Assembly: GCF_900129025.1 (NCBI RefSeq)
Contig: NZ_FQUM01000005.1
Coordinates: forward strand, 1-64,000
DNA: 64,000 nt
Direction: 5' to 3'
From: Mariniphaga anaerophila
Lineage (GTDB): Bacteria > Bacteroidota > Bacteroidia > Bacteroidales > Prolixibacteraceae
Shown in pieces: positions 1 to 64,000 of this stretch. Numbering within the stretch: position 1 is the stretch's first letter; each line of letters opens with the position of its first letter. Both the position numbers and the translations under genes were made by a program. Below the pieces are notes generated by a model that was given only the letters and a program-made list of their open reading frames with translations, ran no database searches and was not told the DNA's origin.

Positions 1-90
1 TCTCATTTCAAATCAAAAAATCAAAGAACGCTCGTAGTAAATTATATATTAAACAATTACGATCAAACAGATTTAGATTAACGCATCACT

Positions 91-217
91 AATAATAATT
101 GGAAATGTGTAATGAATAATAAAAAAAAGAACAAAAGTATAACCGGCCGTTTACAAATTAAGAAAGCTACATTTCCGTAATTATCAATTGTTCATTACTC
201 ATTATTAATTAAAAAAA
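91..217 (+). repeat. ~130-bp intergenic repeat, copy A
   Basis: This copy shares long blocks with two others at about 2836-2973 and 3018-3156. Shared blocks are a left end around ATTGGRAATGTGTAATGA, a middle block TATAACCGRYCGTTTAC and a right end GCTACATTTCCGTAATTA followed by a TTCATTACTCATTATTAATT segment and an A-run. The two ends are imperfectly complementary (TTAATAATGA-type left end, TCATTATTAATTAA right end), so the unit resembles a MITE-like or REP-like element. No coding sequence is inside. Confidence 0.75.
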
Positions 218-218
218 C

Positions 219-281
219 AGGCAGGCTACAGCCCGTAAATCTGCTAAAGCATTGCAATTTGAAGTATATAACTATATTTAA
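219..281 (+). pseudogene. 3' stub of an FtsX/MacB-type permease gene
   Basis: Read from 219, the frame gives RQATARKSAKALQFE and stops at 279-281. This resembles the conserved C-terminus of FtsX-type permeases; the intact neighbour at 375-2837 ends RAATRNPVEALRNE. Only about 15 codons remain, and the stub begins right after the A-run that ends repeat copy A. The match is short and diverged, so assignment is tentative. The clearer stub at 2975-3019 supports it, because that one also begins directly after a repeat copy. Confidence 0.45.
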
Positions 282-374
282 ATTATCAGGATGAAAAAGT
301 CTATAAAACAACACAATAATTTCTGACTCTAACGATTCACAGGAAATAATCAAACCTCAAAAAACCAATATATA

Positions 375-2837
375 ATGAACATAACCATACACTCAATTCT
401 GTCAAATCTAAAAAAAAGAAAAACTCTGGCAGCATTTCGTTTCGTAGGATTGCTAATTGGCTTTACTGTATTTCTGTATATCTTGGGATTAAATACCCGC
501 GAAAAAAGCTACGACCGCTTTTGGGAAGATGCGGATAGAATTTACCGGACTAGTCTTTCTTTATCGCAAAACGGAGAATTAATGACCCGTTCGGCTAAAA
601 ATTTCCCGGGGTCGGTACACCTTTTAAAAGAAGAAATTCCGGGAATTGAAACCGCTTGCACTTTTTATAAAGACGTAATTACCATTTTTACCGAGCAGAA
701 ACAGTTTTCAGACGTGCAGTGGCTGTGGAGCGACACTACGTTTTTTAATGTGTTTCCAAGAAAAATAATTGAAGCATCCAGTTTCAATTTATTCAGCAAT
801 ATACATGGAGTAATGCTTTCGGAGAGCTTTGCCCGGAAACTTTTTGGCAACGAAGATCCGCTTCAAAAGGTTTTTAAACTGAACGAAGGCTGGGAGTTTG
901 TGATAATCGGTGTTTTCGAAGATATTCCTGCCAATAGTCATCTTTCGGTAGATGTGATTGCGGGGGTAAATTCGTTGTGGTACTACCTGAGCCATTTCGA
1001 CAATAAAACCGGGAAGCTAAACGATAACCCCGAATATCGTCCGTCAAAACTCGATCCGTATGCACAGGGAGCCTGGAGTGCTCCTGCCGAGTATCGTCCG
1101 TATTGTTACCTGAAGCTGGCAGAAAACACAGCAATTCGCACGGTCGAACAGCAAATTCCGGTAGCGATGGAAAAAATAGCTCTCCCCAAACATTTAGCTG
1201 ATACCGACATAAAGTTTGAACTTCAGCCAGTAAGCGAAATACATTTACGTTCGCATCTCGAACACGAGTACCAGACTAACGGCAGCCAGTCGCGGGTTAA
1301 TTTCTTATACCTCATCGCCTTGGTGGTGCTTTTGGTGAGTACTGTTAATTTTATAAATCTGAGCAGCATTAGCTGCATGGAAAGTGGAAAGCAATTTGCA
1401 ATTCGTATGATTAACGGAGCCAGCGAACTATCTGTTGCCCTTATTCTATTTTTCGAAAACTTTATGTTGAGTCTTGTGGCACTGCTGTTTTCTTCGGGAC
1501 TGGCTGTTTGGGGGACGATAGAAATGCAGGAAGGGCTTATTTTTTATCTCGAAAATAATTTGTTATTGCTAGCCTTTGTGTTGGTAATTGCCCTGGTGGC
1601 AACGCTTATTCCGTATTATTCAACCCTAAAAGGACGTTTCCCCGACTATTTGAAAACGCAGACAAAAACGCTTCCCGGCAATTGGAAAGGACGGAAATCA
1701 CTTGTCGGGCTACAGTTTACCATCTCCATTATCCTGATTGCAGGTACCCTGTTGATCGATAAACAACTGTCGTTTATGTCGAACTATTCGCTTGGTTTTC
1801 AGCCCGAGCAAACCCTGTTTTCGCTTTCACCAATGAGTATGAACGGAAAGCCCGATATTGTTTCACGTCTTTCGGCATTTAAAACCGAAGTGCGTAAAAT
1901 TCCGGGCGTAAAAGATTTTGCTGTTTCTTCGTCGATTCCAGGCAAAGAAATCTCGCGTTATGCCGAAGACTTGCGACTCGACGAAAATGCCGAACCCTTG
2001 CCCGAAGTTTTTCAGTTGGTAAGTGCCAGCGAGGACTATACTTCGGTGTTTCAACTTAATCTTTTGGCAGGAACCAATCTTTCCGAACAAAAAGAGTGGC
2101 AGTCAAACGAAATATTGATAAACGATTTGGCTGCAAAAACCATGGGATTTGCCAATCCTGCTGATGCAGTAGGACAGTACATCGGGTTCAGGGGTAAGGT
2201 GAAGCAAATTGCCGGGGTATTTGCCAACTACCATCATCTTTCGCTAAAAAATGAAATTGCCCCGATGATACTTGCTCAGGATTTGGAATGGGATTACTCG
2301 GTAGGCTACTACACGCTACGCTACGAAGCTCGTCGCACTGCCGATGTGTTGGCAGCAGTAGGGCGTTTGTGGGAAGATATTTACCCCGGCGAAACCGCTG
2401 ACTTCCAGTTTACCGACGAACGTTTTGCCAGTCAGTACCGTGACGAACGACTATTTAACCGGCTGCTGACCACGAGTTCGCTTATTGCCCTGTTTGTTTC
2501 CTGTATCGGGCTGTTTGCCATTGCTTCGTTCGATACAAAAAAGCGGGTACGTGAAATCGGTATTCGAAAAGTAAACGGTGCAAAAACATCTGAAATTCTA
2601 ACCTTGCTAAACAAGGACTTTGTAAAATGGACAACCGTTGCCTTTGTTATTGCTACGCCAATCTCTTGGTACGCCATGAATAAGTGGCTCGAAAACTTTG
2701 CATATAAAACTACGCTGAGTTGGTGGATTTTTGCCTTAGCTGGTTTGTTGGCACTGGGAATTGCACTGTTAACGGTGAGTTGGCAAAGTTGGAGAGCAGC
2801 GACGAGGAACCCGGTGGAAGCGTTGCGAAATGAATGA
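375..2837 (+). CDS. FtsX/MacB-type ABC transporter permease
   Basis: An 820-residue inner-membrane permease of the double-length FtsX/MacB type common in Bacteroidota. One transmembrane helix lies near residues 21-41, followed by a MacB-type periplasmic domain to about 290. A block of three helices spans about 308-420. The second half repeats this plan: helix ~440-460, periplasmic domain to ~690, three final helices. The C-terminus RAATRNPVEALRNE is the family signature. Such permeases work with a LolD/MacB-like ATPase in extruding peptides, drugs or lipoproteins, or in mechanotransmission. The likely partner is the ATPase at 4672-5358, separated from it by an opposite-strand peptidase gene. 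Substrate cannot be told from sequence. Start chosen because ATG precedes the usual short cytoplasmic tail and helix. Confidence 0.88.
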   Translation: MNITIHSILSNLKKRKTLAAFRFVGLLIGFTVFLYILGLNTREKSYDRFWEDADRIYRTSLSLSQNGELMTRSAKNFPGSVHLLKEEIPGIETACTFYKDVITIFTEQKQFSDVQWLWSDTTFFNVFPRKIIEASSFNLFSNIHGVMLSESFARKLFGNEDPLQKVFKLNEGWEFVIIGVFEDIPANSHLSVDVIAGVNSLWYYLSHFDNKTGKLNDNPEYRPSKLDPYAQGAWSAPAEYRPYCYLKLAENTAIRTVEQQIPVAMEKIALPKHLADTDIKFELQPVSEIHLRSHLEHEYQTNGSQSRVNFLYLIALVVLLVSTVNFINLSSISCMESGKQFAIRMINGASELSVALILFFENFMLSLVALLFSSGLAVWGTIEMQEGLIFYLENNLLLLAFVLVIALVATLIPYYSTLKGRFPDYLKTQTKTLPGNWKGRKSLVGLQFTISIILIAGTLLIDKQLSFMSNYSLGFQPEQTLFSLSPMSMNGKPDIVSRLSAFKTEVRKIPGVKDFAVSSSIPGKEISRYAEDLRLDENAEPLPEVFQLVSASEDYTSVFQLNLLAGTNLSEQKEWQSNEILINDLAAKTMGFANPADAVGQYIGFRGKVKQIAGVFANYHHLSLKNEIAPMILAQDLEWDYSVGYYTLRYEARRTADVLAAVGRLWEDIYPGETADFQFTDERFASQYRDERLFNRLLTTSSLIALFVSCIGLFAIASFDTKKRVREIGIRKVNGAKTSEILTLLNKDFVKWTTVAFVIATPISWYAMNKWLENFAYKTTLSWWIFALAGLLALGIALLTVSWQSWRAATRNPVEALRNE

Positions 2838-2973
2838 GTTAATAATGAACAATTGGGAATGTGTAATGATTAATTTAAGAAATGACCAACGTTGTAACCA
2901 ATCGTTTACCTAAAACGGAAAGCTACATCTCCGTAATTACTAATTGTTCATTACTCATTATTAATTAAAAAAA
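2836..2973 (+). repeat. ~130-bp intergenic repeat, copy B
   Basis: Begins at the stop codon of the permease gene (AATGAGTTAATAATGAACAA) and ends in the same TTAATTAAAAAAA run as copy A. Its middle reads TAACCAATCGTTTACC, matching the TAACCGRYCGTTTAC block of the other copies. It runs directly into a second permease 3' stub. Confidence 0.75.
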
Positions 2974-2974
2974 G

Positions 2975-3019
2975 CGGGCAGCAACAAAAAACCCGATGGA
3001 AGCGTTGCGGTATGAATGA
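2975..3019 (+). pseudogene. 3' stub of a second FtsX-type permease gene
   Basis: From 2975 the frame reads RAATKNPMEALRYE and stops at 3017-3019. It is nearly the same as the C-terminus of the intact permease (RAATRNPVEALRNE). Only the last 14 codons survive, joined at the left to the A-run ending repeat copy B. The sequence after the stop is again a repeat copy. This is best explained as the remnant of a tandem permease gene whose body was lost by recombination between repeats. Confidence 0.75.
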
Positions 3020-3156
3020 GTTAATAATGAATAATTGGGAATGTGTAATGAATAATAAAAAAGGAACAAGAGTATAACCGATCGTTTACTAATCAAAAAC
3101 GCTACATTTCCGTAATTACTAATTATTAATTACACATTACTAATTGAAAAAAGTTG
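3018..3156 (+). repeat. ~130-bp intergenic repeat, copy C
   Basis: Starts with the same ATGAGTTAATAATGAATAAT as copy B, also directly after a permease stop codon, and shares the TATAACCGATCGTTTACT and GCTACATTTCCGTAATTACT blocks. Its right end is more diverged (TTAATTACACATTACTAATTG). It ends just before the stop codon of the convergent peptidase gene. Confidence 0.72.
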
Positions 3157-3166
3157 ATTTTTTGCT

Positions 3167-4369
3167 CTATTCGACCAAAATCAGTCCCGGGTTATTACCG
3201 GTAAGACACCTTCCGCCGCCGGGAGCAACCACAAATGTATTTTCGATGCCCACCATTCCGATGCCTTCAATGCCTTTTTTCGGTTCAACCGCAAAAACCA
3301 TATTTTCTACCAACGGGGCTTTAAATCCTTTTGCCAAAACCGGATACTCATCAACCGTTAAGCCAATGCCGTGTCCCAAAAATTTCACCTGGCGGCTGCC
3401 GAATCCCATAAAATTCTTCAAAAATTCGGAGCTGAGTCCTCCCATTATGGTTTCATAAATAGTTTCAGGAACATTTCCGGGAATAAGCATTTCAGCCACC
3501 CGATTTTGCACGTCAACACATTTTTGATGAATTCGCTGCACTTCGTCAGAAAGTGGCTTGCCAAACATATACGTCATGGTTTTATCGGAGTGGTAACCGT
3601 TTACAGCAACCGCCACATCAATAAAAACAAGATCGCCTTTTGTCAGCTTCCGGTGCCTGCTACCAAAGCTGGGAACAGCAGGGCTTAATCCCAGGTTTCC
3701 TCCCGGCCCGTCGAAATTGGTAGGATGCAACGAGCTTTCACCAAATCCCAGCTGCCCAAGAGCCATTTCAGTATCGAGCATTCCAAAGCGCACACTCCCC
3801 TGATGCCCTTCTTTCACCATCACCGGATACATTTCAGCAGCCAAATCAGCCTCCGACATCCCTTCCCTGAGCAGTTCGGGAACACGTTCTTCCAGCACGC
3901 GCTGATGTATGGCAGCAGCCTTTTCCATACACTTCAACTCCCAGTCGCTTTTTACAGAGCGGGTTTGTGCAATCTGAAAATCAATGGGTTTATAAGAAAC
4001 AAATGAGAAATGCTTTTGAAAACGCTGAAACATAGCCAACGGAACAAACTCTGTTTCCAGAAATACTTCACCGGGAAATTTAGAGTATTCACGTGCGGCG
4101 TCCCGATAGCTGTTCATGTGTTTTATTAACGGAAATTCCGACTCTTCCAGCGAACGCTCGTAGCCATGACGTGCCCACAAAACAGCCGCATTTTCCCGCT
4201 CAATTATCAACATTCCGTCGGGCATCGAACCTGTAAAATACAACAGGTTTATCTTGCTAAAAACAACAGCCAGTTTCCAATCCGGACACTGTTCATCCAT
4301 TATTTCCCGAAACTTGATTAAGCGTGTCTCCAGTTCTGAAGCAGGTACGCGGTCGTTCATAATTTTCAA
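3167..4369 (-). CDS. M24 family metallopeptidase (Xaa-Pro aminopeptidase-like)
   Basis: A 400-residue cytoplasmic protein with the creatinase-like N-terminal half and pita-bread catalytic half of Xaa-Pro peptidases. All five dinuclear metal ligands are visible in the C-terminal half: two Asp in VFIDVAVAVNGYHSD, His in LGHGIGL, Glu in AVEPKKG and Glu in GIENTF. It probably cleaves N-terminal residues next to proline, or a related dipeptide. Start may be either of two close ATGs (4369 or 4360). It lies between the permease and ATPase genes on the opposite strand, with no evident functional link to them. Confidence 0.85.
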   Translation of the reverse strand: MKIMNDRVPASELETRLIKFREIMDEQCPDWKLAVVFSKINLLYFTGSMPDGMLIIERENAAVLWARHGYERSLEESEFPLIKHMNSYRDAAREYSKFPGEVFLETEFVPLAMFQRFQKHFSFVSYKPIDFQIAQTRSVKSDWELKCMEKAAAIHQRVLEERVPELLREGMSEADLAAEMYPVMVKEGHQGSVRFGMLDTEMALGQLGFGESSLHPTNFDGPGGNLGLSPAVPSFGSRHRKLTKGDLVFIDVAVAVNGYHSDKTMTYMFGKPLSDEVQRIHQKCVDVQNRVAEMLIPGNVPETIYETIMGGLSSEFLKNFMGFGSRQVKFLGHGIGLTVDEYPVLAKGFKAPLVENMVFAVEPKKGIEGIGMVGIENTFVVAPGGGRCLTGNNPGLILVE

Positions 4370-4671
4370 TTTATTGAAACAAAAATAGCAGAACGATTAT
4401 AAAACAGGCGGTTGACGCCATTTTGTCCATCTAAAGTTAGCTCTATGTAAACTTTAGAGGACGGAGAGTTGAAACAACGCAACATATCTCCGCTTGACAA
4501 AATATCATACAAGCGCTGTCAATTTTTTTGACACTCATTTGTTCTGCTTACCTTCTACTTTTCTGTATATCTTTTATTTACGAAAAAGGCATTGTTATTG
4601 ACCCGCTTTTTGCGAAACCGCGTAATTTTAACCTAATTTGGTCAATCGGTTCTACGCAAAAAAGATTATAC
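4370..4671. other. divergent intergenic stretch rich in inverted repeats
   Basis: Lies between the divergent peptidase and ABC ATPase genes. It holds a clear hairpin at 4425-4462, an outer inverted pair ATTTTGTC (about 4420) / GACAAAAT (about 4495), and a small TGTCAA/TTGACA pair around a T-run near 4517-4533. An open frame continues upstream of the ATPase from 4528, but the ATPase family normally starts at 4672, so I treat 4528-4671 as leader. Confidence 0.5.
4425..4462. repeat. inverted repeat upstream of ABC ATPase
   Basis: GTCC-A-TCTAAAGTT, an 11-base loop, then AACTTTAGA-GGAC: a 9-bp perfect stem extended by 4 bp past a one-base bulge. No T-run follows, so it is not an obvious intrinsic terminator. 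It could be an operator or an RNA hairpin in the leader. Confidence 0.6.
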
Positions 4672-5358
4672 ATGATACTTCTAAAAAATGTCGACAAATA
4701 CTACGATTCCAGATTTCAACGGACTTTCGTTTTAAAGGGTGTGAACCTCGAAGTGAACCAAGGGGAGTTTGTTTCCATTATGGGGCCGAGCGGAGCAGGA
4801 AAATCAACCCTGTTAAATATCATCGGTCTGCTGGACGAGCCCGGCGCCGGCGAATACTATTTTTGGGATGCTCCGGCTCATCAGATAAAAGAGAAACAAA
4901 AAGTACAGTACCACCGCAGCCACATCGGGTTCATTTTTCAGGCATTTCATCTGATTGATGAACTTAATGTTTACGAGAACATTGAAACGCCGTTGATTTA
5001 CCGCGGAATTAAAGCGAAAGAACGAAAAGCGCTGGTTGCCGACCTGCTCGATCGGTTCAACATTGTAGCCAAAAAAGATTTGTTTCCGAACCAGCTTTCA
5101 GGCGGACAGCAACAACTGGTGGCAATTGCACGGGCAATTATCGGTAATCCCAAACTGCTGCTTGCCGACGAACCAACCGGAAACCTGCACTCTGAGCAGG
5201 GCGAAATGATAATGAAACTGTTGAAAAATCTGAACGAAGAAGGAATGACCATCATACAGGTTACACATTCCGAAGAAAATGCACGATATGGAACACGCAT
5301 TGTGCGCCTCATCGACGGTCAGGTGCAAGAAGACTCTCCGGTTGTTAACCGCAAATAA
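4672..5358 (+). CDS. ABC transporter ATP-binding protein (LolD/MacB type)
   Basis: A 228-residue cytoplasmic ATPase with Walker A GPSGAGKST, signature LSGGQQQ, Walker B LLLADEPTGNL and the H-loop VTHSEENA. The Q-loop FQAFHLIDELNVYENI is typical of the LolD/MacB/FtsE branch, which pairs with FtsX-like permeases. I start at the ATG giving MILLKNVDKYY, the usual family start; the frame is open back to 4528, but those 48 residues look like translated leader. It is the natural partner of the permease at 375-2837 and of the lost permeases whose 3' stubs remain. Confidence 0.88.
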   Translation: MILLKNVDKYYDSRFQRTFVLKGVNLEVNQGEFVSIMGPSGAGKSTLLNIIGLLDEPGAGEYYFWDAPAHQIKEKQKVQYHRSHIGFIFQAFHLIDELNVYENIETPLIYRGIKAKERKALVADLLDRFNIVAKKDLFPNQLSGGQQQLVAIARAIIGNPKLLLADEPTGNLHSEQGEMIMKLLKNLNEEGMTIIQVTHSEENARYGTRIVRLIDGQVQEDSPVVNRK

Positions 5359-5401
5359 GTTTCTGGAATACAATAAAAATTCAGCAAAAAGGCTGATTCT
5401 G

Positions 5402-6178
5402 TTATTTTGGATCTGTGCAAAAAGCGTTTATCTCCACCAGCCCGTCCAGAGTCAGCATGCGCTCAATATTCCGGATATTTTTTGTTAACGGGGCAACCAC
5501 CGAACTCAACCCGCCGGTGGCAACCACCGAAATTTTCTCGCCTATTTCTGCTTCGGTTCTTTCAATCATCGAGTCGACCAGCCCGGTATAGCCGTAAACA
5601 ATACCCGATTGAATTGCATGAATGGTATTTTTCCCTAAAACCGACGGAGGCGTAGTAAGGTGAACATGCGGAAGCTGCGCTGTTTCTCCGGCCAGTGCAA
5701 TCACCGCAGTCTCCAGCCCCGGAGCAATGGCCACCCCGCGTATTTCGGCATTTTTGCCAATGGTTGTAAACGTAAGTGCAGTGCCAAAGTCAATTACCAT
5801 GGTCAGCTCACCATATTTCTGAAAAGCGGCCACTGCATTTGCGACCAGGTCAGCGCCTATTTCGTATGGATTCAGAATTTTAATGGGCAACCTGGAATAA
5901 ATTTCAGGACCTACAACCGTAATTTTAGCACTGGCAAACAAGCCCTGCAACATTTCGGAAAACGGGCGAACCAACGACGGAACAACGCTACTCAGAATAA
6001 TATTATGCACGCCCGACCGGAAAACTTTTCCGGCCGCAAGCAACGAGCGAAAAATAACTTCGTATTCATCAGCCGTTTTGTGATGATCGGTCTGAATACG
6101 CCAATGATTTTTCCATTCGCCGTTATCGTTTATTCCAAAAACAACGTTAGTATTTCCGATGTCAATTGCCAGCAACAT
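5402..6178 (-). CDS. coaX: type III pantothenate kinase
   Basis: A 258-residue cytoplasmic enzyme that phosphorylates pantothenate, the first step of coenzyme A synthesis. It has the ASKHA-fold N-terminal motif LLAIDIGNTNVVFG, the catalytic region GADLVANAVAA and the second phosphate-binding segment VIDFGTALTFTT, followed by ATGGLSS. Length fits CoaX. I choose the ATG directly before LLAIDIGN; an ATG seven codons upstream (6199) is possible. It converges on the ABC ATPase gene, and the next gene on its strand is the UvrD fusion. Confidence 0.93.
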   Translation of the reverse strand: MLLAIDIGNTNVVFGINDNGEWKNHWRIQTDHHKTADEYEVIFRSLLAAGKVFRSGVHNIILSSVVPSLVRPFSEMLQGLFASAKITVVGPEIYSRLPIKILNPYEIGADLVANAVAAFQKYGELTMVIDFGTALTFTTIGKNAEIRGVAIAPGLETAVIALAGETAQLPHVHLTTPPSVLGKNTIHAIQSGIVYGYTGLVDSMIERTEAEIGEKISVVATGGLSSVVAPLTKNIRNIERMLTLDGLVEINAFCTDPK

Positions 6179-6300
6179 AATACGCTTGTTTAATTTCAAA
6201 GTACAAATATCAAATTATTTTTAATACCTGCCTGTTTCAAACCCGCCCATCTGCAATTTTTCCTGTTTCTAAACTTTTTGATCGGCCTTTCAATTCACCT

Positions 6301-9300
6301 TCAAAACAAACTCAGCTGATTGTCTTTCTCTTCCGGTTTTTGGCACGAACCGCTTTTCTCCTGTTGAACCAGCTCCTCCTGAATTGCACCCAAAAAAGGG
6401 CTTTTTGCAAAAACAAATTTCCGGCCCCGCAAAACCCTGCTCCGCGCATTGGTCAAAAACAGCAGTTTTTTTGCGCGGGTCATTCCCACATACAGCAGCC
6501 TTTTTTCTTCCTCCTCGTCCACTTCTTTTTTATACAAATTATAGGGAAGCAACCCGTCTTCGCACCCGGGAATAAACACACATTCAAACTCCAACCCTTT
6601 TGAAGCATGCAGCGTCATTACCGAAACGGCTTCCAGGTTTTTATCATGGGTGTCACTTCCGGCACCAAGTTTCAGAAATTGAATCAATTCATCTGCAGAG
6701 TTCATTTTTTCTGACAGATGCAAAAACCGGTTCCAATCCTCCGGATTAAATGCCTCAGCCGAAAAATGCGTTTCCTTAACAAAATTCAAAAATGGAAGCA
6801 ACCGGCTATCTTTCATCTTATTGCGAGCCAAATCAAATTCCATTTTAGATATCGACTGTTTTCTGAGTTGAAAAACCGGAGCTGCCTGTTCGTAAGAATC
6901 AAAAGCAAAAGCACTGAGCATGTCGCAGAAAGCAGAAAAAGGCTCCCGCTGAAAAAAAGCGTCTGTGCCACTTTCCTGATACGGAATGTGGTGGTCGCAC
7001 AATGCTTTTACAACAGCTTCAAACTGGCTGCGGGTGCGACATAGCACGGCAAAATCTGACAAGCTGTTAATGGTTTCACTTTTATCGCCACCAGACACCG
7101 AACTGTCGATTGAAAAGAAGCTGACTCCGCCAACCAACTCCTCAATTTTCCGGGCAATAAATTCGGCTTCGGCAGCGCCGGTCGGCTGTTCCGAGATGGA
7201 AATCTTTACTCCTTCATTTAACCCTTCGAGAAAATCGGAACTTTGATTCAACACATTGGAAGAAGCTGATAAAATGGTCTGCGAACAACGGTACGAACGC
7301 GTAAGCCGGAACACACCGGCATCGGGATAATCTTCAGCGAACTTTTTAATGTAACCTGCATCGGCTCCCCTAAAACCGTAAATCGACTGATTGGCATCGC
7401 CCACCACGCACAGGTTCGAATCGGAATCGGGCGCCAGCAATCGCAGCAGCTGATACTGTGTATCGTTGGTATCCTGATATTCGTCTACAAAAATGTACCG
7501 GAATTTCTGACGATACTCCCCTGCCGCTGCATCGTTTTGCGACAAAAGTTGCAGCGGCTTCTCAATCAGATCATCAAGATCGAACGCATTTAACTTCTGC
7601 AATTGAGTTTCGTACAGCGAGAAAAGCGGTGTTGCCAGATGGCTTCCCTTTTTTATTTCAGAAATTTCCGCGGAAATTTTCCTGGCTTCGTTTCGGTTAA
7701 CTTTCTGTATCGATTTTATAATTTCCAACTTCAAATCTTCATCCACCAACAGAAAATTTTCGTTCCGCCCCAACTCTCCATAAAACGATTTCAAAATGGA
7801 AAGCCCGAATGCATGAAAAGTAGAAACAGCTATTTCTGCAGCTTTTAATCTGTTTTTCAGGAGAGTTTCCAGCCGTTCTCTAAGTTCAGCGGCGGCTTTA
7901 TTGGTAAAAGTAATGGCCAGTATTTCCTGAGGCAAAGCAATATGGTTGCCCACCAGCCACGCAATTTTGCTAGTCAGCGTCTTGGTCTTCCCGGTTCCCG
8001 GCCCGGCAACAATCAACGACGGCCCGCAGGTGTGTTGCACTGCTGCCAGTTGTTCAGGATTCAAATCGTTAAAAACACTGTTTTCCGAAGGAGAAATCGC
8101 TTTGTCTTCATCTTTTTCAGCATCCTGATTTTGGATCTGCTCTTTTTGATGCAGCAGATTCCTGATACCTTTCAAATCAAAATCAATCAGCGCTCTCTTC
8201 GAAGGAGGCAATGGTTTTTCCTCCTGAAAGAGCGAATTTGTGGCTTCAAAGCTTTTCGCCTCGCCAGGCTTAAAAACATTAATTACTCCGTACTCTCCGT
8301 CAAATCCCTCCTGAATGTAAACTTCCCGATTTCTCATCCGGCGAATTGCCTCGGCCAGTATCGGAGATGACTTCGATTTGATTTCTTCCAGCGGAACTTC
8401 TAACAAAATATCAAGCTCTCTGCCCAGCTTCTGAATCGTTTGCATGTACTTGCCATCCACTTTTTTTGAGTTCACTCCCACACCTGTAATTTCCGCCAGC
8501 ATCTCTTTTAGCGGAATTATCGATTGAAAAGGCAGCCGGTTGGGGCGTTCTTCTACATTTACCCGGTCAGACAAATGAATTACACGGTTCATCACACCAA
8601 CTGTTACCGGCTTTCCACACTCCGGACAAACATAGTTGTTACGCAACGTGTTAACCGGATCCCAACAAATGTTACACTTCCGGTGCCCGTCGTAATGGTA
8701 CTTCCCTTCCTGCGGAAACATGTCGATGGTTCCCTGGTATTGCTCCGGATTTCCGGTACGCAAAGCGTCGGTTATTGCGCCGTAACTAACATCTGTATTA
8801 AAAATATTAGCGTTGCGCCCGAGGCGTTCGGGCGAATGAGCATCAGAGTTGGAAACCAGCGTAACTTTATCCAGAAACGAACAAAGCCAGTTCATGGGCG
8901 GGTCGGTAGACAATCCGGTTTCGATGGTGTTAATGTGAGGAGACAAATCAGCAAAGCATTCTTCCAGCGAATCGAACCCCGATTTTGATCCCAGCATGGA
9001 AAACCAGGGGGTCCAGATATGGGCAGGAATGAAATAGTTGTTTTCATTGCAATCGAGTACTATTTCCAGCAAATCGCGGGAGTCGAGTCCCAGAATTGGC
9101 CGCCCGTCGGAGGTAAGATTTCCGCCCAGGTTAATCAGCCGCTGGTTAATTTTTTCGGCATCTTCAAACCCGGGAGCCAGAACCACATTGTGTACTTTTC
9201 GAACCTTTTCTCCCCGTTTATAAATATTACTGATTTCTGCAGTAAGCAAAAACCGTGTTTCGTTATTGCCAAACGGCGAATCAAGCCGGTATTCTTTTTT

Positions 9301-9498
9301 CAGTTTAAACAAGCCGTTTCCATCAGGTTCGGTTTTTTCCTTCAACTCATTGAGCCAGCCCGGGTGGGTAAAATCGCCCGTTCCCACTACTTTTATTCCT
9401 TTTAGTCCCGCATAATAATCCAGGTATTCTGGAGTAAGCATTTTACTGGTCGCCCTCGAATAATGAGAATGTATGTGTATATCTGCTACAAATTTCAT
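6301..9498 (-). CDS. endonuclease Q-like PHP nuclease fused to UvrD-family helicase
   Basis: A 1065-residue fusion. Residues 1-240 form a PHP metal-dependent nuclease domain (DIHIHSHYSRA, GTGDFTHPGW, SNSDAHSPERLG) with the layout of endonuclease Q, which nicks DNA 5' of deaminated bases. A zinc finger follows (CNIC at 275-278, CPEC at 291-294), then a basic segment and an ITGVGVNSKKV stretch at 337-347. After a charged linker (~450-475), 478-1030 is a complete superfamily 1A helicase: Walker A AGPGTGKT (498), VDEYQDTND (671), GDANQSIYGFRGA (700), LTRSYRC (732), MTLHASKGLEF (961), YVGMTRAKK (1003). The last five residues are QLSLF, a consensus bacterial sliding-clamp-binding peptide. Inference: a one-polypeptide repair enzyme for deaminated DNA. 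No neighbour supports this directly. Confidence 0.88.
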   Translation of the reverse strand: MKFVADIHIHSHYSRATSKMLTPEYLDYYAGLKGIKVVGTGDFTHPGWLNELKEKTEPDGNGLFKLKKEYRLDSPFGNNETRFLLTAEISNIYKRGEKVRKVHNVVLAPGFEDAEKINQRLINLGGNLTSDGRPILGLDSRDLLEIVLDCNENNYFIPAHIWTPWFSMLGSKSGFDSLEECFADLSPHINTIETGLSTDPPMNWLCSFLDKVTLVSNSDAHSPERLGRNANIFNTDVSYGAITDALRTGNPEQYQGTIDMFPQEGKYHYDGHRKCNICWDPVNTLRNNYVCPECGKPVTVGVMNRVIHLSDRVNVEERPNRLPFQSIIPLKEMLAEITGVGVNSKKVDGKYMQTIQKLGRELDILLEVPLEEIKSKSSPILAEAIRRMRNREVYIQEGFDGEYGVINVFKPGEAKSFEATNSLFQEEKPLPPSKRALIDFDLKGIRNLLHQKEQIQNQDAEKDEDKAISPSENSVFNDLNPEQLAAVQHTCGPSLIVAGPGTGKTKTLTSKIAWLVGNHIALPQEILAITFTNKAAAELRERLETLLKNRLKAAEIAVSTFHAFGLSILKSFYGELGRNENFLLVDEDLKLEIIKSIQKVNRNEARKISAEISEIKKGSHLATPLFSLYETQLQKLNAFDLDDLIEKPLQLLSQNDAAAGEYRQKFRYIFVDEYQDTNDTQYQLLRLLAPDSDSNLCVVGDANQSIYGFRGADAGYIKKFAEDYPDAGVFRLTRSYRCSQTILSASSNVLNQSSDFLEGLNEGVKISISEQPTGAAEAEFIARKIEELVGGVSFFSIDSSVSGGDKSETINSLSDFAVLCRTRSQFEAVVKALCDHHIPYQESGTDAFFQREPFSAFCDMLSAFAFDSYEQAAPVFQLRKQSISKMEFDLARNKMKDSRLLPFLNFVKETHFSAEAFNPEDWNRFLHLSEKMNSADELIQFLKLGAGSDTHDKNLEAVSVMTLHASKGLEFECVFIPGCEDGLLPYNLYKKEVDEEEEKRLLYVGMTRAKKLLFLTNARSRVLRGRKFVFAKSPFLGAIQEELVQQEKSGSCQKPEEKDNQLSLF

Positions 9499-10008
9499 GA
9501 TACTGTTTGTTACTTACAAAGATGCAAAGGGCAAAGCAAAATTGTCCTTCTTTTTCTGAAAACAAACTTAAAATTATTGTTTCGCTTCGCCTTTTTCCGC
9601 GAAACTGCGTTTCTCCGCTCCCGGGTTTTCCGGGTCATTTTCGTTTCAAAAAGAATAATGGTTGAAGTTGCACCCACCAGATTATAAGCTTATTTCACTA
9701 TCATTTTCACAGAACATTCGCAAACCCGATTGAATGATTCAAATTCAGAGACTGCCAATGAAGCCATTTCATCAACAAGAAAACAGATACGCGTTCGTTT
9801 CGTTACGTTACTACTTTAGCGGGGATTCTGCTTCAAACAAAAAATCAGGAAATTCGTTTTGGGCAGCAGAAAACAAAACTGCGTTTTTTGCAGTTCAAAC
9901 ACCGGACGGCGGGAAAACCGATGAATTTACTGAACATGTTTTTTTTCAGGACATCCGATTTGAAAATTTGTTAACTTGCGAGCCAAAATAACGTAATTTA
10001 CAAAAGCT
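9499..10008. other. 510-bp stretch without a convincing gene
   Basis: Divergent region between the UvrD fusion and a small conserved gene. I see short GC-rich palindromes (CCCGG/CCGGG near 9620-9634) and runs of GTTTCG/CGAAAC, but no recognisable RNA or element. Open frames here (for example 9734-9991) show no family features and atypical composition. TAACTTGC near 9972-9979 could be part of a promoter for the gene at 10009. Confidence 0.5.
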
Positions 10009-10302
10009 ATGGCAAGCAAAAGAGATTTAAAAAAAGATATTGATTTATTGATGTCGATGGTGCTGAACGATTGTTTTTACGCCCTGGAATATAACTCAAA
10101 AGTAGATGCACAGGCCGTAATGAAAATTGCCAGCGATGTTATTGAAAAACACCGCGAATTCAGAATCAGAACCAACCACACCGACGGGAAAGACAACCCA
10201 AAATTGGTAAAAGAATACTATAAAGCGCTGGTAGCCGACTTATTAAAAACTGCAAACGAAGCTTTTGATTCGCTTTCGGAAGAAATAAAAAAAGTAGCCT
10301 AA
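10009..10302 (+). CDS. conserved small helical protein, unknown function
   Basis: A 97-residue protein with no signal peptide or membrane segment. It is predicted by eye to be all-helical and rich in Lys, Asp and Glu; it begins MASKRDLKKDIDLL and ends SEEIKKVA. I believe similar ~95-residue proteins occur across Bacteroidota, but I cannot name a family. It converges on the DUF3859-like gene with one base between stop codons. No functional clue from neighbours. Confidence 0.75.
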   Translation: MASKRDLKKDIDLLMSMVLNDCFYALEYNSKVDAQAVMKIASDVIEKHREFRIRTNHTDGKDNPKLVKEYYKALVADLLKTANEAFDSLSEEIKKVA

Positions 10303-10303
10303 A

Positions 10304-10693
10304 TTACTTTTTGACCAGTTCAAATACTTTGCGGGCAACCACTTTTCCTTTGTGATAAGTGGTTAGCTCCCAGTTACCCAATTTATCGTCCAGGGGTTCC
10401 CACACACAATCGCCCAAATAAAAACGAAAATCGTTGGTACGGACAAACTGCTCGCCTTCAAAGGGCGGCGCGGTATTTCCGTCCTCATTTTTAAATGGCG
10501 GATGCTCAATTTTAAAAGACACAGCCTCCCCTTTTCCTCCTGCAATGTGCAAAACGTAACCGAACTCTGTTCCGATTTCGGCCTCAATGCGTGTGGTAAA
10601 ATCCAATATTTTAGGAATATCGGAACTCTCCCGCTCCCATTGGGAATACTCTCCGTAACTAATCATTTTAAACACCGGTTTACGTTTCGCCAT
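10304..10693 (-). CDS. DUF3859-like small protein
   Basis: A 129-residue cytoplasmic protein. Segments such as AEIGTEFGYVLHI, FKIEHPPFK and CVWEPLDDKLGNWEL match my memory of DUF3859, a beta-rich family of unknown role. I start at the ATG before AKRKPVFK; an ATG six codons upstream (10711) is the alternative. Function not known. Confidence 0.72.
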   Translation of the reverse strand: MAKRKPVFKMISYGEYSQWERESSDIPKILDFTTRIEAEIGTEFGYVLHIAGGKGEAVSFKIEHPPFKNEDGNTAPPFEGEQFVRTNDFRFYLGDCVWEPLDDKLGNWELTTYHKGKVVARKVFELVKK

Positions 10694-10775
10694 TGTTAAA
10701 TAATATTTCAAGGTGTGAATAAAAGAATTCCTGTGAAATTTTATCTACTATTTTTATATCAATTTAGTAAGGAAG

Positions 10776-11150
10776 GTGGTTTTTATTAGAAAAAACAGCA
10801 AGTTGTTGTTTGCACTGTTCGTGCCGATATACTTTTTTATCGCACAAAATTCTCTTCAGAACAGGCATACACACATCAGTGCCCATGGCATTGTAATAAC
10901 TCACTCACACCCTGTAAATCACAACAACAGTGAGCCAATTAATGCCCACGACCACTCAAAATCAGAGATTTGCTTTTACCACCTCGTTCAATTCGGTTAT
11001 TTTGTAACAGCCCCCGAAATTCATTTCACCCCCCAGGCTCAGCCTCTTCCTGAGAATATTTTCATTCCGGAAGAAAAAGCAACCCAACAACTATTTTTCT
11101 GCCATCACCTTACGCGTGGCCCTCCTGCATTTTTAAATCCCATCGTTTAA
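10776..11150 (+). CDS. small His-rich exported or membrane protein next to TonB receptor
   Basis: A 124-residue protein with an N-terminal hydrophobic helix (LLFALFVPIYFFIAQ). It then has a His-rich region (RHTHISAHGIVITHSHP, then HNN and NAHDHS) and a C-terminal RGPPAF. Such His-rich small proteins beside TonB-dependent receptors, often ending with an RGPP/RAPP motif, recall DUF2946-like proteins linked to metal handling. It would start at GTG; AAGGAAG lies immediately upstream, too close to be a normal ribosome site, so the true start may differ by a few codons. Metal binding in the periplasm is an inference. Confidence 0.65.
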   Translation: MVFIRKNSKLLFALFVPIYFFIAQNSLQNRHTHISAHGIVITHSHPVNHNNSEPINAHDHSKSEICFYHLVQFGYFVTAPEIHFTPQAQPLPENIFIPEEKATQQLFFCHHLTRGPPAFLNPIV

Positions 11151-11156
11151 CAGGCA

Positions 11157-11186
11157 TGTAAAATCACAATTATTAGGGATTTTACA
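11157..11186. promoter_or_regulatory. palindrome upstream of TonB-dependent receptor
   Basis: TGTAAAATC, a 12-base spacer, then GATTTTACA: a perfect 9-bp inverted repeat about 96 bases before the receptor start and just after the His-rich gene stop. No T-run follows, so it is more likely an operator (for example for a metal-responsive repressor) than a terminator. The regulator is not identified. Confidence 0.45.
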
Positions 11187-11282
11187 ACTTACTACATCAA
11201 CCTACTTTTACGCCTGTAAGAAAATTCAAAAAACCAAAATTTAAACGAAAACCGAGTTTCGTTTACCAAAAACATTTACCAG

Positions 11283-13646
11283 ATGAGATTTTATGCAATT
11301 CTTAACTTATTTTTCTATTTAATTATTACAAGCAACCTAAACGCCGATGAGCCGGATAAACGGCTAAATACCGATGCGATGCTTTTTGGCGATGTAAAAT
11401 CAGGAGGCGAGCATATTCCGTTTGCTTCAATAACTATTAAAGGCACAACCATTGGCACGGCGGCAGATGCAACCGGCCATTTTAAACTTACTGACTTGCC
11501 AACGGGAATGCAAACAGTAATGGTTTCTGCGGTTGGATACAAACCTTTTTCAAAAGAGATGGAGATGAAAGCCAACAGCAGTGTTACTATTCTGGCAGAG
11601 CTGGAACCCGACAATATCGGGATTGAGCAGGTAGTGGTTTCGGCCGACAGAAATGCCAAAAGCAGAAGCAAAACCCCTACCATTGTAAACAGTATTAATC
11701 CAAAGCTATTTCAGCGTACCCAGAGTGTGACACTGAGCGACGGACTGAACTTTTCGCCCGGACTTCGCATGGAAAACAACTGTCAGAACTGTGGTTTTTC
11801 ACAGGTAAGAATGAACGGGCTGGAAGGGCCATACACGCAGATACTTATTAATTCCCGCCCGGTGTTCAGCGGGCTGGCCGGTGTTTATGGCCTCGAACTA
11901 ATCCCCGCAAATATGATTGAACGGGTGGAAGTAATCAGGGGCGGCGGCTCAGCCATGTACGGAAGCAACGCCATTGCCGGAACTGTTAACCTGATTACAA
12001 AAGATCCCATTGCCAATTCGTTTTCTGTTGCAAGCAATTACAGTTCGGTCGGAATGGGCGCCAGTCCTGCCGGAGATTTCAACCTGAACCTGAATGGTTC
12101 TTTTGTAACCGACGACTACCGCACCGGAATAACCATGTACGGGTTTTACAGGGACAGAAATCCGTACGATGCCAACGGCGACGGCTACTCCGAACTTTCT
12201 GCCATTGACAACAACACGTTGGGGGCACGCTTTTTTCAGCGCGTGGCAACCCGCGGAAAAATCACAATAGACTATTTCCATATTAATGAATTCAGAAGAG
12301 GCGGAAATAAGTTTGACCTTCCGCTTCACGAATCCGATATTACAGAAAGTGTTGATCACTCCATTAACTCCGGCTCAGCAACATTTGATTTATTGATGCG
12401 CGAAGCCGACAAACTGACTGTTTTCTTTTCGGCACAGCAGGTCGACCGGAACTCATATTACGGAGCGAACCAGGATCTTTCAGCTTATGGAGAGACAAAT
12501 GACTTTACATTTTCGTCGGGAGTACAGTACCTGCGGCAGCTTGACTATTTTATTTTTGCGCCCGCTACATTAACCGGAGGTCTGGAAATAAACGGGAGCC
12601 AGCTCCAAGACAAAAAACTTGGATATTATGATATTGAAAAGCAAGTTCATATGGAAAATACACCCGTTGCCGACCAGCACATTACTACAGAAGGCGCTTT
12701 TTTGCAATCGGAGTGGAGCAAAAAAAAATGGACAATTGCCACCGGTGTAAGATACGACCACTACCAGATTACCGATGATATCAGCTCAAATAAAAAAGTT
12801 TCGGGAGATGTTTTCAGCCCGCGTTTGAGCTTACTTTATAACCTCAGCCATGAAGTCCAGGCCAGAGTTGGTTTTGCTAAAGGTTTCCGGGCTCCGCAGA
12901 TTTTCGACGAAGATTTGCACATTGAAACATCAGAATCGAGGCAGGTACTCCACAGGAACGACCCTAACCTGAAACAGGAAACCTCCAACAGTTATACTGC
13001 CTCGCTGAGTTACACGCTTGAATCGGGAAAATGGCAATATCAATTTCTGGCCGAAGGATTTTACACCAGGCTAAGCAACCCTTTCTCTAATGAATATGGT
13101 GATAGCGATGAAAACGGAACCGTTATTTACACCCGAAAAAATGCCGAAAAAGGAGCTAAAGTACAAGGTGTGAATCTGGAATTTAACGCCTCACCATCGA
13201 ACAGGTGGCAGTTTCAGTCGGGTTTTACCATGCAAAAAAGTGAGTTTGAAGAACCGCAGGAATTTAACGAAACCCGTTTCTTCAGATCGCCCGACAGCTA
13301 TGGATACCTGAGCATGAATTACCAGCCGTCGCCGCGGCTGAACATCTCCGCAACCGGAAACTACACCGGACAAATGCTGGTCCCGTACTTTGGCCCCGCA
13401 CTTGAAGAACCTGAAGAAGGAGAGCTGAGAGAATCTCAAGCGTTTTTCGACGCCGGGCTAAAAGTTTCCTATTCCATAAAAATTACAGATTACATAAAAA
13501 TGGAATTAAATGCAGGCATGAAAAATATATTCAACTCTTACCAAAATGATTTTGATTTAGGTGCAGACCGCGACCCGGCCTATATTTACGGGCCTACCTC
13601 GCCACGTACAATCTATTTCGGACTCAGATTTGGCAGCCTCTTGTAA
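11283..13646 (+). CDS. TonB-dependent outer-membrane receptor, probably metal-related
   Basis: A 787-residue receptor. After a signal peptide (1-21) comes a carboxypeptidase-regulatory-like beta domain (~33-105), then a TonB-box region (IEQVVVSADR) and a plug domain (~125-240, GGGSAMYGSNAIAGTVNLI). A 22-strand barrel ends IYFGLRFGSLL. In the plug, CQNC (167-170) with RMNGLEGPYTQILINSRP is a conserved variant seen in a subgroup of Bacteroidota receptors. This is not a SusC protein: it is short, has no SusD partner and lacks the SusC plug signature. The His-rich neighbour upstream suggests a metal or metal complex as ligand, but the sequence does not prove this. Confidence 0.88.
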   Translation: MRFYAILNLFFYLIITSNLNADEPDKRLNTDAMLFGDVKSGGEHIPFASITIKGTTIGTAADATGHFKLTDLPTGMQTVMVSAVGYKPFSKEMEMKANSSVTILAELEPDNIGIEQVVVSADRNAKSRSKTPTIVNSINPKLFQRTQSVTLSDGLNFSPGLRMENNCQNCGFSQVRMNGLEGPYTQILINSRPVFSGLAGVYGLELIPANMIERVEVIRGGGSAMYGSNAIAGTVNLITKDPIANSFSVASNYSSVGMGASPAGDFNLNLNGSFVTDDYRTGITMYGFYRDRNPYDANGDGYSELSAIDNNTLGARFFQRVATRGKITIDYFHINEFRRGGNKFDLPLHESDITESVDHSINSGSATFDLLMREADKLTVFFSAQQVDRNSYYGANQDLSAYGETNDFTFSSGVQYLRQLDYFIFAPATLTGGLEINGSQLQDKKLGYYDIEKQVHMENTPVADQHITTEGAFLQSEWSKKKWTIATGVRYDHYQITDDISSNKKVSGDVFSPRLSLLYNLSHEVQARVGFAKGFRAPQIFDEDLHIETSESRQVLHRNDPNLKQETSNSYTASLSYTLESGKWQYQFLAEGFYTRLSNPFSNEYGDSDENGTVIYTRKNAEKGAKVQGVNLEFNASPSNRWQFQSGFTMQKSEFEEPQEFNETRFFRSPDSYGYLSMNYQPSPRLNISATGNYTGQMLVPYFGPALEEPEEGELRESQAFFDAGLKVSYSIKITDYIKMELNAGMKNIFNSYQNDFDLGADRDPAYIYGPTSPRTIYFGLRFGSLL

Positions 13647-13665
13647 ACATGCTGTACAAAACAAT

Positions 13666-13699
13666 AAAGGTTGCTTGTTAAACAGGCAACCTTTTTTTT
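13666..13699 (+). terminator. intrinsic terminator after TonB receptor
   Basis: AAAGGTTGCTTG, loop TTAAA, CAGGCAACC and eight T. An 11-bp stem with one G-T pair, 20 bases after the receptor stop. Confidence 0.88.
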
Positions 13700-13760
13700 A
13701 TTTGTAGCAGACAAAAGATTATTAATTTTGTCACGTTCTATGACTTAGATATATTTTACT

Positions 13761-14663
13761 ATGAATGAAATGGATGATCTTAAGAAAATGAAGGCCAAAG
13801 AGCGCAGAAACAACATTATTGTAATTGCTCTTGCTGCAATTCTTATTGTAGTTGGAGTACTGTATTTTCTGCAGAACAGGGAGCACCGGGGGATTGTTAG
13901 TGAGTTGAAAGCCGAAAAAGATTCCATTCAGATGGAACTGAGCGGACTTGTGGTTGGTTACGATTCGTTACAGACAGAGAACGATACCATTAACGAACAA
14001 CTGTTTGTTGCCCAGGCCAAAGTAAAAGATTTACTGATTGAAATTGAACAGACAAAGAAGGTAAGTGTCGAAAAAATAAATTCTTATCAAAAACAGGTAA
14101 CCACATTACGTAGCATTATGCGCGACTTTGTGGTGCAAATCGACTCGCTGAACCGCAGGAATCAGGAACTTCTGGCAGAAAATCTGGAAGTTAAGGAACA
14201 ATACAAACGAGCCGAAACAGAAAAACAACAACTGAGCGAAGAAAAGGAACGCCTGGAGCGCAACCTCCAAAGAGCTGCCGTTCTTCAGGTACGGGAACTG
14301 CGAGCTGAAGCGTTGAATTCGAGAAACAAGGAAACCCGTTTTGCCGGCAGGGCAAATCGCATTCGGGTTTACTTTATCATAAACGAAAATATTACCGCCC
14401 GAAGAGGAACCAAAGATATTTATGTCCGAATTATGCGGCCCGACCAGTTGCTAATGAGCAAATCGGCCGACAACCTTTTCAAATTTGAAGATTTGAGAAT
14501 TCAATATTCGGCCATGCGCGAAGTGGTTTACGAAGGACACGATTTGCCGGTTGCCATTTTCTGGGACAATTCCAACGAGCCGGAACTCATGTCGGGAACA
14601 TACACAGTCGACTTGTTTGCCGACGGCAACAACATCGGCACAACCACTTTTGAACTCAGATAA
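13761..14663 (+). CDS. membrane-anchored coiled-coil protein, unknown function
   Basis: A 300-residue protein with a charged N-terminus, one transmembrane helix (~20-37, IIVIALAAILIVVGVLYFL), a long heptad-rich coiled coil (~45-190) and a C-terminal beta-rich domain (~200-300; RIRVYFIINENITARRG, YTVDLFADG). Orientation is probably type II, with the coiled coil and beta domain in the periplasm. Similar proteins occur in Bacteroidota without assigned roles. It is a single-gene unit: terminators flank it on both sides. Confidence 0.78.
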   Translation: MNEMDDLKKMKAKERRNNIIVIALAAILIVVGVLYFLQNREHRGIVSELKAEKDSIQMELSGLVVGYDSLQTENDTINEQLFVAQAKVKDLLIEIEQTKKVSVEKINSYQKQVTTLRSIMRDFVVQIDSLNRRNQELLAENLEVKEQYKRAETEKQQLSEEKERLERNLQRAAVLQVRELRAEALNSRNKETRFAGRANRIRVYFIINENITARRGTKDIYVRIMRPDQLLMSKSADNLFKFEDLRIQYSAMREVVYEGHDLPVAIFWDNSNEPELMSGTYTVDLFADGNNIGTTTFELR

Positions 14664-14681
14664 CATCAGCCTTTCGGCAAC

Positions 14682-14721
14682 AAAAAAGGTACACCAGCAA
14701 ATAAACGGTGTACCTTTTTTT
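14682..14721. terminator. bidirectional intrinsic terminator
   Basis: AAAAAAGGTACACC, loop AGCAAATAAAC, GGTGTACCTTTTTTT. The perfect stem has an A-run on one side and a T-run on the other, so it can end both the coiled-coil gene (+) and the convergent aldo/keto reductase (-). Confidence 0.9.
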
Positions 14722-14739
14722 GGTTAATACAGCCTGAGG

Positions 14740-15690
14740 TCAGGCATGCATAAAAACAGGTTTGGTTACATTCGAAAGTTCTTTTAACCGGTTGGTTTCT
14801 TCAGCAGTAATTTCCCCAAAATCGTTCATAAATTCCAACGCTTTTAAAAACAGGGTATTCTTTCCGGGAGGCACTGCTGCGGTTATGTTTTTCGACAAGG
14901 TGAACTTCAACGCCATTTTCATAATCTCCTCATCCAAAATGGGCTTGTACCACACATTTTTGTAGAACTTCTCCTCCCCGTCGGCCAGCCGGGTTAAGGC
15001 CATCGCTTTCAATGCAAGAATACCCATGCCCCGCTTTTCTGCTTCGGCATAAACCTGCGGACCAAAATCGCCCGCGTTCCAGCAGGCAAAATTCAAGGGA
15101 AAAAGGATGGAGTCGAAATCAAAATTTTTCATGGCCAGCAGAGCCGCATCAACCGAGTGCGCAGAAAATCCCAAATGTTTCACTTTCCCCTCCTGTTTCG
15201 CTTTCACAAAAACTTGCATGGCACCGTCGGGGGCAAAAACCTTTTCTACCTCTTCCACTGAACTGAGCGCATGCAGTTGGTACAAATCAAAATGATCTGT
15301 CTGCAGCAAACGCAACGAGTTCTCCAACTCTTCCTGTGCACCTGCCGCATCTCGTTTGCCGGTTTTACATGCCAGGAAACAATTGTTCCGGTATGGTTTT
15401 AAGGCGGGACCCAGGCGTTCTTCAGCATTTCCGTAAGAAGGCGCCACATCGTAATAATTCACCCCCAACTCGTACGCTTTTGCCACCAGCTCATTGGCAA
15501 ATTCCTGCGGATTATCGTTCAGCATTATCCCTCCAAAACCGATAATCGACAGTTTTTCTCCTGTTTTGCCCAGCGTTCTTCTGGGAATCTGATAGTCAGC
15601 AGAAAAGTTATTTCCGAAGCTTCGGATAGCTGGGATGGAAAGCCCCAAAGTCCCCAGTGTACTGTTCTTAAGAAATTCTCGTCGTTCCAT
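14740..15690 (-). CDS. exported aldo/keto reductase
   Basis: A 316-residue aldo/keto reductase with a twin-arginine signal (RREFLKNSTLGTLGLSIPA). Catalytic tetrad candidates are visible: Asp in YYDVAPSYG, Tyr in SYGNAEERLG, Lys in ACKTGKRD and His in DLYQLHALSS. The NADPH site lies in the C-terminal third. Tat export of such enzymes is common in Bacteroidota, where the cofactor is inserted before export. The ATG at 15690 puts RR right behind the start as in the family; an ATG eight codons upstream (15714) is possible. Substrate unknown. Confidence 0.86.
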   Translation of the reverse strand: MERREFLKNSTLGTLGLSIPAIRSFGNNFSADYQIPRRTLGKTGEKLSIIGFGGIMLNDNPQEFANELVAKAYELGVNYYDVAPSYGNAEERLGPALKPYRNNCFLACKTGKRDAAGAQEELENSLRLLQTDHFDLYQLHALSSVEEVEKVFAPDGAMQVFVKAKQEGKVKHLGFSAHSVDAALLAMKNFDFDSILFPLNFACWNAGDFGPQVYAEAEKRGMGILALKAMALTRLADGEEKFYKNVWYKPILDEEIMKMALKFTLSKNITAAVPPGKNTLFLKALEFMNDFGEITAEETNRLKELSNVTKPVFMHA

Positions 15691-15898
15691 ATTCAACTGT
15701 TTTTTTGATTTCATTATTCAAAATCCTCAAATATATCGATATAAAAAATTCTATTTTTAAACGAACCGAAAGCCGATGCTCTTAAAACTGAGTTTGAAAA
15801 ACGCCGGGCTTATTCATCCCCTCATATTTTAGTCGCATTCCGAAAACACTCTATTGCTTTTCTTCATACGATGAAAAAGCCGTTTTGTTCAGCCAATT

Positions 15899-16978
15899 TT
15901 ACAACTCCACTTTGGACTGAAACGCCGAATCGGCAGAAAAGTCCATTACAAATTTCACCACCCCGGTGTAATCTTCAATTCCGCCTGTTACTTTATTGCT
16001 TTTCAGATACGCATCATTTACTTTGGACGCGGCCCGGTCTATTTTTTCATTGCGGAGTTCTACCCAGTGTTCCCGAATCCGGCGAAAATCTGTTTTTACC
16101 TTTTCATCCAGTTTTCCTGCAATGCCGGGAATTTGCTCTAACCGGCTTCCGTGAAACAAAAAGTAGCGAAAAATTACCAGATTAGCTGAATACCGAAGCT
16201 GTTTCGAGCTGCTTTGCGTACAAACCAGCCAGGCATAAAAATTGGCCTCGGCTTCGCTTGTTATTCCAAACTGATGGGCCTTTTCGTGCGCCAAAACAAA
16301 AGGGTATTCCACAGGCAAATTATACGGATTCACATGAACTTCGTTAAAAAACGGCCCGTAATATCCCGAAATCCCGGCCTGCGCAAAAAGCATTCCGGCG
16401 GTTATATTTTTTGCCCGCCTTTTTCCCGACGGATATTGAAGCTTCAACGCAGGCGCAATTCTTTTGTAGGATTCTTCCACTAAGGAATCAATATGTTCCT
16501 TTTTCATATTTTCGTAACCGGTCCAGTCAGCACTCAGTTTTTCCGCAAGCCCATCCAAAACAGCGACAAAAGCGTCAGTATTTGCGCGCTGTTCTGCCAA
16601 TCCAAGCCGCTGGTTAAAGTCGCTCCTGTAGTAATTAAATCCCCACAAAAAATAAAAAGCAATGTAAATTCCGGCCAAAGAATTCAGTAGTATTTTCCCC
16701 GCCGCTTTCCACGACATCCTTTTCAGAACTGCAAGCAGAAGAAGAAACAGAGGCAACAAAATCAGCAGTCCGTAAAACAAATCATCAAGAGAAAATGCAA
16801 CCCGACTGCTAATAAAAGAAAAAACAGAAGCAATTACCGGATAAATACCACGGGAGTAGTATCTCTCCACAAACGCAGGATTTCGCGCTGCTAACTCAGT
16901 CAGCAAAAAAGTAATTAATGCAAAAACAGGCGTTGCAATCCACCTCAAATTCCGTATCTTTTTATTTTGTGTAGTCAT
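15899..16978 (-). CDS. DUF3810 membrane protein with HExxH zinc-peptidase motif
   Basis: A 359-residue protein with three N-terminal hydrophobic helices (about 13-30, 45-62 and 70-88, plus a further one at ~97-115). A soluble domain follows with LAHEKAHQFGI, an HExxH zinc-binding motif, and a downstream Glu-rich helix (SEAEANFYAWL) that could give the third ligand. This matches DUF3810, a metallopeptidase-like family of unknown substrate. It begins MTTQNKKIRN. Neighbours do not suggest a role. Confidence 0.83.
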   Translation of the reverse strand: MTTQNKKIRNLRWIATPVFALITFLLTELAARNPAFVERYYSRGIYPVIASVFSFISSRVAFSLDDLFYGLLILLPLFLLLLAVLKRMSWKAAGKILLNSLAGIYIAFYFLWGFNYYRSDFNQRLGLAEQRANTDAFVAVLDGLAEKLSADWTGYENMKKEHIDSLVEESYKRIAPALKLQYPSGKRRAKNITAGMLFAQAGISGYYGPFFNEVHVNPYNLPVEYPFVLAHEKAHQFGITSEAEANFYAWLVCTQSSSKQLRYSANLVIFRYFLFHGSRLEQIPGIAGKLDEKVKTDFRRIREHWVELRNEKIDRAASKVNDAYLKSNKVTGGIEDYTGVVKFVMDFSADSAFQSKVEL

Positions 16979-17120
16979 TTATTACCAGTTTCTGCGACCT
17001 GCAATTTACAGGTAGGCGTCAAAAGAACCAATATTTCTTTTTTATTCAAAAATAGAAAACTCTAAAGCAAAAAAATTGTTCCGATAAAAACGAATAAAAA
17101 CAAATAGCTCTGCCGATGCA

Positions 17121-18068
17121 ATGCGTTTAAAGCGAATTTATTCCATACGAATTTTATTACTGGCCGTCAGCGCACTGGCTGTTTACGGCCGAGCGCCGGG
17201 GCAGTCGCGAAGCCCAAAAGACTGGATTGACTTTGGGAGCAGTCATGTAAACAAATGGATGCAGGTGGCTCCGGGCACTTTAGGCCCAAATGCGCTTCCG
17301 GTTCCCGAAATGGATTATGCGCGGGTGGCGGGCTCGTCGGGCGTAGAGGCCGGCATTCACTCACATTTTATGATAGGCGACACAGCCGTAAACACATGGC
17401 TAAGCATCAACTGGGTTGTTGTGCCCGAAAAAGTGGAAGTAAGAATCTGGGGTTTTCCCTCTGAAACGTGTAGAATGACAAACGACATCAGAGACCAGCG
17501 GCAAATTTATTACGATGATGACGGCTGGACTACCCACCAGGGTGACTTGTGGATAAGCACAAGAATTCAGTTACTGAAAAATCACCGTTCTCTGCCCGAC
17601 ATCACACTAAACTACTCCTTTAAAAATACCACGGGGTTGATGAGGCACGGACGCTATTCCGACGCGGGAACCACCTATTTTTATGTAGCGATCGGAAAAA
17701 GTTTTTATCCGGCTTCGGGCTTTTTACATGAGATTAGAGTTGCCGGACTGGGAGGATTTTACATGTGGCAAACCAACAAGGTGGAAATGGCGCAGGACGA
17801 GGGGCCGCTGGTTGAAGCAGGGGTACAGTTTCGGCGAAACAACCTTACTTTATCCAACGAAATTGGCGGATATTTCGGGTACGATGTTTATGAATTCATT
17901 GGGGTAACCGGGAGTAACGATCCTTTGGTGTACCGGTTAAATTTTCTTTTTGGAGGAAAATCCGTTGACTACAAAGCGGAGTTCGTTACCGGGTTGCAAG
18001 ACTATCATTACAAAACGTTCAAAGCAGCAATTATTTACCGGTTCGGCAAAAAAGAGCTCGATCCCTAA
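17121..18068 (+). CDS. secreted beta-rich protein, possible outer-membrane barrel
   Basis: A 315-residue protein with a signal peptide (RILLLAVSALAVYGRAPGQ). Alternating hydrophobic/aromatic strands follow, rich in Gly, Tyr and Trp, and the protein ends FKAAIIYRFGKKELDP, close to a barrel end. No known enzyme motif is seen. I do not recognise the family. The following M19 dipeptidase begins 75 bases later on the same strand and may be co-transcribed. An outer-membrane location is an inference from strand pattern. Confidence 0.7.
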   Translation: MRLKRIYSIRILLLAVSALAVYGRAPGQSRSPKDWIDFGSSHVNKWMQVAPGTLGPNALPVPEMDYARVAGSSGVEAGIHSHFMIGDTAVNTWLSINWVVVPEKVEVRIWGFPSETCRMTNDIRDQRQIYYDDDGWTTHQGDLWISTRIQLLKNHRSLPDITLNYSFKNTTGLMRHGRYSDAGTTYFYVAIGKSFYPASGFLHEIRVAGLGGFYMWQTNKVEMAQDEGPLVEAGVQFRRNNLTLSNEIGGYFGYDVYEFIGVTGSNDPLVYRLNFLFGGKSVDYKAEFVTGLQDYHYKTFKAAIIYRFGKKELDP

Positions 18069-18143
18069 TCTTTTTCATCCACAGAAGGATACTACAAAAA
18101 ATACTTTTTTTATTATTGCAGATTCATACATTTATCTGCAACC

Positions 18144-19352
18144 ATGAAACCAATTCCAGCCGTTTTTTTTGCCCTCCTTTTAACAATGTGTTCGCCGAAA
18201 CAAAACACCGAGGAGATTGTAAAAAAGATTCATTCGAAAGCATTAACGGTTGACACCCATGTTGACACACCCATGGCATTACTAAATAATAATTTTGATG
18301 TAGGGAAAAGGAATGAGCTCCCTGTAAGCCGCGTGGATTTTGTGCGCATGAAAGCGGGCGGTCTGGATGCCATATTTTTTGCGGCTTTTACCGGGCAACG
18401 CGAATGTACCCCGGAATACACCGAACAAGCTTACCAAAAAGCACATCAAATGATTGACTCCACCCGGGCTGTTTGCAACAGGTACCGGAATATTGCAGAA
18501 TTGGCCACATCATCGGCTGATGCAAAAAGGCTGGAGAAGGAAGGGAAACGGGCAATCTACATTGGCATGGAAAACGGGTTTCCCATTGGAACCGACCTTC
18601 CCCGCGTAGAAGAATTTTACCATTGCGGGGTGCGTTATATAACGCTTTGCCACTCGAAGAACAACGAAATCTGCGACTCGTCAACCGATAACGGCGGCCC
18701 CAAACACAACGGACTGAGTAAATTCGGAGAAAAGGTGGTTGAAGAAATGAACCGGCTGGGAATAATGATTGACGTTTCGCATATTTCGGACAAAACTTTT
18801 TACGATGTAATTGCAAAAAGCAACGCACCGGTTATTGCATCCCACTCTAGTGTACGTGCCATTGCCCGCCATCCGAGAAACATGACTGACGAAATGATTA
18901 AAACACTGGCTGCAAATGGCGGTGTTATCCAGATTTGCCTGCTTAGCGATTATGTAAAAGACCCGGACACCACTGCGGTCAGTTATCAAAAAATGCAGGA
19001 ATTGAGGAGATCTTACAATACTGATTTTGAATCGATGACCAACGAAGAAAAAGACGAGTACCGAAAAAGAAGACGCGAAATCAGAACGAAATACCCCAGA
19101 AAACTTCCGACGGTAGCAGATTTGGTTGATCACATCGACTATGTAAAGCAACTGGTTGGAATCGACTATGTTGGCATAGGCAGCGACTTTGACGGCGGTG
19201 GTGGATTGTCCGACTGCGAAGATGTGAGCCAGTTTCCGAACATTACCCGCGAAATGCTGAAACGCGGCTACACCGAAAAAGAGATTAAAAAAGTGTGGGG
19301 AGGCAATTTTTTCAGAGTATTCAGCGAAGTGGAATCTCTGGCGGGGAAATAA
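18144..19352 (+). CDS. M19 membrane dipeptidase-like lipoprotein
   Basis: A 402-residue zinc dipeptidase. The N-terminus has a lipobox (LLTMC, Cys16), so it is probably lipid-anchored. Metal and active-site elements in order: VDTHVDTP (His and Asp), GMENGFPIG (bridging Glu), DVSHIS and IASHSSVRAI (two His), and GIGSDFDGG near the C-terminus. It hydrolyses dipeptides, possibly including those with D-residues, in the periplasm or at the surface. A terminator follows directly. Confidence 0.9.
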   Translation: MKPIPAVFFALLLTMCSPKQNTEEIVKKIHSKALTVDTHVDTPMALLNNNFDVGKRNELPVSRVDFVRMKAGGLDAIFFAAFTGQRECTPEYTEQAYQKAHQMIDSTRAVCNRYRNIAELATSSADAKRLEKEGKRAIYIGMENGFPIGTDLPRVEEFYHCGVRYITLCHSKNNEICDSSTDNGGPKHNGLSKFGEKVVEEMNRLGIMIDVSHISDKTFYDVIAKSNAPVIASHSSVRAIARHPRNMTDEMIKTLAANGGVIQICLLSDYVKDPDTTAVSYQKMQELRRSYNTDFESMTNEEKDEYRKRRREIRTKYPRKLPTVADLVDHIDYVKQLVGIDYVGIGSDFDGGGGLSDCEDVSQFPNITREMLKRGYTEKEIKKVWGGNFFRVFSEVESLAGK

Positions 19353-19354
19353 AA

Positions 19355-19381
19355 AAGCCGGTAAAACCGGCTCACTTTTTT
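19355..19381 (+). terminator. intrinsic terminator after dipeptidase
   Basis: AGCCGGT, loop AA, AACCGGCT then CACTTTTTT, immediately behind the dipeptidase stop codon. Confidence 0.8.
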
Positions 19382-19382
19382 G

Positions 19383-19457
19383 TGGGTTGTACTGGATTCG
19401 AACCAGTGACCCCTACCCTGTCAAGGTAATGCTCTAAACCAACTGAGCTAACAACCC
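19383..19457 (-). tRNA. tRNA-Val(GAC)
   Basis: Cloverleaf on the minus strand: acceptor GGGTTGT/ACAACCC, D arm TTAGCTCAGTTGG, anticodon loop TTGACAG (anticodon GAC) and T arm CTGGTTCGAATCCAG. The 3' CCA is not encoded; after discriminator A the DNA reads CAA. Confidence 0.95.
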
Positions 19458-19472
19458 GCTTATTTCTGAATG

Positions 19473-19501
19473 CAAAAATAAAAAACAAGTTCGGATGCAA
19501 A
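19473..19501 (-). promoter_or_regulatory. probable promoter of tRNA-Val
   Basis: On the minus strand TATTTTTG (19473-19480) fits the Bacteroidota -7 element TAnnTTTG, 15 bases before the tRNA 5' end. A TTTG (19498-19501) sits 17 bases further upstream, slightly close for a -33 element. That TTTG lies inside the loop of the NCS2 gene terminator. Confidence 0.6.
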
Positions 19502-19519
19502 ACCCCGAACTTGTTTTTT
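19481..19519 (-). terminator. intrinsic terminator after NCS2 permease
   Basis: On the minus strand: AAAAAAACAAGTTCGG, loop of ten bases, CCGAACTTGTTTTT. A 9-bp GC-containing stem flanked by A and T runs, directly after the permease stop. Confidence 0.87.
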
Positions 19520-19525
19520 TATCGT

Positions 19526-20818
19526 TTAAATGAAAAATTTCAAAATAAACAATGCCGCCAATACAATCATTACCACTGAAACGTCTTTCACTTTTCCGGT
19601 CAGAAGTTTCAATAAAACATACGAAAGCATCCCGAAAACAATACCTTCTGCAATGCTGTAAGTTAACGGCATAACCAGAATGGTAATAAACGCAGGAATT
19701 GCTTCTGTAAAATCTTCGAAATCAATTTTCAGAATCGGAGACATCATAAAAAAGCCTACCAGTACCAAAGCGGCAGTTGTTGCGGCCGGTGGCACCATGG
19801 TAAACAACGGGGCAAAAAACAACGCTACAAGAAACAACCCTGCGGTTGTAAGCGATGTAAGCCCGGTTTTTCCGCCTTCGGCAACTCCCGATGCACTTTC
19901 TACATAAGTGGTAACAGTACTTGTTCCCAGAATGGCGCCAACAGTTGTACCAATTGAGTCGGCAAACAGCGCCTGTTTTACTCTCGGAACCCGGCCCTCT
20001 TTATCCAACATTCCGGCCTTTGCTGAAACACCAACCAACGTTCCAACTGTATCGAACATATCTACAAAAAGAAATGTAAACAACACAATTAGCATGTCGA
20101 GGGTGAAAATTTCAGAAAATTCGAATTTGAAAAAGATGGGAGAAAGAGAAGGTGGTGCTGTTACCAGGTTACCTTCGGGCATATGTGTAACTCCTACCGG
20201 CAAACCGGCAATTGTTGCAGCAAAAATTCCAATAAGAAGCGCGCCTTTTACTTTAAGAGCCAGCAACACTGCTGTTAGAACAATTCCGCCCAAAGCAATT
20301 AAAACCGCCGGAGAACCCATGTTTCCCAGGCCAACAAGCGTAGCGTCGTTGTTAACAACCACACCTGCATTTTGCAGCCCGATAAATGCAATAAATAAAC
20401 CGATACCTGCAGAAACAGCATGTTTTACAGAGAGCGGAATAGCATTTACTATAAGTTCCCGGATATTAAAAGCCGTCAGGAGGAGAAAGATAATACCTTC
20501 AAGAAATACCGCAGTAAGGGCAAATTGCCAGGAATGCCCCATTCCCAGAACTACAGTAAAAGCAAAAAAAGCATTTAAGCCCATTCCCGGGGCAAGCGCA
20601 AAAGGCAATTTTGCTACCAGTGCCATAACCAGGGTAGCCACCAGGGCAGACAACGCAGTTGCTGTAAACAGCGCGTTTTTATCCATTCCGGTAGCGCTCA
20701 GAATATCAGGGTTAACAGCAAGAATATAGGCCATCGTCATAAACGTGGTTATCCCTGCCAAGACTTCAGTTTTTACCGAAGTTTTGTTTTCTTTAAGCTT
20801 AAAAATCTTTTCAACCAT
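19526..20818 (-). CDS. NCS2 family nucleobase permease (AzgA/PbuG type)
   Basis: A 430-residue inner-membrane transporter with 12-14 hydrophobic segments. Its N-terminus (TEVLAGITTFMTMAYILAVNP), the segment PFALAPGMGLNAFFAF and the segment GTSTVTTYVESASGVAEGGKTGL are typical of the AzgA branch, which imports adenine, guanine or hypoxanthine with protons. It lies 11 bases downstream of the DUF5020 outer-membrane gene and is surely co-transcribed, giving outer- and inner-membrane steps of one uptake route. Exact purine preference is not deducible. Confidence 0.92.
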   Translation of the reverse strand: MVEKIFKLKENKTSVKTEVLAGITTFMTMAYILAVNPDILSATGMDKNALFTATALSALVATLVMALVAKLPFALAPGMGLNAFFAFTVVLGMGHSWQFALTAVFLEGIIFLLLTAFNIRELIVNAIPLSVKHAVSAGIGLFIAFIGLQNAGVVVNNDATLVGLGNMGSPAVLIALGGIVLTAVLLALKVKGALLIGIFAATIAGLPVGVTHMPEGNLVTAPPSLSPIFFKFEFSEIFTLDMLIVLFTFLFVDMFDTVGTLVGVSAKAGMLDKEGRVPRVKQALFADSIGTTVGAILGTSTVTTYVESASGVAEGGKTGLTSLTTAGLFLVALFFAPLFTMVPPAATTAALVLVGFFMMSPILKIDFEDFTEAIPAFITILVMPLTYSIAEGIVFGMLSYVLLKLLTGKVKDVSVVMIVLAALFILKFFI

Positions 20819-20829
20819 AATCCTTATTT

Positions 20830-21516
20830 TTAGAAGGTGTATTTAACACCAAGAGTTGGCATTACCTTGAATTCGTTGGCTACAAAATTGTTGCTCAATT
20901 CAACTTCGCCACCTAACGCTAAGTTTTTGGTAGCGTTGAACCACAACTGCGGTTCAGACAAAAAACGGTAATGTGATCCCCAGAACATATCTTCTTTCCA
21001 GAAGTCGGCAAAACCGGTAAAGGTGAGTTTACCTTCCAGCATTTGTATGGTCCATACTGCAGTCAACTGGAACGAAGCATCTTCCTTATCTTGAATGTAC
21101 TTGTAATTTGCCTGCAAGGTTAAAATTTTTGAAAAGTCGGCAGAAGCAAATGTTCTTTCAACACCACCCAACCAACAATTTTCAATCGGAATAAAACCGG
21201 ATTCTACTCCATCCAGCTTCATTACACCGCCGTTAAATTCTACGCGGGGTTGAAATTTCTGGGTTTCGTTCCATTTGAAACTCCGGGCAATTTCCCAGTA
21301 TGCCAACGAAACTCCGTTATCCACGTTACGTGTATCAGAACTGTAGTCCATGTCGATAAAGAAGAAAGTACTTCCCCAACTGTCGGGCCTGAACATCTCA
21401 ACAGTGGAAGTAAAAAATCCTCTTCCATCACCCATGTCGTAGTGTAACTGTACATTCTGGGCTTTTACAGAAAATAGCATCGCAATAAAAAACAAGGATA
21501 GTAAAACTCTTTTCAT
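20830..21516 (-). CDS. DUF5020 Tsx-like outer-membrane protein
   Basis: A 228-residue protein with a cleavable signal peptide (VLLSLFFIAMLFSVKAQ). About twelve amphipathic strands follow, and it ends MPTLGVKYTF with a C-terminal Phe as in outer-membrane barrels. The sequence (LHYDMGDGRGFFTSTVEMF, FIDMDYSSD) matches DUF5020, which is related to the nucleoside channel Tsx. Its position 11 bases upstream of the NCS2 permease supports a role as outer-membrane pore for nucleobases or nucleosides. Confidence 0.85.
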   Translation of the reverse strand: MKRVLLSLFFIAMLFSVKAQNVQLHYDMGDGRGFFTSTVEMFRPDSWGSTFFFIDMDYSSDTRNVDNGVSLAYWEIARSFKWNETQKFQPRVEFNGGVMKLDGVESGFIPIENCWLGGVERTFASADFSKILTLQANYKYIQDKEDASFQLTAVWTIQMLEGKLTFTGFADFWKEDMFWGSHYRFLSEPQLWFNATKNLALGGEVELSNNFVANEFKVMPTLGVKYTF

Positions 21517-21626
21517 GTTTTGGTTTTTTTTAAAAATTTTCAGGGCGTAAAAATAGAAAACTTATTTCAAAGAATTGCCCCCTCAACGGTCTATTCAAAA
21601 GTAAAAGTTTCAGAGTTCCAGCACTT

Positions 21627-22286
21627 CTATTTAATATCCCTCAATGAATCGTATAAATAAGCGTTTACCCGATGCAACTGTTTATATGCATTTACCGCCT
21701 CATCAATAAAACTGCCGCTTACAATTTTCGAATCCGAAACAGGTGCTGAAAAAGCGAATGATTTATAACGAAGTAAATGAATGTACGCATGATCTTTAGG
21801 AAATCCTTTGGGTGCAGTTTTCAACTTATCATCCAGCATTTCAGGGAAAACCGACTTGAACTCAGGAGCATTCAATAACTCTGTTAACTCTTCTGGAAAA
21901 CGCGCAATATATTTACGAATAGCTTTTAACGGCTCGGCAGCAGGCATATAAATTCCACCGCCAACAAAGCTTTTCCCGGGCTCAATATGAAAATAGTATC
22001 CCGGATTCTGACTCTTTCGTCCCCCTTTTGCAATGAAACTTCCGAAGTTGGTTTTATACGGCCGTTTGTCATTCGAAAACCTCACATCCCGAAAAATACG
22101 AAACATGCAATCTTTAGGATTCAATACCGGAACTTCAGGATCAAACTTTCTGATTTCATTGCCCAGTATTTCAGTAATAAAAAGCACTTTCTCGCGGCTT
22201 TTTGCATAACGATCCCGGTTCTTTTCAAACCATTCGCGGGTATTGTTTTCAGCCAGCTCACCCAGAAATTGCAACACTTTTTCCAT
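21627..22286 (-). CDS. DUF2461 (TIGR02453) family protein
   Basis: A 219-residue cytoplasmic protein. The motif string FLGELAENNTREWFEKNR, FRIFRDVRFSNDKRPYKTNFG and YYFHIEPGKSFVGGGIYMP identifies DUF2461/TIGR02453, found in many bacteria and fungi without a known activity. Divergent from ispD with 45 bases between starts. Confidence 0.9.
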   Translation of the reverse strand: MEKVLQFLGELAENNTREWFEKNRDRYAKSREKVLFITEILGNEIRKFDPEVPVLNPKDCMFRIFRDVRFSNDKRPYKTNFGSFIAKGGRKSQNPGYYFHIEPGKSFVGGGIYMPAAEPLKAIRKYIARFPEELTELLNAPEFKSVFPEMLDDKLKTAPKGFPKDHAYIHLLRYKSFAFSAPVSDSKIVSGSFIDEAVNAYKQLHRVNAYLYDSLRDIK

Positions 22287-22331
22287 GCGTTATTTGAATT
22301 TACGTTACTTTTGAGCAAAGTAATCAAATTT

Positions 22332-23000
22332 ATGAAAAAGTTTGCGCTTATAGTAGCAGGAGGAAGCGGTTCGCGCATGGGCTCGGCAACTCCCAAACAG
22401 TTTATAGAAATAGAAGGAAGGCCACTGTTAATGCATACTTTCGATGCTTTTTCAAAGGCAGATCCGGCCTTTAAGTTTATTCTGGTTTTACCTGAAAAAG
22501 AAACAGACACCTGGCATTCGCTGTGCACAAAATATGCATTCAGCACCAAGCATTTAGTAGTAACCGGAGGAGAAACCAGGTTTCATTCTGTAAAAAACGG
22601 GCTGGCAAAAATAAACGACGAAGGCATTGTTTTTATACACGACGGAGTCCGGCCGTTGGTGTCGGCACAAACCATCGAAAATTGTTACAAAACTGCGTTA
22701 GACAAAGGAAATGCTCTTCCGGTAATTGCACCTTCAGAATCTATCAGGGAGGTATTTAACGGACAGAATCGTGCAGTGGATCGTTCGCGGTATTTTCTGG
22801 TGCAAACGCCACAAACATTCCGGGTTTCGCTAATTAAAAAGGCATACGAACAGGAGTACGCCAGCGCTTTTACCGACGATGCATCGGTGCTCGAAAAAGC
22901 AGGGACAAAAATCAACCTGGTGGAAGGTAACCGCGAAAATATAAAAATAACATGGCCTGCCGATATAAAAATGGCAGGCACACTATTTCAAAAAAGATAA
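22332..23000 (+). CDS. ispD: 2-C-methyl-D-erythritol 4-phosphate cytidylyltransferase
   Basis: A 222-residue cytoplasmic enzyme of the MEP isoprenoid pathway: MEP + CTP gives CDP-ME + PPi. It has the nucleotide-binding start ALIVAGGSGSRMGSATPKQF, the metal-site loop IHDGVRPLVS and the C-terminal TPQTFR and FTDDASVLE segments. I start at the ATG before KKFALIVAGG; the frame is open upstream to 21987, but that part overlaps the divergent gene and lacks family similarity. Converges with the guanylyltransferase. Confidence 0.94.
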   Translation: MKKFALIVAGGSGSRMGSATPKQFIEIEGRPLLMHTFDAFSKADPAFKFILVLPEKETDTWHSLCTKYAFSTKHLVVTGGETRFHSVKNGLAKINDEGIVFIHDGVRPLVSAQTIENCYKTALDKGNALPVIAPSESIREVFNGQNRAVDRSRYFLVQTPQTFRVSLIKKAYEQEYASAFTDDASVLEKAGTKINLVEGNRENIKITWPADIKMAGTLFQKR

Positions 23001-23016
23001 AAACCGATTGACGAGC

Positions 23017-24105
23017 CTACACCAAAGAATCACCTTTTTTTATCCTCACATCTGTAACAAACTGCTTAATTTGCTGCTCGTCTTCTTTGCGGCAAATCAT
23101 CAGAGTATCGTTAGATTCGGCAATGATGTATCCATCCAATCCTTGCAGAACCGCCACTTTCTCTTTACTCAGATTTACAATACAGTTATTCAGATCGTAG
23201 GTTAAAACATTTTCTCCCAAAATAACATTTCCATTCGCATCTTTCTCTTTGTAGTCGTACAGAGAGCCCCATGTTCCAAGGTCGTTCCAGCCAAAATCGG
23301 CAGTAAGCACGTAAACATTTTGTGCTTTTTCCATAACGCCGTAGTCAATAGAAATGCCCTGGCATTCGGAATATGTTTTATTGATGAAATGCACTTCATC
23401 ATCGGTATCGTACAACTTTAGCCCCTTGGCAAACAAAGAAGAAACATCGTTCAAATGCTTATCAAATGCCGAAAGGATAGATTGCAGCGACCAAAGGAAA
23501 ATACCTGAATTCCAGAAAAACTCCCCGCTGTCCACAAAAATTTTGGCCATTTCGAGGTTGGGCTTTTCAGTAAAAGTTTTTACCTGGTATAAATTATCGA
23601 GCTGTTTAAAACCAACTTTTTCTTTCACCTGAATGTATCCGTAACCGGTTTCGGGTCTGCTGGGTTTTATTCCCAAAGTAAGCAGCACGTCGTTTTGTTC
23701 AACAAAATCGAGACCGTGTTTTATCTGCCGCAAAAACTCTTCTTCTTTAATAATCAAGTGGTCAGAAGGGGCAACAATAATATTTGCCTGCGGATTCTGT
23801 ATTTTAATTTTGTAGGAAGCATAAGCAACGCAGGGTGCAGTATTTCTGCGCAAAGGCTCCAGCAATATTTGTGTATCCTGCAACTCCGGCAATTGTTCTT
23901 TTACCAGGTCTTTATACCTCACGCTGGTAACAACCAGTATATTTTCAACCGGAATAAAAGATGCAAACCGGTCGAATGTCTGCTGAATGAGAGTACGTCC
24001 GGTTCCTAAAATATCGAGAAATTGTTTGGGGCGTGCCTGCCGGCTTAACGGCCAAAACCGACTGCCAACTCCCCCCGCCATTATAACACAATAATTGTTT
24101 TTCAT
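23017..24105 (-). CDS. mannose-1-phosphate guanylyltransferase
   Basis: A 362-residue nucleotidyltransferase that makes GDP-mannose from GTP and mannose 1-phosphate for glycan synthesis. Visible motifs are MAGGVGSRFWPLSRQARPKQF at the start, VAPSDHLI (metal/phosphate region), FTEKPN (sugar-phosphate site) and FGWNDLGTWGSL near the end. There is no C-terminal isomerase domain, so it is the short monofunctional type (manC/rfbM-like). It may supply sugars to the surface-glycan operon at 25.8-32.6 kb, but is not in it. Confidence 0.9.
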   Translation of the reverse strand: MKNNYCVIMAGGVGSRFWPLSRQARPKQFLDILGTGRTLIQQTFDRFASFIPVENILVVTSVRYKDLVKEQLPELQDTQILLEPLRRNTAPCVAYASYKIKIQNPQANIIVAPSDHLIIKEEEFLRQIKHGLDFVEQNDVLLTLGIKPSRPETGYGYIQVKEKVGFKQLDNLYQVKTFTEKPNLEMAKIFVDSGEFFWNSGIFLWSLQSILSAFDKHLNDVSSLFAKGLKLYDTDDEVHFINKTYSECQGISIDYGVMEKAQNVYVLTADFGWNDLGTWGSLYDYKEKDANGNVILGENVLTYDLNNCIVNLSKEKVAVLQGLDGYIIAESNDTLMICRKEDEQQIKQFVTDVRIKKGDSLV

Positions 24106-24124
24106 AGGGTTCCAATTTTACGTG

Positions 24125-24132
24125 CAAAAATA
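24125..24132 (-). promoter_or_regulatory. -7-like element of guanylyltransferase gene
   Basis: Minus strand TATTTTTG, a perfect TAnnTTTG match 20 bases before the start codon. No clear TTTG partner was seen at the expected upstream distance. Confidence 0.4.
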
Positions 24133-24297
24133 AGACTTTTTAAATGAATCGATTGATCCTGCACGATATTAAAAATCAGGCGACCAATGCCAATAAATCA
24201 AGTAAAGTTTTGTTTCAGCTATTAATGTTGTAATTTTATCCAATTCTTTTAACGGGATAAAACACCAAAAAGTGTTCTGAAAGAAAACAAATATAAA

Positions 24298-25038
24298 ATG
24301 AAATTCTTTTTTCATGTAGGCAGATATTTTAAGTTGCTGGGCAGGGTATTTGGCCGGCCCGAAAAACACAAAATGTATTTAAGGCAGCTTTTTCATGAAA
24401 TTGACAGCCTTGGGGTAAATTCGGTGTGGATTGTAATTATTATCTCTGTTTTTATTGGCGGGATTATGACCATCCAGTTTGCGTACAGCATGTCCAACCC
24501 AATTTATCCGAATACGCTAGTCGGGCTGGGAACACGTGACACGCTTATTCTGGAATTCTCATCAACCATGCTGGCCCTGATTATGGCCGGGAAAATAGGT
24601 TCCAATATTACCTCGGAGATAGGAACAATGCGGGTTACCGAGCAAATAGACTCGCTGGAAATAATGGGTGTAAATTCAGCCAGCTACCTTATTCTTCCCA
24701 AAATTGTGGCAGTGGTTTTTATCTTTCCGTTTCTGTTTATCATCAGTGTATTTTTCGGATTACTGGGCGGGTTGGTAACAGGCCCCATTGCCGGCGTTAT
24801 TTCCATTCCCGATTATATCGACGGAATACAGTGGCTTTTTTATCCGTACTATGTAACCTTCTCCCTCATCAAATCAGTGGTTTTCGGATTTATCGTCGCA
24901 TCTGTTCCGGCATACTATGGATACTACGTTCACGGGGGAGCGCTCGAAGTTGGTTCGGCAAGCACCAAAGCAGTGGTAAATACTAACATTCTGATTTTGC
25001 TGTTCGACCTGATTTTAACACGACTTTTATTGACATGA
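24298..25038 (+). CDS. MlaE/YrbE-type phospholipid ABC permease
   Basis: A 246-residue inner-membrane permease with five or six helices and the MlaE signature region (STMLALIMAGKIGSNITSEIGTM, SLEIMGVNSASYLILPK). In other bacteria MlaE works with MlaF and an MCE-domain protein (MlaD) to move phospholipids between the membranes. The stop overlaps the MlaF start by four bases (ATGA), so the two are translationally coupled. No MlaD/MCE gene is in the window. Confidence 0.9.
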   Translation: MKFFFHVGRYFKLLGRVFGRPEKHKMYLRQLFHEIDSLGVNSVWIVIIISVFIGGIMTIQFAYSMSNPIYPNTLVGLGTRDTLILEFSSTMLALIMAGKIGSNITSEIGTMRVTEQIDSLEIMGVNSASYLILPKIVAVVFIFPFLFIISVFFGLLGGLVTGPIAGVISIPDYIDGIQWLFYPYYVTFSLIKSVVFGFIVASVPAYYGYYVHGGALEVGSASTKAVVNTNILILLFDLILTRLLLT

Positions 25039-25793
25039 TTGAGGTTAAAAACATATACAAATCTTTTGACGGAGTTCCCATCCTGAAAAATATTTCCACA
25101 GTATTTGAACAGGGAAAAACAAACCTTATAATCGGGAAAAGTGGCTCAGGGAAAACGGTGCTGCTAAAATCGATACTGGGGTTGTACGAAATTGATAAAG
25201 GGGAAATCTGGTACAACAAAAGGAACCTGGTTGCCACCCCCGAAAAGGAACGAAAAAAAATGCGGAGAGAAATAGGCATGGTTTTCCAGGGAGGCGCGCT
25301 TTTCGACAGCCTTTCGGTACAGGCAAACGTAAGGTTTCCGCTGGATATGTTTACAAAAATGTCAGCAAAAGAAAAACAAAACCGTGTGGAATTCTGCCTC
25401 GAACATGTGAATATTGAACCAACAAAATTTCATCTTCACCCAAGCGAAATAAGCGGCGGAATGCAAAAACGGGTAGCCATTGCCCGCGCTATTTCCCTGA
25501 ATCCGAAATACCTTTTTTGCGACGAACCCAACTCTGGACTAGACCCTGAAACATCAACCGTTATTGATAAATTGATCCAGAGCCTGACCAAAGAGTTTCA
25601 GATGACTACAATTATCAACACCCACGATATGAATTCGGTTATTGAAATTGGTGAGTCTGTACTTTTTATTGCGGAAGGTGAAGTGGGCTGGCAGGGAACA
25701 AACAAAGAAATTCTGCAAACTCAAAACGAAAAGCTGAATGATTTTATTTTTGCCAACAAGCTTTATGCACAGATGCGCAGAGAGAAAAGCTGA
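25035..25793 (+). CDS. MlaF-type phospholipid ABC ATPase
   Basis: A 252-residue ATPase with Walker A GKSGSGKT, Q-loop MVFQGGALFDSL (the GALF segment is typical of MlaF), signature ISGGMQKR, Walker B YLFCDEPNSGLDP and H-loop NTHDMNSV. It energises the MlaE permease encoded just upstream and overlapping by four bases. A typical MlaF C-terminal tail follows the ATPase core. Confidence 0.92.
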   Translation: MIEVKNIYKSFDGVPILKNISTVFEQGKTNLIIGKSGSGKTVLLKSILGLYEIDKGEIWYNKRNLVATPEKERKKMRREIGMVFQGGALFDSLSVQANVRFPLDMFTKMSAKEKQNRVEFCLEHVNIEPTKFHLHPSEISGGMQKRVAIARAISLNPKYLFCDEPNSGLDPETSTVIDKLIQSLTKEFQMTTIINTHDMNSVIEIGESVLFIAEGEVGWQGTNKEILQTQNEKLNDFIFANKLYAQMRREKS

Positions 25794-25844
25794 CCTTTTT
25801 ACAGCGTGTTTTTAATATTGAACGACATCTCATTTAATCATACA

Positions 25845-26930
25845 TCAGGTAAAAGCCACGTCGCCGTCGCCATCCTGAAACGCATATTCTTTTTCAGAAA
25901 AAATCGGTTTTAACTCGTTTGAATATCCGGCAAACCGAATAATCTCTTTACGAAGCAACCACTTTCTCCCGCTGTTCCTAAACGCTTTCTCCAACTCCGT
26001 ATTAAAAACAACAAGACTGTTTGCTTTCATCTGAAAAAGATGTTTCCAAAGCAGATGCGCCACATCAGCCAAAACGCCCTCAGTACAGTAAATAAAAGGA
26101 ATGGAAGCATGCTTGTCGCGAACCGAAAGCAACAACAATGCAACCAACTCATTGTCTCTTTTTACCTCCAGAAACTCTTGTCTGAAATGCGCCACATGAT
26201 ATGTAAACGGGTATTCAATTTCATCTTCCGGTGCGTTGCAGGCAACCCACGGATATTGAACCACCCAGTTCAGCTTTTCAGTATTCTGCCTCAGAAAACT
26301 GTTGCCGGGGTGCTTCTCAATAAACAATAAATGTTGTTCATCCAGCCTTTCAACGGCATTCAATGAATACGCTTTTAAATGGGATTTTTTAAAAAAGAAC
26401 GAAAAACGCAAATCTACCGCAATATTAAAAATACTGTCGGCCGCAGAAAAAAAGCCTGAGAGAACCCGGTTTTTCCCTTTCCTGCGCAGCAAATTGCCCA
26501 AATAAAAACGCAGGAAAAACCGACTGCCCTTCACCTCCGGATCCATTGTAAACAAACCGGTTCTTTCTAAAATTGATTTGGTATGTGCGGTACTGTCGGT
26601 TAAAAACATCCTTCTTTCACAAAACTGAAAAGCCTTTAGAAAAACAGGCAGCCCAAACTTGCGACCCAGTTGTGGGTGAACCCACCAGCCCGAATTGGAA
26701 AAAACAGGTGCATCAACTCCTTTTGCACGGTGAGGAAGAATTCCGGCAAATGCAAGAAGCGTATTCTTTTCTGCGGCAAAAACCAACGCAACATCCTCAT
26801 CCCGGGCATCCGGATTTTTAGCCTGCGAAATTGCCCGCAGCGGGCTTATTGGCTTCGGTTGCAGCCCGGCATACTCATCACTCCGAATAAAAGCGGGCAA
26901 CTCACCTACTGTAATTTCCCTGACTTTCAT
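25845..26930 (-). CDS. GNAT-like protein, last gene of carrier-protein operon
   Basis: A 361-residue cytoplasmic protein with two GNAT-like halves. The first (~1-130) has AFAGILPHRAKGV and SGWWVHPQLGRKFGL, resembling the acyl-CoA-binding segment. The second (~180-330) holds LLLLSVRDKHASIPFIYC. It may transfer an acyl group from the acyl carrier protein encoded immediately upstream, but the active site is not identifiable. Its start shares one base with the carrier protein stop (TAATG), so it is translationally coupled. Confidence 0.7.
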   Translation of the reverse strand: MKVREITVGELPAFIRSDEYAGLQPKPISPLRAISQAKNPDARDEDVALVFAAEKNTLLAFAGILPHRAKGVDAPVFSNSGWWVHPQLGRKFGLPVFLKAFQFCERRMFLTDSTAHTKSILERTGLFTMDPEVKGSRFFLRFYLGNLLRRKGKNRVLSGFFSAADSIFNIAVDLRFSFFFKKSHLKAYSLNAVERLDEQHLLFIEKHPGNSFLRQNTEKLNWVVQYPWVACNAPEDEIEYPFTYHVAHFRQEFLEVKRDNELVALLLLSVRDKHASIPFIYCTEGVLADVAHLLWKHLFQMKANSLVVFNTELEKAFRNSGRKWLLRKEIIRFAGYSNELKPIFSEKEYAFQDGDGDVAFT

Positions 26931-27169
26931 TATTTGCCGTTTGCAAAAATGTAATTCACAATACCTGCAACATCTCTGATTTCAATAATTTCAAAAAGGT
27001 CGAACTTCATGTCAAACGCTTTTTCCAGTTCCTGAATTAAAATCACATGATTAAGCGAATCCCATTTTCCGATGTCATCAGCAGACGTTTGTTCGGTTAA
27101 CCCATCAACTTCTCCAAAAACGTTTCGGAATGTGTCCAACGTTTTTTCTACAATTTCTTCTCGTGTCAT
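26930..27169 (-). CDS. acyl carrier protein
   Basis: A 79-residue carrier protein with a phosphopantetheine attachment Ser38 in GKWDSLNHV and the usual four-helix pattern (MTREEIVEKTLDTF..., LIQELEKAFDMKF, IEIRDVAGIV). It lies in an operon with an adenylation enzyme and two GNAT proteins rather than with fatty-acid genes, so it is probably a dedicated carrier. The frame is open upstream, but the earlier part overlaps the GNAT gene and has no carrier-protein character. Start ATG is 6 bases past the stop of the preceding GNAT gene. Confidence 0.9.
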   Translation of the reverse strand: MTREEIVEKTLDTFRNVFGEVDGLTEQTSADDIGKWDSLNHVILIQELEKAFDMKFDLFEIIEIRDVAGIVNYIFANGK

Positions 27170-27174
27170 TATTT

Positions 27175-27918
27175 TTACTGTTTCCAAAAAATCACTACTT
27201 TTTCCCGGGCAGAAAACCCGAGTCTCGAATATAAAGGTACTGCCTTTTGAACTGCCTGCAGCACCAGCATCTCCGATTTCTGCCGGCACAAATTTAATAC
27301 ATACCCGATTAAATCTGAAGCCAACCCTTTTCCCCGGCATTGCTGTTTTGTAACAATAAAATAGAGCCCGGTTGTTTTTTCTTCGGTAAAAGCCAGAAGC
27401 CCGCTAACCAGTTCGTTTTCCACAAACAGCCCGTAAATATTAACCGCTTCAGTTTTATTGAGTTCATTCAAAAGCGAACCTGCAATTTTCACAGACTGCA
27501 TCAACTCTGTGTTTACCAAATTTGTAAATACTGCAATCTCGGCAGGAACTTTTATTTTTCGTATTTGAATATTTTCACGAAAAATTTTTGTGGGTTGAAT
27601 GGAGGGCACCGCGTCCATCAATGTCCAGGTTCTGATGGGGAAAACCCCTTTTTCGCGCAGGTACTGCAACTCGTCGCTACCAAAAAGAGCGGCACTGCAC
27701 ACTGCAAACCCGGGAAGATTCTGCGCTTTGGTTTCAGACAACACCTGATCAAGAAAATACGCCGGATTTTCCGAAAAATCAAGTCCGAAAACCATTTGCG
27801 GCCATCTGTTTTCTTCTCCGCACACCACACTAAATCCGTTTTCGTCCAGAAGTAAAACAGAAGGACTGATTCCAGTGGCACGGTAAAAGCCAAACAGGTT
27901 AACTAAACTTTTATTCAT
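27175..27918 (-). CDS. GNAT family acyltransferase
   Basis: A 247-residue protein with a C-terminal GNAT domain (~135-245). GLYFIVTKQQCRGKGLASDLIG holds the Q/RxxGxG/A acyl-donor-binding loop, followed by LVLQAVQKAVPLYSRLGF, the typical last strand and helix. The first ~120 residues have no recognised domain (LPGFAVCSAALFGSDELQYL). It overlaps the adenylation gene upstream by four bases and is followed after 5 bases by the carrier protein. It probably acylates an amine using the loaded carrier or a CoA ester; substrate unknown. Confidence 0.82.
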   Translation of the reverse strand: MNKSLVNLFGFYRATGISPSVLLLDENGFSVVCGEENRWPQMVFGLDFSENPAYFLDQVLSETKAQNLPGFAVCSAALFGSDELQYLREKGVFPIRTWTLMDAVPSIQPTKIFRENIQIRKIKVPAEIAVFTNLVNTELMQSVKIAGSLLNELNKTEAVNIYGLFVENELVSGLLAFTEEKTTGLYFIVTKQQCRGKGLASDLIGYVLNLCRQKSEMLVLQAVQKAVPLYSRLGFSAREKVVIFWKQ

Positions 27919-29405
27919 TGTTTTGAATTTAAGTAAAAATCTGCAGCCAGTTTCTTCTTGTCTGTTTTTCCGGAACGATTAACCGGAAACACGGGTATGC
28001 CAACTATTTTTTCGGGGATTTTGAACTTTGGAAAGAACAAAGCCATTTTCTCCATAATCTCTTTTTCGTCACCCTTAAAATTCTCAACAAACACTACCAG
28101 TTGTTTCATTCCGGGCGACTTTTCAGCAGCAATTGCAGCCACATTTCCACCTACAGGAACGACTTTTCTCACCCCATTTTCAATTTCAACCAAATCAACA
28201 CGGTAACCATTTATTTTCACCTGGTCGTTCAGCCTGCCCATAAAATAAAGGTCGCCGTCCGCATCAATCGTTACTTTGTCGCCGGTAGGATAAAACCGTT
28301 GCTGCTCACCGTCTGTCTCCAGAATTTTAAACGGCTGTTCTTCTGCAAACCAATACCCTTCCATCATCTGCGCTCCGCCAATATAAAGCTCCCCAACGCC
28401 ATCTTCCCCGTCAATCTTTTGAATATGTATCCGCACATTTTTAAACGGCTTCCCAATGCTCACCACATTGTTCTTTTCTTTTAATACCCGACCAGGCAGA
28501 CATTTAAAAATGGTTGAAGTAATGGTAGTTTCCGTCGGCCCGTATCCGTTCGATATTTCGGCATTGGGAACGTGAGAACGCCATTCGTTAATCAAATCGG
28601 CAGGCAATGCTTCTCCCCCAAAATGAAAATGCTTCAAGCCGGGGAGGTGAAGCGACGAAAAAAACGGCCGCAAACATGCCAGAAGCGTTGGCGTTGCCTT
28701 CACCCAGGTAATTGGTTTTGCCGAAAGAATTTTAGCCACCGCAAACGGTTTAAAATTACTGTGCGGCACAGAGTAAACCGTCGCGCCCAAAAGGAAAGGC
28801 ACAAGGTAGCCGGTAAAAGATGCATCGGCAGTTAATTCATAAGTCTGCAAAAACTTATCCGACGCGCTCAACTCCGGAAACTTTTCAACGAATCCGTCAA
28901 TAAAAGCAGAAAGGTTTTTCAATGTAATGGGTACACTTTTAGGCACTCCGGTACTGCCGGAAGTATTCAGCACATAAACAGTATGGCTCTCCTGCCACTG
29001 AAAAAGCGGAGCTGTTTCTTTGACGGAAACTTCTCTATTGCAAATAATTTTTGCGTTGTCAAAAGAGAACGAATCAGCGTTTTCAGAAGCGTAAAAAAGG
29101 TATTTAATCTGATGTTTTTTAACCAGCTCTTCGTTTAGCATTTTCGGCGCATCAGCATCCAACGGAACGAAAATACCGCCGGAAAACCAAATGGCAAAAA
29201 CAGCAGCGTAAGTTTCCACACGCTCATTGCACAGAACACCAACGGGAGTTTGCGGCTCGTATCCGGGCTGAGACTCCAGAGCTTTCCGGCTTCCTTGAAC
29301 CAATAATAAAAATTCGCGATAGGTGTATATTTCATCGTTCAGGCTAAAAGCTTCGTTGTTCCCGAACCGGTTAAATGCTTCAAAATATTTCTGAATGAGA
29401 TTCAT
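27915..29405 (-). CDS. amino-acid/acyl adenylation enzyme (NRPS A-domain or DltA-like)
   Basis: A 496-residue stand-alone adenylation enzyme. Core motifs are TSGSTGVPK (A3, 148-156), NGYGPTETT (A5, 287-295), YPTGD (A7, ~372), GRLNDQVKINGYRVDLVEIE (A8) and NRSGKTDKKKL with the catalytic Lys (A10, ~476). The YGPTETT form is typical of NRPS and D-alanine:carrier ligases rather than fatty acyl-CoA synthetases. It very probably loads the small carrier protein encoded two genes downstream; the substrate acid is unknown. Overlap of four bases with the next gene shows coupling. Confidence 0.88.
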   Translation of the reverse strand: MNLIQKYFEAFNRFGNNEAFSLNDEIYTYREFLLLVQGSRKALESQPGYEPQTPVGVLCNERVETYAAVFAIWFSGGIFVPLDADAPKMLNEELVKKHQIKYLFYASENADSFSFDNAKIICNREVSVKETAPLFQWQESHTVYVLNTSGSTGVPKSVPITLKNLSAFIDGFVEKFPELSASDKFLQTYELTADASFTGYLVPFLLGATVYSVPHSNFKPFAVAKILSAKPITWVKATPTLLACLRPFFSSLHLPGLKHFHFGGEALPADLINEWRSHVPNAEISNGYGPTETTITSTIFKCLPGRVLKEKNNVVSIGKPFKNVRIHIQKIDGEDGVGELYIGGAQMMEGYWFAEEQPFKILETDGEQQRFYPTGDKVTIDADGDLYFMGRLNDQVKINGYRVDLVEIENGVRKVVPVGGNVAAIAAEKSPGMKQLVVFVENFKGDEKEIMEKMALFFPKFKIPEKIVGIPVFPVNRSGKTDKKKLAADFYLNSKQ

Positions 29406-29420
29406 CGTTTTCTCCCCGTT

Positions 29421-30395
29421 TTAATGTTTCATTGTTGCCTTTCCCACCAGTTTTCGCAACTCATAATAAACAAATTCGCCTTTCAGATTTCGAACAAAAC
29501 TGCCGGGTAACTCCACCGGATACCGCTGAAAGTGAGAACTGAACGGATCGTTTTTTACACCGGCTGTTCCGAAAGTGACATCACAAATATGTTCATCTTT
29601 AACAACCCTCAGCACCGAAGCCGGCACACCGTCGTCGGTAAACGGAAACGAAAATGCTTTTATTGGGGGACTTACCAATTCTTCAACCCGGGCCATGCTT
29701 TCTTTAATTTCCTTGATTTGCTCTTCTTCCGAGATTTTCCAAAACTCAGGATGACTGTGACTGTGGGCGCCTATTGTAAATCCATCCATGTTCAAACTTC
29801 GAATTTGAGAAGAAGAAAGATATGGCTTTTGTCGGTGTAAAAAGTCTTCAAAATCGATGCCCAGCATAGTTGCGGCTTCGTTTAAAATTCCAACACGGGA
29901 AACGTCAACCTTGAGAATTTCCTCCACCGCGAGCCCGTTTTTTTTCAGAAAGGCCAGTGTTTCAGGATGCGTTTTTTTCATCAGCCGGTTCAAAATAATA
30001 CTTGCCTTGTATTTGTGAAAAAGCGCGTGATTGTCCACAAAAGCCGTGTTCACAAAAAACGTAGCAGGAATTCCCTTCTTCAGAAGTATCGGAGCAATTA
30101 CATCGTAACTTTCCCTCAGACCATCGTCAAAAGTAAGATGAAAAATCTTTTTTCCGGAACTCTTTTCCGAAATCAGTTCTTCCAGCGAAACCGGCACAAA
30201 GTATTTCAAAAAGAAATCGAGTTCCTCTTCAAACCGGGCGATATTTCGGTACGGGTAATTTAAAATGTGTGGCAGTTTATTGTCGCTTACCACATGGTAA
30301 AAAGGCAAAAAGCAAGGCGTGTTTCGTTTAAACAGCCACTGTTCAGAACAAGCTGAACTTAATATTTTGCTTACGTTGCGGGCCAATTTTCTCAT
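29421..30395 (-). CDS. NodB-type polysaccharide deacetylase
   Basis: A 324-residue protein with the NodB homology domain. Motif 1 is HLTFDDGL (catalytic base and metal Asp) and motif 2 is GAHSHSHPEF (two metal His); KAFSFPFTDD may correspond to motif 3. No clear signal peptide is present, so it could act in the cytoplasm or on a membrane-linked glycan intermediate. It would remove N-acetyl groups from sugars, exposing amines that the GNAT proteins could re-acylate (inference). Its start overlaps the upstream stop by one base (TGATG). Confidence 0.87.
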   Translation of the reverse strand: MRKLARNVSKILSSACSEQWLFKRNTPCFLPFYHVVSDNKLPHILNYPYRNIARFEEELDFFLKYFVPVSLEELISEKSSGKKIFHLTFDDGLRESYDVIAPILLKKGIPATFFVNTAFVDNHALFHKYKASIILNRLMKKTHPETLAFLKKNGLAVEEILKVDVSRVGILNEAATMLGIDFEDFLHRQKPYLSSSQIRSLNMDGFTIGAHSHSHPEFWKISEEEQIKEIKESMARVEELVSPPIKAFSFPFTDDGVPASVLRVVKDEHICDVTFGTAGVKNDPFSSHFQRYPVELPGSFVRNLKGEFVYYELRKLVGKATMKH

Positions 30396-31318
30396 CAGAT
30401 GTGTTTTTTAAGCCACTTTACGGGAAGCGGCAGCCGGTTGAAATTCATCCGGTAATAGGTTTCGGGGGTAGCGCCAAACCCTTCAAAAAAACGGGCAACT
30501 CCCGGAAGCATGGAGCCCTCAAAATCGAGTGTCAGGTTTTTCCCCGAACAGGATTTCAAAAAACGGTCGACCAGCAAAAACATAGCCCGCATCTCCTTGC
30601 CTTCGTCACTTGAGATGGCATTCATATAAATTAACCGGTTTTTCCACCGGAGAAAAAACACGGCGGCACACAATACATTTCCTTGAGAATAAACCCCTTT
30701 TATTTCACCGAATCCGTGGTACTGACTATGGGCAATAATGCTTTTCAGTTTCTGATAAGTATTTTTCGGGAGGTTAGCTGCCAGGTTTTGTTGTTTTAGC
30801 GCCATAAATTCTTCCAGGCTCACTCCTCCCGCGTAGTTCAGGCGATTGTTGTTGGCTTTGGCAATGTTACGATGAGTATTTTTTGAATATGCCGCAGAAA
30901 GAATTTCATAATCGGTGTCCAACAAAAGCAGAAAATTTTTTCGGGGCGAAAACTGAAGTTCTTCCAGTTGTTTGGGCGGGAGGTTGAATGCATTACACTG
31001 AATATCGGAATACCTGAATCTTTTATATATTTCAGCGTAAAACTCCAACGCAATATTGGCAGGCGCCGGAGGGAAAATTCCCAACTGCTGGCAATAAATA
31101 GGTTGATACAAATAATCCACCCCAAATTTTCTTTTGAAAGGCAGTGGCATCACAAATTCATAATCGCCACACACCAAGGCATTCCAAACTACCGCCGTTC
31201 GATCGAGGTACCAGGAAGCTGCATAAACTCGACTGTTGTCAGCTTCGTTTATGCAGCGGTTCCACCTTTTATAATCTATTTCGTTATGCTTTAAATATCG
31301 TAGTTCTTCTTTAGACAT
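30395..31318 (-). CDS. FemAB/GNAT-fold transferase
   Basis: A 307-residue cytoplasmic protein with a C-terminal GNAT-fold domain (YSKNTHRNIAKANNN, VLCAAVFFLRWKNRLIYMNAISS, LTLDFEGSMLPGVARFFEGFG). The last segments match the FemAB-like family seen in polysaccharide-modification clusters, where such proteins transfer aminoacyl or acyl groups. It overlaps the upstream deacetylase gene by eight bases and the downstream one by one base. Donor and acceptor are unknown. Confidence 0.8.
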   Translation of the reverse strand: MSKEELRYLKHNEIDYKRWNRCINEADNSRVYAASWYLDRTAVVWNALVCGDYEFVMPLPFKRKFGVDYLYQPIYCQQLGIFPPAPANIALEFYAEIYKRFRYSDIQCNAFNLPPKQLEELQFSPRKNFLLLLDTDYEILSAAYSKNTHRNIAKANNNRLNYAGGVSLEEFMALKQQNLAANLPKNTYQKLKSIIAHSQYHGFGEIKGVYSQGNVLCAAVFFLRWKNRLIYMNAISSDEGKEMRAMFLLVDRFLKSCSGKNLTLDFEGSMLPGVARFFEGFGATPETYYRMNFNRLPLPVKWLKKHI

Positions 31319-32633
31319 CAGCTAATTCAAATCCTAATTTGTTCATCTTTTCAAAAACCTCGCGGTACCCTTTCCAGTTTCCGTCGTCGTTAACTGTTTC
31401 GTTGTGCCAAATTGCAGAAAAAGTACCGCCAACCTTTTTAATTTCATTCATCAGGGACTCAATTTCGGCAGTTGCTTCTTCCGGTTTCAGGTTCATATAA
31501 TTTCGCAAAGTTACATCCATAACCTGAAAAGGAACTATTTTCAACGAGGTTGCTGCCTCTCTTTTTAAATCGTAAAAATAGAACGGAGTACAAATTCCGG
31601 CCCTGAATCCTGTGCGCGATGGATACCCCATGGTGTAATCTTCCTGAATACCGGCATTTATCAAACGCCGATAGGTACGCGGAAACTTTAAACGAAGAAA
31701 ATGTTGCCGGCTTTTTTCAACTTCAGAACCGGTAATTTTTTTCATCCGCGCAATCTCTTTCAACAGTTGTTTTCTTCCTCTTTTTTTGCTCGAAGAAAAA
31801 GAAGGATGGACCCCTACTGAATATTTCCGGGCCGTTTCCTGAATAAGTTTCTGCAGTAACTTGTTCTTCCAGAAAATATTTTTGTCGAAACGTGTAAAAT
31901 CGCCCAGTAGAAAAAAGAACTGTACTCTTTTTTCTTTTCCGGCATAAACTTCATCCAGATATTTGTAAGTATCAAACGGATCTTTTTCCTTCCCTCGCAA
32001 CACCCTGATTCGCCGTGCAGCGTCTGAAAATTTTCCTTTAGACACTCCTTTGAGCAGCGCTCCGACAGTGCGCCCCAGTCCCTTATTCGAAAACGCCCAG
32101 GCATTGTCCACATCAATGGTCGGAAGAAAATGAAATTTTGGTTCGGGAATAACAAGTTCGGGAAACCTTTCTTTCAGCTTTTCGCCCAACAGCCTGGCCC
32201 AGATATTTACCACCGGCTTTTTCAACAATCCGTATTTTTGAAGAATGCTGGCTTCTGCCGGAAAACGGTTGTGCCTGCCTTTCTTAAAATCGAGGTACTC
32301 TTCGTACCGGCTAACCAGATAAAACGATGCGGCCAGCGGATCGAAAGGCAAATCAGAATCGTTTGAGGTTTCAAAAAAATATTTTTCGCCATTGTACCTC
32401 ACCGGCTGAATATTGGGCTGAATAAGCGCCTTGCAATGAATAAACCGATGTGGTTTAATGTAAAACTCCTCGCCAAATTTCTCATACGAGTAATTCAGCT
32501 TTGGCAGGTCGGATTTTAAAAACTCGGATGACTTACCGGTGAACGAAACTTCGTTCTGCAGAATAGTAGTGAAAATTAATTTTGAAATGAATTCAATACG
32601 GGGATTCAATTCGTCGGTATAAATTAATATCAT
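31311..32633 (-). CDS. polysaccharide deacetylase family protein with extra N-terminal domain
   Basis: A 440-residue protein. Residues ~1-160 are an alpha/beta domain without assigned function (MILIYTDELNPRIEFISKL). From ~165 a deacetylase-like fold follows: FLPTIDVDNAW (Asp pair), VGVHPSFSSS (metal His region), a GYPSRTGFRAGICTPF motif and SAIWHNETV near the end. It lacks the exact NodB TFDDG box and has the variant seen in Bacteroidota surface-glycan clusters. First gene of the seven-gene operon; radC lies 20 bases upstream on the same strand. Confidence 0.8.
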   Translation of the reverse strand: MILIYTDELNPRIEFISKLIFTTILQNEVSFTGKSSEFLKSDLPKLNYSYEKFGEEFYIKPHRFIHCKALIQPNIQPVRYNGEKYFFETSNDSDLPFDPLAASFYLVSRYEEYLDFKKGRHNRFPAEASILQKYGLLKKPVVNIWARLLGEKLKERFPELVIPEPKFHFLPTIDVDNAWAFSNKGLGRTVGALLKGVSKGKFSDAARRIRVLRGKEKDPFDTYKYLDEVYAGKEKRVQFFFLLGDFTRFDKNIFWKNKLLQKLIQETARKYSVGVHPSFSSSKKRGRKQLLKEIARMKKITGSEVEKSRQHFLRLKFPRTYRRLINAGIQEDYTMGYPSRTGFRAGICTPFYFYDLKREAATSLKIVPFQVMDVTLRNYMNLKPEEATAEIESLMNEIKKVGGTFSAIWHNETVNDDGNWKGYREVFEKMNKLGFELADV

Positions 32634-32653
32634 AGCGGTAAAGGTATTGGTTT

Positions 32654-33352
32654 TTATAGCATCATTCCCTCGTCAGCAAAGCTAAGATAGTTGTTTTGTC
32701 CAATAATAATATGGTCGAGAACAGAAATGTCCATCAGTTCGGCTGCCTGTTTAATTTTCCGGGTGATTTTCAGATCGGCCTCCGAAGCTTTCATCGTTCC
32801 CGACGGGTGATTGTGTGAGAGGATAAGCGATACTGCCATTTTCTCCAGCGCATTTTTCAGGATAATCCGCACATCAATGACTGTTCCCGAAATTCCGCCG
32901 CGGCTAATCATAAAATGATCGATAATTTTGTTTCCCCGATCAAGCAAAAGCACCCAAAACTCTTCGTGATTGAGGTCGCCCAGCAACGGCATAAAAAAAT
33001 CGGCAGCATCTTTACTCCCGGTAATTTTCTTCTTCACAAAAACCTCGGCATCTTTCCTGCGGTTGCCCAGTTCGAGCGCAGCCACAATTGAAACGGCCTT
33101 TGCTTCGCCAATTCCGTTAAACGTTTTAAGATAACCGATTCCATTTCTACCCAGGTCATTCAGGTTATTATTTACAGAGGATAAAATACGCCGTCCCAGC
33201 TCAACAGCTGTTTCGTTTAGGGTTCCCGAGCCAATAAGGATAGCAATCAGTTCTGCATCGGACAACGAGCGCGCTCCAAGAGAAAGAAGCTTCTCCCGGG
33301 GACGATCTTCTGCTGCCCATTCCTTAATTTTCAACTTTTTGTAATCGCTCAT
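32654..33352 (-). CDS. radC: RadC family JAB-domain protein
   Basis: A 232-residue protein with an N-terminal helix-hairpin-helix region (GYLKTFNGIGEAKAVSIVA) and a C-terminal JAB/MPN metalloprotease-like domain. The metal motif LSHNHPSG is followed by S-x-x-D in KASEADLKITRKI. RadC was once linked to DNA repair, but its biochemical role remains unclear. Only 20 bases separate its stop from the deacetylase start, so read-through into the glycan operon is likely. Confidence 0.93.
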   Translation of the reverse strand: MSDYKKLKIKEWAAEDRPREKLLSLGARSLSDAELIAILIGSGTLNETAVELGRRILSSVNNNLNDLGRNGIGYLKTFNGIGEAKAVSIVAALELGNRRKDAEVFVKKKITGSKDAADFFMPLLGDLNHEEFWVLLLDRGNKIIDHFMISRGGISGTVIDVRIILKNALEKMAVSLILSHNHPSGTMKASEADLKITRKIKQAAELMDISVLDHIIIGQNNYLSFADEGMML

Positions 33353-33420
33353 TTTCTCGGAGTTTCTTAAAAATAAGCATTTTTCAAAAATTGAGAAATA
33401 GGCAGCAATATTTTAGACAC

Positions 33421-33450
33421 AAAAAAAGCCTCTCCGAAACCGAAGAGGCT
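33421..33450 (-). terminator. intrinsic terminator after rpsT
   Basis: On the minus strand AGCCTCT, loop TCGGTTTCGG, AGAGGCT and seven T, 23 bases after the rpsT stop. Confidence 0.9.
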
Positions 33451-33473
33451 ATGTATATCGTTAAAAATGTATA

Positions 33474-33725
33474 CTACAAGTTATTCACCTGAACCGCCAA
33501 TTTTGACTTCAAGTTAGCAGCTTTGTTTTTATGAATGATATTTCTCTTTGCCAATTTATCAATCATAGAAGCTACCTTCGGGTAATCCTTTGCGGCTTCT
33601 TCCTTTTCGGTTTCATTCCGCAGTGCTTTTATTGCGTTACGAGTTGTTTTGGCGTAGTACCTGTTATTAACTCGTTTCTTTTCGTTTTGCCTTACTCTTT
33701 TTAAAGCTGACTTGTGATTTGCCAT
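33474..33725 (-). CDS. rpsT: 30S ribosomal protein S20
   Basis: An 83-residue basic, helical protein of the small subunit that binds the 5' domain of 16S rRNA. It starts [18 protein letters not shown], the usual S20 signature, and has the C-terminal [17 protein letters not shown] stretch. It lies 31 bases downstream of tRNA-Glu with no promoter or terminator visible between, so the two are probably co-transcribed. Confidence 0.97.
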
Positions 33726-33756
33726 TTCTTTCTGTTAAAATCTTTAAAAATTTAAG

Positions 33757-33828
33757 TAGCCCGTAGGGGATTCGAACCCCTGCTACCAGGATGAAAACCT
33801 GGCGTCCTAACCCCTAGACGAACGGGCC
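33757..33828 (-). tRNA. tRNA-Glu(TTC)
   Basis: Cloverleaf on the minus strand: acceptor GGCCCGT/ACGGGCT (first pair G-U), D arm TCGTCTAGGGGTTAGGA, anticodon loop TTTTCAT (anticodon TTC) and T arm GGGGTTCGAATCCCC. CCA is not encoded. Confidence 0.95.
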
Positions 33829-33859
33829 TTACTTAATGTTTCCCTTGAAATTGGGATTG

Positions 33860-33890
33860 CAAAAATACGTCATTTTTATTATCCACCAAA
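33860..33890 (-). promoter_or_regulatory. promoter for tRNA-Glu and rpsT
   Basis: On the minus strand TTTG (33887-33890), 19 bases, TATTTTTG (33860-33867): an exact fit to the Bacteroidota primary sigma consensus TTTG-N19-TAnnTTTG. Transcription should begin about 25 bases before the tRNA and continue into rpsT. Confidence 0.75.
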
Positions 33891-33992
33891 TTTTCTTCAG
33901 CTTTTTTTGCCGAAGAGATAATTTTTCTGGTTGATGTTAATTTTTTGTTTCCAAAACCACTTTTTGCGCTCCTTTTCATAACTGCCTAATTA

Positions 33993-34715
33993 CTAACGCA
34001 GCTCAAAATTCTGCCCCAAATAGACTCTTCTAACATCCTCATCATTAGCTAAATCCTGAGCAGAACCGGCTTTCAGAATAGAGCCCTCAAATAATAAATA
34101 AGAGCGATCTGTTATTGAAAGAGTTTCGTGCACGTTATGGTCGGTAATAAGCACCCCAATGTTTTTTTGCTTCAATTTCATCACAATTTGCTGAATATCT
34201 TCCACCGCAATCGGGTCTACTCCGGCAAAAGGTTCATCCAAAAGAATAAATTTCGGGTCGATAGCCAGAGCGCGGGCAATCTCGGTCCGCCGACGCTCTC
34301 CTCCTGAAAGCTGCACACCTTTACTTTTCCGGATATGTTGCAGCCCAAATTCGGTTAGCAACGTTTCTACCTTCTCCCGCTGGTATTCCTTGCTGTATTT
34401 GGTCATTTCCAATACAGCCTTAAGGTTATCTTCAATACTCAGCTTTCTGAAAACCGAAGCTTCCTGAGCCAGGTATCCGATTCCTTTTTGGGCACGTTTA
34501 TAAACGGGAAGCCTTGTTACATCCTCATTATCTATAAAAATCTTTCCGGACAACGGACGAATCAGTCCCACAATCATATAAAAAGAGGTGGTTTTACCGG
34601 CACCATTTGGCCCCAGCAACCCAACTATCTCGCCCTGTTTTACATCGAAGCTAACACCTTTTACAACTGTTCTCTTCCTGTATTTCTTTACAATATTTTC
34701 TGCTCGAAGAATCAT
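33993..34715 (-). CDS. lptB: LPS export ABC transporter ATPase
   Basis: A 240-residue ATPase with Walker [10 protein letters not shown], signature [15 protein letters not shown], Walker [14 protein letters not shown] and H-loop [11 protein letters not shown]. The pattern [18 protein letters not shown] and the C-terminal [19 protein letters not shown] are characteristic of LptB, which powers LPS extraction by LptFG. It lies 30 bases downstream of tatC on the same strand, probably one operon; other Lpt genes are not in the window. Confidence 0.94.
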
Positions 34716-34745
34716 GACAACAAATAACGTAATTTATTGGAAATC

Positions 34746-35630
34746 TTAAATTTCATCCATCTCTTTTTCACGATTTTTAACTACACGCTTCGAAATCAAA
34801 ATCCCTATCTCATAAAGAAAAACCAATGGAAAACAGACCATTACCTGACTAAAAATATCAGGAGGCGTAATAATTGCCGAAAGCAAAAGCATAACTACAT
34901 ACGCGTGCCTCCGGTAGGTTTTCATAAACTGGGGAGTTAAAATACCGACCTTGCTCAAAAAGTAGGAGAATATCGGAATAAGAAAAACAACCCCGGAAGC
35001 AAACGAAATGGAAGTAAGCGTACTTATATATGAACGCGTGTTAATTTGATTGACCACTTCATCGCTTATATTATACGACCCCAAAAAGTGAATGGAAAGA
35101 GGCACAATTAAAAAGTACCCGAACAGCACGCCCAAAAGAAACAGAACAGACGTAAAAAACACTGCCCCGCTGGCGTACTTCTTTTCTTTATCGTAAAGCG
35201 CCGGCTTTATAAACTTCCAGAACTCATAAAAAACAACCGGCGATGCAATTATTAACCCGGCAATTATTGATACCATTATATGCATCATAAACTGATCGGC
35301 CATTTTTATGGCGATTAAGTTCAAATGGCGCTGGTTAATTTTCAAGGCATCGGTGCCTAACAGCTCTCCCAGCTTTTCAAACATCCGGTTGGTCCAGAAT
35401 TCAGGATTTTTAGGAGCAAGAATTACGTTGTCGAAAATAAACCCCTTCATTATAAAAGCAACCACTGCAAATACCATTATAGCCAATGCAGATCGTATAA
35501 TATGCCACCGCAGTTCTTCCAGGTGTTCCAAAAACGACATTTCTGCATACTCGCCTTTTATGTCTTTTTTCCTTCTGCCTCTCTTTTTCTTTCCGCTTTG
35601 CACTTCTTTGTTTGTATCTTCGCTCATCAA
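34746..35630 (-). CDS. tatC: Sec-independent protein translocase TatC
   Basis: A 294-residue inner-membrane protein with six helices. The N-terminal cytoplasmic signature MSFLEHLEELRWHIIRS, the periplasmic loop before helix 3 and SAIITPPDIFSQVMVCFPL identify TatC, the receptor for twin-arginine signal peptides. The N-terminus carries an extra Lys/Arg-rich tract (KKKRGRRKKD). Tat substrates in this window include the aldo/keto reductase at 14.7 kb and the Gfo/Idh oxidoreductase at 62.5 kb. tatA is not nearby. Confidence 0.95.
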   Translation of the reverse strand: MMSEDTNKEVQSGKKKRGRRKKDIKGEYAEMSFLEHLEELRWHIIRSALAIMVFAVVAFIMKGFIFDNVILAPKNPEFWTNRMFEKLGELLGTDALKINQRHLNLIAIKMADQFMMHIMVSIIAGLIIASPVVFYEFWKFIKPALYDKEKKYASGAVFFTSVLFLLGVLFGYFLIVPLSIHFLGSYNISDEVVNQINTRSYISTLTSISFASGVVFLIPIFSYFLSKVGILTPQFMKTYRRHAYVVMLLLSAIITPPDIFSQVMVCFPLVFLYEIGILISKRVVKNREKEMDEI

Positions 35631-35652
35631 TCCTGATTTTAAAAAAACTCCA

Positions 35653-35660
35653 CAAATATA
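35653..35660 (-). promoter_or_regulatory. -7-like element upstream of tatC
   Basis: Minus strand TATATTTG, a perfect TAnnTTTG match 22 bases before the start codon. No TTTG is found at the expected -33 distance. Confidence 0.42.
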
Positions 35661-35813
35661 AATACTTCCTGCTATTCATCTGTTTTCCGTCTATCAATAT
35701 TTAAATGATTGCTATTAAATCACAAAAAAAGCAAAAATGTATTGCCATTTTTCTTACTTTTAATAATTTAGGAATCCCATAAAAAAAAGAAGGAAGTTAG
35801 GGAGAAGAGTTTT

Positions 35814-37997
35814 ATGAATAAAAGTGTTTCATTAACCGAGCACCTGCAGCATTTTTTTGGATTCGACCGATTTAAAGGTCAGCAGGAAGAAGCGGTCAAA
35901 AGTGTTATGGACGGCAAAAATACTTTTGTATTGATGCCTACAGGTGGTGGAAAATCGTTGATTTACCAATTGCCGGCTCTTTTACTTGAGGGAACTGCAA
36001 TAGTTATTTCCCCTCTTATTGCTTTAATGAAGAACCAGGTGGATTCCATCAGAGGGATGCAAGCTGAAGACAATGTGGCACATTTTCTCAATTCGTCTTT
36101 ATCGAAAGCCGCCATCAGCGAAGTAAAAAACGATGTATTGGAAGGCCGCACAAAGTTGCTGTACGTTGCCCCCGAGTCTCTCACAAAAGAAGAGAACATT
36201 GAATTTCTGAAAAACGTAAAAATATCGTTTTACGCGATAGATGAGGCACATTGTATTTCTGAATGGGGGCACGATTTCCGCCCGGAATACAGACGCATCA
36301 AACCCATCGTAGAAGAAATAGGCAAAGCTCCGGTAGTTGCGCTAACTGCAACAGCTACGGCAAAGGTTCAGCACGACATTCAGAAGAACCTGGGAATTCT
36401 CGACGCTCAGGTATTTAAAGCTTCGTTTAACCGGCCAAACCTCTACTACGAAGTGAGGCCAAAAGTAAAACCTGAAGCCCAGATTATTAAGTTCATCAAA
36501 CAAAACGAAGGGAAGTCTGGCATTATATATTGCCTCAGCCGAAAAAAAGTTGAAGAGATTGCCGAAACCCTTCAAGTGAATGGAATAAAAGCACTCCCAT
36601 ACCATGCCGGGATGGACGCTGCAACCCGTTCGGGAAATCAGGATAAATTTCTGATGGAAGAAGTGGACGTAATTGTTGCAACCATTGCTTTCGGAATGGG
36701 GATAGACAAGCCCGACGTTCGCTTTGTTATTCATTACGATATTCCCAAGAGCCTGGAAGGATACTACCAGGAAACAGGGCGTGCCGGGCGCGACGGAGGA
36801 GAAGGACAATGCATTACTTTTTACAGCTATAAAGACATACAAAAGCTGGAGAAATTTATGCACGGCAAGCCGGTTGCCGAACAAGAAATTGGAAAACAGC
36901 TTTTGCTGGACACGGTGTCCTACGCCGAATCGGCCATTTGCCGCAGAATTATTCTGCTGCATTATTTTGGCGAAACCTTCCCGGGGAACTGCGGAAATTG
37001 CGACAATTGCCTCAATCCGAAAGAACAAGGCGAAGCAAAAGACGAAGTTGTAAGAGCATTAAAAGCCATTTTAGAGGTAAACGAAAAATACAAAGGCGAA
37101 CACATTTCCAACATTCTTATCGGAAATAAAACCGCAGCAGTAAAATCGTTTAAACATTATAAACTAAAAGCATTCGGCTCCGGTAAAGATCACGACGAAC
37201 GCTACTGGAATGCCGTATTCAGGCAATCGATGATAAAAGGCCTGATAAATAAAGACATCGAGAATTACGGAACGCTAAAAGTTACACCACAAGGGCACGA
37301 GTTTTTGGAAAACCCGACCAGTTTTATGCTGGTAAAAAACCACGACTACGAGGAAGAAGAAGAATCTGCGGCAGCATCCGGAGCACCTTCGGGAGCCACG
37401 GGTGGAGACCCGGCATTATTTGGCATGCTGAAAGATTTACGTAAGAAAGTTGCCAAGCGGAAAAATCTGCCCCCGTTCGTTATTTTTCAGGACCCGTCAC
37501 TTGCCGACATGTCAATCCAGTACCCGGTGTCCATTGACGAGCTCCAGAAAATACAAGGAGTTGGCCAAGGGAAAGCACGCCGGTACGGAAAAGAATTTGT
37601 TGAGCTCATAAAAAAATACGTTGAAGAAAACGAGATAGAACGCCCCGATGATTTTGTTGTCAGAACCGTTGCCAACAAGTCAAAAATGAAAGTTTTCATC
37701 ATTCAAAGCATCGACCGGAAGATTCCTTTTGAAGACATTGCCGATTCCAAAGGGGTAACCTTAAAAGAGGTTATTTCTGAAGTAGAAGCAATTGTGCACT
37801 CCGGAACCAAACTGAATATTGACTATTACGTAAACGACGTGCTTGACGACGAGCACCAGGAAGAAGTATTTGATTATTTCAGAGAAGCAGAGGATGATTC
37901 AGTTGAGAAAGCGCTAGACGATCTCGGGGAAGATGAATACTCGGAAGAAGACATCAGGCTGATGCGTATAAAATTTCTCTCCGACATGGGCAACTAA
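35814..37997 (+). CDS. recQ: ATP-dependent DNA helicase RecQ
   Basis: A 727-residue 3'-5' helicase. Walker A is MPTGGGKSL (42-49), followed by the DEAH box DEAHCISEWGHDFRPEY with the RecQ aromatic loop, and motif VI QETGRAGRDG. The RecQ zinc site is C-R-R...NCGNCDNC (~377-401), a winged helix follows (~405-510), and an HRDC domain lies at ~530-610 (FVIFQDPSLADMSIQYPVS). The C-terminal ~110 residues are acidic (DDSVEKALDDLGEDEYSEED) and extend beyond E. coli RecQ, a feature shared by Bacteroidota forms. Role: recombination and fork repair. Confidence 0.95.
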   Translation: MNKSVSLTEHLQHFFGFDRFKGQQEEAVKSVMDGKNTFVLMPTGGGKSLIYQLPALLLEGTAIVISPLIALMKNQVDSIRGMQAEDNVAHFLNSSLSKAAISEVKNDVLEGRTKLLYVAPESLTKEENIEFLKNVKISFYAIDEAHCISEWGHDFRPEYRRIKPIVEEIGKAPVVALTATATAKVQHDIQKNLGILDAQVFKASFNRPNLYYEVRPKVKPEAQIIKFIKQNEGKSGIIYCLSRKKVEEIAETLQVNGIKALPYHAGMDAATRSGNQDKFLMEEVDVIVATIAFGMGIDKPDVRFVIHYDIPKSLEGYYQETGRAGRDGGEGQCITFYSYKDIQKLEKFMHGKPVAEQEIGKQLLLDTVSYAESAICRRIILLHYFGETFPGNCGNCDNCLNPKEQGEAKDEVVRALKAILEVNEKYKGEHISNILIGNKTAAVKSFKHYKLKAFGSGKDHDERYWNAVFRQSMIKGLINKDIENYGTLKVTPQGHEFLENPTSFMLVKNHDYEEEEESAAASGAPSGATGGDPALFGMLKDLRKKVAKRKNLPPFVIFQDPSLADMSIQYPVSIDELQKIQGVGQGKARRYGKEFVELIKKYVEENEIERPDDFVVRTVANKSKMKVFIIQSIDRKIPFEDIADSKGVTLKEVISEVEAIVHSGTKLNIDYYVNDVLDDEHQEEVFDYFREAEDDSVEKALDDLGEDEYSEEDIRLMRIKFLSDMGN

Positions 37998-38044
37998 ACG
38001 CAATTTTCAATTTCGCCGGCAATTTCCCATAATCTGAAAAATAT

Positions 38045-38052
38045 TAACTTTG
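38045..38052 (+). promoter_or_regulatory. -7-like element upstream of ahcY
   Basis: TAACTTTG followed by C, a TAnnTTTG match 36 bases before the ahcY start. No TTTG lies at the standard upstream spacing. No SAM or SAH riboswitch is visible in the 91-bp gap after recQ. Confidence 0.45.
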
Positions 38053-38088
38053 CACCTCTTTTTTAAACAATTAAAAGAATTAAAACAG

Positions 38089-39507
38089 ATGAGCATAGCT
38101 GTAAATGAAAAACTAGAATACAAAGTTGCCGACATTAAACTGGCAGATTTCGGCAGGAAAGAAATTGAGATTGCAGAAAAGGAAATGCCAGGGCTAATGT
38201 CAATTCGCAAAAAATTTGGACCCGAAAAACCGCTAAAAGGGGCAAGGGTAATGGGAAGCCTGCACATGACAATACAAACTGCAGTGCTGATTGAAACCCT
38301 TGTAGAACTGGGCGCGGAGGTTCGCTGGGCCAGTTGCAACATTTTTTCCACGCAGGATCATGCGGCCGCTGCAATTGCCGAAGCCGGAGTTCCCGTTTTT
38401 GCATGGAAAGGCGAAACACTCGAAGAGTACTGGTGGTGCACCGCACAGGCGCTTAACTTTGGCGACGGGAAAGGGCCGCACCTTATTGTTGACGACGGTG
38501 GTGACGCTACACTGATGATCCATCGGGGATACGACGCAGAAAACGACGCTGCAATTCTTGACCTCCCCGCAGAAGGAGAAGATGAAGACGAGTTAAACAA
38601 AGCACTGAAAAATATTCTGAAAGAAACTCCCACACGCTGGCACGATGCAGTAAAAGAACTAAAAGGAGCTTCAGAAGAAACAACAACCGGCGTCCATCGT
38701 CTGTACCAAATGAAAGACGAAGGGAAATTGCTTTTTCCGGCAATAAACGTCAACGACTCGGTTACCAAATCAAAATTCGACAACTTGTACGGATGCCGCG
38801 AATCGCTGGCTGACGGCATAAAACGTGCAACCGATGTGATGATTGCCGGCAAAGTTGTAGTAGTGGCAGGTTACGGCGACGTAGGGAAAGGCTGTGCAAA
38901 ATCGATGCGTGGATATGGCGCAAGGGTTATTGTTACTGAAATTGACCCCATTTGCGCACTGCAGGCTTCTATGGAAGGATTCGAAGTAAAACCCATGGAA
39001 GATGCACTTGACGAAGGCAACATTTTTGTAACCACAACCGGAAACAGAGATGTAATTACTGCCGACCACATGTCTAAAATGAAAGACCAGGCCATTGTTT
39101 GCAACATAGGCCATTTCGATAATGAAATTCAGGTTGCCAAGCTGCATAAATGGAAGGGAATTAAAAAGCTCAACATAAAACCGCAGGTAGACAAGTTTAC
39201 TTTTGAAGACGGACACAGCATCTTTTTGCTGGCTGAAGGCCGTTTGGTAAATCTGGGCTGCGCAACCGGACACCCGTCTTTTGTAATGAGCAATTCGTTT
39301 ACCAACCAGTCGCTGGCACAAATTGATCTTTGGCAAAACGATTACGAAGTAGATGTGTACAGACTGCCAAAAAAACTTGACGAAGAAGTAGCCCGGCTTC
39401 ATCTCGAACAACTGGGAGTAAAACTCACCACGCTTTCAGATGAACAGGCGCAATATCTTGGAGTACCAAAAGAAGGTCCGTATAAACCGGAACATTACAG
39501 GTACTAA
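38089..39507 (+). CDS. ahcY: adenosylhomocysteinase
   Basis: A 472-residue NAD-dependent enzyme that splits S-adenosylhomocysteine into adenosine and homocysteine, recycling the product of methyltransferases. Visible are the first-half catalytic region ([16 protein letters not shown]), the signature [21 protein letters not shown] with active-site Lys and Asp, the Rossmann motif [13 protein letters not shown] and the C-terminal YKPEHYRY, in which Lys and Tyr reach the neighbouring subunit. It is the long bacterial type with an extra ~40-residue segment ([16 protein letters not shown]). Start chosen at ATG before SIAVNEKL; a 13-codon extension is possible. Confidence 0.96.
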
Positions 39508-39530
39508 TCGAAGAAATTAAATACCATATA

Positions 39531-39564
39531 AAAACGGGGTCTTTTCCAAAAGGCTCCGTTTTTA
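39531..39564. terminator. bidirectional intrinsic terminator
   Basis: AAAACGGGGTCTTTT, loop CC, AAAAGGCTCCGTTTTT: a 15-bp stem with two G-T pairs. It ends ahcY and can serve the convergent lipoprotein gene, whose stop codon lies in its right edge. Confidence 0.88.
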
Positions 39565-39996
39565 GTTATATACCCTGAGGGTAAAACTATTCATTATAGA
39601 AACATGATACTGCTTTAGCGGCAATGTAGCCGGCGACTTTGTCGGATACGCGCCGCTTATCAATACAAACTCAGATTCACAACAAGGGCAGGTAGCCAGC
39701 ACCCCGTCGTTTTTCACAATACAACTGCGGCCGGCTTCATAAGTACAGGTGGCATCAAACGCATACCACGACCCCGGCATTTCACAATAAACAATTACAC
39801 CGCCGTAACCAACATTTGGGAAATAAACCGAATTTCCCGATACATTCAATTCATTCACGATATTCAGGTTAACCGTAAACGACACATAAACGTCAGGTAT
39901 TGGCGAATCATTTATTTTATCGCAAGAAGGTGAAAAGAGTGCGAGAAAAAGGAAAAAGAGGAAATACTTCAAACATTTTAAAACCACCTGCTGCAT
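39562..39996 (-). CDS. Rieske-fold-like lipoprotein with altered cluster ligands
   Basis: A 144-residue protein with a hydrophobic signal ending FSPSC, a non-canonical lipobox that Bacteroidota tolerate. The C-terminal half resembles a Rieske domain: FDATCTYE (box I position) and CPCCESEFVL (box II position), followed by PLKQYHVS. In true Rieske proteins the ligands are C-x-H and C-x-x-H; here the His positions are Tyr and Cys. It is therefore unlikely to hold a normal 2Fe-2S cluster and may bind zinc or nothing. Function unknown. Confidence 0.7.
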   Translation of the reverse strand: MQQVVLKCLKYFLFFLFLALFSPSCDKINDSPIPDVYVSFTVNLNIVNELNVSGNSVYFPNVGYGGVIVYCEMPGSWYAFDATCTYEAGRSCIVKNDGVLATCPCCESEFVLISGAYPTKSPATLPLKQYHVSIMNSFTLRVYN

Positions 39997-40058
39997 TTTT
40001 CTTATTTTTACTACAAACTTAAAGGTAAATATTTTATTGCCTCAAAAGTGCAAAGAAA

Positions 40059-40445
40059 ATGGATGATATTGTAGTTTTAATATTAACACTAATATTTATT
40101 GCCGCCGGAATATTTGGCCAGGCAAAAAAGAAAAGGGTGGCTCCACAACCCGAAGTAAAAAACGTGCCCGAGCAGGACGATTTTTGGGAGATGCTCGATG
40201 ACGAATGGAAAAAAACGAAACAGGCAGATATAAACACACCTCAAAAACCGAATTCTGAAGATTTAAAAAAGAATTTGAGGAAGGAATATCAGTTCAACGC
40301 AAAAACAGAAGGAGAAAGAATTGCACAAAAAATGCCTGTGGAGAAAATCAAAACGAACGAAAAATTGAGTGCAGTTAAAAGCGGTCGGTTTTCGTTGAGA
40401 GACGCTGTGGTGTACAGCGAAATCCTCAATCGGAAATACACCTAG
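40059..40445 (+). CDS. small single-helix membrane protein, unknown function
   Basis: A 128-residue protein with an N-terminal transmembrane helix (VVLILTLIFIAAGIFG). A hydrophilic, Lys/Glu-rich and probably disordered middle follows, and a conserved-looking C-terminus FSLRDAVVYSEILNRKY. I recall similar tails in proteins of related bacteria, without a function. It sits between two unrelated transcription units. Confidence 0.72.
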   Translation: MDDIVVLILTLIFIAAGIFGQAKKKRVAPQPEVKNVPEQDDFWEMLDDEWKKTKQADINTPQKPNSEDLKKNLRKEYQFNAKTEGERIAQKMPVEKIKTNEKLSAVKSGRFSLRDAVVYSEILNRKYT

Positions 40446-40485
40446 CAACTCTTAAATAGTTCATTTTTAATAATCTTTATTAAAG

Positions 40486-40519
40486 TTGTTTTTAATATCA
40501 GGGAAATTATATACTTTTG
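40486..40519 (+). promoter_or_regulatory. promoter of greA
   Basis: TTG (40486-40488) and TACTTTTG (40512-40519), the latter an exact TAnnTTTG. Spacing is 23 bases, a little long. Expected start of transcription is near 40525, right at the base of the leader hairpin. Confidence 0.6.
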
Positions 40520-40523
40520 CCAA

Positions 40524-40562
40524 AAGGAAGAGTTCCGGAAATCCGGAATTCTTTCTCTTTTT
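40524..40562 (+). promoter_or_regulatory. greA leader hairpin with T-rich tail
   Basis: AAGGAAGAGTTCCGG, 4-base loop, CCGGAATTCTTTC then TCTTTTT. About 13 pairs including two G-T, starting where transcription should begin and ending about 30 bases before the greA start. It looks like an intrinsic terminator or attenuator, or a protective 5' hairpin. Confidence 0.6.
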
Positions 40563-40595
40563 ATATAGCTCAAAGTAAATGAGGAGGAAATTAAT

Positions 40596-41069
40596 ATGTC
40601 ACAAGTTACATACTTAACAAAAGAAGGATTAGAAAAGATAAAAAAAGATCTGGAAAGACTTATCAATATTGAACGTCCTGCAATTTCAAAACAGATTGGA
40701 GAAGCCATTGAAAAAGGCGATATCTCTGAAAATGCAGAATACGATGCTGCTAAAGACGCCCAGGGAATGCTGGAGGCAAAAATTGCCGGGCTGCAGTCAA
40801 AAATCGCCAGTGCGCGCATTTTAGACGAGTCGAGAATTGACACCTCGCAGGTGCAGATTTTGAATAAAGTAAAAATCAAAAACAAAAAAAACAATGCCAC
40901 CATGCAGTACACAATTGTACCCGAAGGTGAAGCAAACCTGAAAGAAGGAAAAATTTCGGCAACCACGCCTATAGCAAAAGGGCTAATGGGCAAAAAAGTT
41001 GGCGATGTAGTTGAAATAACAGTACCATCCGGCCTGATTCCGTTTGAAATTGTTGAAATCTCAATCTAA
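40596..41069 (+). CDS. greA: transcription elongation factor GreA
   Basis: A 157-residue factor that enters the RNA polymerase secondary channel and triggers cleavage of backtracked transcripts. The N-terminal coiled coil (~1-75) includes the tip acidic residues in ENAEYDAAKDAQG. The C-terminal FKBP-like domain holds TIVPEGEANLKEGKIS and PIAKGLMGKKVGD. An AGGAGG-like ribosome site (GAGGAGG at 40579-40585) precedes the ATG, unusual for this genome. Eight bases separate it from the HIT gene, so they form an operon. Confidence 0.97.
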   Translation: MSQVTYLTKEGLEKIKKDLERLINIERPAISKQIGEAIEKGDISENAEYDAAKDAQGMLEAKIAGLQSKIASARILDESRIDTSQVQILNKVKIKNKKNNATMQYTIVPEGEANLKEGKISATTPIAKGLMGKKVGDVVEITVPSGLIPFEIVEISI

Positions 41070-41077
41070 TTAACACC

Positions 41078-41470
41078 ATGGCAAGCATTTTTTCGAAAAT
41101 AGTAAATGGAGAAATCCCGGCCTACAAAGTGGCTGAAGATGATAACTACCTGGCATTTCTGGATATTTCTCCGGTTGCCAAAGGACACACACTGGTGATT
41201 CCCAAAAAAGAAGTGGATTATCTTTTCGACCTCGACGACGATTTGTACACCGGACTTCAGCTGTTTGCGAAAAAAGTAGCAGTCGGGCTAAAAAAAGCAA
41301 TCCCCTGCATTAAAGTCGGTGTGCTGGTTTTAGGACTTGAAGTACCGCATGCACACATTCACTTAATTCCCATGCAAAGCGAAGCCGACGTACTCAATTT
41401 TTCGAACAAACTAAGTTTAAGCCGGGAAGATTTTGAAGAAATAAGGGATAAAATTTCCAAAGAAATATAA
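41078..41470 (+). CDS. HIT family nucleotide hydrolase/transferase
   Basis: A 130-residue protein of the HINT branch with the histidine triad HAHIH (91-95) in VPHAHIHLIPM, and the N-terminal SIFSKIVNGEIPAYKV. Such proteins hydrolyse nucleoside phosphoramidates or related AMP conjugates. It follows greA after 8 bases. A terminator lies 26 bases behind. Confidence 0.93.
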   Translation: MASIFSKIVNGEIPAYKVAEDDNYLAFLDISPVAKGHTLVIPKKEVDYLFDLDDDLYTGLQLFAKKVAVGLKKAIPCIKVGVLVLGLEVPHAHIHLIPMQSEADVLNFSNKLSLSREDFEEIRDKISKEI

Positions 41471-41495
41471 CAGTTTAATAAACTGATCGTTACTG

Positions 41496-41526
41496 AAAAA
41501 CCTGGCAAAAACGCCGGGTTTTTTTA
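41496..41526 (+). terminator. intrinsic terminator after HIT gene
   Basis: AAAACCTGGC, loop AAAAAC, GCCGGGTTTTTTT; a 7-bp GC-rich stem with one G-T pair, extended by A/T pairs. Confidence 0.88.
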
Positions 41527-41623
41527 TTTCAGTTTTTATTAACAACGCCCATTCGCCCCTTCAAAATATTTAACTTTATGCAACTTTTTAAAAGTTGTTT
41601 CATTTGACAAAACACGAAAAAAA

Positions 41624-44600
41624 ATGATTCCGTTTACACATCTGCACGTACACTCCCAATATTCGATTCTTGACGGTGCAGCAAGCGTTGGCGACCTGGT
41701 AGCGAAAGCAAAAAAAGACGGCATGTCTGCAGTTGCATTAACCGACCACGGTATGATGTATGGCATTAAAGAATTTCATGTTGCATGCAACAAAGCCGAA
41801 ATAAAACCTATTTTAGGTTGCGAAACCTACGTTGCAGAACGCAGTCTACACGATAAATCCGATGTAGTTGACCGCTACGGGCACCACCTGATTCTGCTGG
41901 CAAAAAATAGAACCGGCTACATAAACCTGATCAAGCTGATTTCGACGGCCAGCACCGAAGGTTTTTACTACAAACCCCGTATCGACAAAAAAATTCTTAA
42001 AGAACACAGCGAAGGGCTCATTGTTTCGTCGGCATGTCTTGGAGGAGAAATAGCTCAGTGCATCATGAAAAACAAGATAAAAGAAGCCGAAGATGCGTTG
42101 CTATGGTACAAAGGCATTTTTGGCGACGATTATTATCTGGAACTGATGCGCCACCCGGCCGAAGAGGCAGCACAGCGCGAGAATGTTTACGACAACCAGG
42201 TACTTGTAAATAAAAAGCTGATTGAGCTGGCAAAAAAACACAACGTGAAATTAATTGCCACCAACGATGTGCACTTTACAAATGCCGAAGATGCCGATGC
42301 ACACGATCTGCTCATTTGTCTGAATACCGGAAAAGATGTAGACGACCCAACCAGGATGCGTTACACCAAACAAGAATGGTTTAAAACGCAAAAGGAGATG
42401 AACGAGCTGTTTGCCGACATCCCGGAGGCCATTGCAAACACTGCCGAAGTGGTAGATAAAGTAGAAAACTTCAAACTAAATGCAGATCCCATTATGCCGT
42501 TCTTCACCATTCCTGAAGAATTTGGCACAATGGAAGAATACCGGGAAAAGTTTCCCGAAGACAAACTACTAAAGGAGTTCGGGGAAAAAGCTTTCAACAG
42601 GTTAGGCGGTTACGAAAAAGTATTGCGGGTAAAGCTGGAAGCCTCTTTTTTGGGACACTTAACAATGGACGGAGCAAAAGAAAGATACGGGGATCCGATT
42701 CCGGAAGATGTGGCAACCCGGCTCGAATTTGAGCTGGACACCATTAAACTAATGGGATATCCCGGATACTTCCTTATTGTTCAGGATTTTATAAACGCCT
42801 CCCGCGAAATGGGAGTACTGGTTGGCCCGGGGCGTGGTTCTGCCGCAGGTGCAGCAGTTTCTTATTGCACCGGAATTACAAACATCGACCCCATAAAATA
42901 CGATTTACTTTTCGAACGTTTTCTGAACCCTGACCGTATTTCGCTGCCTGATGTGGATATCGACTTTGATGATGACGGTAGGCAACAGGCGCTGGAATAC
43001 GTAACAAAAAAATACGGTCGAGATAAGGTAGCCCACATTTGCACATTCGGAACCATGGCTACTAAACTGGCAATCAGAGATGTGGCGCGGGTTTTGAAAC
43101 TCCCGTTGCCCGAAGCCGACCGTTTGGCAAAACTTGTTCCGGAAGCGCCAAAAATGACCTTCGAAAAAGCGTTTAAAGAAAGTCCGGATCTTAAAAAGGA
43201 AAGAACTTCAGACAACCCGCTAATCGCACAAACCCTCAAGTTTGCAGAAACGCTCGAAGGCTCGGTGCGGCAAACCGGGGTTCACGCCTGTGGTATTCTG
43301 ATTAGCCGTGACACGCTGACCGACCACATCCCGTTGATGCCAACCAAAGACGAAGCCGTTCTGCCTACTACACAGTACGACGGACGATTTGTAGAAGACA
43401 TCGGCCTGTTAAAGATGGACTTTCTCGGGTTAAAAACGCTTTCGATTATAAAAGAAGCACTCGACAACATAAAAATTTCAAAAGGAATTGATGTCGACGT
43501 CAACAATATTCCGCTGGACGATCCAAAAACATTTGAGCTGTTCAGCCGCGGAGAAACCACTGCTATATTCCAGTTTGAATCGGAAGGAATGAAAAAGCAC
43601 CTGCGCGACCTGAAGCCTAACCGTTTTGAGGACCTGGTTGCGATGAACGCGCTTTACAGGCCGGGCCCAATGGAATATATTCCGTTGTACATTGCCCGTA
43701 AGCACGGCAGGCAAAAAGTGGAATACGACGTACCAATGATGGAAAAGTACCTTAGCGAAACGTACGGTATTACAGTGTTTCAGGAACAGGTGATGTTACT
43801 TTCCAGATTGCTGGCCAATTTTACCCGAGGCGATTCAGATACGCTAAGGAAGGCGATGGGTAAGAAAATGACCGCCCTCATGGACAAGCTCAAATTAAAA
43901 TTTGTGGAAGGTTGCAAAGCCAACTTCAAATTTATGGACGAATGTAAACTGGTTGGCAAAAAACCCGACGATGTAATCGATAAAATCTGGAAAGACTGGG
44001 AAGCGTTTGCGTCTTACGCATTCAATAAATCACACTCGGTATGCTACGCTTACATTGCATACCAAACCGGTTATCTTAAAGCTCATTACCCGGGCGAATT
44101 TATGGCAGCCAACCTTAGCCGAAACCTCAGCAACATTACTGACATTACCAAGCTGATGACAGAATGCGCGAGCATGAAGCTGAATGTGTTGGGGCCGGAT
44201 GTAAACGAAAGTTTTTCAAAGTTTACTGCCAATAAAAACGGGAACATTCGTTTTGGAATGGCAGCAATTAAGGGAGTTGGAGCAGGCGCTTCAAAAGACA
44301 TTATAAAAGCCAGGGAAGAACACGGACCATTTAAATCTGTTTACGACTTCGTAGAAAAAGTAAATCTTCAATCGGTTAACAAAAAAAACCTGGAAGCACT
44401 GGCAATGGCAGGTGCTTTCGACAATCTGGGCGAGTTAAAACGAAGCTGTTTTTTTGCAGGCGAACATGAAAACGACAGCACAACTTTCATCGAAAAATTA
44501 ATTAAGTACGGAAATAAAATTCAGATTGAGAGCCAAAGCATGCAACAAAGCCTGTTTGGAGATCTTGGCGGCAGTGTTGACATAAAAAAGCCCACAGTTC

Positions 44601-45274
44601 CGGATATCGAAGAATGGGCAAAAATTATTCTTCTTGAAAAGGAAAAAAGCCTCATCGGAATTTACCTCACGGCTCATCCGCTTGACGACTACAAAGTTGA
44701 AATTCAAAACTTCTGTTCGCGTGACGTTTCGCTCAAAGATTTGAAAAATGACATCGAAAAGTACAAGGATCGCGATTTGACTTTTGGCGGAATGGTTACT
44801 GCCTCCCGCGAAGGAACGTCTAAAAACGGAAAACCTTTCAGCACACTAACGCTTTCGGATTACACCGATTCCATGGAATTTTTCTTTTTCGGGCAGGACT
44901 ACGTCAACTTCGCCAAATACTGCAAAACAGGATTGTTTATTCTCGTAAAAGGCACTGTAAGACGGCGTTTCAACAACAGCGACACGTTCGAATTTAAAGC
45001 GTCGCAGATTGAATTGCTTTCCGAAGCAAGAAAGAACTACGTAAAAAGCCTCACGGTAAACATTCCGTTAGATAAACTCAGCAAATCGGTAATTGAAGAA
45101 ATCGAAAATCTTGCAAAGAACAATAAAGGGCAGGCATTGTTAAAATTCAATGTTTATGATCCTGAAAGCAACATGTTCATTCATTTGTTTTCGCGAAATA
45201 CAAGGATTGAGTTAACCAACGGGTTTCTGGATTATTTTGAAGAAACGCCGGGATTAGGTTATAGAATTAATTAG
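41624..45274 (+). CDS. dnaE: DNA polymerase III alpha subunit
   Basis: A 1216-residue replicative polymerase. The N-terminal PHP domain (HLHVHSQYS, ALTDHGMMYG) looks intact. The catalytic palm carries PDVDIDFDDDGR near residue 443 with VGPGRGSAAGA before it, and fingers and a tandem HhH region follow (~830-900, IKGVGAGASKDI). QQSLF near residue 970 fits an internal sliding-clamp-binding motif. An OB domain (~1030-1110) includes DLTFGGMVTASREGTSKNGKP. No epsilon exonuclease domain is fused. The upstream gap has a perfect CAACTTTT-T-AAAAGTTG palindrome. trxA follows after 45 bases. Confidence 0.97.
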   Translation: MIPFTHLHVHSQYSILDGAASVGDLVAKAKKDGMSAVALTDHGMMYGIKEFHVACNKAEIKPILGCETYVAERSLHDKSDVVDRYGHHLILLAKNRTGYINLIKLISTASTEGFYYKPRIDKKILKEHSEGLIVSSACLGGEIAQCIMKNKIKEAEDALLWYKGIFGDDYYLELMRHPAEEAAQRENVYDNQVLVNKKLIELAKKHNVKLIATNDVHFTNAEDADAHDLLICLNTGKDVDDPTRMRYTKQEWFKTQKEMNELFADIPEAIANTAEVVDKVENFKLNADPIMPFFTIPEEFGTMEEYREKFPEDKLLKEFGEKAFNRLGGYEKVLRVKLEASFLGHLTMDGAKERYGDPIPEDVATRLEFELDTIKLMGYPGYFLIVQDFINASREMGVLVGPGRGSAAGAAVSYCTGITNIDPIKYDLLFERFLNPDRISLPDVDIDFDDDGRQQALEYVTKKYGRDKVAHICTFGTMATKLAIRDVARVLKLPLPEADRLAKLVPEAPKMTFEKAFKESPDLKKERTSDNPLIAQTLKFAETLEGSVRQTGVHACGILISRDTLTDHIPLMPTKDEAVLPTTQYDGRFVEDIGLLKMDFLGLKTLSIIKEALDNIKISKGIDVDVNNIPLDDPKTFELFSRGETTAIFQFESEGMKKHLRDLKPNRFEDLVAMNALYRPGPMEYIPLYIARKHGRQKVEYDVPMMEKYLSETYGITVFQEQVMLLSRLLANFTRGDSDTLRKAMGKKMTALMDKLKLKFVEGCKANFKFMDECKLVGKKPDDVIDKIWKDWEAFASYAFNKSHSVCYAYIAYQTGYLKAHYPGEFMAANLSRNLSNITDITKLMTECASMKLNVLGPDVNESFSKFTANKNGNIRFGMAAIKGVGAGASKDIIKAREEHGPFKSVYDFVEKVNLQSVNKKNLEALAMAGAFDNLGELKRSCFFAGEHENDSTTFIEKLIKYGNKIQIESQSMQQSLFGDLGGSVDIKKPTVPDIEEWAKIILLEKEKSLIGIYLTAHPLDDYKVEIQNFCSRDVSLKDLKNDIEKYKDRDLTFGGMVTASREGTSKNGKPFSTLTLSDYTDSMEFFFFGQDYVNFAKYCKTGLFILVKGTVRRRFNNSDTFEFKASQIELLSEARKNYVKSLTVNIPLDKLSKSVIEEIENLAKNNKGQALLKFNVYDPESNMFIHLFSRNTRIELTNGFLDYFEETPGLGYRIN

Positions 45275-45275
45275 C

Positions 45276-45283
45276 TAATTTTG
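45276..45283 (+). promoter_or_regulatory. -7-like element upstream of trxA
   Basis: TAATTTTG, an exact TAnnTTTG match beginning just behind the dnaE stop and 36 bases before the trxA start. No TTTG at the expected upstream spacing. Confidence 0.4.
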
Positions 45284-45319
45284 TAAATTGAAATATTAAC
45301 ATTAATAAAAAACAGAACT

Positions 45320-45637
45320 ATGGCAATAGAGATTACCGACGCTAATTTTGAAGAATTGGTTGTAAATGCAGACAAACCAGTTATGATTGACTTTTGGGCA
45401 GTTTGGTGTGGCCCATGCCGCATGATAGCTCCCATTGTGGAAGAAATGTCTCAGGAATACGAAGGCAAAGCTATAATTGGAAAGGTTGATGTGGACTCCA
45501 ACCCGGGAGTTGCTACAAAATACGGCATTCGCAACATCCCTACCGTTCTTTTCGTTAAGAATGGCGAAGTAGTAGACAAACAAGTAGGCGCTGCACCCAA
45601 GCAGTCATTTGCCTCTAAACTGGATGCCCTCCTGTAA
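45320..45637 (+). CDS. trxA: thioredoxin
   Basis: A 105-residue cytoplasmic disulfide reductant with the active site WCGPC (29-33) in FWAVWCGPCRMIAP and the cis-Pro region RNIPTVLFVKNGE. No signal peptide. It is a standard thioredoxin in length and motif. A hairpin follows before the DUF58 gene. Confidence 0.96.
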   Translation: MAIEITDANFEELVVNADKPVMIDFWAVWCGPCRMIAPIVEEMSQEYEGKAIIGKVDVDSNPGVATKYGIRNIPTVLFVKNGEVVDKQVGAAPKQSFASKLDALL

Positions 45638-45661
45638 AAAATTTTTACCATCATATAATTA

Positions 45662-45694
45662 TGAGGCGGCTTCAAGCAGTTTGGTGCCGCCTCA
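45662..45694 (+). terminator. hairpin between trxA and DUF58 gene
   Basis: TGAGGCGGC, 15-base loop, GCCGCCTCA: a perfect 9-bp GC-rich stem, followed by GGTATTTTAG rather than a clean T-run. Possibly a weak terminator. Confidence 0.5.
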
Positions 45695-45715
45695 GGTATT
45701 TTAGACCAACCGGTT

Positions 45716-46645
45716 TTGAAAAACATTTTCGACATAGAACAGTTTCACCAGTTCGACAACCTGGGGTTAGTTGCGCAAGAGGTGGTTGAAGGATTTATCA
45801 CCGGGTTACACCGAAGCCCGTTTCATGGCTTTTCCGTAGAATTTGCAGAACACCGGCAATACAATCAGGGGGAATCGACTAAACACATCGACTGGAAACT
45901 GTTTGCCCGCACCGATAAGTTGTTTGTGAAACAATACGAAGAAGAAACCAACTTGCGCTGCCAACTGGTAATCGACACTTCGTCGTCTATGCTTTTCCCC
46001 TATTTTAAAGGGAAAAAACATCTGGAGAACAAACTTGCATTTTCGGTTTACACAGCCGCCGCACTTATGTACCTGTTACGAAAACAGCGCGATGCCGTGG
46101 GGCTGACTCTTTTTTCAGACGAAATAGAATTCCACACCTCTCCCCGACTCTCATCGGTTAATGCCGAACTGATGCTTGGCAAGCTTTCGGAATTAATTAA
46201 ACCGGAGAATGCACACCTGCGAAAGAACACGAATACAACAGACGTACTTCATCAGATAGCCGAGAACATTCACAAACGCTCGCTCGTGATTATTTTTAGT
46301 GACATGATTGACAGCCAGAAAACAGAAGAACTATTTGCTGCCCTCCAGCACTTGCGTTACAACAAACACGAGGTACTGCTTTTTCATGTAACCGATCACA
46401 AGCAGGAAAGGGAATTTCAGTTTAGTAACAGACCGCATAAGTTTGTTGATCTGGAAAGCGGTCAGGTGGTAAAGTTTAATCCCTGGGAAGTTAAAAATCA
46501 TTACGTCTCTACCGTTAAATCTTATTTCAACGATTTGAAAGTAAAATGCGGCCAATACCAGATAGACCTTGCTGAAGCCGACATTAACAAAGATTTTAAA
46601 GACGTACTGCTGGCCTACCTGGTAAAAAGGGAAAGGTTATTTTAA
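45716..46645 (+). CDS. DUF58 (vWA-like) protein
   Basis: A 309-residue cytoplasmic protein. RSPFHGFSVEFAEHRQYNQG and STKHIDWKLFARTDKLFVKQ are the DUF58 signature, followed by a von Willebrand-A-like domain with the metal site motif IDTSSSM. DUF58 proteins usually pair with MoxR AAA ATPases in envelope or chaperone functions; no MoxR gene is adjacent here. The only sensible start is TTG at 45716, since the family begins KNIFDIEQFHQFDNL-like and no ATG lies near. Confidence 0.87.
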   Translation: MKNIFDIEQFHQFDNLGLVAQEVVEGFITGLHRSPFHGFSVEFAEHRQYNQGESTKHIDWKLFARTDKLFVKQYEEETNLRCQLVIDTSSSMLFPYFKGKKHLENKLAFSVYTAAALMYLLRKQRDAVGLTLFSDEIEFHTSPRLSSVNAELMLGKLSELIKPENAHLRKNTNTTDVLHQIAENIHKRSLVIIFSDMIDSQKTEELFAALQHLRYNKHEVLLFHVTDHKQEREFQFSNRPHKFVDLESGQVVKFNPWEVKNHYVSTVKSYFNDLKVKCGQYQIDLAEADINKDFKDVLLAYLVKRERLF

Positions 46646-46705
46646 CAATGAACCACGGAAAACAATAAATCTTTTGAAAATATTTTTTCTTTTCGGAAAA
46701 GCTAT

Positions 46706-46713
46706 TATTTTTG
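46706..46713 (+). promoter_or_regulatory. -7 element of tRNA-Asn
   Basis: TATTTTTG followed by C, an exact TAnnTTTG match 43 bases before the tRNA. The nearest TTTG upstream is 29 bases away, too far for a standard -33 element. Confidence 0.45.
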
Positions 46714-46756
46714 CATCGCTTTTGAAGGACAAGCGTTCTAATAACAAGAAATAAAT

Positions 46757-46833
46757 TCCCTAGTAGCTCAGTTGGTTAGAGCGGCGGACTGTTAATCCGT
46801 AGGTCGTAGGTTCAAGTCCTACCTGGGGAGCCA
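46757..46833 (+). tRNA. tRNA-Asn(GTT)
   Basis: Cloverleaf: acceptor TCCCTAG/CTGGGGA, D arm AGCTCAGTTGGTTAGAGC, anticodon loop CTGTTAA (anticodon GTT), T arm GTAGGTTCAAGTCCTAC. The 3' CCA is encoded (46831-46833), unlike the other two tRNAs in the window. Confidence 0.96.
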
Positions 46834-46840
46834 AAAGGAT

Positions 46841-46867
46841 AAGAGGTCATTTTCGACCTCTTTTTTT
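46841..46867 (+). terminator. intrinsic terminator after tRNA-Asn
   Basis: AAGAGGTC, loop ATTTTC, GACCTCTTTTTTT; a perfect 8-bp stem with a T-run, 8 bases after the tRNA. Confidence 0.92.
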
Positions 46868-47062
46868 GTGCCCGGATTTTAGAAAAAACGGCTGCACGTA
46901 AAAACAACCGTGTTGTTTCACTCAACCTGAAATTCCATAAAATACTGATTATCTAAACTATATTTTTAAAACCAAAAGTATTAATGAAACTGCCAGAAAA
47001 TCGAGCCGCACTACACATTAAACATCTGGTGCTTTAAAAACGTTTTCAAAAAAATTTCACCT

Positions 47063-48958
47063 ATGACTAAAAAAACTCTTTTTTTCGTTGCTTCCCTTAT
47101 TATTGCATTGTTTTGCCGGGGCCAGGTTCCTCAAAAAATTAACGAGTACAACGTTGATTCAATCAAAAAAAATTACACCCGCACAGAAATAATGATTCCC
47201 ATGAGAGATGGAGTGAAACTTTTCACCTCTATATACTCACCAAACGATAATTTCACCAAATACCCGATAATAATTGTGAGAACTCCTTACGGAAGCGAAT
47301 CTCATGCAGAAGAATGGAAAGGTATAAACTCGAAACTAAACTGGACTTCCCTGTTTGAAGAAAAGTATATTCTGGTTTTTCAGGATGTCAGGGGAACTTA
47401 TATGAGTGAAGGCGATTTCATGGATATCAGGCCCTTTAATCCGGATAAAACAGGAAACGATACAGACGAAAACAGTGATGCTTTTGACACCATTGACTGG
47501 CTGATTAAAAACATCAATAACAATAGCGGGAAAGTCGGGATGATGGGCGTTTCGTATCCGGGATTCTACTCAACCCTTTCTTTACCAAATGCACATCCCG
47601 CACTAAAAGCAGTTTCTCCGCAGGCACCGGTTACCGACTGGTTTATTGGAGACGACTGGCACCAGAACGGAGCTTTTCTTTTGATGCCGGCATTCGGTTT
47701 TTTCTCGTCGTTTGGACAACCCAGGACACAACAAACAAGAACATCTCCAACGCGCTTCAATTATAACTCTGAAGACAATTACAATTTCTTTTTGAATATT
47801 GGCCCGGTAAAAAATGTAACGACCCAATATTTTGGCGACACAATTAAATTCTGGAATAATCTGATGAATCATTCAGATTATGATGTTTTCTGGCAGGGAA
47901 GAAACCCGACCAAATATTTAACCGACATTAAGCCTGCTGTATTAGTTGCAGGCGGCTGGTATGATGCTGAAGATTTATACGGAACACTGGCTGTTTATAA
48001 TGCCATAGAACGTCAAAACCCTAAAAACAAAAACCGGTTAATAATGGGTCCCTGGTCGCACGGGCAATGGAGCAGATCCGGAGGTGGAGACTGGCTTGGC
48101 AATATTTACTGGGGAAGCAAAACTACCGATCTCTTTGTCGAACAGCAGCTATTATTTTTTAACTACTACCTAAAAGGAAAAGGTTCGATGAATTCGCCCG
48201 AAGCACTTGTTTTTATGTCGGGATCCAACGAATGGAAATCATTCGACAGCTGGCCTCCCAAAAATATTGAATCAGAATATTTGTATTTACAACCAAACGG
48301 AGAACTTAAATTCACCCCGCCGGCAGTGGATGAAAACTTTGATGAATACGTGAGCGACCCGGACAAACCGGTTCCTTATGCGGAGCATGTTCACATGGCA
48401 AAAACAAAAAATTACATGACTGACGACCAGCGTTTCGCAAGTCGCCGTCCCGACGTCATGGTTTATAAAACCGACGAACTCACAGAAGATGTCAGCATTA
48501 CAGGCCCGATTAACGTCAGCTTTTTTGTTAGTACTTCGGGCACCGACGCAGATTTTGTGGTAAAACTAATTGATGTATTTCCGGAGCAAATAAAAGACTT
48601 TCCGGCAGAAAGTAAAAATCGAAAAACCTCCTCTCCTCTCGGTGGATACCAAATGCTGGTACGAGGGAGTGTTTTACGAGGCAAATACAGAAACAGCCTA
48701 GAAAACCCGGAACCATTTGTCCCGGGAAAAATCACAAGTGTCTCTTTCGACATGGCAGACATTGCCCACAAGTTTAAAAAAGGGCATCGAATAATGATTC
48801 AGGTGCAGAATTCGTGGTTTCCTTTAGTGGATCGGAATCCTCAAAAATTCGTCAACATTTACAAATGCAGCGAAGAAGACTTCACAAAGGCCACACAACG
48901 CATATATCACGACACAGAAAGACCGTCGCACATTTCAATTCGCGTACTGAGGGAATAA
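47063..48958 (+). CDS. CocE/NonD-type S15 hydrolase, secreted
   Basis: A 631-residue exported serine hydrolase. It has a signal peptide (TLFFVASLIIALFCRGQ), then an alpha/beta-hydrolase domain with nucleophile Ser164 in GVSYPG, Asp in GGWYDAEDLYG and His in GPWSHGQW. A C-terminal jelly-roll (galactose-binding-like, ~430-631) is typical of X-Pro dipeptidyl-peptidase/CocE proteins. It could be a proline-specific peptidase or an acyl-ester/beta-lactam acylase; the sequence does not decide between them. Stand-alone gene. Confidence 0.9.
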   Translation: MTKKTLFFVASLIIALFCRGQVPQKINEYNVDSIKKNYTRTEIMIPMRDGVKLFTSIYSPNDNFTKYPIIIVRTPYGSESHAEEWKGINSKLNWTSLFEEKYILVFQDVRGTYMSEGDFMDIRPFNPDKTGNDTDENSDAFDTIDWLIKNINNNSGKVGMMGVSYPGFYSTLSLPNAHPALKAVSPQAPVTDWFIGDDWHQNGAFLLMPAFGFFSSFGQPRTQQTRTSPTRFNYNSEDNYNFFLNIGPVKNVTTQYFGDTIKFWNNLMNHSDYDVFWQGRNPTKYLTDIKPAVLVAGGWYDAEDLYGTLAVYNAIERQNPKNKNRLIMGPWSHGQWSRSGGGDWLGNIYWGSKTTDLFVEQQLLFFNYYLKGKGSMNSPEALVFMSGSNEWKSFDSWPPKNIESEYLYLQPNGELKFTPPAVDENFDEYVSDPDKPVPYAEHVHMAKTKNYMTDDQRFASRRPDVMVYKTDELTEDVSITGPINVSFFVSTSGTDADFVVKLIDVFPEQIKDFPAESKNRKTSSPLGGYQMLVRGSVLRGKYRNSLENPEPFVPGKITSVSFDMADIAHKFKKGHRIMIQVQNSWFPLVDRNPQKFVNIYKCSEEDFTKATQRIYHDTERPSHISIRVLRE

Positions 48959-49375
48959 TTTTCTACAAGATCTGGGGAGCAGAGCCTTACGTCTCGTCTG
49001 ACCTTTGAAACCTTTCCGTCTGACAAACAGACAGTAGCAAGAAATTTTCAAAAGCATTAAACAGGCTCTCCGCAACGGATACAGTTTCTGATTTTAACAG
49101 GATTTCAGTTTAATCAATAAGAACTAAATTCAGCATCGAAAAAAAGTGCTGTGAATGAAAGTTGAACGGAAAAATCAGCTTCTTTTTCCTCTGGAGAAAT
49201 AACGAATAAAACACCGACATTATACGGCAAGATTGCTTCCTCCGAGCAATTCAGAGAGTTAGAAACACCCTTTGCCGGAGTACACAAAATACATTTGGAG
49301 TTTTCCCTTCGTTTAACCACAAAATGCAGTTCCGAAAACGGAGGGAAAACTCCAAATTATTTTACCGGCATCAAA
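48959..49375. other. 417-bp convergent gap with a long inverted repeat
   Basis: Lies between the convergent CocE and acyl-CoA ligase genes. No credible gene; a 68-codon minus-strand frame (49114-49320) lacks family features. The right part holds a 19-bp inverted repeat (49293-49357). Confidence 0.55.
49293..49357. repeat. 19-bp inverted repeat, 27-base loop
   Basis: ATTTGGAGTTTTCCCTTCG and CGGAGGGAAAACTCCAAAT pair over 19 bases with one G-T. It lies 18 bases from the acyl-CoA ligase stop. It lacks a T-run typical of terminators. It might be a terminator processed by another route, an end of a lost mobile element, or an RNA stem. Confidence 0.7.
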
Positions 49376-51040
49376 TTATGCGTACAAAAAGCGCTTGATC
49401 TTTTTTGTTGGAGTTTTTTCAAAAGGAGTAGGCTGCAATACAACCACCTGCAATCTAGAGAACTTATTTAGTTGCGCATTTACTTTTCGCTGAATTTCGG
49501 CTAGAATATCGTCCGATTTTTCAGAGATGTACTGGTGTGCTCCTTCCTTCAGATACTTAAAATGCTGCTCTACTTCATCCATATTCAGATGCACCATGGC
49601 CACCAGCTTTCCTTTTTTCTCTACCACCAGCGATTCCAGTACAAACCGCATTTTATTAATTACAGACTCAATTTCTTCGGGATAAATATTTTCGCCACTG
49701 GCACCAACAATCATAGTTTTTATTCTTCCTTTTATGTACAGGAAGTTTTCTTTATCGTACCAGCCTTTATCACCCGTCTTAAACCAGCCATCTTTAGTAA
49801 AAACTTCCTGGGTTAATTCTGGAGACTTATAATAACCGCGCATCACATTTTCCCCCTTTGCCTGAATTTCGCCTTCTCCGGTTTTCAAATCGGCATCGCC
49901 CAATCGAAGTTTCACGCCGTCCATAGCAAGGCCGGTAGAACCAATACGCACATTTTTACCAACAGCGCCGGCAAGCAACGGCGAAGTTTCTGTCAACCCG
50001 TAACCAATTGCATACGGGAACTTCCCTTCATACAGGAACTGTTCTACGGCAGAGTCAAGTTTTGCTCCGCCAATACCGAAAAAGCGCAACTCTCCGCCAA
50101 ATGTCTGGTACAATTTTTTTGCAGCCACCCGGTGTAAAACTTTTCTGAACGGAGGCAAAGAGTAGAGTAACCGTGTTACCGGGCTCTTTTGAAATTTCGG
50201 TAGAATTTTAGACTTAAATACTTTTTCTATGATCAACGGCACAACCAGCATCATTGTTGGTTTAACCTTTTTTAATGCAGGCAATAATACCGAAGCAACA
50301 GGAGGTTTTCTCAGGTAGTGTACCGATGCGCCAAATTTCACAGGAAAAAGAAGACAGAGTGTGTTTTCGAGCGTATGCGAAAGTGGCAGCACCGAAAGAA
50401 AACGGTCGTTACCATCTATTTGCTGAAGCGTGAAACTTTTTTCGGCAGTCCATGTCAGGTTTTTGTGTGTTAACATCACACCTTTTGAAGTTCCTGTTGT
50501 TCCTGATGTATAGATTATTGAAGCCAGATCGCTTTCAACCACATGTGCCGGCTCTGTCTGAATTTCCGAATCAGAAAGAGAGCTATCCAGTTTAAGCACC
50601 TCGTTGGCCGGTGTGCCCGCTGGAATAACGGCAAAATTTTCAACCAAAATAATATGTTCGAGCATTTGGATAGCTTCTTCATCCAAATGTTGATATAACA
50701 ATTTGGAAACGAACAGCACTTTTGATTCTGAATGTTTAAGAATAGTTTTCACCTCGTTAATGTGAAAATCAGGCAAGATTGGCACTGCAGTAGCTCCTGC
50801 CCACGAAATTGAAAAAAACGCCAGACCCCAGTTGGGCATGTTGGTGCTCAAAATGGCCACGTTATCGGCTTTTTTAATTCCTAGTTTTTTCAACAATGCT
50901 GCAATTTTCTTCACATCGTTGCCCATTTGCCGGTAGGTATAATCTGTTTCTCCGGCGTAAACTAATGATGTATTGTCAGCAAATTTCTTCACAGATTCCT
51001 GAAGAATGGAAGGGATAGTATACTTAACTTTATTTGTCAT
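49376..51040 (-). CDS. AMP-forming long-chain acyl-CoA ligase
   Basis: A 554-residue ANL-family enzyme: fatty acid + ATP + CoA gives acyl-CoA. It has the P-loop-like YTSGTTGTSKGVMLTH, the motif YGLTETSP, the adenylate site GWFKTGDKGW and the hinge GRIKTMIVGASGENIYPEEIE. The C-terminal catalytic Lys is in PFEKTPTKKIKR. The GLTETSP form points to a fatty-acyl rather than amino-acyl substrate, in contrast to the adenylation enzyme at 27.9-29.4 kb. No lipid genes adjoin it. Confidence 0.92.
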   Translation of the reverse strand: MTNKVKYTIPSILQESVKKFADNTSLVYAGETDYTYRQMGNDVKKIAALLKKLGIKKADNVAILSTNMPNWGLAFFSISWAGATAVPILPDFHINEVKTILKHSESKVLFVSKLLYQHLDEEAIQMLEHIILVENFAVIPAGTPANEVLKLDSSLSDSEIQTEPAHVVESDLASIIYTSGTTGTSKGVMLTHKNLTWTAEKSFTLQQIDGNDRFLSVLPLSHTLENTLCLLFPVKFGASVHYLRKPPVASVLLPALKKVKPTMMLVVPLIIEKVFKSKILPKFQKSPVTRLLYSLPPFRKVLHRVAAKKLYQTFGGELRFFGIGGAKLDSAVEQFLYEGKFPYAIGYGLTETSPLLAGAVGKNVRIGSTGLAMDGVKLRLGDADLKTGEGEIQAKGENVMRGYYKSPELTQEVFTKDGWFKTGDKGWYDKENFLYIKGRIKTMIVGASGENIYPEEIESVINKMRFVLESLVVEKKGKLVAMVHLNMDEVEQHFKYLKEGAHQYISEKSDDILAEIQRKVNAQLNKFSRLQVVVLQPTPFEKTPTKKIKRFLYA

Positions 51041-51223
51041 TTCTATCGTTTCTCATTAAAATCCAACCAATTAACAACAGCAGGTTGAATAATGTTCAGC
51101 CTGCAAAATTAGTAATTAACGCGGGAAATTCACGTTTTCCACCTCGTTTAAAGTATTTTTAACACCTCAACTTCAGAGATTAAATATATATTTTTCTGGC
51201 AGAAAACATTGATAAAAAACAAA

Positions 51224-51892
51224 ATGGAGCAAAAAAAAACAATTTCAGAAACGAAAAAATATGTACGGCAAATACTGGAAAACGACGGTTCGGGGCATGA
51301 TTGGTGGCACATTTTTCGGGTAAGAAACCTGGCTCTAAAAATCGCAAGCATGGAAGGAGGAGATCTGTTTTTGATTGAAATGGCTGCATTGCTTCACGAT
51401 ATTGATGACTGGAAAATTTCGGGCGGCACAAATACTGGTAACGCAAAAAGATGGCTGCAAGAAGTAAATGTATCGCCGGCAACAGCCACAAAAATTATCG
51501 AGATAATCGACCAGGTTTCTTTTAAAGGAGCAGGAGTGGACACCACCCCGACAATACCTGAAGCGAAAATTGTGCAGGACGCAGACCGGCTGGATGCCAT
51601 TGGCGCCATCGGAATTGCGCGCACATTTGCTTACGGAGGAAATAAAGGAAGACTTATTTTCAACCCCGAAATTAAACCAGAAAAACATGATGACTTTGAC
51701 CAATACAAGAAAAGCACCGGGCCAACCATCAATCATTTTTACGAAAAATTGCTGTTGCTAAAAGACAGGCTGAACACAAAAACGGCAAAAAGCATGGCTT
51801 TAAAACGACATCAGTTTATGGAACTTTTCCTGGATAAATTTTTTGGAGAATGGTACGAGAATGAGGAGACACAGAATCGTTTTTTATCGTAA
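51224..51892 (+). CDS. HD-domain phosphohydrolase
   Basis: A 222-residue cytoplasmic protein of the HD superfamily. First His in SGHDWWHIFRVRNLA, HD pair in LLHDIDDWK and distal Asp in VQDADRLDAIGAIGIART. The latter string is typical of the YpgQ/YedJ group, which hydrolyses nucleotides or related phosphoesters. I start at the ATG before EQKKTISE; a TTG five codons upstream is possible. A VOC gene follows after 24 bases on the same strand. Confidence 0.9.
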   Translation: MEQKKTISETKKYVRQILENDGSGHDWWHIFRVRNLALKIASMEGGDLFLIEMAALLHDIDDWKISGGTNTGNAKRWLQEVNVSPATATKIIEIIDQVSFKGAGVDTTPTIPEAKIVQDADRLDAIGAIGIARTFAYGGNKGRLIFNPEIKPEKHDDFDQYKKSTGPTINHFYEKLLLLKDRLNTKTAKSMALKRHQFMELFLDKFFGEWYENEETQNRFLS

Positions 51893-51916
51893 ATTTGATT
51901 TTTAATCACCAAGAAT

Positions 51917-52306
51917 ATGAAAATCGATCATCTTGCCATATGGACCTACAACCTTGAAAGACTGAGAAATTTCTACATGCGTTTTTTTGATGCTTCGTCA
52001 ACCGATGTGTACTACAACCACTCAAAAGAATTCCGGTCCTACTTTTTGTTGTTTGACAGCGATTGCCGACTGGAAATTATGGAAATGCCGAATGTTGCCA
52101 AATCGAAAAACGACCCGCATAAGCACTACATCGGAGTAGCTCATTTTGCCATAAAAGTCGGCAGTAAAGCCGAAGTGGATAAACTGACAGAACGGATCAG
52201 GAGCGACGGGTTTACGGTTGCCTGCGAACCACGTACTACCGGCGATGGGTACTACGAAAGTGTTGTGCTCGATCCGGAGGGGAACCGGGTAGAAATTGTA
52301 GCCTAA
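51917..52306 (+). CDS. VOC family (glyoxalase-like) protein
   Basis: A 129-residue protein with two beta-alpha-beta-beta-beta repeats. His in KIDHLAIWTYN, Glu in RLEIMEMP, His in VAHFAIKVG and Glu in NRVEIVA are in the metal-ligand positions of glyoxalase-fold enzymes. Related proteins act as lyases, dioxygenases or resistance proteins; the exact role is not evident. Likely co-transcribed with the HD gene. Confidence 0.88.
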   Translation: MKIDHLAIWTYNLERLRNFYMRFFDASSTDVYYNHSKEFRSYFLLFDSDCRLEIMEMPNVAKSKNDPHKHYIGVAHFAIKVGSKAEVDKLTERIRSDGFTVACEPRTTGDGYYESVVLDPEGNRVEIVA

Positions 52307-52322
52307 CTGCTTATCGAAAACA

Positions 52323-52362
52323 AAAATGCCAGGACTAACAACTGTCAATCCCGGCATTTTGC
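52323..52362 (+). terminator. intrinsic terminator after VOC gene
   Basis: AAAATGCCAGGA, 14-base loop, TCCCGGCATTTT. An 8-bp perfect stem extended by 3 pairs past one mismatch, ending in four T. It may also serve the convergent GHL10 gene. Confidence 0.75.
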
Positions 52363-52383
52363 ATAAACACTATCAATAACGAA

Positions 52384-53661
52384 TTACTCGTTTTCGTACC
52401 TGTCAATTCCTTTTTTCAACTCGTCCCAAAGGTCGAATTCAATAACCTGAACAATATCAAAAACCACCAATCCTTCTGAATCTTTCAAACACAAATAGGC
52501 AGCTTCTTCCATTGTATCGTAGTTTAGGGCATAAATACTTCCGTACATTTTACATGCACCGTCGATAATTGTTTTCCCTTTTGACAAGGCATATTCAATC
52601 GACTCCGGATTATCCATTCCATAAACATCATTCAGGTAGGCGCCATTCATAAAAGCATCCAAATGCTCTGCAAAACCGGCATTTTTATACCCCGAAGATG
52701 CCCACGAAGTATAAATCATCGAGGGATCGTAACTTTTGCTTCCCCAGTTTTGTCCTTGCGGATAAAGGGCATGATGCCATGATGCAGCCCAGTACTGAAG
52801 TTCAATTTCAGGGTTTACTTTTTTTATGGTATTCTTTGCTCTTTCAATAAAATCGTGAATAACCATTGCACGAAATTCGAACCATTTTTTGGCATGTTTT
52901 CCCAAAATACGCGAGGTGCCTTCCCACCTGAAAATATCTGACGGGAAATTCGCAACTTCCTCTCCAATGTATTTCTCGAATGCCACTTTTGAAGCTTCTG
53001 AAAAATCGCTCTCTATTCCCGAGTAGCGGCAATAATCCAAAACATACCCGTCAACATCGTAATTTTCAACAATTTCTTTTACAAAACTCAGCGCGTATTC
53101 CTGCGATTCGGGCAGCAGCGGATTTAAAAACACAGCTACTTTAGATGGGTCGTCTTTTATATCAATCATTCCGTTTGGCGTGTATTCAATGGAAGTCAAC
53201 CCATCAAATTTATCAGACCTAAACGCAGGCCCCTCTTTGGTTGACGGGCGCCCTACAGGAAAAATTGTGGTAGACACCGTAACTTTCATATCCCGTTTTT
53301 TTGCCTCATCAATAAAAAACTGAAGGTAATCCCAGTCCCGTTCAATTTTGGTGTTTCCAACCTTGGTCAGCGGTTGCATGAGGGTAGTTTTAGAGTAAAG
53401 CACATCGCCGTAAATCGGACGCACATCAACTACTACTGTGTTAAACCCGGCTGCTTTTGTTTTATCGAGATAATAAACGATGCTGTCCTGACTGCCAAAT
53501 CTCTTAAAATTGGCTTCCGCGTCAAACCACATAATTTTGGGTTTTTCCACCTTCTGTTTGTCTTCTTTATTTTCTACTTTTTCATTTTTATCCGCACAGG
53601 AAAAAAGCAGGAAAATACCGGCAAAAAGGCACATCAATTTCGTTCTGTTCATTTTATTCAT
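52384..53661 (-). CDS. GHL10-type glycoside hydrolase-like lipoprotein (DUF187)
   Basis: A 425-residue protein with a lipoprotein signal (CLFAGIFLLFSC) and a TIM-barrel-like body: FNTVVVDVRPIYGDVLY, RDMKVTVSTTIFP and YDVDGYVLDYCRY in the usual strand order of GHL10/DUF187 (FenI-like) proteins. These are thought to act on polysaccharides or glycoconjugates at the cell surface; catalytic residues are not established. The Asp in VLDYCRY is a candidate. Last gene of the SusCD locus and probably its enzyme. Start may be the first or fourth codon Met. Confidence 0.83.
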   Translation of the reverse strand: MNKMNRTKLMCLFAGIFLLFSCADKNEKVENKEDKQKVEKPKIMWFDAEANFKRFGSQDSIVYYLDKTKAAGFNTVVVDVRPIYGDVLYSKTTLMQPLTKVGNTKIERDWDYLQFFIDEAKKRDMKVTVSTTIFPVGRPSTKEGPAFRSDKFDGLTSIEYTPNGMIDIKDDPSKVAVFLNPLLPESQEYALSFVKEIVENYDVDGYVLDYCRYSGIESDFSEASKVAFEKYIGEEVANFPSDIFRWEGTSRILGKHAKKWFEFRAMVIHDFIERAKNTIKKVNPEIELQYWAASWHHALYPQGQNWGSKSYDPSMIYTSWASSGYKNAGFAEHLDAFMNGAYLNDVYGMDNPESIEYALSKGKTIIDGACKMYGSIYALNYDTMEEAAYLCLKDSEGLVVFDIVQVIEFDLWDELKKGIDRYENE

Positions 53662-53782
53662 TTAAATTTTATCCGGAATAAAAGTTTTTTCTGAAAAGCT
53701 TTTAACCCGGAAATTCTGATTACAAAAAAAGAGGCAAAGCAAGTGTTAAAAATCCTGCTTCACCTCTGCTAAAAGCTCTTTT

Positions 53783-55204
53783 CTATTTACTTGAAGTTCC
53801 GATATTGGTTAACTCGTAAGCGAATACTCCGGTATTCATTCCCAATACATAAACAAGTGCGGTTTTCCCGTCGTCCTGTACCTGTACTGCAATGTCTCCG
53901 GCATCGCCTGCGCTTAAAAACACAGCGTCTTCCACCAGCGGATTCAGTTTTGCATATTTTTCTGCGTCTGCTTTTCCGGCACCAATTAATGCAGGATCGT
54001 CCAGGCAGAAAATCAACAGCCTGAAATTGCCGGGCCAGCTGGCGGTGGTAAGTGCCAGGTATTTTGAATGGTTGAATTCGAAGTAAGTGGCGTTTCCAAT
54101 AATTTTATTGAAAAAGTTGGAGTTGGCGGGGTCGGTTACAAACGGTGTGGTTCCGGCTTTTCCCGAATATGCAATTTTAGGAGGGAATCCCAACATGGCA
54201 GCTACATAAGGAGTGCGTCCTGTTTTTGACATGGCGACTGCCTTTCCGCTCCAGACTGTTCCAATTCCTGTGTTGAACACCTCAATTTCTTCAGACGGAA
54301 CACCTCCACTTACCGAAATTCGTACTGCTCTGTCGTCGGCACTTCCCCGTCCGTCGATGTCGAGCATTATTTGGGCATCTCCACTGGTTGACCCCCAAAT
54401 TGAAGCTTTCAGCCCAATTCCATGATTTCCGGTAGCCGGAATTTTGGATGTTGGCAGTTCGTAATATATTTCCGGCGCTTCTGCGAGGCCGTTGATCCAA
54501 CGGTAAATTTTAAGCGTTGGAGTAGTTGATGCAGAAAAACTAACAAAAGTGGTAGCTAACAGCACCCCGTCTTCGTCGGCAAATATTTCGTAAAAGCTTT
54601 CGCCTTCGGGCATCGGAATTGTTTTTTCGATTTTTTCGCCGGTCAGTTTATTGTAAACCAAAAGTGGTCCGTCCAGAGCATTTACAATAAGCTCGTCGCC
54701 AACAACTGCACACGCACGTTGTTTCCCGCTGGTCCAGCCGCCCAACTCATCTTTAGTGAGTTCAAACAGTTTTTCGTATCGCCCAAATCCTCTTTCCAGT
54801 TCGGCAAAAGGAACCTGATATATTTTTAAAACCAACGCGCATTCAGCAGTTGTTTTTCCGTCTGGTGCCACAATCGAAACATCAACTGGTTCGGTAAGGT
54901 CTTTTACTCCTGTTACTGAAGGAATCAGTTTTGCGCCACTTGGAAGAGCTGCCGAAATTTGCCAGTCGGTAAAAGTGGGCGCTTCCTGATCCGGGTAATA
55001 AGTAACATCAAAATACACAGTATCTTTATTTTCGGAGTAAACTCCCTGGTAAATCTGGCCGCGGCCCGATAAACTTCCGTAGTCGAACTTTTGTATTTGA
55101 ATGGAAGCAAACTCCGCTTTGTTGCTGTACAGAACTTCCTCTTCCTGACAAGAAAACAGAAAGGCCAGCAAAACAATTAAATATGAGATTCTTATATTCT
55201 TCAT
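53783..55204 (-). CDS. DUF5018/DUF4623-like surface lipoprotein of the SusCD locus
   Basis: A 473-residue lipoprotein (signal ending VLLAFLFSC). Residues ~20-135 form an Ig-like DUF5018 domain (KAEFASIQIQKFDYG, VSIVAPDGKTTAECALVLKI). The rest is a beta-propeller-like region with repeated strands (LIVNALDGPLLVYNKLTGEK, VLLATTFVSFSAS). In similar loci such a protein, encoded after susD, is a surface glycan- or protein-binding factor (SusE-like position). Spacing to susD is 38 bases. ATG before KNIRISYL chosen; a longer start would give an unlikely N-terminus. Confidence 0.78.
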   Translation of the reverse strand: MKNIRISYLIVLLAFLFSCQEEEVLYSNKAEFASIQIQKFDYGSLSGRGQIYQGVYSENKDTVYFDVTYYPDQEAPTFTDWQISAALPSGAKLIPSVTGVKDLTEPVDVSIVAPDGKTTAECALVLKIYQVPFAELERGFGRYEKLFELTKDELGGWTSGKQRACAVVGDELIVNALDGPLLVYNKLTGEKIEKTIPMPEGESFYEIFADEDGVLLATTFVSFSASTTPTLKIYRWINGLAEAPEIYYELPTSKIPATGNHGIGLKASIWGSTSGDAQIMLDIDGRGSADDRAVRISVSGGVPSEEIEVFNTGIGTVWSGKAVAMSKTGRTPYVAAMLGFPPKIAYSGKAGTTPFVTDPANSNFFNKIIGNATYFEFNHSKYLALTTASWPGNFRLLIFCLDDPALIGAGKADAEKYAKLNPLVEDAVFLSAGDAGDIAVQVQDDGKTALVYVLGMNTGVFAYELTNIGTSSK

Positions 55205-55242
55205 AGTTGTAATTTTTCTTTGAATTTTGAAAATCATTTTTA

Positions 55243-56868
55243 TTACCACGGAAATGTTTGTTCGCAAAGCGAGTTATTCCTGATTTCGAGCTGAGGGATT
55301 GGTATTTTGTAATATTTTTCAGGGAAATAGCGGTCGTCGCTTTCTATTTCAGTAACCTGATAATCCCAGTTGCCTTCTTCGTTTTTAGTAATTTTTACTC
55401 CGTGTGCCCGCTTTCCGTTAATAATTTCTTCGGCGCGTTTCCATCTTCTGATATCCCAGTAGCGGTGGCCTTCAAAAGCCAGTTCGAGCATTCTTTCAGT
55501 TTCCAAATCACTCATAAAAATATCCAGCGAAGAGTTGCTTTGGCGTGGAGCAAGGTACCCGCCCCTGGTTCTTACCCGATTCAGGTATTCATAACCTTTG
55601 GCAATATCTCCGCTTTGAGCATGTGCCTCGGCAAGGTTCAGAAGCACTTCGGCAAAACGAAGTTCAACCCAATAAGTGTCACTTCCTTTGTCAACATCTT
55701 CGTTTCCTTCTTCCATGTATTTTTTCATAAAATATCCGGTAACGCAGCCGGTGTTGTTAGAACTGAAATCATATTCCATAAACCCGTCGGCACCGCCAAC
55801 AAAAGTTTCAATTTTTCTGCCGTTCCAGTTAGCACCGTTATATAAAACAGACGCATAAAACCGTGGCTCTCTGTTGGCGTAAGGATTTTGGCTGTGTTCC
55901 GGGTTATTCCAGTCGAAGTTTTCGTATTTGCCGTCAACCTCTATTTGGTAGTGTTTTACCAGTTCTTCAGTCGGGCATGCCCAGCCACCCCGGTTGGCAA
56001 AGTCTCCGGTTGGTCCGAAATAACGATCGAAATAATGTACATAATCCGGTTTCTTAAACAATACGGGCAGAATAATTTCGCTGCTCGCTTTATTCTTGAA
56101 AATGTTGGCATATTGAGATTCCAGCGAGTAGCCCAGATCTTCCACCTTTTTCCCGGCCCAGATTACGTCATCGTAACGTTCAGCATATAATGCACAGCGT
56201 GTTAACAGGGCGTAAGCGGCTCCGGCGGTAATTCTTCCAAAATTTTCGCTGCTCCATTTGTGAGGCGCTAAAGTTTCGGCAACGTCTTTCAGTTCGTTAA
56301 TTACAAAGTCCCATGATTCTTTTTCGCTTATCCGCGCTTTGTTGGCATCTTTGGCGTTATCCAGACCGCCGTCGGCTCCCGAGTTTTCGGTTCTGAGAAT
56401 AATGCCGCCATGATTTCTGATTAGCTGATAATAAAGGAAAGCTCTCATAAAACGAACTTCGGCTTTTCTTACGGCAATAAAATCGGGGTCAAAATCTCCG
56501 GCCATTGTTTCCACGTCGTGCAAAAATTCGTTCTGCAGTTTAATCCGGTCGTAGTTTCCCCATTCGCTGAGTGCCCCGTTATTCGGAGTAATATAATTTT
56601 CCTGCAAAAGAACTTTATTCTGAAATGTATTTCCATCAATATTATTTACGCTGTATTTCAAAATATCGGACAAGCCGTCAGACATTTGCAGCGAGTGTAT
56701 TTCCGCATTATCTCGCAGAGCTGCATAAAAGCCTTTTACGTACATATCCAATGCTTTTTCGTTCTCCCAAACAACACCGTTGGAATAGCGGTCGCCAGGC
56801 TCCACTTCCAAATCGCTGCAGGAAGTTACAATTAGCAATATGCTCAGGAAAAAAACTATTTTTTTCAT
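55243..56868 (-). CDS. SusD/RagB-type nutrient-binding lipoprotein
   Basis: A 541-residue outer-membrane lipoprotein (signal FFLSILLIVTSC) with tetratricopeptide-like helices, as in SusD: VRFMRAFLYYQLIRNHGG, ESWDFVINELKDVAE, TAGAAYALLTRCALYA, and the C-terminal ETERMLELAFEGHRYWDIRRWK, the family signature. It forms the lid over the SusC pore and binds the nutrient outside the cell. It lies 45 bases downstream of susC. Confidence 0.95.
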   Translation of the reverse strand: MKKIVFFLSILLIVTSCSDLEVEPGDRYSNGVVWENEKALDMYVKGFYAALRDNAEIHSLQMSDGLSDILKYSVNNIDGNTFQNKVLLQENYITPNNGALSEWGNYDRIKLQNEFLHDVETMAGDFDPDFIAVRKAEVRFMRAFLYYQLIRNHGGIILRTENSGADGGLDNAKDANKARISEKESWDFVINELKDVAETLAPHKWSSENFGRITAGAAYALLTRCALYAERYDDVIWAGKKVEDLGYSLESQYANIFKNKASSEIILPVLFKKPDYVHYFDRYFGPTGDFANRGGWACPTEELVKHYQIEVDGKYENFDWNNPEHSQNPYANREPRFYASVLYNGANWNGRKIETFVGGADGFMEYDFSSNNTGCVTGYFMKKYMEEGNEDVDKGSDTYWVELRFAEVLLNLAEAHAQSGDIAKGYEYLNRVRTRGGYLAPRQSNSSLDIFMSDLETERMLELAFEGHRYWDIRRWKRAEEIINGKRAHGVKITKNEEGNWDYQVTEIESDDRYFPEKYYKIPIPQLEIRNNSLCEQTFPW

Positions 56869-56913
56869 CGTCATAAACTTTAATTTTTTAGATATCATAC
56901 TTTCAGTTATGGG

Positions 56914-59900
56914 TTAAAAAGTAACATTTACACCAATGTCAAATGTTTTTTGCTGCGGGTAGTAACCGTTGGTATTGCTTGGCATTTCCGGATCCATAAA
57001 ATCCAGATGATCCCAGGTAAGCAGGTTGGTTCCCGAAACATAAACCCTTAGTCTTTCCATATTCATTGTTGAAGCTATTCGTTTTGGAACAGTGTATCCG
57101 AGCGTCAGCTGTTTCAAACGCAGGTACGAACCGTCAACAACCCACCAGTCGCTGGTCCAGCCGTTGTTTCCGTTCCATGCTTCACCCAGCCTGGGGTATC
57201 TGGCGTTGGTATTTTCCGGCGTCCATGAATTTTCTACCAGGTAGTAAGGAGAGTTTCCTCCACCATAAAATGCACGGGCAAATTCGGTCTGATCCATAAC
57301 TCCGTTGGGGTACAACCCAGAAATTATTACATCGCAAATGGCAGCGCCCTGAAGCTGAAAGCTGGCATCAAATCCTTTCCATTGCAAATCTCCCGAAAGA
57401 GAATAAACCATTTCAGGAATAGACGAGCGGGCAATGCGTTTCTGGTCGTAGTAATCGATTTTACCGTCTCCGTTCAAATCCTCATACATAAGGTCGCCAA
57501 GGCGCTGAACACCACCCGGGCCGGTCGGACGATTAATCAACTGTTCTTCGGTTTGATACAAACCGGTTGCATGAAATCCGTAAATTCCGCCAATTGGTTG
57601 TCCTATAATATTTTGCCACGATGGAATATTAGCCTGCTGTGTTCTTTCCAGCACTTTATTGCGCGCCCATGAAACATTTCCTGAAAGGTTGTAGTGCAAC
57701 TTTCCAATACTATTCTGATGCCCCAACAACAGCTCCATCCCTTTTGCTGCTACCGCTCCGGAGTTTTCAATGGTTTGGAAATTATTTGCAATTGATGGCG
57801 GATAAAGTCCTCCGACTTCCTGAAGAATGTCGTGGGTGTATTTATAGAAAGCATCAAATTCGAAAGAGAGCAGTCCCTTCCAGGCAACAAAATCGACACC
57901 ACCGTTTACGGTACGTGTTTTTTCCCAGGTTAAATTGTAACTGGGAACCGAGTTTGTTGAGTACAAAACGTACTGCGGACTAACTGTTTCGCCAAATGCG
58001 TATGCCGGTGTATCTGTTAAATTAAAAAACCTTTTATACAGGAAAGCGTCGATATTGTCGCGCCCCAGTTCTCCGGCAGATGCCCTGATTTTTAACCGGT
58101 CTACGTTAGGAAATGCGTCTTTAAAAAAGTTTTCTTCTGAAAGAACCCATCCCAAAGAAACAGACGGGAAAAATCCCCAACGATAGTCTTCATGAAATTT
58201 GTATGAACCATCGTACCTGCCGGCAAATTCAAAAAGGTATTTATCGGCAAAACCATAATTCAAACGGGTTACATACCCTGCAACCTGGGTTTCGGAGCTT
58301 TCTCCCCGAATTGAGTTAGGAACATCTTCCTGCGCAAACGAAAGTTCAGGAATAGCATTCAGTAAAAACCTCCTGCGTTGCGCCTGAAAACTTGAGCCGT
58401 TGCCTTCGTTGTATTCATACAAAAACAGAGCGCCAAAATTATGGTTGCCAAACTTTTTGTTGTACTCAACTGACGGACGGGTTAAAAGCCTGCTTCCGTT
58501 TGATGCCGACTGGAACAGCGATGAATATTCAGATGTTCCGTAGGCGCGGCTTACTACATATTTACCGGTTGCCGGTGTGTATTTTGCAACATTATAAGTG
58601 TCAAGAAAATTGCGTTGTTCATGAAAATCCTGGTCGTAGGCAAAAAAGAATTTAACGTTTAACCCTTCTACAAACGGAACAGAATACTGAATTGATGCAG
58701 AACTTTCAAAAATGTACCGGTCAATTTTATTGAACCCGCTTTGGGTAGCTGCGGCAACAGCATTAAAAGTAGCGGCTCCGTCGCCGGTGGCAGTAGGCAG
58801 CCCGTTGTATTCGCGGGGAATAACCGGCAACGCACGGATAGCCTGGGTAATCGGGCTGAATTCGTTATTTGGCGCAATGGAAAATCCCGGGTTAATTGTA
58901 TTCTCCTTTCTTCCGGAAACATTCAATGCAAGTTTAATATCTTTGGTAATATCCATATCGATATTAGACCGCAGGTTGTATCGTTTGTATTCAGTGTTGG
59001 GAATAATACCCGACTGATCCCACACACCGCCGGCAACATAGTATTGTACTTTTTCATTTCCTCCGGTAGCAGAAATATTGTGTCTCCAGGTTCCGCCGTA
59101 GTCTTTAAACAAAGAACCAAGCCAGTCTGTGTTTCCCAGAACGCCGTCGGGGTCGCCGTTGGCTATTTTTTCAATATCCGATTCATCAAAATATCCGGTT
59201 TCCCCATCCAGTTCCCTGGCTTTATTGTGCCAATAAGCATAATCAACACCATTTAAAAACTTAGGAAAACGGGTGTTGGTCGAAAAAGAAAATGATCCGT
59301 CGTACGAGATGGTTGCCTTTTTGTTGGCAGATCCTCTTTTTGTAGTAATCAAAACAACACCATGCGCAGCACGCACTCCATAAACAGCAGCAGCGGCAGC
59401 ATCTTTTAGTATTGAAACACTTTTAATGTCATTTGGGTCGATGGTATTAAAGTTCCTTTCCACGCCATCCACCAGAATCAGCGGAGAAGAATCGTTGAAA
59501 GTTCCGAAACCACGAATAATAATGGTAGACTGGTCGCTGCCCGGCTGCCCCGAAGTTTGCCTTGAAATTAACCCCGGAAGTTTTCCGGTTAACATGCTAC
59601 TTACATTTGCTTTAGGCGCTTTCATCAGTTCTTCTGACGAAATCTGAGCCACAGAACCTGTAACATGCGCTTTTTTCTGAATGCCGTATCCTACCACAAC
59701 AACTTCGTCTACACCAATGGATTCTTCTTCCATTACAACGTTGATATTGGTTTTTCCATCAACAGTAATTTCCTGCGTTTTCATTCCCACAAACGAAAAC
59801 ACCAAAGTTGTTTGAGAAGGAATGTTAACGAGTGAATAATCTCCTTCTGCATTGGTGACAGTTCCGTGGGTTGTGCCTTTAATGGCTACGGTAACGCCCG

Positions 59901-60360
59901 GGAGCGGCTGGCCAGAGGCATCAGTAATTTTCCCTGTTATCGTGTTTTGCTGAACGCCGGATTCGGAACTGCTGCCGGTACTTTCCTGCGGATTATTGTT
60001 GCGGGTAAGTACAATCAACGACTGGTTTGCAAAATCATAACTTACAGGCTGCCCTCTGAAAATCTCTTTCAGAATTTGCTCAACGGTAGCTTCGCGGGCA
60101 GTAACAGTAACTTTGCGTTCTACATCAACCTGTTCGCGCAGAAAAAAGAAACGGAAATCGCTTTGTTCTTCAATTTGCCGCAATACTTCCACAACCTGTT
60201 TGTTTTCCGCTTTAAACGAAAACCTGGTGGACTGCGAGTAAACACTGGCTGACACCTGCATTAGAGAAAGGAACAGAATAAAGACTGTCAATTTCATGGT
60301 TAAAACTATTTTTTTTGCTTTTCCGCAACGCGAAAAAGGCGTAACACAGAATTTTTTCAT
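56914..60360 (-). CDS. SusC/RagA-type TonB-linked transporter with STN domain
   Basis: A 1148-residue outer-membrane transporter. Domains in order: signal peptide (~17-43), STN domain (~48-110, FSFKAENKQVVEVLRQIEEQ), carboxypeptidase-like domain (~138-215, GKITDASGQPLPGVTVAIKG), TonB-box and plug (DEVVVVGYGIQKKAHVTGSV to VLITTKRG, ~222-345), then a 22-strand barrel ending FDIGVNVTF. The STN domain contacts a FecR anti-sigma factor, and one is encoded just upstream, so this protein both imports and signals. Substrate is unknown; the co-encoded GHL10 enzyme suggests a glycan or glycoconjugate. Confidence 0.95.
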   Translation of the reverse strand: MKKFCVTPFSRCGKAKKIVLTMKLTVFILFLSLMQVSASVYSQSTRFSFKAENKQVVEVLRQIEEQSDFRFFFLREQVDVERKVTVTAREATVEQILKEIFRGQPVSYDFANQSLIVLTRNNNPQESTGSSSESGVQQNTITGKITDASGQPLPGVTVAIKGTTHGTVTNAEGDYSLVNIPSQTTLVFSFVGMKTQEITVDGKTNINVVMEEESIGVDEVVVVGYGIQKKAHVTGSVAQISSEELMKAPKANVSSMLTGKLPGLISRQTSGQPGSDQSTIIIRGFGTFNDSSPLILVDGVERNFNTIDPNDIKSVSILKDAAAAAVYGVRAAHGVVLITTKRGSANKKATISYDGSFSFSTNTRFPKFLNGVDYAYWHNKARELDGETGYFDESDIEKIANGDPDGVLGNTDWLGSLFKDYGGTWRHNISATGGNEKVQYYVAGGVWDQSGIIPNTEYKRYNLRSNIDMDITKDIKLALNVSGRKENTINPGFSIAPNNEFSPITQAIRALPVIPREYNGLPTATGDGAATFNAVAAATQSGFNKIDRYIFESSASIQYSVPFVEGLNVKFFFAYDQDFHEQRNFLDTYNVAKYTPATGKYVVSRAYGTSEYSSLFQSASNGSRLLTRPSVEYNKKFGNHNFGALFLYEYNEGNGSSFQAQRRRFLLNAIPELSFAQEDVPNSIRGESSETQVAGYVTRLNYGFADKYLFEFAGRYDGSYKFHEDYRWGFFPSVSLGWVLSEENFFKDAFPNVDRLKIRASAGELGRDNIDAFLYKRFFNLTDTPAYAFGETVSPQYVLYSTNSVPSYNLTWEKTRTVNGGVDFVAWKGLLSFEFDAFYKYTHDILQEVGGLYPPSIANNFQTIENSGAVAAKGMELLLGHQNSIGKLHYNLSGNVSWARNKVLERTQQANIPSWQNIIGQPIGGIYGFHATGLYQTEEQLINRPTGPGGVQRLGDLMYEDLNGDGKIDYYDQKRIARSSIPEMVYSLSGDLQWKGFDASFQLQGAAICDVIISGLYPNGVMDQTEFARAFYGGGNSPYYLVENSWTPENTNARYPRLGEAWNGNNGWTSDWWVVDGSYLRLKQLTLGYTVPKRIASTMNMERLRVYVSGTNLLTWDHLDFMDPEMPSNTNGYYPQQKTFDIGVNVTF

Positions 60361-60511
60361 ACTTTTAATTGTTTTGATTAATAGCTTGCTGGTGGCTTGC
60401 CCACCATTTTCTTCGAAACAATCCGGGCCGCTCGGTGTTACAGCACCTTTCGGCCTGCTTTTTTAGGTGATTTATTAGCTGGATCAGACTAAATTTCACC
60501 GGTTCATCATT

Positions 60512-61528
60512 TCATTTTCCCTCTTTTTTTGAAGTTTCACTCGTTGTTATTTCAATGGTCTGTCCAACTACTTTATAGTCAATGGCAATCATCTTTTTCA
60601 GAATATCCATCAACTCAATAAGGCTTTCGCCCTGAAACGCAGCATCGCAATGGTAATTCAGAACGCTGTCGTCCTTAATCACGAATTCAACGCCATATTT
60701 TCGTTCCAGCAACACAATCAGCTCTTTTAGCGGCATGTTTACCAAAATCAGCTTATTGTCTTTCCAGGCAGTAAACCATTTCGGATTTACCTGCTGTATT
60801 TCGGGCTTGCCTGAACCGCCCGACAAGGCCAGTTGCTGACCGGGATTCAGAACAAAATCGCGGTTAATCTGACTGTTTTTATCTGAGGAGATAACCACTT
60901 CTCCTTCTTCAAGAGTTGTGGTAACCCTGTTCTCGCTTTTATAGGCTTTCACGTTAAATTTCGTTCCGGTAACCTGCACATTGTACAGGGGAGTGTGTAC
61001 CACAAAAGGCCGTTTTTTATCCCGCTCCACCTGAAACCAGGCCTCGCCGTCAAGAAAAACTTCGCGTGGATTTCTTTTGCTGTTTACACTGTATTTTATG
61101 TCGGAGCCCGAATTCAGAAAAATAGTGGTGCCATCGGGCAGTTCCAATTCAGAAACCGATCCCAGGGGAGAATGTGCCGTGTAAAAAACCGGCGCTTCTC
61201 TGGTAACGCGGGAAGTAACAAAAACGCCCAGCAATAACCCGATAACAAGTGCAGCAGCAATACGCATTCCCATATTCAGATAGCGAATTTTCGCTTTTTT
61301 CTGTCGTTCCTGTTTTTTTATAGTAGTCCAGATATTGGCAAATATTTTTTTCAGGTTTGGCGAAGATGCCTCTGAAGCGTTCCATCCTTCCAGCTCTTTT
61401 ACCAGTTCATCTTTCAGCGCATACTCTATCTCCGGCTGGTGAAAAAGCGACAACATCTCCTGCCTGCTTTCTATTCCGGCATTTTCGGTGTTCCCTCTTT
61501 TCAGAATATTTTTAATCTGATTCTCCAT
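60512..61528 (-). CDS. FecR family anti-sigma factor
   Basis: A 338-residue inner-membrane protein. The cytoplasmic N-terminal part (1-88) should bind the sigma factor, followed by one helix (~90-108, MRIAAALVIGLLLGVFVTS). The periplasmic FecR domain (~115-215) holds SVSELELPDGTTIFLNSGS and GEAWFQVERD. The C-terminal DUF4974 domain (~255-325, LILVNMPLKELIVLLERKYG) is the part that meets the STN domain of SusC. It lies between the ECF sigma gene and susC. Confidence 0.94.
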   Translation of the reverse strand: MENQIKNILKRGNTENAGIESRQEMLSLFHQPEIEYALKDELVKELEGWNASEASSPNLKKIFANIWTTIKKQERQKKAKIRYLNMGMRIAAALVIGLLLGVFVTSRVTREAPVFYTAHSPLGSVSELELPDGTTIFLNSGSDIKYSVNSKRNPREVFLDGEAWFQVERDKKRPFVVHTPLYNVQVTGTKFNVKAYKSENRVTTTLEEGEVVISSDKNSQINRDFVLNPGQQLALSGGSGKPEIQQVNPKWFTAWKDNKLILVNMPLKELIVLLERKYGVEFVIKDDSVLNYHCDAAFQGESLIELMDILKKMIAIDYKVVGQTIEITTSETSKKEGK

Positions 61529-61806
61529 TTTCTTTTTTGGTTGTTAGTAATACGAATAGGTTATCGGATATACTCACCCGATTTTTCATTTTGATAGTTA
61601 TCGGTCGTAAATATTATTGGCATTCTCCTCTTTTAACCTCAAAAAGGCTCTAGCACAAAGCGGAAACAATACATTCTGGTCATCCGGAATAAGCTCATTC
61701 AGATGAGCGAAAAAACTTCATTTTCCCGCTAAACAAGTTGTCAAAAAGTTGTTCTATGGTTTAAGATGATTCCGACCGGACCGGCCATTTATTACAACGC
61801 CAAACA

Positions 61807-62397
61807 TCATCCGCACCAGAGGTACAGAAAAAGCATTGCAAATAAAGAATCGGCTTTAAAATGTTTTTTAAGAAAAGTGGTTGCCCGGTACAATTGGTTC
61901 TCCGCAGTTCGTTTAGAAATATTTAGTTTCGAAGCAATTTCTTCATTGGACAGCCCTTCCTCCCTACTCAGCCTGAAAACCCGTTGTCGCTCCGGAGGCA
62001 TTTGTTTAATCAGCGTTTCAAGATTATCAGACATCTCGTCGAAAATAACCTGATGCCAGGTATTATCGGATTGTTTTTCAAAATTTGCCCGGGAAAAATC
62101 CCTGAATGCATTCTCAACATTTTTACGCCGGATAAAATCATAAATGGAATTTACCGCAACTTTAAAAATGAACGCTTTAATGTTCTTTGATTTATCCAGC
62201 GACTCACGCTTTTCCCAAATCTTCAGAAAAACATCCTGCACCAGTTCTTCTGCATCCTGTTCGTTTTTTAAGTACGAAAGCGAAAACTGGTAAATGCGAC
62301 CGGCATACCTTTCAAATATTTCCTGAAATGCCTCTTTTACGCCTGCGTTAATCAGGTATGTCAATTCAGTATCCGATGTATTTTTTAGGTTGGCCAA
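61807..62397 (-). CDS. ECF RNA polymerase sigma factor
   Basis: A 196-residue sigma-70-type ECF factor. Region 2 is EEIFERYAGRIYQFSLSYLK with DAEELVQDVFLKIW; region 4 is MPPERQRVFRLSREEGLSNE and NISKRTAENQLYRA. A hydrophobic C-terminal tail (LFAMLFLYLW) occurs in many Bacteroidota members of this group. Together with FecR and STN-SusC it forms a surface-signalling cascade that should activate the susC promoter. It has its own primary-type promoter, so basal expression is likely constitutive. Confidence 0.95.
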   Translation of the reverse strand: MANLKNTSDTELTYLINAGVKEAFQEIFERYAGRIYQFSLSYLKNEQDAEELVQDVFLKIWEKRESLDKSKNIKAFIFKVAVNSIYDFIRRKNVENAFRDFSRANFEKQSDNTWHQVIFDEMSDNLETLIKQMPPERQRVFRLSREEGLSNEEIASKLNISKRTAENQLYRATTFLKKHFKADSLFAMLFLYLWCG

Positions 62398-62423
62398 TGA
62401 AGTTTATTTTTCTTTTTGAAGCA

Positions 62424-62455
62424 CAAAACTAATCGATTTTTGACGGATTTTCAAA
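62424..62455 (-). promoter_or_regulatory. promoter of the ECF sigma gene
   Basis: Minus strand TTTG (62452-62455), 20 bases, TAGTTTTG (62424-62431): a close match to the Bacteroidota primary sigma promoter. Transcription should begin about 20 bases before the start codon. Confidence 0.7.
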
Positions 62456-62530
62456 AGTAGAATGTTTTTGATAAATTAGCAGAATCTATTCAATATTTTA
62501 TTCGATACCAAATTGTAACGTGTTATTATT

Positions 62531-63874
62531 ATGAAAAGTAAGCCTGGAATTGATCGCAGGGGATTCATCACAAAAACAGCGCTTGGAACCATTGGCGCAG
62601 CCGGATTTTTAACCTCTTGTTCCGGCACAGGTTCAAAAAAAGCAGAAGTTCAGCTTCCGAAGTTATTAAATCAGGCGCCCGACGGCAAAGTCATAAAAGC
62701 AGGGCTGATTGGCTGCGGAGGACGCGGAACAGGCGCGGCAATTAATTTTCTGGATGCCGGCCCAAATTTGCAAATTGTGGCTTTGGGCGACGTTTTTCAG
62801 GATAAAATAGACAACTGCAGAGCAAAGCTGAAAGAAGAAAGAAACGTTGAAATTGCAGACGAAAAATGTTTTATCGGGTTCGACGCTTACGAAAAAGTAA
62901 TCGATTCGGGTGTAGACATGGTACTGCTTTGTACGCCGCCCCATTTTCGCCCGGCACACGTTGAGGCCGCAGTAAATGCGCGGAAACACATTTTTATGGA
63001 AAAACCAATTGCCGTTGACCCGGTTGGTGCAAGGTCGGTTCTGGCTTCAGCAAAAAAAGCAGAAGCTGCCGGGCTGAGCATGGTCAGCGGTACAATTCGC
63101 CGTGTTCAGAAAGATTATATGGAAACGCAACGAAGAGTGGTCAACGGGCAAATCGGGGAAATTACAGGCGCCAGTATTATCAGAAATGGCGGCGCGCTGT
63201 GGTATCGCTCCCGCCAACCCCAATGGACCGACATGGAATACATGCTGCGTAACTGGGTAAATTTCTGCTGGCTTTCAGGCGATCATATCACAGAACAATT
63301 TATTCACGAAATTGACGTAATGAACTGGCACGTTGATAAAATTCCGGTTCGCGCAGTAGGCTGGGGCGGACGCCAACGCAGGGTTACCGGCGACCAGTAC
63401 GACTTTTTCAGTATTGAATATGAATACGACAACGGAATGCGGACTCACTGTGCTGCCCGCCAGATAAACGGGTGCACCAATAAAAAAGTTGAGCAAATAA
63501 ACGGAACAAAAGGGTATGCCGATGCTGCCGGAAAATTGTACGATTTGCAAGGCAATGTTATTTGGGAATATCCCTATCCGGAAGAAGGTGACACCGCTTC
63601 GGAATGGAATGTAACCAATCCGTTCGTGCAGGAACACATTAACCTGGTCACTTCTATCCGCACCGGAAAACCATTCAGCGATGCGATTGCTCAGGTAAAT
63701 TCCACATTAATTACCATTATGGGGCGAATTTCAGCCTACACAGGAAAAGATGTTACCTGGGAAGAACTGATGAATTCTGATTTGTACCTCGGCCCAAAAA
63801 CCTATGCATTTGGACCGGTTCCGGGCATTCCCGAGGAATTTCCTTTGGCAGGTGTTCCCAATACGGCAAGCTGA
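62531..63874 (+). CDS. Tat-exported Gfo/Idh/MocA oxidoreductase
   Basis: A 447-residue NAD(P)-dependent oxidoreductase. The N-terminus has a twin-arginine motif (DRRGFITKTALG) and, behind the hydrophobic stretch, LTSC, a possible lipobox. The Rossmann motif is LIGCGGRGTGAA, the EKP motif is MEKPIAVDP (active-site Lys), and the C-terminal alpha/beta domain includes HEIDVMNWH. Exported Gfo/Idh proteins act on sugars, for example in glycoside 3-oxidation pathways or glycosidases with an oxidative mechanism. Divergent from the ECF sigma gene, 133 bases apart; it may belong to the same nutrient locus. Confidence 0.88.
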   Translation: MKSKPGIDRRGFITKTALGTIGAAGFLTSCSGTGSKKAEVQLPKLLNQAPDGKVIKAGLIGCGGRGTGAAINFLDAGPNLQIVALGDVFQDKIDNCRAKLKEERNVEIADEKCFIGFDAYEKVIDSGVDMVLLCTPPHFRPAHVEAAVNARKHIFMEKPIAVDPVGARSVLASAKKAEAAGLSMVSGTIRRVQKDYMETQRRVVNGQIGEITGASIIRNGGALWYRSRQPQWTDMEYMLRNWVNFCWLSGDHITEQFIHEIDVMNWHVDKIPVRAVGWGGRQRRVTGDQYDFFSIEYEYDNGMRTHCAARQINGCTNKKVEQINGTKGYADAAGKLYDLQGNVIWEYPYPEEGDTASEWNVTNPFVQEHINLVTSIRTGKPFSDAIAQVNSTLITIMGRISAYTGKDVTWEELMNSDLYLGPKTYAFGPVPGIPEEFPLAGVPNTAS

Positions 63875-63899
63875 TTTTTTTAACTAAAAACCTTATCCC

Positions 63900-64000
63900 A
63901 TGCGAAAACCAATTGTTCTTTTATGCCTGCTTGTTGCAGCATTTAGTTTTAATATTTCTGCACAGAAACTTGTAGCAAAATTTGGCAAAGAAGTGCCTTG
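63900..64000 (+). CDS. secreted protein, 5' part only
   Basis: Thirty-three codons before the window ends: a signal peptide (PIVLLCLLVAAFSFNISAQ) followed by KLVAKFGKEVP. It begins 25 bases after the oxidoreductase stop on the same strand, so it is probably co-transcribed. Too short to assign; a catabolic partner of the oxidoreductase is likely by position only. Confidence 0.7.
   Translation, partial: MRKPIVLLCLLVAAFSFNISAQKLVAKFGKEVP

Follow-up and report, generated by a model that had tools for sequence, protein, structure and literature searches.

Described linking-sugar systems and layout of the locus

The T9SS linking sugar is described for three oral species in the accessible parts of the literature. 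In the Wbp/Vim pathway, VimA reportedly determines the Ser/Gly identity of this sugar, and the donor is unnamed in the available part of the source (PMC7468200). The pathway of the N-alanyl linking sugar is stated to be unknown in the accessible part of a 2025 study, according to which several pathways may exist (PMC11969387). Searches of open-licence PMC text returned nothing uniting carrier, adenylation, O-antigen amino acid, and deacetylase, nothing uniting FkbH, carrier, and O-antigen, and nothing uniting linking sugar, T9SS, and carrier; the texts found on lipopolysaccharide/NRPS were unrelated by title.

The locus analyzed here belongs to Mariniphaga anaerophila (Bacteroidota; assembly GCF_900129025.1, labeled G000) and lies within positions 1–64,000 of contig NZ_FQUM01000005.1, a 64,000-nucleotide stretch hereafter called the window. 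Seven ORFs, all on the minus strand, occupied positions 25845–32633 in the order g1 to g7 (Table 1). Four junctions overlapped by 8, 1, 4, and 1 nt, and 15 nt separated g3 from g4 and 5 nt separated g5 from g6; the ORF coordinates thus bear out the seven-gene operon of the earlier, sequence-only reading. For g6, the mechanical ORF list gave a start at 27340, and 27169 was adopted.

Table 1. Features of the locus, with predicted products.
Feature	Description	Position	Strand	Length	Remark
g1	DUF7033 / VimE-family carbohydrate deacetylase	31311..32633	-	440 aa	
g2	VimA-like FemABX-type (double GNAT) amino-acid transferase	30395..31318	-	307 aa	
g3	NodB-type polysaccharide deacetylase	29421..30395	-	324 aa	
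g4	Stand-alone amino-acid adenylation domain	27915..29405	-	496 aa	Opens exchanged block
g5	Single GNAT	27175..27918	-	247 aa	Loop QQCRGKGLA
g6	Acyl carrier protein	26930..27169	-	79 aa	Phosphopantetheine site WDSLNH
g7	Tandem-GNAT acyltransferase	25845..26930	-	361 aa	Closes exchanged block; no Pfam/NCBIfam model
radC	Address marker (Pfam)	32654..33352	-		20 nt upstream of g1
rpsT	Upstream address marker	33474..33725	-		

The end of radC directly precedes g1, with rpsT beyond it, which the sequence-only reading had not mentioned. In loci of relatives, where g1–g7 and radC were labeled with custom HMMs built from 1–5 sequences, radC often adjoined g1. The operon order was found again in other Bacteroidota families, including a MAG titled Flavobacteriaceae (L110), so the gene set is more than a chance assembly; its conservation in relatives, on which the earlier claim chiefly depended, was confirmed.

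VimE and VimA relatives, putative loader genes, and the predicted tandem-GNAT protein

The product of g1 matched Pfam DUF7033 (110 bits, cut-off 27), a family of which no mention was found in the open-licence PMC literature. It was also the sole match in the genome to the NCBIfam VimE model NF053580, with 150 bits, under the 440-bit equivalog cut-off; none of the 26 genomes compared had a match over this cut-off. The g2 protein had a weak Acetyltransf_6 match alone in Pfam (16.7 bits, under the cut-off of 22) and no NCBIfam match at E up to 1. Comparison by hhalign of 31 g2 proteins with the protein in the VimA position of a true vimE locus, which we take to be VimA from its place in the gene order, gave an E value of 1.4e-30. 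The VimA homologue thus adjoins the VimE homologue in the operon. The AF2 model of g2 (pLDDT 94.2) found its best PDB folds in the aminoacyl-tRNA-dependent Sbb17/Sba18 and in FemA/FemX; the first eleven chains among the PDB fold matches shared 11–14% identity with it. Genes nearer than g2 to the VimA of genome G406 were located beside the loader cassette (g4–g6; loci L103, L104) or beside g7 (L125, L134), all titled Saprospiraceae. Judged by homology, g1 is related to VimE, which acts as deacetylase in the T9SS linking-sugar pathway, and g2 to VimA, the amino-acid transferase of that pathway. Part of the operon therefore stands near a described pathway.

The g4 protein matched Pfam AMP-binding with 185.8 bits (cut-off 29.9). 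Its best NCBIfam match was TIGR01733, amino-acid adenylation (272.3 bits, under the cut-off of 317.4); two DltA models followed with 191 and 182 bits (182.5 against a cut-off of 559.85 for one of them), and TIGR03098 gave 144.9 bits, under 592.35. In an alignment of 50 rows (36 distinct proteins), Asp194 was kept in 49 of the 49 rows reaching this position, the window included; we take it to be the equivalent of the alpha-amine-binding Asp 235 of GrsA. The code DATKHGGITK was derived at the GrsA pocket positions and resembles Asp/Asn codes. Prediction of the A-domain specificity, proposed in the sequence-only reading, hence yielded a code, from which an Asp-like substrate is suggested with low confidence. 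One Asp/Asn-type pocket code had no match in open-licence PMC text.

Three Pfam models (Acetyltransf_10, Acetyltransf_1, and Acetyltransf_7) matched g5 over their cut-offs; this gene was missing in loci L034, L051, and L055. The putative carrier g6 reached 18.7 bits against PP-binding on the over-long ORF, under the cut-off of 20.8, and was outside the two matches of the genome search; its matches to ACP-family models were weak and under the NCBIfam and Pfam cut-offs. Its WDSLNH sequence fits the pattern WxS[LMVI]xH, and this pattern was kept in all 42 aligned carrier rows (31 distinct). A match to PF01648 (PPTase family) was present in the genome. As far as genomics can tell, the co-travel of ligase and carrier, together with the kept Asp, would argue against a ligase unrelated to the carrier. 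In 6 of the 34 fetched cassette loci, the position directly upstream of g7 lacked a gene on the same strand; some carriers were missed, since the custom ORF caller loses short genes beneath a longer antisense ORF.

The g3 protein matched Polysacc_deac_1 (75.9 bits, cut-off 23.1) and carries the motifs TFDDG and HSHSH. We failed to find any Pfam or NCBIfam match for g7, or any PDB match by sequence. Its assignment as a GNAT, made earlier from sequence, has no family match behind it, while the predicted fold (AF2 model, pLDDT 93.6) is a tandem GNAT; PDB fold matches had E values of about 5e-8 and TM of about 0.5 and included users of acetyl- and acyl-CoA. In 47 of the 55 loci scored cassette-less, g3 was directly upstream of g7. 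The two genes look like a second deacetylase/transferase pair.

Exchange of g4–g7 at a fixed address

Same-genus genomes shared the address rpsT-radC-g1-g2-g3-[...]-g7 and had a different g7 without g4–g6. One of them, G001, lacked g4–g6 at this address, and its identity with the window was 89% for radC, 78% for g1, 72% for g2, and 70% for g3, falling to 29% for g7. In three such cassette-less genomes, g2 was present with 63–72% identity. We analyzed the trees of 26 loci, 18 with the cassette and 8 without. Cassette state required one change on the g7 tree (support 100/100) but 5, 4, and 4 changes on the g1, g2, and g3 trees, on which a single cassette clade was rejected (AU p 1.8e-55, 2.7e-8, and 1.6e-23, respectively); g4–g7 thus behaves as one exchanged block. 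With 101 g7 proteins, three changes were counted, against a mean of 28 and a lowest value of 22 in shuffles; this set comprised 25 of the 47 earlier g7 loci and 80 further ones, minus four duplicates and one short row, and omits some non-duplicates, e.g., L045–L047. The g4 tree was also divided by partner (three changes, shuffled mean 17.1), and g7-linked g4 genes were largely separate from the others.

Thus, g4–g7 was exchanged as one block at a fixed address, and g1–g3 are closest to those of the same genus. An indivisible seven-gene pathway is rejected because g4–g6 are missing in same-genus genomes and g4–g7 has a different history; the operon is a mosaic, and not the single system that had been read from its sequence. 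As the four genes are adjacent, their co-transfer could reflect linkage alone rather than donor–acceptor fit. A composition jump marking an insert was not seen: G+C was 0.43–0.44 in g4, g5, and g7 and 0.41–0.43 in g1–g3, with g6 (0.36) as the only low value in the operon.

For 55 of the 93 g7 rows of known state, no loader was scored nearby, which means that g7 is able to work with a different donor. An FkbH gene over the cut-off was found with a carrier beside g7 in L081 and L155, and an FkbH-like protein (phmmer), with no carrier seen, in L126; KAS III was encoded near some other g7 genes. Conversely, a g4-type domain of at least 450 bits occurred in 30 order-level genomes, 18 of which had no g7 match; these counts are lower bounds, from one scan scoring three candidates per genome and another scoring at most five, both assumed to cover the same 393 genomes. 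The loader is therefore not dedicated to g7, and g4 as a g7-only enzyme is rejected. A protein of about 480 aa right after related g4–carrier sets was an MBOAT in four of the five tested (L226, L227, L230, L235) and of GDSL type in the fifth (L219).

Proposed pathway, alternatives, and known systems

On balance, the operon probably produces amino sugars bearing amino acids, destined for a surface glycan that may be LPS or the T9SS linking glycan, by two deacetylate-then-acylate steps with an exchangeable donor block. The VimE-family g1 would deacetylate a sugar precursor, and g2, of the VimA/FemABX family, would add an amino acid to the freed amine, probably from aminoacyl-tRNA. The NodB-type g3 would free a second amine for acylation by g7, whose donor would be made locally in M. 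anaerophila: g4 would adenylate an amino acid and load it onto the phosphopantetheine arm of g6, g5 would probably edit the loaded residue, e.g., by N-acetylation, and g7 would take it off the carrier and attach it to the sugar. In this view, the exchanged block unites the donor genes with their matching g7. The route proposed earlier, with deacetylases exposing amines, a ligase charging the carrier, and a GNAT transferring the residue, remains the best-supported reading, and its gene set is conserved; the carrier's client, however, would more likely be g7 than g2.

A bolder version, tentative and somewhat doubtful, is that g4–g7 makes a carrier-derived amino acid the T9SS-glycan anchoring group, so that Bacteroidota would switch the nucleophile for attaching secreted proteins through a four-gene swap at a fixed address beside VimE–VimA, and that g7 proteins are carrier-dependent N-acyltransferases for which an adenylation domain, FkbH, and possibly KAS III can stand in for one another as loaders. 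The g7 family, brought to light here and unmodeled in databases, may be a point at which various carrier-bound acyl donors converge. Block swapping would let related bacteria alter their surface chemistry. With VimE/VimA relatives and an amino-acid loader in one operon, the locus is a testable candidate for a linking-sugar pathway, and there are same-genus genomes with another g7 and no loader.

It is unlikely that g2 takes over the carrier-bound amino acid and that this residue ends up as the one on the T9SS linking sugar, with g3 and g7 only tailoring a neighboring sugar. The role reported for VimA in the available part of PMC7468200, the shared operon of g1 and g2, and the VimA-like genes adjoining the cassette in L103 and L104 are consistent with such a role. 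The genome also has 55 matches to TIGR04183 (T9SS C-terminal domain), a domain that all 26 genomes possess irrespective of cassette state and that is therefore not discriminating. However, g7 follows cassette state exactly, whereas the g2 tree does not and g2 persists in cassette-less genomes; its best folds, being those of aminoacyl-tRNA-dependent transferases, make g7 the likelier client of the carrier. Thus, tree and fold both weaken the case for g2.

The DltA scores of g4 and the MBOATs following related g4–carrier sets are in line with a Dlt-like system, in which an amino acid loaded on g6 would be used by an MBOAT from elsewhere in the genome to O-acylate an envelope polymer. This is quite unlikely: the block closes with a tandem GNAT, g7-linked g4 genes stand largely apart on the tree, and a Pfam search of the operon, radC, mlaE, and mlaF detected no MBOAT. 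Activation by g4 of a hydroxy or fatty acid, giving an ordinary N-acyl amino sugar, would agree with the many acyl ligases among AMP-binding enzymes and with FkbH or KAS III near other g7 genes; we consider it improbable, as the amine-binding Asp is kept throughout and the best NCBIfam match is an amino-acid adenylation domain. An adenylation domain with a carrier is also NRPS-like, but a small-molecule pathway (a peptide or siderophore fragment) is hardly credible: the seven genes encode no condensation or thioesterase domain detectable with Pfam, there are two polysaccharide-type deacetylases, and relatives occur in glycan clusters with a sugar transferase (L048), a flippase-type protein (L073), or Wzy_C, two deacetylases, FemAB, and glycosyltransferases (L151).

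Regarding known systems, exosortase A (PEP-CTERM) EPS clusters (TIGR03098, TIGR03019) comprise an AMP ligase, a FemAB-type protein, and a polysaccharide deacetylase, which the operon also unites. The resemblance to these clusters noted earlier did not hold for M. anaerophila: its genome has no match to exosortase PF09721 (found in 2 of the 26 genomes, once over the cut-off) and contains T9SS-domain matches instead, the ligase gave 145 bits against 592, and g2 had no NCBIfam match. An exosortase system is thus rejected for this genome. With Dlt (DltA/DltC), the operon shares a stand-alone adenylation domain and a separate carrier, but it has a tandem GNAT in place of an adjacent DltB-type MBOAT, and the DltA and DltC cut-offs were not reached. 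The predicted fold of g2 resembles the aminoacyl-tRNA-dependent GNAT-fold transferases (FemABX) described in the available part of PMC12945691, although its identity to them is low and its use of tRNA is predicted. In Prevotella intermedia, an N-alanyl deoxyhexose likewise carries an amino acid and anchors T9SS cargo, but it is reported there, in the accessible part of the source, without VimA and VimE (PMC11969387), relatives of both of which are found in the operon. The Wbp/Vim pathway, as presented in the available parts of PMC7468200 and PMC13086638, shares with the operon a VimE-family deacetylase, a VimA-family transferase, a T9SS-bearing Bacteroidota host, and the placing of an amino acid on a sugar amine, which is predicted for the operon; in contrast to it, g1 is far under the VimE equivalog cut-off, the address is radC, and the operon adds g3, g7, and a carrier-based loader. 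The product would belong among the surface sugars with amino acids, which are known already, here with an exchangeable donor block.

Organization and recurrence of the operon

The seven open reading frames read in the window and all six of their junctions agreed with the sequence-only reading of a seven-gene coupled operon. The genes encode a deacetylase of the DUF7033/VimE family (g1), a VimA-like FemABX-type transferase (g2), a NodB-type deacetylase (g3), an adenylation domain (g4), a single GNAT (g5), a putative acyl carrier protein (g6), and a predicted tandem GNAT (g7); g4-g5-g6 is referred to as the cassette. The radC gene was located 20 nt upstream of g1, with rpsT and tRNA-Glu beyond it, and two convergent genes on the opposite side encoded a permease of the MlaE type and an ABC ATPase (Pfam). 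The genome assembly was 5.05 Mb in length and consisted of 45 contigs (99.99% complete, 2.65% contaminated), of which the one carrying the window had 448,965 bases. A second ligase–carrier pair was found on this contig outside the window, in a polysaccharide-type cluster encoding its own carrier, an AMP ligase, rmlC, an epimerase-like protein, and an amidotransferase resembling asparagine synthase (456 bits with TIGR03108, below the cut-off of this model).

Coordinates of the operon and of other features observed
Feature	Location	Remarks
Operon g1–g7	window 32633–25845, minus strand	
SusD, FecR, and GFO_IDH_MocA proteins (Pfam)	window 55243-56898, 60512-61528, 62531-63874	right end; look like an ordinary glycan-use locus
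Polysaccharide-type cluster	G000:C25:204732-214900 (L038:9733-19901)	second ligase–carrier pair
Radical-SAM-like protein, carrier, and KAS III before g3 and g7	L076:11558-14371	Radical-SAM-like protein below all cut-offs; possible third donor route
EPS-like cluster with two g7-family genes	L151:6050-7150, 11384-12484	record titled outside Bacteroidota
Tandem pair of g4-type adenylation domains	L225:7971-11006	one locus

A search of 60 relatives gave five clear g4 orthologues, including that of the window's genome (G000, G020, G007, G024, G042), after which the scores fell from 290 to 151 bits. The neighbors in the other four genomes matched g1–g7 and their order, with two exceptions: G007 lacked g5, and g1 and radC were absent beside the operon of G042. 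The g7 profile matched 57 of 140 genomes of the family, 53 of 393 in the order sample, and 5 of 395 in the phylum sample, the window's genome being counted each time. Loci read were 48 chosen by hand from these matches (one, L087, gave no g7 with the ORF caller used) and 80 further named ones, the top 80 among 109 relatives that a contig search gave; many relatives were records titled MAG. The gene set, proposed earlier as a search target for other genomes, recurred in order in relatives, including L110, a record titled Flavobacteriaceae with the full radC-g1-g2-g3-g4-g5-g6-g7 order.

Relationship of g1 and g2 to VimE and VimA

The g1 protein scored 150 bits with NF053580 (VimE), far below the equivalog cut-off of 440 bits. 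Exactly one match to this family was present in 25 of 26 genomes, over the cut-off in none of the 26; in G000 it was g1, and in G042 it was located on a contig other than that of the operon. In the class sample, 218 of 247 genomes had a match, one of them, G406, over the cut-off (675.6 bits). Its locus (L199) encoded bcp-like and recA-like proteins (identities read from sequence starts), followed by a 319-aa protein, a BshB1-like protein, and VimE. The 319-aa protein had no NCBIfam matches and was recognized by the g2 HMM (E 1.6e-29); we named it VimA on the basis of the order bcp-recA-vimA-vimE of P. gingivalis. The 31 aligned g2 proteins matched it with E 1.4e-30, sharing the stretch DFEGSMxPGVxRFFxxFGA. 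Usable loci around VimE-family matches, mostly the best-scoring ones, numbered 19, of which 11 had g2 directly after g1. On these comparisons, g1 and g2 are to be regarded as relatives of VimE and VimA. Proteins nearer to the G406 VimA than g2 is (157–266 bits) were encoded in four records titled Saprospiraceae: L103 and L104, beside the cassette, and L125 and L134, beside g7.

VimE is the proposed deacetylase of the T9SS linking-sugar pathway, and VimA is reported to determine whether this sugar bears serine or glycine (PMC7468200). We infer a link of the operon to T9SS from the homology of g1 and g2 and from 55 T9SS CTD matches in G000; such domains do not discriminate, because all 26 genomes tested have them, with or without the cassette.

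Two forms of the locus at one address

The locus order within the family was rpsT-radC-g1-g2-g3-(g4-g5-g6)-g7, and eight of the family loci read (L061–L068), including the three same-genus genomes, lacked the cassette. Identity between the window and L063 (G001, same genus) was 89% for radC, 78% for g1, 72% for g2, 70% for g3, and 29% for g7; g7 identity with L064 and L065 was 31 and 25%. The window paired with L063 in the g3 tree and with cassette loci from other genera in the g7 tree. Trees were compared for 26 loci keeping g1 nearby, 18 with and 8 without the cassette (cassette loci lacking g1 nearby, L036, L048, L073, and L084, were left out). Cassette state changed once on the g7 tree, on a branch with 100/100 support, and 5, 4, and 4 times on the g1, g2, and g3 trees, each of which rejected a single cassette clade. 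Thus, g4-g7 behaves as one exchanged block, for whose co-transfer linkage alone could account. A larger tree of 101 g7 proteins (35 with the cassette, 55 without, 3 with FkbH, and 8 unscored at contig ends) required 3 changes of cassette state versus a shuffled mean of 28 (lowest shuffle 22). The 26-locus test is the stronger, because the larger tree was built quickly, has open forks, and includes long rows (L048, L088); its shuffles also ignore relatedness. The earlier interpretation, in which deacetylases free amino groups on a surface glycan and GNATs transfer to them an acid loaded on the carrier, was partly supported and is refined to an operon with an exchangeable donor block.

Predicted roles and alternative partners

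In the simplest reading, the operon would carry out deacetylation followed by acylation twice, by g1-g2 and by g3-g7, and g4 and g6 would prepare the donor of g7. Of 55 loci scored as cassette-less, 47 had g3 directly upstream of g7; of the 34 cassette loci fetched, 28 had g3 within eight ORFs of g7. The AF2 model of g2 (pLDDT 94.2) best matched the aminoacyl-tRNA-dependent Sbb17 and Sba18 (TM 0.64–0.72), then FemA and FemX. The g7 sequence had no matches in PDB; its model (pLDDT 93.6) matched tandem GNATs at TM ~0.5 (e.g., glucosamine N-acetyltransferase 5kf1, 7q3a, N-myristoyltransferases), and MprF was common to both lists.

Three loci had an FkbH-type protein, another kind of carrier loader, near g7. 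This protein exceeded the FkbH cut-off in L081 (g3-g7-FkbH-carrier) and L155 (FkbH-carrier-g7); in L126, it was recognized by phmmer, and the contig ends there with no carrier seen on it. In L076, a carrier and KAS III preceded g3-g7. Two observations point to g7 as the putative client of the carrier: cassette state is tracked by g7 but not by g2, and a few g7 adjoin another carrier loader. Glycan-type neighbors of g7 were Bac_transf (L048), Polysacc_synt_3 (L073), and, in a Deltaproteobacteria-titled MAG (L151), Wzy_C, two deacetylases, FemAB, and two glycosyltransferases; a 607-aa protein between the two g7 genes of L151 had no Pfam or NCBIfam matches. Other g7 loci had housekeeping or unassigned neighbors (e.g., L143).

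The g5 gene was missing from 3 of 18 cassette loci with g1 (L034, L051, L055); this absence and the g5 loop, which is of the acetyl-CoA-binding type, fit a putative optional editing of the donor, such as N-acetylation. The g4 pocket keeps the amine-binding Asp. Some g4 relatives have the code DATKIGHVGK, which resembles Asp codes of adenylation domains, and pockets differ between lineages, as would be expected if the activated amino acid varies.

The g4 profile matched 93 of 393 order genomes at E <= 1e-60, with 30 above a gap from 453 to 342 bits. Ten of these had g7 nearby on the same contig, 2 had it on another contig, and 18 had no match in the g7 profile search of the order sample; 20 loci were fetched, from the 18 and the 2. 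Several read g4-(GNAT)-carrier-~480 aa-~340 aa. The ~480-aa protein was MBOAT in all four tested (L226, L227, L230, L235), and the protein after it, tested in the first three, had no Pfam matches. In L219, the two proteins after the carrier were of the GDSL type, one with LysM. The loader thus occurs beside two or more kinds of partner. The g4 tree was largely split by partner (35 with g7, 21 other; 3 changes versus a shuffled mean of 17.1), L237 and L238 being scored as other although their genomes have g7 elsewhere. After the g4-carrier sets of L219, L220, L221, L224, and L234 came two or three large proteins (~480–680 aa in most); in L219, the locus tested, these were GDSL-type proteins with LysM repeats, and MBOAT was absent. 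Such sets possibly represent another acceptor system.

With the roles predicted here, the operon would join an exchangeable donor block (g4-g7) to relatives of VimE and VimA, the deacetylase and amino-acid transferase of the T9SS linking-sugar pathway.
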